This document shows, in pieces, positions 1-21,836 of a DNA stretch of 21,836 nucleotides; the first letter of the stretch is position 1, and the number at the start of each line of letters is the position of its first letter. This DNA is from a virus. The notes below the pieces were generated by a model, which was given only the letters and a program-made list of their open reading frames with translations, was not told the origin of the DNA and ran no database searches. The translations under genes were made by a program, and so were the position numbers. The stretch is taken from positions 1 to 21,836 of IMG/VR virus record IMGVR_UViG_3300009154_000320, one strand, 5' to 3'.

Positions 1-417
1 GATCAGTCCGTTGTCGGCAAGCCCGTTGGTGCTGATCCTGACACGCGCTATCTCTACCAGCACGAAATATCCAACAATGCTGATGGCTCACCCATCCTGT
101 CCAGCTTCACGACGGGCTATTATGCGATGTCTGAGGCTGACGTGAAGACGTTCGTCGATCAGGTCTGGCCAGACATGAAATGGGGCGAATATGGCGGGGC
201 GCAGTCCGCCACTGTCAATATCACCTTCAATGTGACTGACTATCCGGGGCAGGCACCAACCCCTTTTGGCCCTTACCCCGTAACGGTAAATACAAAATTC
301 ATCTCACCCCGCTTCAGGGGAAGGTTGGTTTCAATTACAATATCAAGTAATGACGTTAATAGCTTTTGGCGCATTGGTAACATCCGTTATCGCCTACAGC
401 AGGATGGGAAGTTCTAA
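1..417 (+). CDS. C-terminal part of a P22 gp10-like packaged-DNA stabilisation (tail) protein, 5' partial
   Basis: The frame is open from the first base, so 138 residues of a longer protein are visible. The segment reading RYLYQHE, then a TGYYAMSE stretch, VDQVWPDMKW and finally SFWRIGNIRYRLQQDGKF matches the end of the P22 gp10-like family. Those proteins plug the portal/tail channel after DNA packaging, and their ends typically read R-G-R...S-N-D...W-R-x-G...R...D-G-x. The ATG at 127 is internal and probably not a start. The stop TAA (415-417) shares its last A with the next ATG, so the downstream gene is probably translationally coupled. The family call is inference from the conserved C-terminal pattern. 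The missing N-terminal part would settle it. Confidence 0.72.
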   Translation, partial: DQSVVGKPVGADPDTRYLYQHEISNNADGSPILSSFTTGYYAMSEADVKTFVDQVWPDMKWGEYGGAQSATVNITFNVTDYPGQAPTPFGPYPVTVNTKFISPRFRGRLVSITISSNDVNSFWRIGNIRYRLQQDGKF

Positions 418-758
418 TGCGTTCAGTATCAGACGTTTTATCATCTGCTCAAAACATAGCTACTGGCCTGAGCGCAGTTTCTCAGGCCATTCTAAACATA
501 ACCGGCGTTCGCAATGCAGTGGACATTTCCACTACCACTTTGGTTTTTCCTAATCCCGGACGGGTTTGCACAGTTATAGTCACAACAGCAGGATCGGCTG
601 TTGGGGCAATTTACGACTCAAACACAACATCAGTGACAACGGGCAAGGTTTTTGTCATCCCAAACACCGTGGGCGTTACGGTTCTTAACTTCCCCATCAC
701 AAATGGCATCGTCGTGGTCCCCGGAACGGGACAGGTCGTTGCCGTCAGCTATTCGTGA
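417..758 (+). CDS. Small beta-rich virion-associated protein (hypothetical; possible decoration or head-fibre protein)
   Basis: 113 residues starting at the ATG that overlaps the preceding stop (TAATG). The first 30 residues are predicted helical (DVLSSAQNIATGLSAVSQ). The rest is a Ser/Thr/Val-rich run of alternating hydrophobics, typical of a beta sandwich, ending VVVPGTGQVVAVSYS. I have an impression of similar small proteins in the structural modules of alphaproteobacterial podophages, but no assigned function comes to mind. Position between the stabilisation protein and the other virion genes suggests a structural or decoration role. There is no signal peptide, membrane segment or catalytic motif. 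Confidence 0.75.
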   Translation: MRSVSDVLSSAQNIATGLSAVSQAILNITGVRNAVDISTTTLVFPNPGRVCTVIVTTAGSAVGAIYDSNTTSVTTGKVFVIPNTVGVTVLNFPITNGIVVVPGTGQVVAVSYS

Positions 759-765
759 GGCCAGC

Positions 766-1332
766 ATGCCGCTTTCCAAGGGTAAATCGCAAAAAGCCAT
801 TAGCGGCAACATTGCCGAAATGATCAAGGCTGGCCATCCTCGCGACCAAAGCATCGCTGCCGCGCTTTCAACTGCGCGCAAGGCCCGCGCCACAGGCGGA
901 GAGGTCGTCCACACTGGACCCATCCACAGCGCCGTAGCAGGCCGCACAGACCACCTTCCCATGCATGTGCCCTCAGGCTCTTACGTCATCCCCGCAGACA
1001 TTGTTTCTGCGGCTGGTGAGGGCAACACAATGGCCGGGTTTAAGATCATGCGCCTGATGTTCTCTGGAAGCCCCTATGAGCAGGGATCGGAGCCTTATGG
1101 GCAGTCCGACACACCTTACAATGAACCCCTGCCCGGTAAGGCTGAGGGGGGCGCTGCGACGGTCCCTATCGTCGCTGCTGGTGGTGAGCACGTTGTATCG
1201 CCTGAGGAGGTCTTGGGTATTGGTAACGGTAACCTTGAGCTTGGTCACCGCGTTCTTGATGAATTTGTGAAGCGTATGCGCCGGGAGACGGTAAAGACCC
1301 TACAAAACCTTCCCGGCCCTAAGAAGGATTAA
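766..1332 (+). CDS. Virion-module hypothetical protein with N-terminal DUF6496-like helix region
   Basis: 188 residues from ATG 766, seven bases after the previous stop, with GTGAGG just upstream as ribosome binding site. The frame is open further upstream, but that would overlap the previous gene almost entirely. Residues 1-41 (MPLSKGKSQKAISGNIAEMI and on) look like the short basic DUF6496-type segment common in phage proteins. A linker RATGGEV (GG at 44-45) leads to a central part with SGSYVIPADIVSAAGEGN. A second glycine-rich linker (KAEGGAATVPIVAAGGEHVV) precedes a helical C-terminus ending LPGPKKD. The function is unknown. The same architecture is, to my knowledge, common beside internal virion genes in alphaproteobacterial phages. 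Confidence 0.8.
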   Translation: MPLSKGKSQKAISGNIAEMIKAGHPRDQSIAAALSTARKARATGGEVVHTGPIHSAVAGRTDHLPMHVPSGSYVIPADIVSAAGEGNTMAGFKIMRLMFSGSPYEQGSEPYGQSDTPYNEPLPGKAEGGAATVPIVAAGGEHVVSPEEVLGIGNGNLELGHRVLDEFVKRMRRETVKTLQNLPGPKKD

Positions 1333-1334
1333 TT

Positions 1335-1832
1335 ATGTCTAAAGATGATGATCTTGTGATCCGTATCGGCACTCCTGAAGATATGGATGAAATGATGGAA
1401 GTTGCCCTTGAAGGGTGTCACGAGAATGGTTTTTTAAATCCAAGCCCAGCAATGCTTGCTTCCGACATCTGGCCAGCATTGATGCAGGACCACGGAATTG
1501 TGGGCATTATTGGTAAAAAGGGCGGCATAATTGAAGGCACTGTTGTCCTTCGCGTTGGCACCATGTGGTACTCAGAAAGTCTAGTTGTTGAAGAGAAGGC
1601 TATCTTCATAAGGCCTGAGTATCGTAGCGCAAAAGGCGGTCGCGCCCGCAAGCTTTGTGAGTTTTCTAAAAAAGTAGCCGATACACTTGGAATACCATTG
1701 ATTATTGGTGTATTGTCCAACAATCGCACTGAGGCAAAAGTTCGTCTATATGAGCGTCAGTTTGGGAAGCCCACTGGGGCGTTTTTCTTGTACGGCGCAA
1801 AAACCGGCGAGTTTTTGAAAACGGAGCATTAA
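1335..1832 (+). CDS. GNAT-family N-acetyltransferase-like protein in the virion module
   Basis: 165 residues. AAGGA lies seven bases before ATG 1335, which follows the previous stop by two bases. The chain starts with the typical GNAT beta1 and helix (LVIRIGTPEDMDEMMEVALE). It then shows a beta strand pair around residues 55-90, an IRPEYRSAKGGRARKL segment at the position of the acetyl-CoA-binding R/Q-x-x-G-x-G/A loop, and a C-terminal beta/alpha unit with NNRTEAKVRLYERQFGKPTG. GNAT-like genes at this position occur in other podophage structural modules, where substrates are unknown. Possible roles are modifying a virion protein or a host target. The fold call is fairly secure, the reaction is inferred. 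Confidence 0.75.
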   Translation: MSKDDDLVIRIGTPEDMDEMMEVALEGCHENGFLNPSPAMLASDIWPALMQDHGIVGIIGKKGGIIEGTVVLRVGTMWYSESLVVEEKAIFIRPEYRSAKGGRARKLCEFSKKVADTLGIPLIIGVLSNNRTEAKVRLYERQFGKPTGAFFLYGAKTGEFLKTEH

Positions 1833-1835
1833 ATA

Positions 1836-4800
1836 ATGGGCGGCAAAACCTCCAAGAGTACACAGACAGTCAGCATCCCGCCTGAGGTGCTTGCGCGTTA
1901 CAATGCCGTTAATGCCCGCGCTGAGGCTGCTGCCAACACGCCATTTAAACAGTATGGCGGAGAGTTTGTCGCCGGTCTTACGGGTTCCCAGCGTCAAGGG
2001 ATGTCTAACATCAATGCCGCTGCAAATATGGCTCAGCCATATTACGGCGCTGCCGGTAGTGCCTTTAACGCTGGCCTCAATCAGGGTCAGGGATATCTTG
2101 GCGAGGCCACTCAGTACGCCCGCGCTGGCGGTCAGAATGTCAACGCAAGTGACATCAATGGCGAAGCTATTAACAAGTACATGTCCCCCTACCTTCAGAG
2201 CGTCTTGCAGGGCACTGCCGGTTTGCTTAACCAGCAGAACCAGCAGGCGATGTCTGGCCAGACGGGCAATGCCATTCGTCAGGGAGCTTTTGGCGGTGAT
2301 CGTGGCGGCATTGCCGCTGCAAACCTTCAGCAACAACAGCGCCTTGCCGACTCATCGATCTTTAGCAACATCCTCAATCAGGGCTATAACACTGCGCTGA
2401 ATACGGCTGTTGGCCAGCAGGGCGTCAACCTTGCCGCAGAGCAGGCAAACCGCGCAGCAACGCAAGCGACTGCCGACCGCATTGCTGGCTTGGGCCAGCA
2501 GGGCTTTAACCAGTACACCGCGACTGGTCAGAATGTTCAGGGCCTTGGCACAGCAGCCCAGAACGCCGCCATTCAGGGTGGTCAGGCGCAGATGGGTGCT
2601 GGCGCTGTCGAGCAGGCCACCAATCAGGCTGAAGATACAGCCCGGTACAACCAGTTTAAGGAAGAGCAGTCCTATCCATTTCAGGTTGGTCAGTACTTGG
2701 CGAACATCGCTGAGGGTACTGGCGCACTTTCCGGATCGACAACGACGACAGCCCAGCCGGGCGGCTTCTTCTCAGATGCGCGCCTCAAGGAAAACATCGA
2801 AAAGGTCGGCAAGACCTATGATGGCCAGCACATCTATCGCTACAACTACAAGGGTGACCCAACAACGCAGATCGGCCTGATCGCACAGGAAGTTGAGCGC
2901 CATCACCCAGACGCCGTTGGCTCTGCCGGTCACTATCGTACGGTCGATTACGACAAGGCGACGGATCACGCCGCTGATCGCGGCCACTTCTATGCAGGCG
3001 GCTTGGCAAGCATGGGCGGCAGCGTTGACCCAATGCAGGCTGGTCAGGGCTTTGCTGAAGGCGGTCTGGCTGGTTATGACCCCTCTTACATGGCGGAATT
3101 GTACAAGCAGCTTTACGCTGCTGGCACGGGTCACGGCATCAACGGGATGCAGGGCATTCCTGTAACGCCTTCCGAAATTCATGAACTGATGGTCGCAAAG
3201 GGCCTTCAGGGCGATTCCACAAATAAAGTCACTCAGGCTGTCGATGCCATCGACTCAGTCGGGCAGCTTGGCAACACCCTTGGCGCTTGGCATTATGGAG
3301 AGAAGGAATCCCCTCGCCGTCATCCAATGGATGAGCGCACAGGACATGCTTTTGGCGGTGACATTGAAGACCCGGAAGCCAAAAAGCAGGTCGAAGAAGC
3401 CGGTCTTGCAAAGGCCGCTCTGGAGGCAAGCAAGCCAGAACCGCAGGCTGGTGGCCTCTCCGCCCCCGCACCCGCTCCTACAGCGCCGGTCAAGATTGAA
3501 GCACCAAAGGCAGACCTGAAGTTTGGCGACGCAGCGCCGACGCATAAGCTTGCCGTGGCCAATGCCCCCGTCAAGCCAACCAATCACGGCTCCCAGACAA
3601 TCGATGACTTTGGCAAGCTTGTGGATATCGGGGCCAAAATAGCTGGCGGCATGAACCAAGGCGGTCGCATCTACCGCGACCTTGGCGGTGGGATGCCTTA
3701 CTCAAACGACCAGAGCATCGTGCCCCAGCAGGACGCCCAGCAGCATCAGCTTATGACCGCTCAGGGCATTGGTTCTGGTGGCGGCGGCGCTGGGAAGGCC
3801 ATTGGCTCAATTGCAGGACTGGCATCTAGCCTCATCCCCGGCGGCGGGATCGTCAAGAAGGGTCTTGGCGCTATTGGCAAGCTTTTCTCTGATGAGCGCA
3901 TGAAGGAAAATATCCGCCCAATCGGTGAGCTTTTTGATGGCCAGAAGGTCCACAGCTTCAATTACAAGGGTGACCCCCGCACTCAGATCGGCCTGATCGC
4001 TCAGGAAGTTGAGCATCACAGCCCGCATGCCGTTGATCACGATCACGGCATGAAGACCGTAGATTATCACGACGCAACGCAGCATGCAGCGCATCGTGGC
4101 CACTTCGCTCAGGGCGGCATGCCTGATAAGCGGATGAATGAAATTCTAGCCTCATTGCGGAATGAAATTAATCCCATGTCCAGCTTGTCCGGTCTTGCTC
4201 AGGAGCAGGACATGGAGCTTCGTCGCAATTTGCACCCCGGCAATGCGTCTGAAGAGCGCCTTGGCGGTCTTCGCCCAATGCCGCCAGCCGTTTTCCCCAA
4301 AGGCGCAGAGAAGCCAGTTTCGGGCTTTGGGAACCCTGAGGGCCTTGCAAAAGCTGCAAATAACTTCTCCGGTCCAGTTCCTAAAGGTTTGGACTCTGAG
4401 GTTGTTGAATTTTTCCGCAATAAGGGTCTTTCTGAAGATCAGGCCCGTGGAATTGCTGCTGGCATCGTGGCGGAAAGTGGCGGAAACCATATGGCGGTCA
4501 ACCCGACCAGTGGAGCAATGGGACTTGGCCAATGGCTGGGTCCGCGCAAACGGGCGGTTGTTGCAAAGTATGGAGAAAACCCATCTAAGGATGAACAGCT
4601 TGAGCATCTTTGGAGTGAGCTTACTGGCGGAGATCGCGGTGGCTCCAAGGTTCTAGAAAAAGAAGATGCTTATTCTGTTCTAAATTCATACATCAACGAC
4701 TTTATGCGCCCCGCCAAGGGGCATGAAACTGAAAGCGATATCTCCCGTGGCCGGAAGGCTTTGGGATACGCATCCGGGGGGCTTGCTGGCCGTCATGGAT

Positions 4801-6332
4801 ATGATGACGGCGGATCGCCTGATTTTCATCCTGTTTCGCAAGCTGATGCGGATGAATATGCGCGCACACACAATGAGGATGGATCGCCAAAGGAGGCCGC
4901 AAATCAGAACCAAGCACTTGGTGCCGCCCAGCTACGTGGCACCCCCTCAATCGTAACGCAGCCACCTGCGACAAGCGATATTACAGTTTCTAGCCAAAAT
5001 CCCCAGCCCATATCCTTTGGCAGGAATTTGATATCGGATACTACCCCGCCTGCCACTGCCCCTACTGCTACTCCGGCCCCAGAAAAGAAGGCAGGCTTGG
5101 TTCAGCGTATGTTTGGATATGACCCAGAGCATCCTTATGAGCGCGGAATTGATCCTGAAACAAAAATGCCAAAGGACAACAACTTCTTCCACCGCCTTGG
5201 GCATGGCGAAACGGATGCCGTCCTTTCTGCGCTCAAGGGCATTGCCGCTATGGGCGCAGCGCCAACACGCAGTCTTGGCGTAGCCTTGGCGACCGGCCTT
5301 GGCGCGGGTGTTGACGCCTATCAGGGGCAGCGTGAGTTTGGTCGCCAGTTGCGCGAAACAAGCGCAGTTGAGACCAACGTAGAGGCCAATGCGCGTCGTG
5401 CCGCTGCCGACGTGGCCACAGCAGAATTTAACCTCAAGGAGCTTCCCGGAAAAATTGCTGGCTGGCGTCAGATCGCACAGAAGGGTGGGCCAAATGCCGC
5501 CCTCGCCGCTCAGACTGCCGCGACCCTTCAAGGCATCCTTGATCGGGCCACAAACACCTTGAGTGGCGGGCTGAAAGCGGAGGCTCCATCTCCTGCACCG
5601 GCAGAAAGCGCCGCGACAGAAGCTCCGGCAGGAGGTCTCAACCCCCCTGCCACTACGCCGTCTGCGGCTCCAACTACCGCATCTGGCGTGAAGCCGGGGA
5701 CAGTGGGCAACTTGTATGAAGACCTTGCCTTCCAATCCCTTGCTGGCATCCCAACAGGCTCATTGGAAAAGCAAATTGGAATGGCTGAAAAGGGCTATTT
5801 GCAAGACGCGAACGGCAATTGGAAACAGGACCCAACCTTCACCTCAACGCAGCTTGCAGTTGAGGGCGCGCCGCAGCGGCAGCGCGAGAGCATCACTACT
5901 GATGTCAACATTGGGCAGGAAATCTACAACAACGCAATCGCAGACAACATCTCCTATCAAAAGGCTTGGCCGATTATCAAGGGCCTTAAACCACTTGGCG
6001 AGGGCGAGGTCCCGACCACCGGACTTATTAGCTCTCTCACAAATGCATTTGGCGCTGCGTTTGGATACACAGAAAAGAAAATGGCGGAAAAGTTTGGCGC
6101 GCAGCCAAACACTAATAGCATTTTGAATGCTGCAAGGGCGGAGGGCATTCCGATTGATCCAAGCGGTGGCATTGCTGGCGTGAATAAGCTTATTTCGGCC
6201 CTGAAAGAAAAGGCCGCATCTGCCTACGTCCGCGCTGAAGCTGCCAAAGCATATGTTGCTAAAAATGGCTACGGACCCGGCATGCAGGCCTACATTGACG
6301 CCACCCTAAAAGCCAACGGCCTCACCCCGTAA
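1836..6332 (+). CDS. Giant multidomain internal-virion/ejection-type protein with two peptidase S74 domains and a muramidase domain
   Basis: 1498 residues, ATG 1836 with GGAG nine bases upstream. Residues 1-312 are Gln/Ala/Asn-rich and helical, beginning with a conserved phage segment (SIPPEVLARYNAVNARAE). A peptidase S74 (intramolecular chaperone) domain starts at S313 with SDARLKENI and K318, and contains GDPTTQIGLIAQEVE. A second copy starts at S685 with SDERMKENI and K690. Around residues 850-975 lies a phage-tail-lysozyme-like domain with IAAGIVAESGGN (probable catalytic E880) and MGLGQW. The rest is low-complexity Pro/Ala linker and helical C-terminus. Double-glycine junctions (YAGGL, FAEGGL, FAQGGM, YASGGL) follow the folded domains. 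Probable role: injected or tail-associated protein that locally cuts peptidoglycan. S74 domains usually sit at tail-spike C-termini, so two internal copies are unusual. Confidence 0.85.
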   Translation: MGGKTSKSTQTVSIPPEVLARYNAVNARAEAAANTPFKQYGGEFVAGLTGSQRQGMSNINAAANMAQPYYGAAGSAFNAGLNQGQGYLGEATQYARAGGQNVNASDINGEAINKYMSPYLQSVLQGTAGLLNQQNQQAMSGQTGNAIRQGAFGGDRGGIAAANLQQQQRLADSSIFSNILNQGYNTALNTAVGQQGVNLAAEQANRAATQATADRIAGLGQQGFNQYTATGQNVQGLGTAAQNAAIQGGQAQMGAGAVEQATNQAEDTARYNQFKEEQSYPFQVGQYLANIAEGTGALSGSTTTTAQPGGFFSDARLKENIEKVGKTYDGQHIYRYNYKGDPTTQIGLIAQEVERHHPDAVGSAGHYRTVDYDKATDHAADRGHFYAGGLASMGGSVDPMQAGQGFAEGGLAGYDPSYMAELYKQLYAAGTGHGINGMQGIPVTPSEIHELMVAKGLQGDSTNKVTQAVDAIDSVGQLGNTLGAWHYGEKESPRRHPMDERTGHAFGGDIEDPEAKKQVEEAGLAKAALEASKPEPQAGGLSAPAPAPTAPVKIEAPKADLKFGDAAPTHKLAVANAPVKPTNHGSQTIDDFGKLVDIGAKIAGGMNQGGRIYRDLGGGMPYSNDQSIVPQQDAQQHQLMTAQGIGSGGGGAGKAIGSIAGLASSLIPGGGIVKKGLGAIGKLFSDERMKENIRPIGELFDGQKVHSFNYKGDPRTQIGLIAQEVEHHSPHAVDHDHGMKTVDYHDATQHAAHRGHFAQGGMPDKRMNEILASLRNEINPMSSLSGLAQEQDMELRRNLHPGNASEERLGGLRPMPPAVFPKGAEKPVSGFGNPEGLAKAANNFSGPVPKGLDSEVVEFFRNKGLSEDQARGIAAGIVAESGGNHMAVNPTSGAMGLGQWLGPRKRAVVAKYGENPSKDEQLEHLWSELTGGDRGGSKVLEKEDAYSVLNSYINDFMRPAKGHETESDISRGRKALGYASGGLAGRHGYDDGGSPDFHPVSQADADEYARTHNEDGSPKEAANQNQALGAAQLRGTPSIVTQPPATSDITVSSQNPQPISFGRNLISDTTPPATAPTATPAPEKKAGLVQRMFGYDPEHPYERGIDPETKMPKDNNFFHRLGHGETDAVLSALKGIAAMGAAPTRSLGVALATGLGAGVDAYQGQREFGRQLRETSAVETNVEANARRAAADVATAEFNLKELPGKIAGWRQIAQKGGPNAALAAQTAATLQGILDRATNTLSGGLKAEAPSPAPAESAATEAPAGGLNPPATTPSAAPTTASGVKPGTVGNLYEDLAFQSLAGIPTGSLEKQIGMAEKGYLQDANGNWKQDPTFTSTQLAVEGAPQRQRESITTDVNIGQEIYNNAIADNISYQKAWPIIKGLKPLGEGEVPTTGLISSLTNAFGAAFGYTEKKMAEKFGAQPNTNSILNAARAEGIPIDPSGGIAGVNKLISALKEKAASAYVRAEAAKAYVAKNGYGPGMQAYIDATLKANGLTP
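2847..2898 (+). repeat. First copy of an in-gene repeat (S74 domain core)
   Basis: A 52-base segment encoding YKGDPTTQIGLIAQEVE is nearly identical in DNA to 3963-4014. The similarity extends more weakly over the whole S74 domain, implying an internal domain duplication. Confidence 0.85.
3963..4014 (+). repeat. Second copy of the in-gene S74 repeat
   Basis: Encodes YKGDPRTQIGLIAQEVE. It differs from 2847-2898 mainly in the bases encoding the PTT/PRT residues and one third-position change. Confidence 0.85.
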
Positions 6333-6343
6333 GGATCGCACAG

Positions 6344-8566
6344 ATGGCTGAAAAAACTGCACTTCAAGGTATTTGGGATACGATCACCGATCTAACCCCT
6401 CACACCTCAGACACATCCAAAGGTCCACCAACAGGCCAGCGGAGGACTGTGCCAGCGCCTGAGTTAAATGCTGCCGACGCAGCAAAAAACGTGGCACTTA
6501 ATCTGATCGATCCACGCCAGTGGTATCGCACGTTCCAGAACACGATCACCGCCATCCCAAGCCTCTTTAACGGAGAGGCGGCATCTGGAATAACAGGGGC
6601 GTATATTGGTAAGCAAATAGCTGAGCGGCGGGCGCAGAAGCTTGATGTTTCACCAAACTGGTATCGCAATAATATTTTGATTCCTCGCGAAAGGAAAAAT
6701 TATAGCGATAAGCAAATCAATGACATGATGCAGGACTCGACCGCAAAGTGGAACGTCCTCTCTAACAATTTCTCATACGTTGATCCTAAAACAAGGCAGC
6801 GCACAGTGGACTGGAATGCAATCAACCATAGGTTGGTTGAAAATCCTGCTGATATTGTCTTAATGTTTAGTGGTCTTGGCGAAGTGGGTGCGGCTGGGAA
6901 TCTGGCCCGCCTAGCTAAGGCTGGCCGCATTGGGGAGGGCGCTGATGTTCTTTCCAATGCGGGAAAGCTGTCCCGCAAAATTCAAACTGGTAGCCGCTTG
7001 GCCAGCATCGCCGCCGATCCTCTAACCGCTTTAGCAGTTGGTGCTGGCACAAAAGCACTTGTTCGTGGCACCGACATCGCCCGGCGCTCAATAACAAATC
7101 CTGTCACTTCAATCCTAGACCCTAATTATGTGACGGCATTTGAAAAATATAAAGCCGACATGGTTGACGATATGGTCGCCAATCGTGGCTACTCCACTAG
7201 GCAGGCTAACCAGTGGGTAAATCAAAACAAAGATAATATGTTTTACGAATTTAACGCTCAAAATGGCGGGCGTTTTAGCAATCCATATAACCGCGAAACG
7301 ACAGCGATGTTTGCGGCTCAGGGGAAGGACCCCACCGCATATGGTGCGCCAAGCATTTACAATCGTGTAAACCAAAACTTTAACCGCTCCGGCGGTCCTA
7401 GCGCCCCAGCCCTTCGTCAGGTAACCCTTGAGGCTGGACAAGTTGCCAACCCCCGCCGTAGCTCAACCACATTTCAAGCTGCGCCCCCTTTGCTTGCCCA
7501 GAATGAAAAAAACTGGATTGCAAAGCAGCAGGGGAATTTGACAAGTCAACTCAATGATCGGCTGTCTTCCAATTATCCCGGACAGCAATTTGATTTTGGA
7601 GCTTTAACAAGGCCAACGGACCCTGTTAATGGCAGCACAGTTGGCGATTTTGTTTATCGCCCAGATGGAGGTTGGCACTCAGCTTCCGGTCATCGCGTTG
7701 GACCCTCTTTGCAGCCCGCCCTCACCGACCAATTTCGGGCACAGAACCCAATTCCCAATATCAGCCCTGCTGATCTTGATTTTGTCCGCCGCAATCGCGC
7801 AGCAAACTCTGATTTGGGTCAGGCATATGACGTAATTCCTCCCGCCCAATCAGTCGGAGAGCGCGCTTATAGCGCCGCTAAAAGCGTTCTCAGGCCACTT
7901 GGTAGCGCCGCAAGCATGTTTTACATGACCGGAAGTCCTCACCTTGCAGGGGCGGCAGGGGCTTTGGCGGCGGGCAAAGACATTGCCACCGGAATAAAGA
8001 CTGGAAAATCTTATCTTGACGAGATTTCCGGCAACCCATTTGTCTATAATCCCAATAACCCATTTTTGAAAAATGACATCTTACTGCCTCGCAGCTTGGT
8101 GCAGGGTGCTTCGGCTGTTGTGCCCAACCCAATTAAAGTGCAACCTCAGCCGCCTCAGCAAAGGCAAGCGCCTCGCCCCGTTGCGCCCGCGCCTGCCGTT
8201 GTTGAAAGTCGCGAGGCAATGAGGCTTCCTGAATTGAAGCAGGAAAACCAGACGCCTGTGCCAATGCAGTCAGAACCCCTTGCACCGAAAAAGTATGATC
8301 TTTCTAGTTATGGTATTGGCCAAGAGGCATTGGAGCCGCAAAAGATGGACCTTTCAGAATATGGCATGCAACCCCGCAGGCAGGGAGGTCGCATCGCTTA
8401 CAAGAAGGGTGGCGCGGTTAAGTCTGGCATTGAGCCATTGGTTCAGAGCCTCATGGCGCGTTACAAGGCCGTCAAGCGGTCGCAGGACAGCGGAACAAAG
8501 CCTTTGCTGCAACAGCCGGATCAGGCTATTGTAAAGGCCTTAGGTGTGGCTCAGAAGGCGATTTGA
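6344..8566 (+). CDS. Internal-virion-type protein (probable ejection protein), 740 aa
   Basis: ATG 6344 is preceded by TAAGGA, with AAGGA eight bases upstream. Residues 1-330 are mostly helical and include an Ala/Gly-rich, moderately hydrophobic segment (NPADIVLMFSGLGEVGAAGN and LASIAADPLTALAVGAGTKA, about residues 165-240) that could interact with membranes. The middle is Asn/Gln/Pro-rich. Near the C-terminus, KYDLSSYGI and KMDLSEYGM form a short repeat. These are followed by QGGRIAYKKGGAVK (GG at 681-682 and 689-690) and a helical tail ending LLQQPDQAIVKALGVAQKAI. I have seen tails of this type (LLN.PDE..AKAL..A) in other alphaproteobacterial podophages. With the preceding giant protein it probably forms the internal or ejectosome set, by analogy with T7 gp14-16. 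That role is inferred from position and composition. Confidence 0.75.
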   Translation: MAEKTALQGIWDTITDLTPHTSDTSKGPPTGQRRTVPAPELNAADAAKNVALNLIDPRQWYRTFQNTITAIPSLFNGEAASGITGAYIGKQIAERRAQKLDVSPNWYRNNILIPRERKNYSDKQINDMMQDSTAKWNVLSNNFSYVDPKTRQRTVDWNAINHRLVENPADIVLMFSGLGEVGAAGNLARLAKAGRIGEGADVLSNAGKLSRKIQTGSRLASIAADPLTALAVGAGTKALVRGTDIARRSITNPVTSILDPNYVTAFEKYKADMVDDMVANRGYSTRQANQWVNQNKDNMFYEFNAQNGGRFSNPYNRETTAMFAAQGKDPTAYGAPSIYNRVNQNFNRSGGPSAPALRQVTLEAGQVANPRRSSTTFQAAPPLLAQNEKNWIAKQQGNLTSQLNDRLSSNYPGQQFDFGALTRPTDPVNGSTVGDFVYRPDGGWHSASGHRVGPSLQPALTDQFRAQNPIPNISPADLDFVRRNRAANSDLGQAYDVIPPAQSVGERAYSAAKSVLRPLGSAASMFYMTGSPHLAGAAGALAAGKDIATGIKTGKSYLDEISGNPFVYNPNNPFLKNDILLPRSLVQGASAVVPNPIKVQPQPPQQRQAPRPVAPAPAVVESREAMRLPELKQENQTPVPMQSEPLAPKKYDLSSYGIGQEALEPQKMDLSEYGMQPRRQGGRIAYKKGGAVKSGIEPLVQSLMARYKAVKRSQDSGTKPLLQQPDQAIVKALGVAQKAI

Positions 8567-8577
8567 GGGATTAAGAA

Positions 8578-9765
8578 ATGGCAACGACAAACAAAGAACT
8601 CGCTCTTCCAGCATATAATTCCGCAAGCTGGAACACGCCGCTTAACAGTAACTTCACGTCTATTGATAGCGCGTTTGGCGGAAGCACTGTAAAGAATCCA
8701 ACAGGAATTTCCGGAACAGTTATTCTGACGGCTGCTGAATACACACCACCTCTTCTGGTTATCGGCACAAGTTTGACGGGAACTGCCACTCTTTCAAACA
8801 ACGTGACATATCAGATTCCATCTGGTGTTGGCGGATTCTGGTTTGTCTATAACAATACCACCAATAGCGGCACAAACACTTTTGGCGTCACCATCTCTTC
8901 AGGCGGTGGCGGAACGAGCATAGGCCTGCGTCAGGGCGTCACAACAGCAATTATTTCTGATGGCACCAACATTGGCTATGCGGATACCAATCCCGCCTCC
9001 GCAGGTGGTAGCACAACCCAAGTCCAGTACAACAGCAATGGCCTGTTGGCAGGAAACGCAAACCTGACTTGGGGCGCTTATTCAGCAGCGTTTTCAGGGA
9101 CAATTGCGCCATCAACCGCCACTCTTGTGGTCGCCTCAGCACCTTCTAGCGGAACGATCCGGATTGGGATGACGCTTGGCAATGTTTTAGGTGGGACCTT
9201 TACTAGCTCAGCGACAATTACAATTGTCAGTCAGATTTCAGGATCGATACCGGGCGGTGCAGGCTCATACACAATCAGCCAGACCAACACGAACATCGCA
9301 GGCGCGACTGCAACCACCGCATCGTTCTCAGCCCTTGCAGCCCCTAACGTGATTGGCAACCTCACAGGCAACGCTGCAACGGCCACATCGACCACGACGG
9401 CCACCTACGCAAGCACGGTAACCGGCACTGCTCTGGCCATTGGCTATCTTCAGCTTCCGCAGGCCTTAAAAACAGCAGCTTACCCAGCAGTGGCCGCTGA
9501 TGTCGGCAAGCATATTTACACTAACAGTAACGTCACGCTTAACCCCAGTGTGTTCTCTGAGGGGGATGCCTTTGTCATCGTCAACAGCAACACGGCAACC
9601 ACTTCAATTTCCGTTATTGCGGGGACGGGCGTCGTGCTTCGCATCGCCGGGACGACGACATCCGGCACACCGCGTACCCTTGCGCCAAACGGCGTGATCT
9701 CCGTCTTGTGCGTTGTTGGGGGTGCTACGCCCACCTTCCTGCTCTCAGGTTCAGGTCTCAGCTAA
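8578..9765 (+). CDS. Tail fibre-like protein
   Basis: 395 residues, ATG 8578 with GAGGG eight bases upstream. The start (ATTNKELALPAYNSASWNTP) is a common phage fibre N-terminus. The bulk is Thr/Ser/Gly/Asn-rich with alternating hydrophobics, compatible with a trimeric beta fibre, and contains the fibre hallmark NLTGNAATAT near residue 260. The C-terminus (residues 295-395) resembles a compact beta domain and ends LLSGSGLS. There is no S74 chaperone at its own C-terminus. The S74 copies are in the 1498-aa protein instead. The stop TAA shares its last A with the next ATG. Likely role: receptor contact. No specific receptor can be inferred. Confidence 0.8.
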   Translation: MATTNKELALPAYNSASWNTPLNSNFTSIDSAFGGSTVKNPTGISGTVILTAAEYTPPLLVIGTSLTGTATLSNNVTYQIPSGVGGFWFVYNNTTNSGTNTFGVTISSGGGGTSIGLRQGVTTAIISDGTNIGYADTNPASAGGSTTQVQYNSNGLLAGNANLTWGAYSAAFSGTIAPSTATLVVASAPSSGTIRIGMTLGNVLGGTFTSSATITIVSQISGSIPGGAGSYTISQTNTNIAGATATTASFSALAAPNVIGNLTGNAATATSTTTATYASTVTGTALAIGYLQLPQALKTAAYPAVAADVGKHIYTNSNVTLNPSVFSEGDAFVIVNSNTATTSISVIAGTGVVLRIAGTTTSGTPRTLAPNGVISVLCVVGGATPTFLLSGSGLS

Positions 9766-10172
9766 TGACCGGCATGATGTGCGCCATAACAGGTTCATCC
9801 GCCAATGCGGTTGTCAACTTTGTTGATCAAACGATCTATGCCTTTAGCTCTGCTGGCCCAGCCACTGCTGGCTACACGGTCAATGCAAACGGCTCTGATT
9901 ACCAAACCGTAAATGCGTCAACGACTGTCCTTACGCAGTGGGTCACCCCGGCCTACGTCGGTGGAAATTACGACGTTTACGCAACCCTTAACAGTGGGAC
10001 TCTTTACTCCGGCACGACTCTCACTTGGCTATCTACTTCAGGGTCTCCGGCATGGCAGTGCGTTCAGGTCGGCGCTGGCTCAAAATTTGCAAATCTGACG
10101 ATACAGGTGCGCGCCTCTGGAACGCCGACTGTGCTTGACACATGGAACATCTCTCTAACGGCTGAGAAATAA
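9765..10172 (+). CDS. Small beta-rich virion-module protein (hypothetical)
   Basis: 135 residues from the ATG overlapping the tail fibre stop (TAATG). The frame stays open upstream to 9708, but the coupled ATG is the natural start. ATGs a few codons in (MTGMMC) are alternatives. Predicted beta-rich with many Thr/Ser/Tyr residues (GGNYDVYATLNSGTLYSGTT). There is no membrane segment or catalytic motif. Its position directly after the fibre suggests a fibre-associated, tip or adaptor protein. I do not recognise the family. Confidence 0.72.
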   Translation: MTGMMCAITGSSANAVVNFVDQTIYAFSSAGPATAGYTVNANGSDYQTVNASTTVLTQWVTPAYVGGNYDVYATLNSGTLYSGTTLTWLSTSGSPAWQCVQVGAGSKFANLTIQVRASGTPTVLDTWNISLTAEK

Positions 10173-10174
10173 TC

Positions 10175-10399
10175 ATGGCATCATCCGCGCAAAAAATAAT
10201 TCCTGAACCTTGGATTTTTAAGGACAAGAAAATGGCTGAAATCGACAAAACGGAGGCCCGTTTAAACACCCATGAAGAGGTCTGTGCTTTGCGTTATGAA
10301 GGCATTTGCGCCCGCCTCAAAAGACTTGAGAATATTGGGGTGGCCGTAGCCGGTGCAATCATTCTAATGCTCATCAGCATCATCTTAAAAATTAACTAA
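10175..10399 (+). CDS. Small C-terminally anchored membrane protein (holin-like or XhlA-like candidate)
   Basis: 74 residues from ATG 10175, or 55 residues from ATG 10232. The second start has a better ribosome binding site (AAGGA at 10220-10224, seven bases before it). The first has almost none but sits two bases after the previous stop. Both give the same core: a charged helical stretch (THEEVCALRYEGICARLKRL) and one C-terminal membrane helix (GVAVAGAIILMLISIILKIN). This layout resembles XhlA-type haemolysin-associated proteins that act with holins. It sits at the head of the lysis region. The role is inferred from topology and position. Confidence 0.68.
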   Translation: MASSAQKIIPEPWIFKDKKMAEIDKTEARLNTHEEVCALRYEGICARLKRLENIGVAVAGAIILMLISIILKIN

Positions 10400-10410
10400 A
10401 GGAATAAAAA

Positions 10411-10740
10411 ATGGCAACAACGTACACTTGGTCTATCTTGCAGATGGATGCATACCCTGAGGCGTATGGCGAAACAGATGTGGTCTTTAACGTCCACTGG
10501 ACCTTAACAGGCGAAGAGGCTGGCTTCACCTCATCTATATACGGCTCTCAGGGCCTCAACATCGCCCCTGACGCGACCTTCACGCCCTATGCCGACCTCA
10601 CTGAGGATCAGGTCATTGAATGGCTTCTGGACGCTATGGGCGCTGAACAGGTTGCCTCCTGTGAAGAAACCGTGTCACAGCAGATTAACAATCTGATCGT
10701 ACCTCCCGTTGTGACGCCACCGCTGCCTTGGAGCGCATGA
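10411..10740 (+). CDS. DUF7936-like phage protein
   Basis: 109 residues with a clear AAAGGA ribosome binding site before ATG 10411. The pattern TYTWSILQMDAYPEAYGETD, VVFNVHWTLTG, FTPYADLTEDQVIEWLLDAM matches, as I recall it, a widespread small phage protein family (DUF7936) encoded near tail fibre and lysis genes. The N-terminal two thirds look like a beta domain, followed by a helix and a proline-rich end. The function is unknown. It overlaps the next gene by four bases (ATGA), implying coupling. Family name confidence is moderate, coding confidence high. Confidence 0.82.
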   Translation: MATTYTWSILQMDAYPEAYGETDVVFNVHWTLTGEEAGFTSSIYGSQGLNIAPDATFTPYADLTEDQVIEWLLDAMGAEQVASCEETVSQQINNLIVPPVVTPPLPWSA

Positions 10741-11147
10741 TGGAAGACAAGCTTTTAGACGCACGGATTAGGGCGCTTTGGCTTGCTGCCCGCACAATGG
10801 CCTTCGTGATCGTTGCGATTACCTGCGCCATGATTGTCGGTCTATTCGTGTCAAACGACATCGTTGACAACAAGGACGTGTTTGGCCTCCTCAGCTACGT
10901 CATGACCTCCGTGGTTGGCGCTGTAGCTGGCTCCTATGCCACGTTAATGGGCATGAAGGGCGAGTTGCAGGTGATTGAAGACGATGACGATCCTGAACCC
11001 GTTACACCTGAGCCTGAAACACCTGTAGCGGACGGCGAGGACATGGCCCCTTGGGAGCTTTATCGTAACGACCTGCGCTATGACGCTAATGGCGACGGCG
11101 CTGTTACGGAAGCGGACTTCCCCGATTGGCGCAATCCGGAGGCGTAA
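10737..11147 (+). CDS. Two-helix membrane protein, holin candidate, with C-terminal EF-hand/dockerin-like loop
   Basis: 136 residues from ATG 10737 (ATGA overlap). A second ATG at 10740 is equally possible, and a TTG at 10728 is less likely. Two membrane helices are evident at about residues 20-38 (TMAFVIVAITCAMIVGLFV) and 50-69 (LLSYVMTSVVGAVAGSYATL), as in class II-type holins. An acidic Pro/Glu linker follows. Residues 116-127 read DANGDGAVTEAD, which fits the 12-residue calcium-binding loop pattern D-x-N-x-D-G-x-V-x-x-x-D of EF-hand and dockerin modules. The gene lies just upstream of the endolysin. The holin call is by topology and context. The calcium loop is visible, but its binding is not proven. 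Confidence 0.74.
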   Translation: MMEDKLLDARIRALWLAARTMAFVIVAITCAMIVGLFVSNDIVDNKDVFGLLSYVMTSVVGAVAGSYATLMGMKGELQVIEDDDDPEPVTPEPETPVADGEDMAPWELYRNDLRYDANGDGAVTEADFPDWRNPEA

Positions 11148-11315
11148 ATGACTGGCAATCTCTCAACCATCGAACTGATCGGGCAGCTTTGGCCGCTCGT
11201 TCTTGGCTTCATCTCTTTGGTCATCGTCTTAGCTAAGATGGATGTGCGCCTTGCCGTGGTTGAGGAAAAGATCAAGACGCTCTTTGAATTGTGGAATAAA
11301 GGCAAAGACAAATGA
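11148..11315 (+). CDS. 55-aa single-helix membrane protein of the lysis cassette (holin/antiholin candidate)
   Basis: The small gene starts at the ATG immediately after the previous stop (TAAATG) and ends with ATGA overlapping the endolysin start, so it fits the coupled chain exactly. The product has a short N-terminus, one membrane helix at about residues 12-29 (GQLWPLVLGFISLVIVLA), then an amphipathic charged helix (MDVRLAVVEEKIKTLFELW) and a basic end. It could be a holin, an antiholin or an XhlA-like partner of the two-helix protein. It is short but well supported by gene packing and by a coherent membrane topology. Confidence 0.72.
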   Translation: MTGNLSTIELIGQLWPLVLGFISLVIVLAKMDVRLAVVEEKIKTLFELWNKGKDK

Positions 11316-11923
11316 GCATGATTGAACTTCAGAAAAAGATCGGAGTGTCAGCAGATGGTGCGTTTGGTCCGGGAACATTTAAGAAAGCTGCGTCTTACTA
11401 TAAGCTGTCTCCCAATCGCGCTGCACATTTTTTTGCTCAAACGGCACATGAAAGCGGTGGCTTCAAGACGTTCAGCGAAAACCTTAATTACAGCGCCAAA
11501 GGGCTTCGCGACATCTTTGGCAAATATTTCACGACTGACCTCATGGCTCGTCTTCACGAGCGCCAACCACAGAAAATCGCTAACCGCGTCTACGCTAACC
11601 GCATGGGAAATGGACCTGAAAGCAGCGGAGACGGATGGAAGTATCGTGGACGTGGAGCACTCCAGCTAACCGGCAAGGATAACTATGAAGCCTTTGCAAA
11701 CTATATCGGTCGCCCCGACATCATGTCCAACCCTGATCTGGTTTCTGGCGAACTCTGCTTTGAAAGCGCGCTCTGGTTCTTTGACAAAAACAAGCTCTGG
11801 CCAATCTGCGACCAAGGCGTCAACGACGCCGCCATCCTCGCTCTGACAAAGCGCATCAACGGCGGTACGCATGGCCTTGATGACCGCAAGGCCAAGACGA
11901 AGAAATACGCAACGTGGGCCTGA
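11312..11923 (+). CDS. Endolysin, glycoside hydrolase family 19 (chitinase-like) with short peptidoglycan-binding-like N-terminus
   Basis: 203 residues, ATG 11312 overlapping the previous stop. Residues 1-35 (LQKKIGVSADGAFGPGT) resemble half of a peptidoglycan-binding repeat. The catalytic domain shows AHESGGF with the probable general acid E47, and SENLNYSA with second glutamate E56. It also has YRGRGALQLTGKDNY at 111-125 and a C-terminal TKRINGG segment, all hallmarks of phage GH19 endolysins. It would cleave the glycan strands of peptidoglycan. No signal peptide or anchor is seen, so it needs a holin for export. It overlaps the Rz gene by ten bases. Confidence 0.92.
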   Translation: MSMIELQKKIGVSADGAFGPGTFKKAASYYKLSPNRAAHFFAQTAHESGGFKTFSENLNYSAKGLRDIFGKYFTTDLMARLHERQPQKIANRVYANRMGNGPESSGDGWKYRGRGALQLTGKDNYEAFANYIGRPDIMSNPDLVSGELCFESALWFFDKNKLWPICDQGVNDAAILALTKRINGGTHGLDDRKAKTKKYATWA

Positions 11924-12315
11924 TCCCAAATCCCTTGGTGATATATGTGGCGGCAGGCACTCTTATTGTTGGCGCAGCCGCCGGATACAAAGTCCGCGAT
12001 TGGCAGTGCGACGCAGCATATGCAAAGGCTCTGGAAAAGGCTGAAAAGCTACGGGCCAAAAAGCAAGAGGTGGTAGACAATGTTTCGCAAGCATATGAAG
12101 CCCAGCGGGATCAAGCCAATGTCGTGGCAACTGAACGCACCAACACCATTCGCGAAATATACAAAACAACTCCTGCCCCTGCTGCCGATTGTTCTGCTCC
12201 TGACGCTTTGCGTAGGCTGCTCGAAAGCAGTGTCAGTGACGCCAATGCCGCTTCCACCGGCAAATCTGGCCTTTCCGTGCCAAATGCTACAGACGCCGCC
12301 AAACCCGCTTCTTGA
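11914..12315 (+). CDS. Rz-like inner-membrane spanin
   Basis: 133 residues from GTG 11914 inside the endolysin end. An N-terminal membrane helix (about residues 8-25, VIYVAAGTLIVGAAAGYKV) is followed by a long charged coiled-coil stretch (ALEKAEKLRAKKQEVVDNVS and on to about residue 90), then a Pro/Ala/Ser-rich end. This is the standard i-spanin layout: inner-membrane anchor and periplasmic coiled coil. The second spanin gene is embedded in another frame from 12119. Together the pair would fuse inner and outer membranes in the last step of lysis of a Gram-negative host. GTG is the only start that keeps the complete membrane helix. Confidence 0.82.
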   Translation: MGLIPNPLVIYVAAGTLIVGAAAGYKVRDWQCDAAYAKALEKAEKLRAKKQEVVDNVSQAYEAQRDQANVVATERTNTIREIYKTTPAPAADCSAPDALRRLLESSVSDANAASTGKSGLSVPNATDAAKPAS

Positions 12316-12424
12316 TCCTGAGAGGGCACTCTGGGAGGCTGATACCGTGGCAAAATACGCCGATTGCAACGTCAAGCACCGTTTGACAGTTGAAGCTTGG
12401 GAAAGGGCCGCAGAGGTCCATTAA
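12119..12424 (+). CDS. Rz1-like outer-membrane lipoprotein spanin, overlapping Rz out of frame
   Basis: 101 residues from ATG 12119. ATGs at 12080 and 12095 are in-frame alternatives that lengthen the n-region. A lipoprotein signal is visible: basic KYTK, hydrophobic QLLPLLPIVLLLTL, then CVGC with the lipidated cysteine at residue 34. The -3 residue is Cys rather than the usual Leu/Val/Ile, which is slightly atypical. The mature part is proline-rich early (TPMPLPPANLAFPC), as in Rz1 proteins, then helical. The gene starts within Rz in a shifted frame and runs about 110 bases beyond it, so it is an overlapping rather than fully nested Rz1. Confidence 0.8.
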   Translation: MSWQLNAPTPFAKYTKQLLPLLPIVLLLTLCVGCSKAVSVTPMPLPPANLAFPCQMLQTPPNPLLDPERALWEADTVAKYADCNVKHRLTVEAWERAAEVH

Positions 12425-12438
12425 CATAAGGATATTTT

Positions 12439-13413
12439 ATGGTTGCGCCGATCTGCACAGACGACGAATTTATTCGCGCATGGGAACTTGGCGGCGGAAG
12501 CCCCGCTAAAGTCGCTAAAATCCTCGCCATAGCTGATCGGCTTGTCTACGCTAAGCGTAGCGCCTTAGCCCAGCGCGGGATCGTCCTGAAGAGCGTTCCG
12601 ACGCATGGGGCGACCAAGTGGTCTGCTGATGACGCAGGCCGCGCATACAAGCGCCAGATCGACCTCAACATCGATACGGGCTGCGCCATCGCTTTCTCCG
12701 ACGCGCACTTCTGGCCTAATCAGCCGCGCACAGTGGCCAATGAGGCTCTTCTGATCGTGGCCAAGGAGCTAAAGCCCCGCACCGTATTTGCCAATGGCGA
12801 CATCTTTGACGGTGCACGGGTCAACCGTCACGCCCCGTTGGGCTGGGCTGAATTGCCTTCTGTTAAGGAAGAGCTTGAAACGTGTCAGGACCGGATGTCT
12901 GAAATTGAGGAAGTGTTGCCAAAAGGCTGCACTAAGATTTGGAACGTCGGCAACCATGACGCCCGCTTTGACCGCGCACTGGTGACAAACGCCGCTGAGT
13001 ATGAAGGTGTGATCAGCCGTCTGGATGACAAGTTTGATCGCTGGGACTTTACGTGGTCCACGATGGTCAACGAGAATTTGATGGTCAAGCACCGTTACCA
13101 CAACGGAATTCACGCAACTTACAACAACACCCTGAAATCAGGCCGCAGTATTTGCACCGGCCACTTGCACCGCCTCGCTGTGACGCCGTGGGCTGACTAT
13201 AACGGCAGGCGCTATGGCGTCGATACAGGGACGCTCTCAAACCCGCATGGCCCGCAGTTTGATTATGCGGAGAACAACCCATCGCCGCACACGTCGGGCT
13301 TCGCGGTCCTGTCGTTTAAGGATGGGATGCTTCTTCCGCCGGAACTGGTCGAGGTCATCAACGACAAGGCCTATTTCCGTGGCCAGTGCGTCTATGACGG
13401 AACTATGGACTGA
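12439..13413 (+). CDS. Metallophosphoesterase (calcineurin-like) with N-terminal helix-turn-helix-like segment
   Basis: 324 residues with AAGGA before ATG 12439. All signature motifs are present in order: SDAH (D88, H90), GDIFDG (D121, D124), GNHD (N172, H173) and GHLH (H242, H244). H218 may be an additional metal ligand. The enzyme should hydrolyse phosphomonoesters or phosphodiesters with two metal ions, substrate unknown. Residues 10-48 (GSPAKVAKILAIADRLVYAK) resemble the small helical DNA-binding segment found before this domain in other phage proteins. It is the last rightward gene of the late unit and overlaps the convergent DUF3310 gene by 11 bases. Confidence 0.88.
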   Translation: MVAPICTDDEFIRAWELGGGSPAKVAKILAIADRLVYAKRSALAQRGIVLKSVPTHGATKWSADDAGRAYKRQIDLNIDTGCAIAFSDAHFWPNQPRTVANEALLIVAKELKPRTVFANGDIFDGARVNRHAPLGWAELPSVKEELETCQDRMSEIEEVLPKGCTKIWNVGNHDARFDRALVTNAAEYEGVISRLDDKFDRWDFTWSTMVNENLMVKHRYHNGIHATYNNTLKSGRSICTGHLHRLAVTPWADYNGRRYGVDTGTLSNPHGPQFDYAENNPSPHTSGFAVLSFKDGMLLPPELVEVINDKAYFRGQCVYDGTMD

Positions 13414-13657
13414 CAATCCGGTTCAGATACCAGATGGCCTTTTCAAGGCTTTCATTCTGGCCCTTATGGCGCTCACGCCAGATATACTTCAGGGCATTGC
13501 CCTTGCAATAACCGCGAAACTCTTCAGGCGTCAGAGCCGCCTCAATGCCGTCAATCGTTTCAATGCCACCCTGCGTGTAATGCTCAGGGCTGTTGACCAT
13601 ATCTTTTTTGGTATAAATGGCCTCGTTTGCAGCCTTAATCGCCTCATGAATGTTCAT
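13403..13657 (-). CDS. DUF3310 protein
   Basis: 84 residues on the minus strand. NSPEHYTQGGIETIDGIEAA, LTPEEFRGYCKGNALKYIWR and LEKAIWYLNRI match the compact DUF3310 family (sometimes annotated as phage nucleotide kinase), which is common in phage early regions. Biochemical activity is not established. The start overlaps the stop of the upstream minus gene by four bases. The 3' end overlaps the metallophosphoesterase gene tail by 11 bases, so the two transcription units converge with no room for a dedicated terminator between them. Confidence 0.92.
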   Translation of the reverse strand: MNIHEAIKAANEAIYTKKDMVNSPEHYTQGGIETIDGIEAALTPEEFRGYCKGNALKYIWRERHKGQNESLEKAIWYLNRIVSP

Positions 13658-13905
13658 GGTATAAAAACCTTAACTTTGCCGATATGCATGCAATTCAGGC
13701 TGACCTCCCCGTGGGGAAAGTAGCTGGGCGTTGAGGTCTTTGTCTTGTTCCCATCGTCTTTATAAATTTCATTAATAATTATAAAGTCAGACCGCTCGAT
13801 CTCATCGACCAATTCTTCCAGTGAAGAAGATGGGTGATCGCCAATAACCTGATGGACTGGGTGCCCTCCAAAACTTGGCATGTGCATCGTAAAAAGAAAC
13901 CGCAT
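13654..13905 (-). CDS. Hypothetical 83-aa protein of the leftward operon
   Basis: ATG at 13905 on the minus strand has GGAG about eight bases upstream, and the stop overlaps the DUF3310 start (ATGA). The protein begins MRFLFTMHMPSFGGHPVHQV and has SSSLEELVDEIERSDFIIIN in the middle, followed by a charged loop and a final strand (GKVKVFIP). The layout suggests a small alpha/beta protein. I do not recognise a family with a known function. It lies downstream of the hairpin at 13924-13943. Confidence 0.75.
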   Translation of the reverse strand: MRFLFTMHMPSFGGHPVHQVIGDHPSSSLEELVDEIERSDFIIINEIYKDDGNKTKTSTPSYFPHGEVSLNCMHIGKVKVFIP

Positions 13906-13923
13906 AATAATTCTCCAAGAAGA

Positions 13924-13943
13924 GGCGGGGCCGTAGCCCCGCC
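13924..13943 (-). terminator. GC-rich hairpin with UACG tetraloop (partial terminator or mRNA-stability element)
   Basis: Perfect 8-bp inverted repeat GGCGGGGC/GCCCCGCC around four bases. On the minus strand the loop is C(UACG)G, an exceptionally stable UNCG tetraloop. The 3' flank on that strand is TCTTCTTGG, only weakly U-rich. It sits 14 bases past the stop of the ssDNA-binding gene and before the next minus gene. Partial termination or 3'-end protection of the upstream mRNA is therefore likely. Confidence 0.7.
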
Positions 13944-13957
13944 ATCCCCTTGGTCAC

Positions 13958-14620
13958 TTAACCAAAATCGTCGCTATCGTCAAAGCCGGGCACGAAATCA
14001 TTCGATGGGGCACTGACTTTTGTGCCACCAGTCGAAGGTGGTGAGCCAGCAGCAACCGAAACAGTGCTGCGCGACTTGGGGATATATACAAGATCAGAAG
14101 GACGATCTACCCAAGATACAATCTTAAAGACGGGCGAGTAGTTCGTTGACTTGCGCGCACCTTCACCTGACGTAATCGGGGTAGTATCCACCAATTCAAC
14201 AACAGGAAGCTTGCCCTTATTTGAAACTGCACCGGAAAGATACTCATCATGCAGGGCGTTCAAGCCGCGCAGGAAGGCCTTTGCAGTTGAGGCCAATTCA
14301 CGGATGTCTCCGCCATTTTCCTTCGACAACTTCACAAGGATACGAGCGCCCGGACGGTGGTCCAGCGTCGGTGCTGGCGGAACCTGATCGCCAATGCGGG
14401 CAACCGCAAAGTCAGGCGCACTGCCAGTGTTGAAGTTGATCGTGCCGGTTTCGATGTTGTCGAAATCGAAGATCGCCTTGAACGAGCGGGTGATGTCGAT
14501 CTGATCATTTTCGCCATTAACACGGTCGCGGCGGAACATGCGTCCAGCCTTCGCGTCAAACTTAATGATCGGGATGATGTCGGCGCTGTCTGCGCTTTCA
14601 AAATTAAAACCAAGAGCCAT
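13958..14620 (-). CDS. Probable phage ssDNA-binding protein
   Basis: 220 residues, minus strand, ATG at 14620. The first about 165 residues are beta-rich with several aromatic and basic positions (KAIFDFDNIETGTINF, PVFKIVSWVDRPSDLVYIPK). A Ser/Gly/Pro-rich linker and an acidic tip (FDDSDDFG) end the chain. A compact domain, flexible linker and acidic tail ending in an aromatic residue is the standard layout of SSB and T7 gp2.5-type proteins. It is encoded beside a PD-(D/E)XK nuclease, which fits recombination or ssDNA handling. The call rests on architecture and neighbours, because no OB-fold motif is diagnostic by eye. Confidence 0.68.
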   Translation of the reverse strand: MALGFNFESADSADIIPIIKFDAKAGRMFRRDRVNGENDQIDITRSFKAIFDFDNIETGTINFNTGSAPDFAVARIGDQVPPAPTLDHRPGARILVKLSKENGGDIRELASTAKAFLRGLNALHDEYLSGAVSNKGKLPVVELVDTTPITSGEGARKSTNYSPVFKIVSWVDRPSDLVYIPKSRSTVSVAAGSPPSTGGTKVSAPSNDFVPGFDDSDDFG

Positions 14621-14671
14621 TGTACATTTTACCTTTTACCATTGTTGCGACCATATGGCTGGCCACTTGCC

Positions 14672-15007
14672 TTACCGCTTATGCGGAAACTGGTTAATTA
14701 GATAAATCAAAGTTCGTCGAGCATGGCTCTTTTTAAACTTCATATATCCAGTACGCCCTGTCGAAACTAACATTCCAGACCTGACTAAATTCATTATAAA
14801 TGCACCCCAAGCGTTATGATGATGCGGCTGGGGCAATCCATTTTCGGAAAGCATGCGGCGCACATCTTCGCCCGTAACTTCAATCCCGTTGGGCAAATAC
14901 CGGAAATAATCCATTGCCACTGATGACCATTTGCCAGCAGTTTTAGACACACGGACCAAAGCACTATCACGCGCCTCCATTGCCACCGCATGTTCAAACA
15001 AATCCAT
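14672..15007 (-). CDS. Winged-helix-like phage protein of unknown function
   Basis: 111 residues from the minus-strand ATG at 15007. The frame can be extended to 15028, but 15007 lies one base after the nuclease stop (TGACATG), with GGGG upstream. The pattern GIEVTGEDVRRMLSENGLPQ, PHHHNAWGAFIMNLVRSGML and KKSHARRTLIYLI fits a recurring small phage family with a probable winged-helix fold. In it, the N-A-W-G and H-A-R-R positions are conserved as I recall. It sits between nuclease and SSB genes. A DNA-binding accessory role in recombination or replication is inferred. Confidence 0.75.
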   Translation of the reverse strand: MDLFEHAVAMEARDSALVRVSKTAGKWSSVAMDYFRYLPNGIEVTGEDVRRMLSENGLPQPHHHNAWGAFIMNLVRSGMLVSTGRTGYMKFKKSHARRTLIYLINQFPHKR

Positions 15008-15008
15008 G

Positions 15009-15761
15009 TCACAAACCCCACGTCTCAAACACGGCTTGGCGTGTCACAGGGTCGTTGAAATAGAAGCTGTCCACGTCAGGGACCACAAAAGAGGCAAGCT
15101 CCAAAGGATCGTCGCTGAGGGACAGGAAGCGTTGAACCGTCAACGCGACAGTCTCAAGGGCCTTGAGGTGTTCGCGGTGGTTCTCAAGCTCATATGTCGC
15201 TGTCTTCTTGGGCGTCACATAGCTGATGCGCGCAGACAGGTTATCGCCCCTTGTGGCCTTGTACAGGGACACCTGACGGGCATGTGGCTGCTTGATCTTG
15301 CTTGGAAGCTGGTGCGCCGTCTTCAGGTCGATCAGGACGCCCTTATGCTCCCACTCAAAGTCATAATAGCCAATGAGCGGGACTGCGAGGCCCTCCACCT
15401 CATGGGTGACATAACCCTGAGCGGACGAAGGGACGCCATATGGCCGCAACTCAGCGAGGCCCATGCGGACAAAGTCGCCAAGGGCTGCGCGCTCCTTTTC
15501 GACGTTTCCGTCAAAGATCAGGGCCGTGAGCTTGTTGTACTCTTCCTTGGCGACCGCGATGCACTCATCAATGCTTGCGTCAAGGTTCTGGAGGCCAAAG
15601 GCGACACCGGATTCCGCTGACGTTCCGCGATGCGCCGCTGGCCCCACAGGGGAATTTTTCTTCAGGCACTTTTGCAGAATAAAGGCCGCTGGCGATGCCG
15701 TGAAGGTGTTGCACGACGACGGCGAAAGATGCGCGATGTCGTACTTTTCAAAAGGGGACAT
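15009..15761 (-). CDS. PD-(D/E)XK nuclease, RecB/Cas4-like phage exonuclease family
   Basis: 250 residues. Minus-strand ATG at 15761 has TAGGAATTTT just upstream (AGGA, good spacing). The N-terminus (HLSPSSCNTFTASPAAFILQ) and AAHRGTSAESGVAFGL are typical of this phage family. Core motifs are H44, E50, D134 (GYYDFEW), D145 and K147 (VLIDLKT), followed by a helix with Q163 near RQVSLYK, all matching the RecB-type active site. It should degrade DNA ends with Mg2+, giving 3' ssDNA for the neighbouring ssDNA-binding protein. It is the first gene of the leftward operon. Confidence 0.88.
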   Translation of the reverse strand: MSPFEKYDIAHLSPSSCNTFTASPAAFILQKCLKKNSPVGPAAHRGTSAESGVAFGLQNLDASIDECIAVAKEEYNKLTALIFDGNVEKERAALGDFVRMGLAELRPYGVPSSAQGYVTHEVEGLAVPLIGYYDFEWEHKGVLIDLKTAHQLPSKIKQPHARQVSLYKATRGDNLSARISYVTPKKTATYELENHREHLKALETVALTVQRFLSLSDDPLELASFVVPDVDSFYFNDPVTRQAVFETWGL

Positions 15762-15788
15762 AAAATTCCTAACGGTTCGTATGGCCTA

Positions 15789-15818
15789 TATACTCACCCG
15801 GTCAGAAGCCTGTGTCAA
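15789..15818 (-). promoter_or_regulatory. Candidate promoter of the leftward operon
   Basis: On the minus strand a perfect TTGACA (-35; complement of 15813-15818) is followed after 18 bases by AGTATA (or after 20 by TATATA) and then the nuclease gene about 25 bases on. It lies in the 162-base divergent gap 15762-15923. A short inverted repeat CAAGCT/AGCTTG (15816-15821, 15839-15844) touches the -35 box and could be an operator. For the rightward genes I see only a weak TTGCAA...GATTTA pair (15842-15870). Not experimentally shown. Confidence 0.5.
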
Positions 15819-15923
15819 GCTTAATGAGGGTAAAAAACAGCTTGCAAATCAAAAAATGTTGTGAGATTTAACCGGGGCCAGAAGAGGCACTTACGATAAA
15901 ACTACGTTTGAGGTATGTAAAAT

Positions 15924-16181
15924 ATGTTCGATATTGTTAAAAATGCAGAGCTTCCAAATACCCGCAGGGCAACTCCTTACCCATTTGAAAATTTGGATGT
16001 TGGTGATGGCTTTGACGCGCCAGATGACCTTGGCCAAAGCCCCAAGGGCACCTCGCGTCGTTTGACAGGCATTAAAAATGGGATCGCAAGGCATCGCAAA
16101 AACGGCAATGAATTTGTCAAGTTTTTGACGGGTCCACACCCGACAGATGCATTCCTGATTCGCTGCGTTCGCGTTCGTTAA
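15924..16181 (+). CDS. Small basic phage protein (DUF7303-like), first rightward early gene
   Basis: 85 residues, ATG 15924 with GAGG about ten bases upstream. The pattern YPFENLDVGDGFDAPDD, then KNGIARHRKNGNEFVKF and a final RCVRVR matches a recurring small phage family with YPF-x-x-(M/L)-x-x-G-(D/E)-S/x-F followed by a basic helix and strand. I associate it with DUF7303, with moderate certainty. Basic composition suggests nucleic acid binding. A second protein with the same layout is encoded at 19804-20052. The gene is probably transcribed from the divergent promoter region, away from the recombination operon. Confidence 0.72.
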   Translation: MFDIVKNAELPNTRRATPYPFENLDVGDGFDAPDDLGQSPKGTSRRLTGIKNGIARHRKNGNEFVKFLTGPHPTDAFLIRCVRVR

Positions 16182-16187
16182 TTATCT

Positions 16188-16226
16188 GGGCAACTGTCTG
16201 GCCATGCTGGACGGTTGCCCGCAACC
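16188..16226 (+). promoter_or_regulatory. Two mutually exclusive hairpins upstream of a strong ribosome binding site
   Basis: Arms GGGCAACTGTC (16188-16198) and GACGGTTGCCC (16210-16220) form an 11-bp stem with one G-T pair and an 11-base loop. The right arm can instead pair downstream: GGTTG (16213-16217) with CAACC (16222-16226). Both cannot form together. GGGAGG of the next gene follows at 16229-16234. There is no U-run, so this is not a classical terminator. A switch-like leader, RNase site or protein-binding element is possible. Confidence 0.55.
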
Positions 16227-16239
16227 TTGGGAGGCCGAC

Positions 16240-16431
16240 ATGGCAAAAAGCAAGTTGACAGAGGCTGAGAGGCACTGGCTCAAGCTTAGCACGAAGATTT
16301 TAAAGGCGCAGCGTGACCTGCACATTTTGAAGCAGGAGCTAAGCAGCATCAAGCCCGACATTCAAAAACGCTTTGGCCTGCGCGGTGCGCGTGATGAGCT
16401 TCTTACGGCGCTGATTGAGGCAGGGAAATGA
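16240..16431 (+). CDS. Small coiled-coil hypothetical protein
   Basis: 63 residues from ATG 16240, chosen over an in-frame ATG at 16204 because GGGAGG (16229-16234) sits five bases before it. The 16204 ATG also lies inside a hairpin loop. The product is almost entirely helical and charged: KLTEAERHWLKLSTKILKAQ, then DLHILKQELSSIKPDIQKRF with heptad-like spacing, then a short RGARDELLTALIEAGK helix. A coiled-coil dimer or DNA-associated small protein is plausible. I do not recognise a family. The stop overlaps the next start (ATGA). Confidence 0.72.
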   Translation: MAKSKLTEAERHWLKLSTKILKAQRDLHILKQELSSIKPDIQKRFGLRGARDELLTALIEAGK

Positions 16432-16655
16432 AGAAAAAATATGAGGCTGTCCTTCGAGAACTGGCCTTTTGGCCAAGTCTCGGATTTACTTTCCAAGTGG
16501 GAAAAAAACACACTCGCCTTTTGCTCGAATATGAGGGTAAGAAGGAGTTTGTCCTGTTTGGTTCGTCATCAAGTGACTTCAGGGCTGAGTTGAACCGCAT
16601 AAGCGATGTTAGGCATGCGGCGAAGCGCCTTGGGGCAATTCGTTTAGATAAGTGA
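16428..16655 (+). CDS. Small HicA-like (dsRNA-binding fold) phage protein
   Basis: 75 residues, ATGA overlap with the preceding gene. The pattern is a short helix (KYEAVLRELAFW), GFTFQVGKKHTRLLLEYEG and a strand (FVLFGSS), then SSDFRAELNRISDVRHAAKR. It resembles the one-helix/three-strand/one-helix layout of HicA-type proteins, with H28 at the position of the HicA catalytic histidine (GxxH). I have seen similar stand-alone proteins in phage early regions, where toxin activity is not demonstrated. No HicB antitoxin neighbour is recognisable. The fold is likely, the function uncertain. Confidence 0.68.
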   Translation: MKKKYEAVLRELAFWPSLGFTFQVGKKHTRLLLEYEGKKEFVLFGSSSSDFRAELNRISDVRHAAKRLGAIRLDK

Positions 16656-16665
16656 AGGATAAGTT

Positions 16666-16872
16666 ATGAAAGATATTTACGTTCACCCGCGCAAAACAAA
16701 TCAGGGCGAAAGTCCCGGCATGGAACTTCGCGACTGGTTTGCGGGACAGGCGATAATTGGCTTGCTGTCTAACCATAAGTACGATGATGATGATGACAAT
16801 GACAATGAGTATATTGCGCTTATGGCATACGGCGTAGCAAATTGTCTTATGGAAGAGCGGGAGCAAAACTGA
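16666..16872 (+). CDS. Small conserved phage protein with G-M-x-L-R-D-W-F-A motif
   Basis: 68 residues with AAGGA before ATG 16666. [19 protein letters not shown] followed by [18 protein letters not shown] matches a very common small phage/prophage protein (GM-x-L-R-D-(Y/W)-F-A-x-Q-A ... A-Y-x-x-A-D/N-x-(M/L)-L-x-x-R). Its function is unknown. An unusual acidic insert (DDDDDNDN, residues 41-48, from a GATGAT/GACAAT repeat) separates the two helices. The gene stop shares bases with the next start (TGATG). Confidence 0.8.
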
Positions 16873-17108
16873 TGTCTTACGAAATCACAGCGGCGGAACT
16901 GCGCCAGTACATTGAGCGCATTGAGCGCCTTGAAGAGGAAAAGAAAGAAACCTCCGACCTCATCAAGGACGTTTACAAGGAGGCCAAGGGTCAGGGTTAC
17001 GAAACCAAAATCGTCAAGCAGATCATTCGCCTGCGCCGCATGGAGAAAGATGCGCGTGACGAAGAAGAGGCGCTGCTCGACACATATAAGGAGGCTCTGG
17101 GCCTGTGA
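16872..17108 (+). CDS. gapR-like: GapR (DUF2312) homologue, nucleoid-associated-type DNA-binding protein
   Basis: 78 residues. ATG 16872 overlaps the previous stop, and an upstream in-frame start at 16842 is less likely. The sequence [68 protein letters not shown] aligns in order with the whole DUF2312 family. In Caulobacter, GapR is a coiled-coil tetramer that clamps overtwisted DNA and stimulates gyrase/topoisomerase IV ahead of replication and transcription. A phage copy next to RuvC and replication genes could manage supercoiling or mark phage DNA. The family is secure. The phage role is inferred. It is a strong pointer to an alphaproteobacterial host. Confidence 0.93.
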
Positions 17109-17572
17109 TTGTACTTGGCATTGATCCGGGACTTAGCGGCGCTCTTGCGTTCTATAACACCCAAACTGGCGACGTGACAGTGGTCGATATGCCCACTGTT
17201 GAGGTCATTCGTAATGGCAAAAAGAAGAACGAAGTTAGCCCTCAACTTCTTTCGGATGAGATCGTGAACTGGCCTTTAGACAAGGCCTTTGTCGAACGTG
17301 TCGGAGCAATGCCGGGGCAGGGCGTCACAAGCGTGTTTTCGTTTGGTCGCTCAGTGGGGATTGCTGAGGGCATCCTTGCATCCTTCGACATCCCCACAAC
17401 CATTGTCCCACCTGTGACTTGGCAGAAGGGTGTTAACCTGCGCGGAGGCAAGGATGGATCGCGTGAGCGCGCCATGCAGCTATTCCCACGTCAGGCATCG
17501 CTCTTTGCGCGCAAGAAAGATGATGGTCGCTCTGATGCTTCCCTAATCGCGTATTACGGCGCAAGCCAATAA
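17105..17572 (+). CDS. RuvC-like Holliday junction resolvase
   Basis: 155 residues starting at GTG 17105, overlapping the GapR-like stop (GTGA). The acidic active site is complete and correctly spaced: D7 in GIDPGLSG, E64 in [12 protein letters not shown], and D140 and D144 in [14 protein letters not shown]. The basic [20 protein letters not shown] region fits the substrate-binding segment of phage RuvC-type proteins. It should cut branched DNA (recombination or replication junctions) before packaging. The next gene starts 121 bases later, and a hairpin follows the stop immediately. Confidence 0.9.
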
Positions 17573-17577
17573 CCAAA

Positions 17578-17610
17578 AAGGGCTGGCAGTAGTTCACACC
17601 GCCAGCCCTT
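17578..17610 (-). terminator. Strong hairpin after the RuvC gene; intrinsic-terminator-like on the minus strand
   Basis: Perfect 10-bp arms AAGGGCTGGC (17578-17587) and GCCAGCCCTT (17601-17610) around a 13-base loop, five bases after the RuvC stop. Read on the minus strand, the stem is followed by TTTTTGG, the proper U-run position. On the plus strand the flank is CGAGTG without a U-run. It may act leftward, or in both directions as a weak plus-strand terminator or 3'-end stabiliser. The rest of the 121-base gap (17611-17693) shows nothing further recognisable. Confidence 0.6.
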
Positions 17611-17693
17611 CGAGTGCAGCCTTGGGAACCAGCACGTCACATGGACGCGTTGCGTTTAGACCAAGTCTGCCCGCAAAAGCAAGAGAGTAAGAC

Positions 17694-19814
17694 ATGGTCA
17701 AAATACCGTTTGAGGAAGAGTTTGCTGGGCCGTCTGATTATGCCAAGCTGTATCGTCAGCTTCGCCTTCAGGTGGTGCCGTCTCTTCCCCCGTCAAACAC
17801 AGGATCGTGGAAGCGACCTGCCATCAAGTGGCGGGAGCATGAGAACACTCTGACCGACCAAGATGTGTTTGACAAATGGTATGGCCATCAAGGCGAATAC
17901 CGCACACGTCAGAACATGGGCCTGATCACAGGCAGGGCTTCGGGGAATGTTTTCGTCCTCGACCTCGACACGCACAAGAACCCGCAGGCGAACAAGTGGC
18001 TTCAGGCCCTGCTCGACCTGTGGAATGATGGCGTACCACTTTTGTCGCCAACGCAACGCACAGGTGGCGGCGGAATCCAAATCCTGTTCCATGCCTATAA
18101 TGGATGGACACCTCCGACGATCAAGACATCGATTGGCGTCGATATTCGCGGTCAGGGTGGCTTTGCCGTCCTGCCACCCAGTATGCATGAGAGCGGCGTC
18201 AATTACGCTTGGATCAAGGGCTATGAGCCTTGGGTGGTCGATATCATGACCGCGCCATCATGGCTCACAGAGGCCATTGATGACCTCGCAAGCCAGTTTA
18301 CGTCTGTCGGCCCCAGTGAGCGCACAAGCACCCCTGACACCTCGACAAACCCCTTTGGGCAGATCGTGGATGGTCGTGAAGATTATATGAGGAACCTGAT
18401 TTGGGCGAAGGTGGTCGATCACCACCGCGATATGCACGACTTCCCGTTTTACAAGGAAGAAGAGTCCCTCGAATGGATGATGGCTGCTTTTACCCAGTAT
18501 GAGCAGACGGTTAAGTCGCGCATCATTGATCCCAGCGCGACCAACGCAGAGCTTCTGGAGAGGGAGGGGCGCGGCTTTTCCGAATTCACTAAAAAATGGC
18601 AGATTGCCATGTCAAAGTGGGACACAGAAGTCAGAATGGCGGCTGGTGTGCCAAAAAAAGTCCGTGGGGACGTGACACCATCTGAGCCGTCAGTGGAGAT
18701 GGTTCAGGGCACAGACGGCGTGTGGCGTCCCCAGTTTGAGGCTTTTCCGCTTTTGAGCGTGAGCATGATCCGCAACCTTCCCGATCCAAAGTATCTGGTT
18801 GAAGGCCTGATCATCGAAAATGGCTTGGGCTTTTTCTATGGCCCGCCGGGATGTGGCAAGTCTTTCATCACTATTGGCTTGGCCCTTTCTATCGCTGCTG
18901 GGCTTGATGAATGGTGGGGGCACAAGATCAATAAGAGCGGTCCCATCATCTACATTTCGTCGGAAGGTGTAAGCGACCTCAAGTTTCGTATCGCTGCATG
19001 GGAGCAGGCAACTGGCATCAGTGCGGCAGACATTCCGTTCTACCTGATCCACGTCCCGATCAACTTTATGGACGATGGGGAAATTGAGCGCCTGATCCTG
19101 ACAATCCAGCACTCAGATATGCTGATGGGTGAGGTCCCTGTGGCCGTGTTTGTTGATACTGTTAGCCGCTCACTTCCGGGCGCTGATGAGAATTTGCAGA
19201 AGGATATGACGCTCTTCATCAAGTCCTGCGACAAGATTCGTCTTGCTTTCGACAGCACCGTTATTGGCGTCCATCACACAAGTCGCTCTGGCAATTTGCG
19301 CGGATCGACCGTGTTCGATGGTGCCGCAGACTTTCTCTTTCGCGTCGCCCGCGAGGAAGGCGTCATGATTGGCGAACTTAACGCTAAGAAGATCAAGTCC
19401 GCACAGGATGGGTGGACAAAGCCCTTTAAGCTCCGCGAAGTGCTGTGCGGGGACGTGGCGGGGCATTCAAGCCTGTATGCAGAGCCAGCATCGCCTGAGG
19501 AACTGAAGGTCGAAGATCAATGGCCGTCAAAGTCAGTCTGCCAAGACATTCTCGACGCCATGACGAAGGCATGGGAGGCAGGCAGGCCTTGGTCGACCCA
19601 GCCCAACACAAGGCGCGATGGACGCTTTGCACCCATGCTGATGACGCGCTTTGAGATTGAAGAAGATATGGCTGCAAAGATGATCGACACATGGCTTCGC
19701 AATGGCCTGATTGAGATCGACCTTTGCAACCCAAGCACAAAGACAAAGGGCATTAGGGTCCTTGGATATCTCTATGAAAACCAAACCCGCTATGGAGCTT
19801 ATAATGGGAACTGA
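17694..19814 (+). CDS. Bifunctional primase-polymerase / RepA-like helicase
   Basis: 706 residues, ATG 17694 with GAGAG upstream. The N-terminal prim-pol domain (about residues 15-190) shows VLDLD (D90, D92), TGGGGIQILFHA (H133) and GVDIRGQGG (D150), the AEP primase motifs I-III. The C-terminal RecA-like helicase domain (about 360-600) has Walker A GPPGCGKS at 383-390, a Walker B ending VFVDT with D488, and VIGVHHTSRSG and NLRGST motifs typical of RepA/AAA_25 proteins. The last about 100 residues are helical and may form a winged-helix domain. It would prime and unwind phage DNA. It is the main replication gene in the window, and no DNA polymerase is seen. Confidence 0.9.
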   Translation: MVKIPFEEEFAGPSDYAKLYRQLRLQVVPSLPPSNTGSWKRPAIKWREHENTLTDQDVFDKWYGHQGEYRTRQNMGLITGRASGNVFVLDLDTHKNPQANKWLQALLDLWNDGVPLLSPTQRTGGGGIQILFHAYNGWTPPTIKTSIGVDIRGQGGFAVLPPSMHESGVNYAWIKGYEPWVVDIMTAPSWLTEAIDDLASQFTSVGPSERTSTPDTSTNPFGQIVDGREDYMRNLIWAKVVDHHRDMHDFPFYKEEESLEWMMAAFTQYEQTVKSRIIDPSATNAELLEREGRGFSEFTKKWQIAMSKWDTEVRMAAGVPKKVRGDVTPSEPSVEMVQGTDGVWRPQFEAFPLLSVSMIRNLPDPKYLVEGLIIENGLGFFYGPPGCGKSFITIGLALSIAAGLDEWWGHKINKSGPIIYISSEGVSDLKFRIAAWEQATGISAADIPFYLIHVPINFMDDGEIERLILTIQHSDMLMGEVPVAVFVDTVSRSLPGADENLQKDMTLFIKSCDKIRLAFDSTVIGVHHTSRSGNLRGSTVFDGAADFLFRVAREEGVMIGELNAKKIKSAQDGWTKPFKLREVLCGDVAGHSSLYAEPASPEELKVEDQWPSKSVCQDILDAMTKAWEAGRPWSTQPNTRRDGRFAPMLMTRFEIEEDMAAKMIDTWLRNGLIEIDLCNPSTKTKGIRVLGYLYENQTRYGAYNGN

Positions 19815-20052
19815 AACCAAGGGATTGAAGGCCATGATGCCAAATGTGAAGCAGCCAAGGAAGCGCACCTTTGGAAAAGCCAAGTACCCCATAGTCGGGC
19901 TTGCTGCGGGAGAGTCGGTTACAATCCAGATCGAGTCTCCTCAGGATGAGCGCCGCCTTCGCAAGAGCGCGGACAACTGGAATGCGCGTAACAGTGGATT
20001 TATTAATGCGCGCAAAAGCGGTGATGAAATTACATTCACCCGCTGGAGATAA
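19804..20052 (+). CDS. Small basic phage protein, DUF7303-like, paralogue of the 15924 gene product
   Basis: 82 residues from ATG 19804, with GGAG about seven bases upstream and an 11-base overlap with the prim-pol/helicase end. Longer in-frame starts would sit deep inside that gene. A basic N-terminus (KQPRKRTFGKAK) leads to YPIVGLAAGESVTIQIESPQ, then DERRLRKSADNWNARNSGF and GDEITFTRWR. The YP-x-x-x-L-x-x-G-(D/E) start, the basic helix and the strand ending in arginine match the protein at 15924-16181. Probably nucleic-acid binding. Function unknown. Confidence 0.76.
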   Translation: MGTETKGLKAMMPNVKQPRKRTFGKAKYPIVGLAAGESVTIQIESPQDERRLRKSADNWNARNSGFINARKSGDEITFTRWR

Positions 20053-20122
20053 TATATTGATTTCTACCCTCTTTTGAATTAACGGGGGATATCGTTTAGT
20101 TTTTTATGAGATGGAGGAAATT

Positions 20123-20377
20123 ATGCTCTTAACACCGCATGAGCGGCGCGTGGCATGGCTCAAGCAACTCTGCGAGGATCGCGGGGTTTGCTATGACGAT
20201 GTCATGGGCCGCTCCCGCCTGAAGCGCATCAGCAATGTCCGCGCAGTGGCCTATCTCAAGTTCCGGCAGGATGGCTTGACGCTTCCGACGATTGGAAGGT
20301 TCTTTGGCCGTGACCACACCACAGTCATGAAAGTGACCAACAACATGATGAAAAATGCAAACCAAAGCGCGCAATAG
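20123..20377 (+). CDS. Stand-alone DnaA domain IV-like DNA-binding protein
   Basis: 84 residues from ATG 20123, chosen over ATG 20111 because GGAGGA (20113-20118) is the ideal ribosome binding site for 20123. The pattern is SRLKRISNVRAVAYLKFRQD, LPTIGRFFGRDHTTV (62-68 GRDHTTV), then a final helix. It is the Bac_DnaA_C signature, including the R-x-x-x-A-x-x-L and G-R-D-H-T-T-V elements that read DnaA boxes. There is no AAA+ domain. The role may be origin recognition, repression or interference with host DnaA. It lies just after the prim-pol/helicase and its small partner. Confidence 0.88.
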   Translation: MLLTPHERRVAWLKQLCEDRGVCYDDVMGRSRLKRISNVRAVAYLKFRQDGLTLPTIGRFFGRDHTTVMKVTNNMMKNANQSAQ

Positions 20378-20600
20378 AAACCCAGTCGTGGGCAAGCAAA
20401 GCGCGCTTACAAAGGGCGAGTCTCACGCCGATCCAAAGATGGTCGAGCTTTATACTAACATGAGACAAGGCTCTAAGGACTTGTGCGCGGCCATTTTAAA
20501 TACTGGCAAGCTTTATCGCAAGATGACACCTGAAGAGCAACTTGACGCAAGGCTTTACGCTTTTGGCCCTGACTTAACTGAGAAAAGGAAACGGAAATGA
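20355..20600 (+). CDS. Hypothetical 81-aa protein
   Basis: The longest start is ATG 20355, overlapping the DnaA-like gene by 23 bases without a convincing ribosome binding site. Internal ATGs at 20439 and 20460 are possible. The N-terminus is basic and polar. The conserved-looking part is helical: DPKMVELYTNMRQGSKDLCA, AILNTGKLYRKMTPEEQLDA, ending in EKRKRK. The stop overlaps the next gene (ATGA), which supports that it is translated. Family not recognised. Confidence 0.62.
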   Translation: MQTKARNRNPVVGKQSALTKGESHADPKMVELYTNMRQGSKDLCAAILNTGKLYRKMTPEEQLDARLYAFGPDLTEKRKRK

Positions 20601-20728
20601 AAACATGGATTGCAGCGCGCCTGATCATGCTGGCGCTTTGGTTTGATGCTAATACGGTTGTTTATGCATCAATTGACATGGTCAAGGCGTTGCTGAACGC
20701 ACTTGATAGGGAGAAGGGCAATGACTGA
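20597..20728 (+). CDS. 43-aa hypothetical small protein with hydrophobic N-terminal helix
   Basis: ATG 20597 overlaps the previous stop (ATGA) and GGAAACGGA lies just upstream. The sequence MKTWIAARLIMLALWFDANT is hydrophobic enough to associate with membrane. It is followed by an amphipathic helix (SIDMVKALLNALDREKGND). The gene ends eight bases into the next one. It is supported by packing in the overlap chain and a good ribosome binding site rather than by family recognition. Confidence 0.55.
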   Translation: MKTWIAARLIMLALWFDANTVVYASIDMVKALLNALDREKGND

Positions 20729-20933
20729 TGAGGAGCTAGTGGAACGGATGCTGACCGTGTTTGAAGACACCCCAGAGATCGCATCATGGTATGAGCAAGA
20801 CGGCGACGAGTATGACTACACGATGGCTGAAACCCACTGCCACCTGCTGGGCATGTGGGAGACGATGCAGGAAGCCGCGCAGCGCATCAAGGAACTGAGC
20901 GCGCAGGTTAAGGCGCAGGGAGGCAAGGCATGA
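20721..20933 (+). CDS. 70-aa acidic hypothetical protein
   Basis: ATG 20721 with GGGAGAAGGG just before it. A TTG at 20703 in the same frame is less likely. The protein is acidic and helical (MTDEELVERMLTVFEDTPEI, then DGDEYDYTMAETHCHLLGMW), with a C-terminal coiled-coil-like helix (METMQ region to AQRIKELSAQVKAQGGKA). Small acidic proteins in phage early regions often bind host enzymes or mimic DNA, but nothing here proves that. Family not recognised. The stop overlaps the next ATG. Confidence 0.65.
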   Translation: MTDEELVERMLTVFEDTPEIASWYEQDGDEYDYTMAETHCHLLGMWETMQEAAQRIKELSAQVKAQGGKA

Positions 20934-21025
20934 GCGGCCCAGACCTGCCACTGTTCTTCGTAATCATCGCGCTGATGATCACGACCGTATACCTGATCCT
21001 CACGAATGGAGATGCAAATGACTGA
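20930..21025 (+). CDS. 31-aa membrane micropeptide, duplicate of the next gene's N-terminus
   Basis: ATGA overlap at 20930 and GGGAGG upstream. The product MSGPDLPLFFVIIALMITTV plus YLILTNGDAND is a single membrane helix with short polar ends. Residues 4-24 are nearly identical to residues 2-22 of the downstream 91-aa protein, and the DNA is about 51/59 identical. It is either a small functional membrane peptide or a truncated remnant left by tandem duplication. The intact start, ribosome binding site and overlap favour a translated gene. Confidence 0.55.
   Translation: MSGPDLPLFFVIIALMITTVYLILTNGDAND
20942..21000 (+). repeat. First copy of a 59-base tandem repeat
   Basis: About 51 of 59 bases match 21024-21082, offset 82 bases. 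It encodes the same membrane helix in both genes. Confidence 0.85.
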
Positions 21026-21293
21026 CCTGCCACTGTTCTTTACCGTAATCGCGCTGATGGTCACGACCGTATATCTGATCCTACCGATATTCCGCGCTCT
21101 CTGCGACATGATCGCCAAGCACGAACAGCCGCCCGTTGATCGCAAACTGCTGTGTGCGCGGGAGGCTATGGCGAGAGCGGCTGGAAGCGAAGTGTCTGAA
21201 AGGCAATGGCGCGATGGCAGCAGTGACTATATGCCTAGTATCCAAGGGATTATCCGCGCCATCGAACTTTGGGAAGAGGGGTTTGGGAAATGA
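21018..21293 (+). CDS. 91-aa small membrane protein
   Basis: ATG 21018, with GGAG (21008-21011) six bases upstream. An in-frame ATG at 21006 lacks such a site. One N-terminal membrane helix (MTDLPLFFTVIALMVTTVYL and ILPIF) precedes a cytoplasmic or periplasmic part. That part has DRKLLCAREAMARAAGSEVS and a C-terminal helix SIQGIIRAIELWEEGFGK. The family is not recognised. The membrane helix is duplicated in the 31-aa gene upstream. The stop overlaps the next ATG. Confidence 0.65.
   Translation: MTDLPLFFTVIALMVTTVYLILPIFRALCDMIAKHEQPPVDRKLLCAREAMARAAGSEVSERQWRDGSSDYMPSIQGIIRAIELWEEGFGK
21024..21082 (+). repeat. Second copy of the 59-base tandem repeat
   Basis: Partner of 20942-21000. The differences cluster in the centre, and most of the rest are third-position changes. 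Confidence 0.85.
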
Positions 21294-21445
21294 TCGACAG
21301 CATGAGCCAGCACTGCCCCAACTGCGAAGCCCAAGCGGCGGAGATCGAGCGGCTACGAGAGGCCCTTCGTGAAGCAGCAGAAGACCCCGATAGCATTGGC
21401 GGGAGTATCGCCCGCGCAGCCCTAGCAGGAAAGGCAGAGCAATGA
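21290..21445 (+). CDS. 51-aa coiled-coil small protein, copy 1 of a tandem pair
   Basis: ATGA overlap at 21290. The sequence has SQHCPNCEAQAAEIERLREA with a CxxC pair, then a helix, and ends ARAALAGKAEQ. EAQAAEIERLREAL and AALAGKAEQ recur in the following gene. A short leucine-zipper-like helix suggests dimerisation. Similar short proteins with this E-I-E-R-L-R signature are frequent in phage early gene clusters, without known function. Confidence 0.6.
   Translation: MIDSMSQHCPNCEAQAAEIERLREALREAAEDPDSIGGSIARAALAGKAEQ
21325..21367 (+). repeat. 43-base direct repeat, copy 1 (coiled-coil segment)
   Basis: 38 of 43 bases match 21525-21567, exactly 200 bases away. It encodes EAQAAEIERLREAL. Four of the five differences are consistent with synonymous third- or first-position changes. 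Confidence 0.85.
21416..21445 (+). repeat. 30-base exact direct repeat, copy 1 (3' ends of paired genes)
   Basis: Identical to 21619-21648. It covers the last codons (AALAGKAEQ), the ribosome binding region and the ATGA junction of each gene, so both junctions are copies. Confidence 0.9.
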
Positions 21446-21648
21446 TCGACGATTTTAAAGAGAGGCTGCGGAACACCGACCACAACTGGCACGAAGCGGC
21501 TTGTGCGGAAGCTGAACACCGCATCGAAGCCCAAGCGGCAGAGATTGAGCGGCTGCGTGAGGCGCTTACAAATATTTGCTGGACGACAATAGCTCCGAAA
21601 GCACACAAAATTGCTCAAGCAGCCCTAGCAGGAAAGGCAGAGCAATGA
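21442..21648 (+). CDS. 68-aa coiled-coil small protein, copy 2 of the tandem pair
   Basis: ATGA overlap at 21442, with GGAAAGGCAGAGCA upstream as ribosome binding region. MIDDFKERLRNTDHNWHEAA gives a distinct N-terminus. Then comes the shared EAQAAEIERLREAL, a different central stretch (TNICWTTIAPKAHK) and the shared QAALAGKAEQ end. Same likely dimeric coiled-coil nature as copy 1. Function unknown. Confidence 0.65.
   Translation: MIDDFKERLRNTDHNWHEAACAEAEHRIEAQAAEIERLREALTNICWTTIAPKAHKIAQAALAGKAEQ
21525..21567 (+). repeat. 43-base direct repeat, copy 2
   Basis: Partner of 21325-21367. Confidence 0.85.
21619..21648 (+). repeat. 30-base exact direct repeat, copy 2
   Basis: Partner of 21416-21445, again ending at an ATGA gene junction. 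Confidence 0.9.
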
Positions 21649-21836
21649 GCGAACAACCGAAACGATACAGGGGCCAGAGCGGGCTATCGGCAGAACAGCA
21701 AGCCAAGGTGAAACAGATCGCGGGACAGCTTACGGAGGCGCAGCGGGATGCTTTGCTTTCGATGGAGTGGACAGGCGAATACTACGAGCCGCCTGCCACC
21801 GAACGAAAGTCTCTCGCAGCACTTGGCCTGCTTGAC
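21645..21836 (+). CDS. Hypothetical phage protein, 3' partial at window end
   Basis: 64 codons are open from ATG 21645 (ATGA overlap, same upstream sequence as the preceding junction) to the last base, with no stop. A basic start (SEQPKRYRGQSGLSAEQQAK) leads to AGQLTEAQRDALLSMEWTGE and ATERKSLAALGLLD. The L-T-x-A-Q-R-x-A-L-L ... L-x-x-L-G-L pattern is typical of small winged-helix-like proteins common in phages. The remainder lies outside the window. Confidence 0.65.
   Translation, partial: MSEQPKRYRGQSGLSAEQQAKVKQIAGQLTEAQRDALLSMEWTGEYYEPPATERKSLAALGLLD

What the first reader, a model, noticed from the sequence alone, without database searches (positions are those of the whole stretch)
1836..6332. 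Two peptidase S74 auto-chaperone domains buried inside a 1498-aa virion protein that also has a muramidase domain
S74 domains normally cap the C-terminus of trimeric tail spikes and cut themselves off just before the conserved serine. Here two copies (starting S313 with K318, and S685 with K690) lie in the interior of an internal-virion-type protein, upstream of a lysozyme-like domain (E880). Both keep the S-D-x-R-x-K motif and G-D-P-x-T-Q-I-G-L-I-A-Q-E-V. If both cut, one gene yields three pieces: 1-312, 313-684 and 685-1498. That would make it a self-processing polyprotein of the ejection apparatus. If not, the domains are being used as structural modules.
Basis: partly seen in the sequence, partly recalled or inferred. 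Interest (0 to 1): 0.55.

Follow-up and report, generated by a model that had tools for sequence, protein, structure and literature searches.

The report
Fused phage ejection protein, two S74s
A large phage protein thought to be injected into bacteria carries two shortened copies of a self-cutting domain usually found at the ends of tail spikes; the cutting site is fully preserved but the part that normally makes the domain trimerise is gone, so whether it still cuts is open but easy to test.

Summary
ORF 1836-6332 (1498 aa) has two Peptidase_S74 domains (S313/K318, S685/K690) and a Phage_lysozyme2 domain (E880). It is not an oddity of one phage. Residues 1-374 align end to end with PHROG 4287 'DNA ejection protein', whose S74 is C-terminal. 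In sequenced relatives (phiGT1, NYA-2014a, EBPR podovirus 2, Ochrobactrum OH) that protein is a separate gene next to the peptidoglycan-hydrolase gene; here the two positions are one ORF. Among 50 complete N-module proteins found without using S74, 7 have no S74, 29 have one and 14 have two, with at least 15 copy-number changes on a tree. The S74 is a compact form: 0 of 153 interior copies keep room for the alpha4 coiled coil that drives trimerisation (and thereby cutting) in MyRF, against 35 of 46 other S74s. Yet Ser and Lys are invariant (153 of 153), and most other MyRF cleavage-pocket positions are retained. Self-cleavage is therefore plausible, about even odds, but unproven. The stronger 'three-piece self-processing polyprotein' claim is weaker, because S74-free relatives exist and in split relatives S74 has nothing to separate. 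New variant of a known kind.

The parts
1836..6332 (+). 1498-aa fused ejection protein (ejection module + S74 + linker + S74 + lysozyme + C-terminal region)
1836..2729 (+). N-terminal Gln/Ala-rich ejection module (aa 1-298), predicted all-helical
   Evidence: PHROG 4287 'DNA ejection protein' aa 1-374; AlphaFold2 helices 16-33, 50-100, 109-148, 156-192, 199-298
2730..2771 (+). linker ending ...TTTTAQPGGFF just before S313 (aa 299-312); putative cut between F312 and S313 (2771/2772)
   Evidence: pLDDT <50 for aa 299-310; residue before Ser is F in 88 of 110 aligned copies
2772..2963 (+). S74 copy 1 (aa 313-376), dyad S313/K318, compact form
2964..3002 (+). short helix remnant in place of alpha4, then Gly-Gly (aa 377-389)
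   Evidence: predicted helix only 372-381; G/P-free run statistics
3804..3887 (+). Gly-rich hydrophobic segment before copy 2 (aa 657-684); putative cut between F684 and S685 (3887/3888)
   Evidence: copy-2 upstream mean hydropathy 0.97 vs -0.17 for copy 1
3888..4079 (+). S74 copy 2 (aa 685-748), dyad S685/K690, compact form
4080..4118 (+). same short tail RGHFxxGG after copy 2 (aa 749-761)
4398..4736 (+). Phage_lysozyme2 muralytic domain (aa 855-967), putative catalytic E880
   Evidence: E 6e-12
1335..1832 (+). upstream acetyltransferase-like gene, same position as in split-gene relatives
   Evidence: PHROG 1249; neighbours
6344..8566 (+). downstream 740-aa protein, position of the second internal virion protein
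   Evidence: last 56 aa match the next gene of MW202675 (phmmer E 8.5e-5); function inferred from position

Best explanation
The ORF is a fused podovirus-type ejection protein. An N-terminal ejection module that in other phages is a stand-alone protein ending in S74 is joined to the muralytic ejection protein normally encoded by the next gene (shown by homology for the first part, by position and domain content for the second). The S74 copies are a compact class: the beta-rich core and Ser-Lys active site are kept, the trimerising alpha4 coiled coil is lost (shown by sequence and prediction). My most likely mechanism, inferred: each cassette grips the hydrophobic stretch just before it (FF or LF, then Ser) and, once the ejection proteins oligomerise during head assembly, cuts the chain before S313 and perhaps S685, leaving a free ejection module and a muralytic fragment. 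In split-gene relatives the same reaction would only trim a C-terminal cap of about 65 residues, so release of the N-module's hydrophobic end, not separation of two enzymes, is the likelier original role. The cassette is dispensable over evolution.
For: S and K invariant in 153 of 153 unique N-module copies, with both Ser codon families in use (150 TCN, 3 AGC). In an overlapping set of 113 unique copies S, D and K are 113/113, R+3 106/113, Q 108/112, and the position matching MyRF Y615 is Tyr or Phe in 113/113. In MyRF S587A and K592A abolish cutting and R590A, Y615A, Y617A, Q639A impair or misdirect it; window counterparts in copy 1 are S313, K318, R316, Y336, Y338, Q351 and in copy 2 S685, K690, R688, F708, Y710, Q723 (alignment). 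Hydrophobic residue before the Ser in 147 of 152 interior copies (32/33 first, 31/34 second, 84/85 single). Full-length match to PHROG 4287. Gene order acetyltransferase - S74 protein - hydrolase - internal virion protein in phiGT1, with similar layouts, and 4-base ATGA overlap of the S74 and next genes in phiGT1, OH and NYA-2014a. MyRF shows an interior S74 can cut.
Against: No alpha4 coil in 153 of 153 interior copies, while in MyRF coil mutations block trimerisation and cutting. Upstream of copy 1 is predicted alpha-helical with a disordered linker, not a triple beta-helix. 7 of 50 complete relatives do without S74, and copy number changes at least 15 times on the tree. Three second copies (L175, L054, L082) end at 52-57 aa and one (L068) at 35 aa, yet keep S and K, so retention of the dyad does not prove activity. 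The hydrolase half shows no convincing BLAST or phmmer match to the split hydrolases. No experiment on any member was found.
Confidence: 0.5

Rival explanations
1. The S74 cassettes do not cut. They are compact folded beads in a long ejection protein, used as structural or docking modules between the ejection module and the muralytic part; Ser and Lys are kept for folding or by common descent.
For: Loss of the trimerising helix in all interior copies; repeated loss and gain of whole cassettes; truncated second copies that still carry the dyad; S74-free fused relatives.
Against: Both Ser and Lys invariant in 153 of 153 together with most of the MyRF cleavage pocket is more than a spacer needs; the hydrophobic residue just before the Ser is conserved across different upstream contexts.
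Confidence: 0.4
2. The gene is a true self-processing polyprotein: both copies cut in every chain to yield 1-312, 313-684 and 685-1498 as three virion proteins, replacing separate genes.
For: Copy 1 sits where split relatives have the end of the first gene; both copies keep the dyad.
Against: The middle piece 377-684 matches no stand-alone gene that I found; in split relatives the gene boundary lies after S74, not before it; S74-free and single-copy relatives keep the fusion.
Confidence: 0.22
3. The second copy is a relic of duplication on the way to loss.
For: Copy-number changes are frequent; four second copies are truncated.
Against: Window copy 2 is full length, 42.3 bits with intact dyad; second copies of near relatives form a supported group of 9 rows (96), so the duplication is not recent.
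Confidence: 0.12

Closest known systems
PHROG 4287 / 6121: podovirus DNA ejection protein with C-terminal S74 (phiGT1_17, Ochrobactrum OH_p40, NYA-2014a SUFP_020, EBPR podovirus 2 gp27)
   Same: Same N-module (PHROG match), same compact S74 with S-D-x3-K dyad, same gene neighbourhood
   Different: There S74 ends the protein; here it is interior, present twice and fused to a muralytic half
Myelin regulatory factor (MyRF) ICA domain, PDB 7dc3
   Same: Interior S74 with the same dyad and pocket; top Foldseek/VIA match
   Different: MyRF has an alpha4 coiled coil and a beta-helical stalk and is shown to cut; here both are absent and cutting is untested
Endosialidase / T5 L-shaped fibre / neck appendage intramolecular chaperones
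   Same: Pfam PF13884 core and SDxRxK
   Different: Those are C-terminal, trimeric, follow a triple beta-helix and are cut off (passages of PMC8326128); here interior, coil-less, after alpha-helices
MW202675.1 'internal virion protein D' (1185 aa) and uncultured-phage UniProt entries 'Intramolecular chaperone auto-processing domain containing protein' (e.g. A0A6J5LD05, 1487 aa)
   Same: Same kind of long protein with an S74
   Different: MW202675 has one S74 copy and an SLT transglycosylase in place of Phage_lysozyme2; the UniProt entries were seen only as fold-search rows
P22 gp7/gp16/gp20 and T7 gp14/gp15/gp16 ejection proteins
   Same: Inferred role: ejected with DNA, one member muralytic in T7 (passages)
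   Different: The word S74 does not occur in the ejection-protein review searched; P22 gp20 may need cutting by a host enzyme (passage)

Membership tests
Pfam PF13884 Peptidase_S74 (sequence family) | Profile score above curated cut-off | tested here: met
   43.1 and 42.3 bits vs 22
Pfam PF13884 Peptidase_S74 (sequence family) | S-D-x-R-x-K motif | tested here: met
   both copies
Trimerising intramolecular chaperone / ICA domain (endoNF, MyRF type) | S74 core fold | tested here: met
   copy 1 only; PDB match is top-ranked but weak
Trimerising intramolecular chaperone / ICA domain (endoNF, MyRF type) | C-terminal alpha4 coiled coil | tested here: not met
   0 of 153 interior copies have a G/P-free run of 21 or more after the core; 35 of 46 other S74s do; predicted helix 372-381 only
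Trimerising intramolecular chaperone / ICA domain (endoNF, MyRF type) | Beta-helical stalk upstream | tested here: not met
   helices then disordered linker before copy 1 in the predicted model; copy 2 not modelled
Trimerising intramolecular chaperone / ICA domain (endoNF, MyRF type) | Autocleavage before the Ser | not testable with these tools
   needs protein
Trimerising intramolecular chaperone / ICA domain (endoNF, MyRF type) | Trimer formation | not testable with these tools
   only single-chain prediction was available
DNA ejection protein (PHROG 4287) | Full-length profile match | tested here: met
   aa 1-374 vs 4-385 of 392, E 6.9e-23
DNA ejection protein (PHROG 4287) | Gene order of ejection genes | tested here: met
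   window acetyltransferase upstream
DNA ejection protein (PHROG 4287) | Present in virion and ejected | not testable with these tools
   needs virions
Phage_lysozyme2 (PF18013) | Profile score and catalytic Glu | tested here: met
   46.3 bits vs 28.2; E880 present; its catalytic role is recalled, not tested
Self-processing polyprotein | Proteolysis into separate mature proteins | not testable with these tools
   needs protein or virions

The most novel reading that the evidence does not exclude
A large phage group uses a coil-less S74 autoprotease, working without the dedicated trimerising helix of the S74 proteases studied so far, to cut a fused ejection protein at one or two sites inside the maturing head, freeing a hydrophobic C-terminus on the ejection module.
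Probability: 0.35. Interest if true: 0.72.

Novelty: new variant of a known kind. Interest (0 to 1): 0.47.

Why it matters
If the compact form cuts, trimerisation through alpha4 is not a requirement of S74 chemistry, and a proteolytic step would enter the still poorly understood maturation of phage ejection proteins. If it does not, a large group of proteins called 'auto-processing' or 'tail fiber' in databases is misnamed. Either way the preserved active site with a missing trimeriser is a natural experiment that one expression assay can read.

Tried and rejected
Considered and rejected: (1) chance or artefact: two hits far over cut-off and 113 unique relatives. (2) Tail fibre: N-module, neighbours and muralytic domain point to ejection. 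L012 carries a separate 369-aa ORF with a weak S74 hit (17 bits) followed by a coil-like tail, L004 likewise, a contrast of both S74 types in one phage. (3) S74 evolved to separate ejection module from hydrolase: in split relatives it already ends the first protein.

Led nowhere: phmmer and BLAST of the C-terminal half against split hydrolases. Profile search of solved structures: the best-listed 3pg0 (ThreeFoil) is a short repeat match with no stretch significant on its own and is taken as chance; 6f45, 3gud and 7dc3 follow at E 0.007-0.23. Foldseek of the 390-aa model gave only generic long-helix matches; some rows there are toxin structures, matched on helix shape only. The tree of S74 copies is poorly resolved (76 columns; 51 of 110 branches open), so one or several duplications cannot be told apart in the family. 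Paper searches for S74 in ejection or internal virion proteins listed none by title or abstract start; only passages of five papers and one section of one of them were read.

S74-seeded loci are biased to have S74; only the N-module-seeded set is used for presence/absence. In one search, 8 of 80 ORFs were dropped as duplicates and 22 of the remaining 72 run off a contig end. In one search, 35 of 60 single-copy rows were sampled. In one search some of the 37 short-tailed S74s are short only because the contig ends.

Full report
What is there. The ORF at 1836-6332 encodes 1498 aa. Pfam finds two Peptidase_S74 domains and one Phage_lysozyme2 domain; the six-frame search of the 21,836-base virus record places the S74s at nt 2772-2918 and 3888-4034, both about twice the curated cut-off, and finds no third.

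What the protein is. PHROGs match residues 1-374 to 'DNA ejection protein' 4287, positions 4-385 of 392, the profile that Ochrobactrum phage OH_p40 (379 aa) fills end to end. In Sulfitobacter phages phiGT1 and NYA-2014a, EBPR podovirus 2, Ochrobactrum phage OH and Rhizobium phage RHph_N2 the S74 protein (326-379 aa) is followed directly by another gene, annotated as or noted to contain a peptidoglycan hydrolase in the first four, and then by further internal-virion-type or unnamed genes; an acetyltransferase-like gene is annotated just before it in phiGT1, OH and RHph_N2. In phiGT1, OH and NYA-2014a the stop of the S74 gene overlaps the next start as ATGA. The window has acetyltransferase, the 1498-aa ORF, then a 740-aa ORF. 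So the ORF occupies the place of both genes. The first half is homologous to the split protein. The second half is not detectably homologous to the split hydrolases, so the fusion is shown for the N-module and inferred by position for the rest. The muralytic domain is swapped between relatives: Phage_lysozyme2 here and in L183 and L158, GH108 in L004 and L012, SLT in MW202675, Hydrolase_2 in L182. A muralytic Pfam domain was seen in 6 of the 21 relatives scanned as whole ORFs; in the other 15 none was found at E 0.01.

How common. Searching with the N-module alone (independent of S74) gave 80 loci; after dropping 8 duplicates, 50 of 72 ORFs were complete at the C-terminus: 7 without S74, 29 with one, 14 with two. 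In S74-free proteins such as L105 the linker runs straight from GSTTTTTTPGGL into the downstream Gly-rich part. On a tree of 68 N-modules (all 9 zero-copy, all 24 two-copy, 35 of 60 one-copy candidates) S74 number changes at least 15 times, and presence/absence at least 6, of which starred branches force 4. The window's copies group with those of L024 and L103.

What the domain looks like. Canonical S74s continue after the V-x-Y strand into a long amphipathic helix (alpha4), visible in many genome-contig hits as LIEAIKEL.... Here the chain goes VDYDKATDHAADRGHFYAGG. Counting the longest stretch free of Gly and Pro that begins within 12 residues of the end of the core, 0 of 153 interior copies reach 21 residues (median 6), against 35 of 46 other S74s with more than 25 residues left (median 29.5); several of the 11 that fall short have an evident but interrupted helix, and three Methylobacterium ones look coil-less. 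A further 37 S74s have at most 25 residues left after the core, some because the contig ends. AlphaFold2 predicts a helix of only 372-381. MyRF alpha4 spans N670-K705, drives trimerisation, and its mutation blocks cutting (PMC8326128, passages; PMC3742443, passages on trimer-dependent cutting).

What is kept. In 113 unique segments S, D and K are invariant, the Arg three after the Ser is 106/113, the Gln of IAQE 108/112, and the two positions equivalent to MyRF Y615 and Y617 are Y65/F48 and Y89/M16/F4/I3/L1. In 153 unique N-module copies Ser and Lys are 153/153; Ser uses TCN in 150 and AGC in 3. The locus patterns did not include the SDxRxK motif, so the invariance is not a product of those patterns, though those did include it and the profile used for detection contains it. 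In MyRF S587A and K592A abolish cutting, and R590A, Y615A, Y617A and Q639A reduce or misdirect it (PMC8326128 section 7). The residue before the Ser is hydrophobic (F, L, I, M, V, W, Y or A) in 147 of 152 interior copies.

Two upstream contexts. Before copy 1 stands a Thr-rich linker ending FF (mean hydropathy -0.17 over 19 residues, n=33); before copy 2 a Gly-rich hydrophobic segment (0.97, n=34), like that before C-terminal S74s (0.70, n=35). In phiGT1, NYA-2014a and EBPR podovirus 2 the S74 also follows such a Gly-rich hydrophobic stretch. I infer that the original job of the domain is to hold and perhaps expose this end, not to part two enzymes.

How it may work. Shown: fused ejection-type protein, compact S74 core, intact dyad, missing coil. 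Inferred: the core grips the hydrophobic residues before the Ser, and oligomerisation of ejection proteins replaces alpha4 in positioning the dyad, after which the chain is cut. I give this about 0.5, a non-cutting structural role 0.4, and obligatory three-piece processing 0.22 (the first and third overlap). The main arguments against cutting are the missing coil, dispensability, and four truncated second copies that keep the dyad.

Known or new. phiGT1's record already notes S74 in the gene phiGT1_17, and UniProt holds long 'Intramolecular chaperone auto-processing domain containing protein' entries from uncultured phages. I found no paper that describes interior or coil-less S74s in ejection proteins in the searches (listings, and passages of PMC8326128, PMC3742443, PMC8954989, PMC10386132 and PMC10883804). 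Proteolysis of ejection proteins is not unheard of: a review says P22 gp20 may need cutting by a host enzyme (PMC8954989, passage). Verdict: new variant of a known kind.

Noticed in passing
L213:5791-6219; L214:5297-5767 and 5788-6216; also L201, L215-L217, L245, L254: Small proteins (142-274 aa) in bacterial contigs, mostly Rhodobacterales by title, with a hydrophobic N-terminal stretch followed by a coil-less S74 that ends the protein; two in tandem in L214.
   Followed up: no
window 4776-4814 (aa 981-993) and family linkers: Recurring Gly-Gly motifs in the linkers, 'GG[LV]AGRHGYxxGG'-like in 60 of 103 proteins and 'GGxV..HAGEGYAxGG'-like in 21 of 103 (69 and 21 matches), against 3 and 0 matches in shuffled sequence.
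   Followed up: partly
window 8396-8563: The C-terminal 56 aa of the 740-aa neighbour match the C-terminus of the next gene in MW202675 while the rest does not.
   Followed up: no
L175, L054, L082, L068 second copies: Second S74 copies cut short before the last strands, yet with Ser and Lys intact.
   Followed up: partly
window 11312-11923: Glyco_hydro_19 endolysin-like ORF, a separate lysis enzyme in the same record.
   Followed up: no
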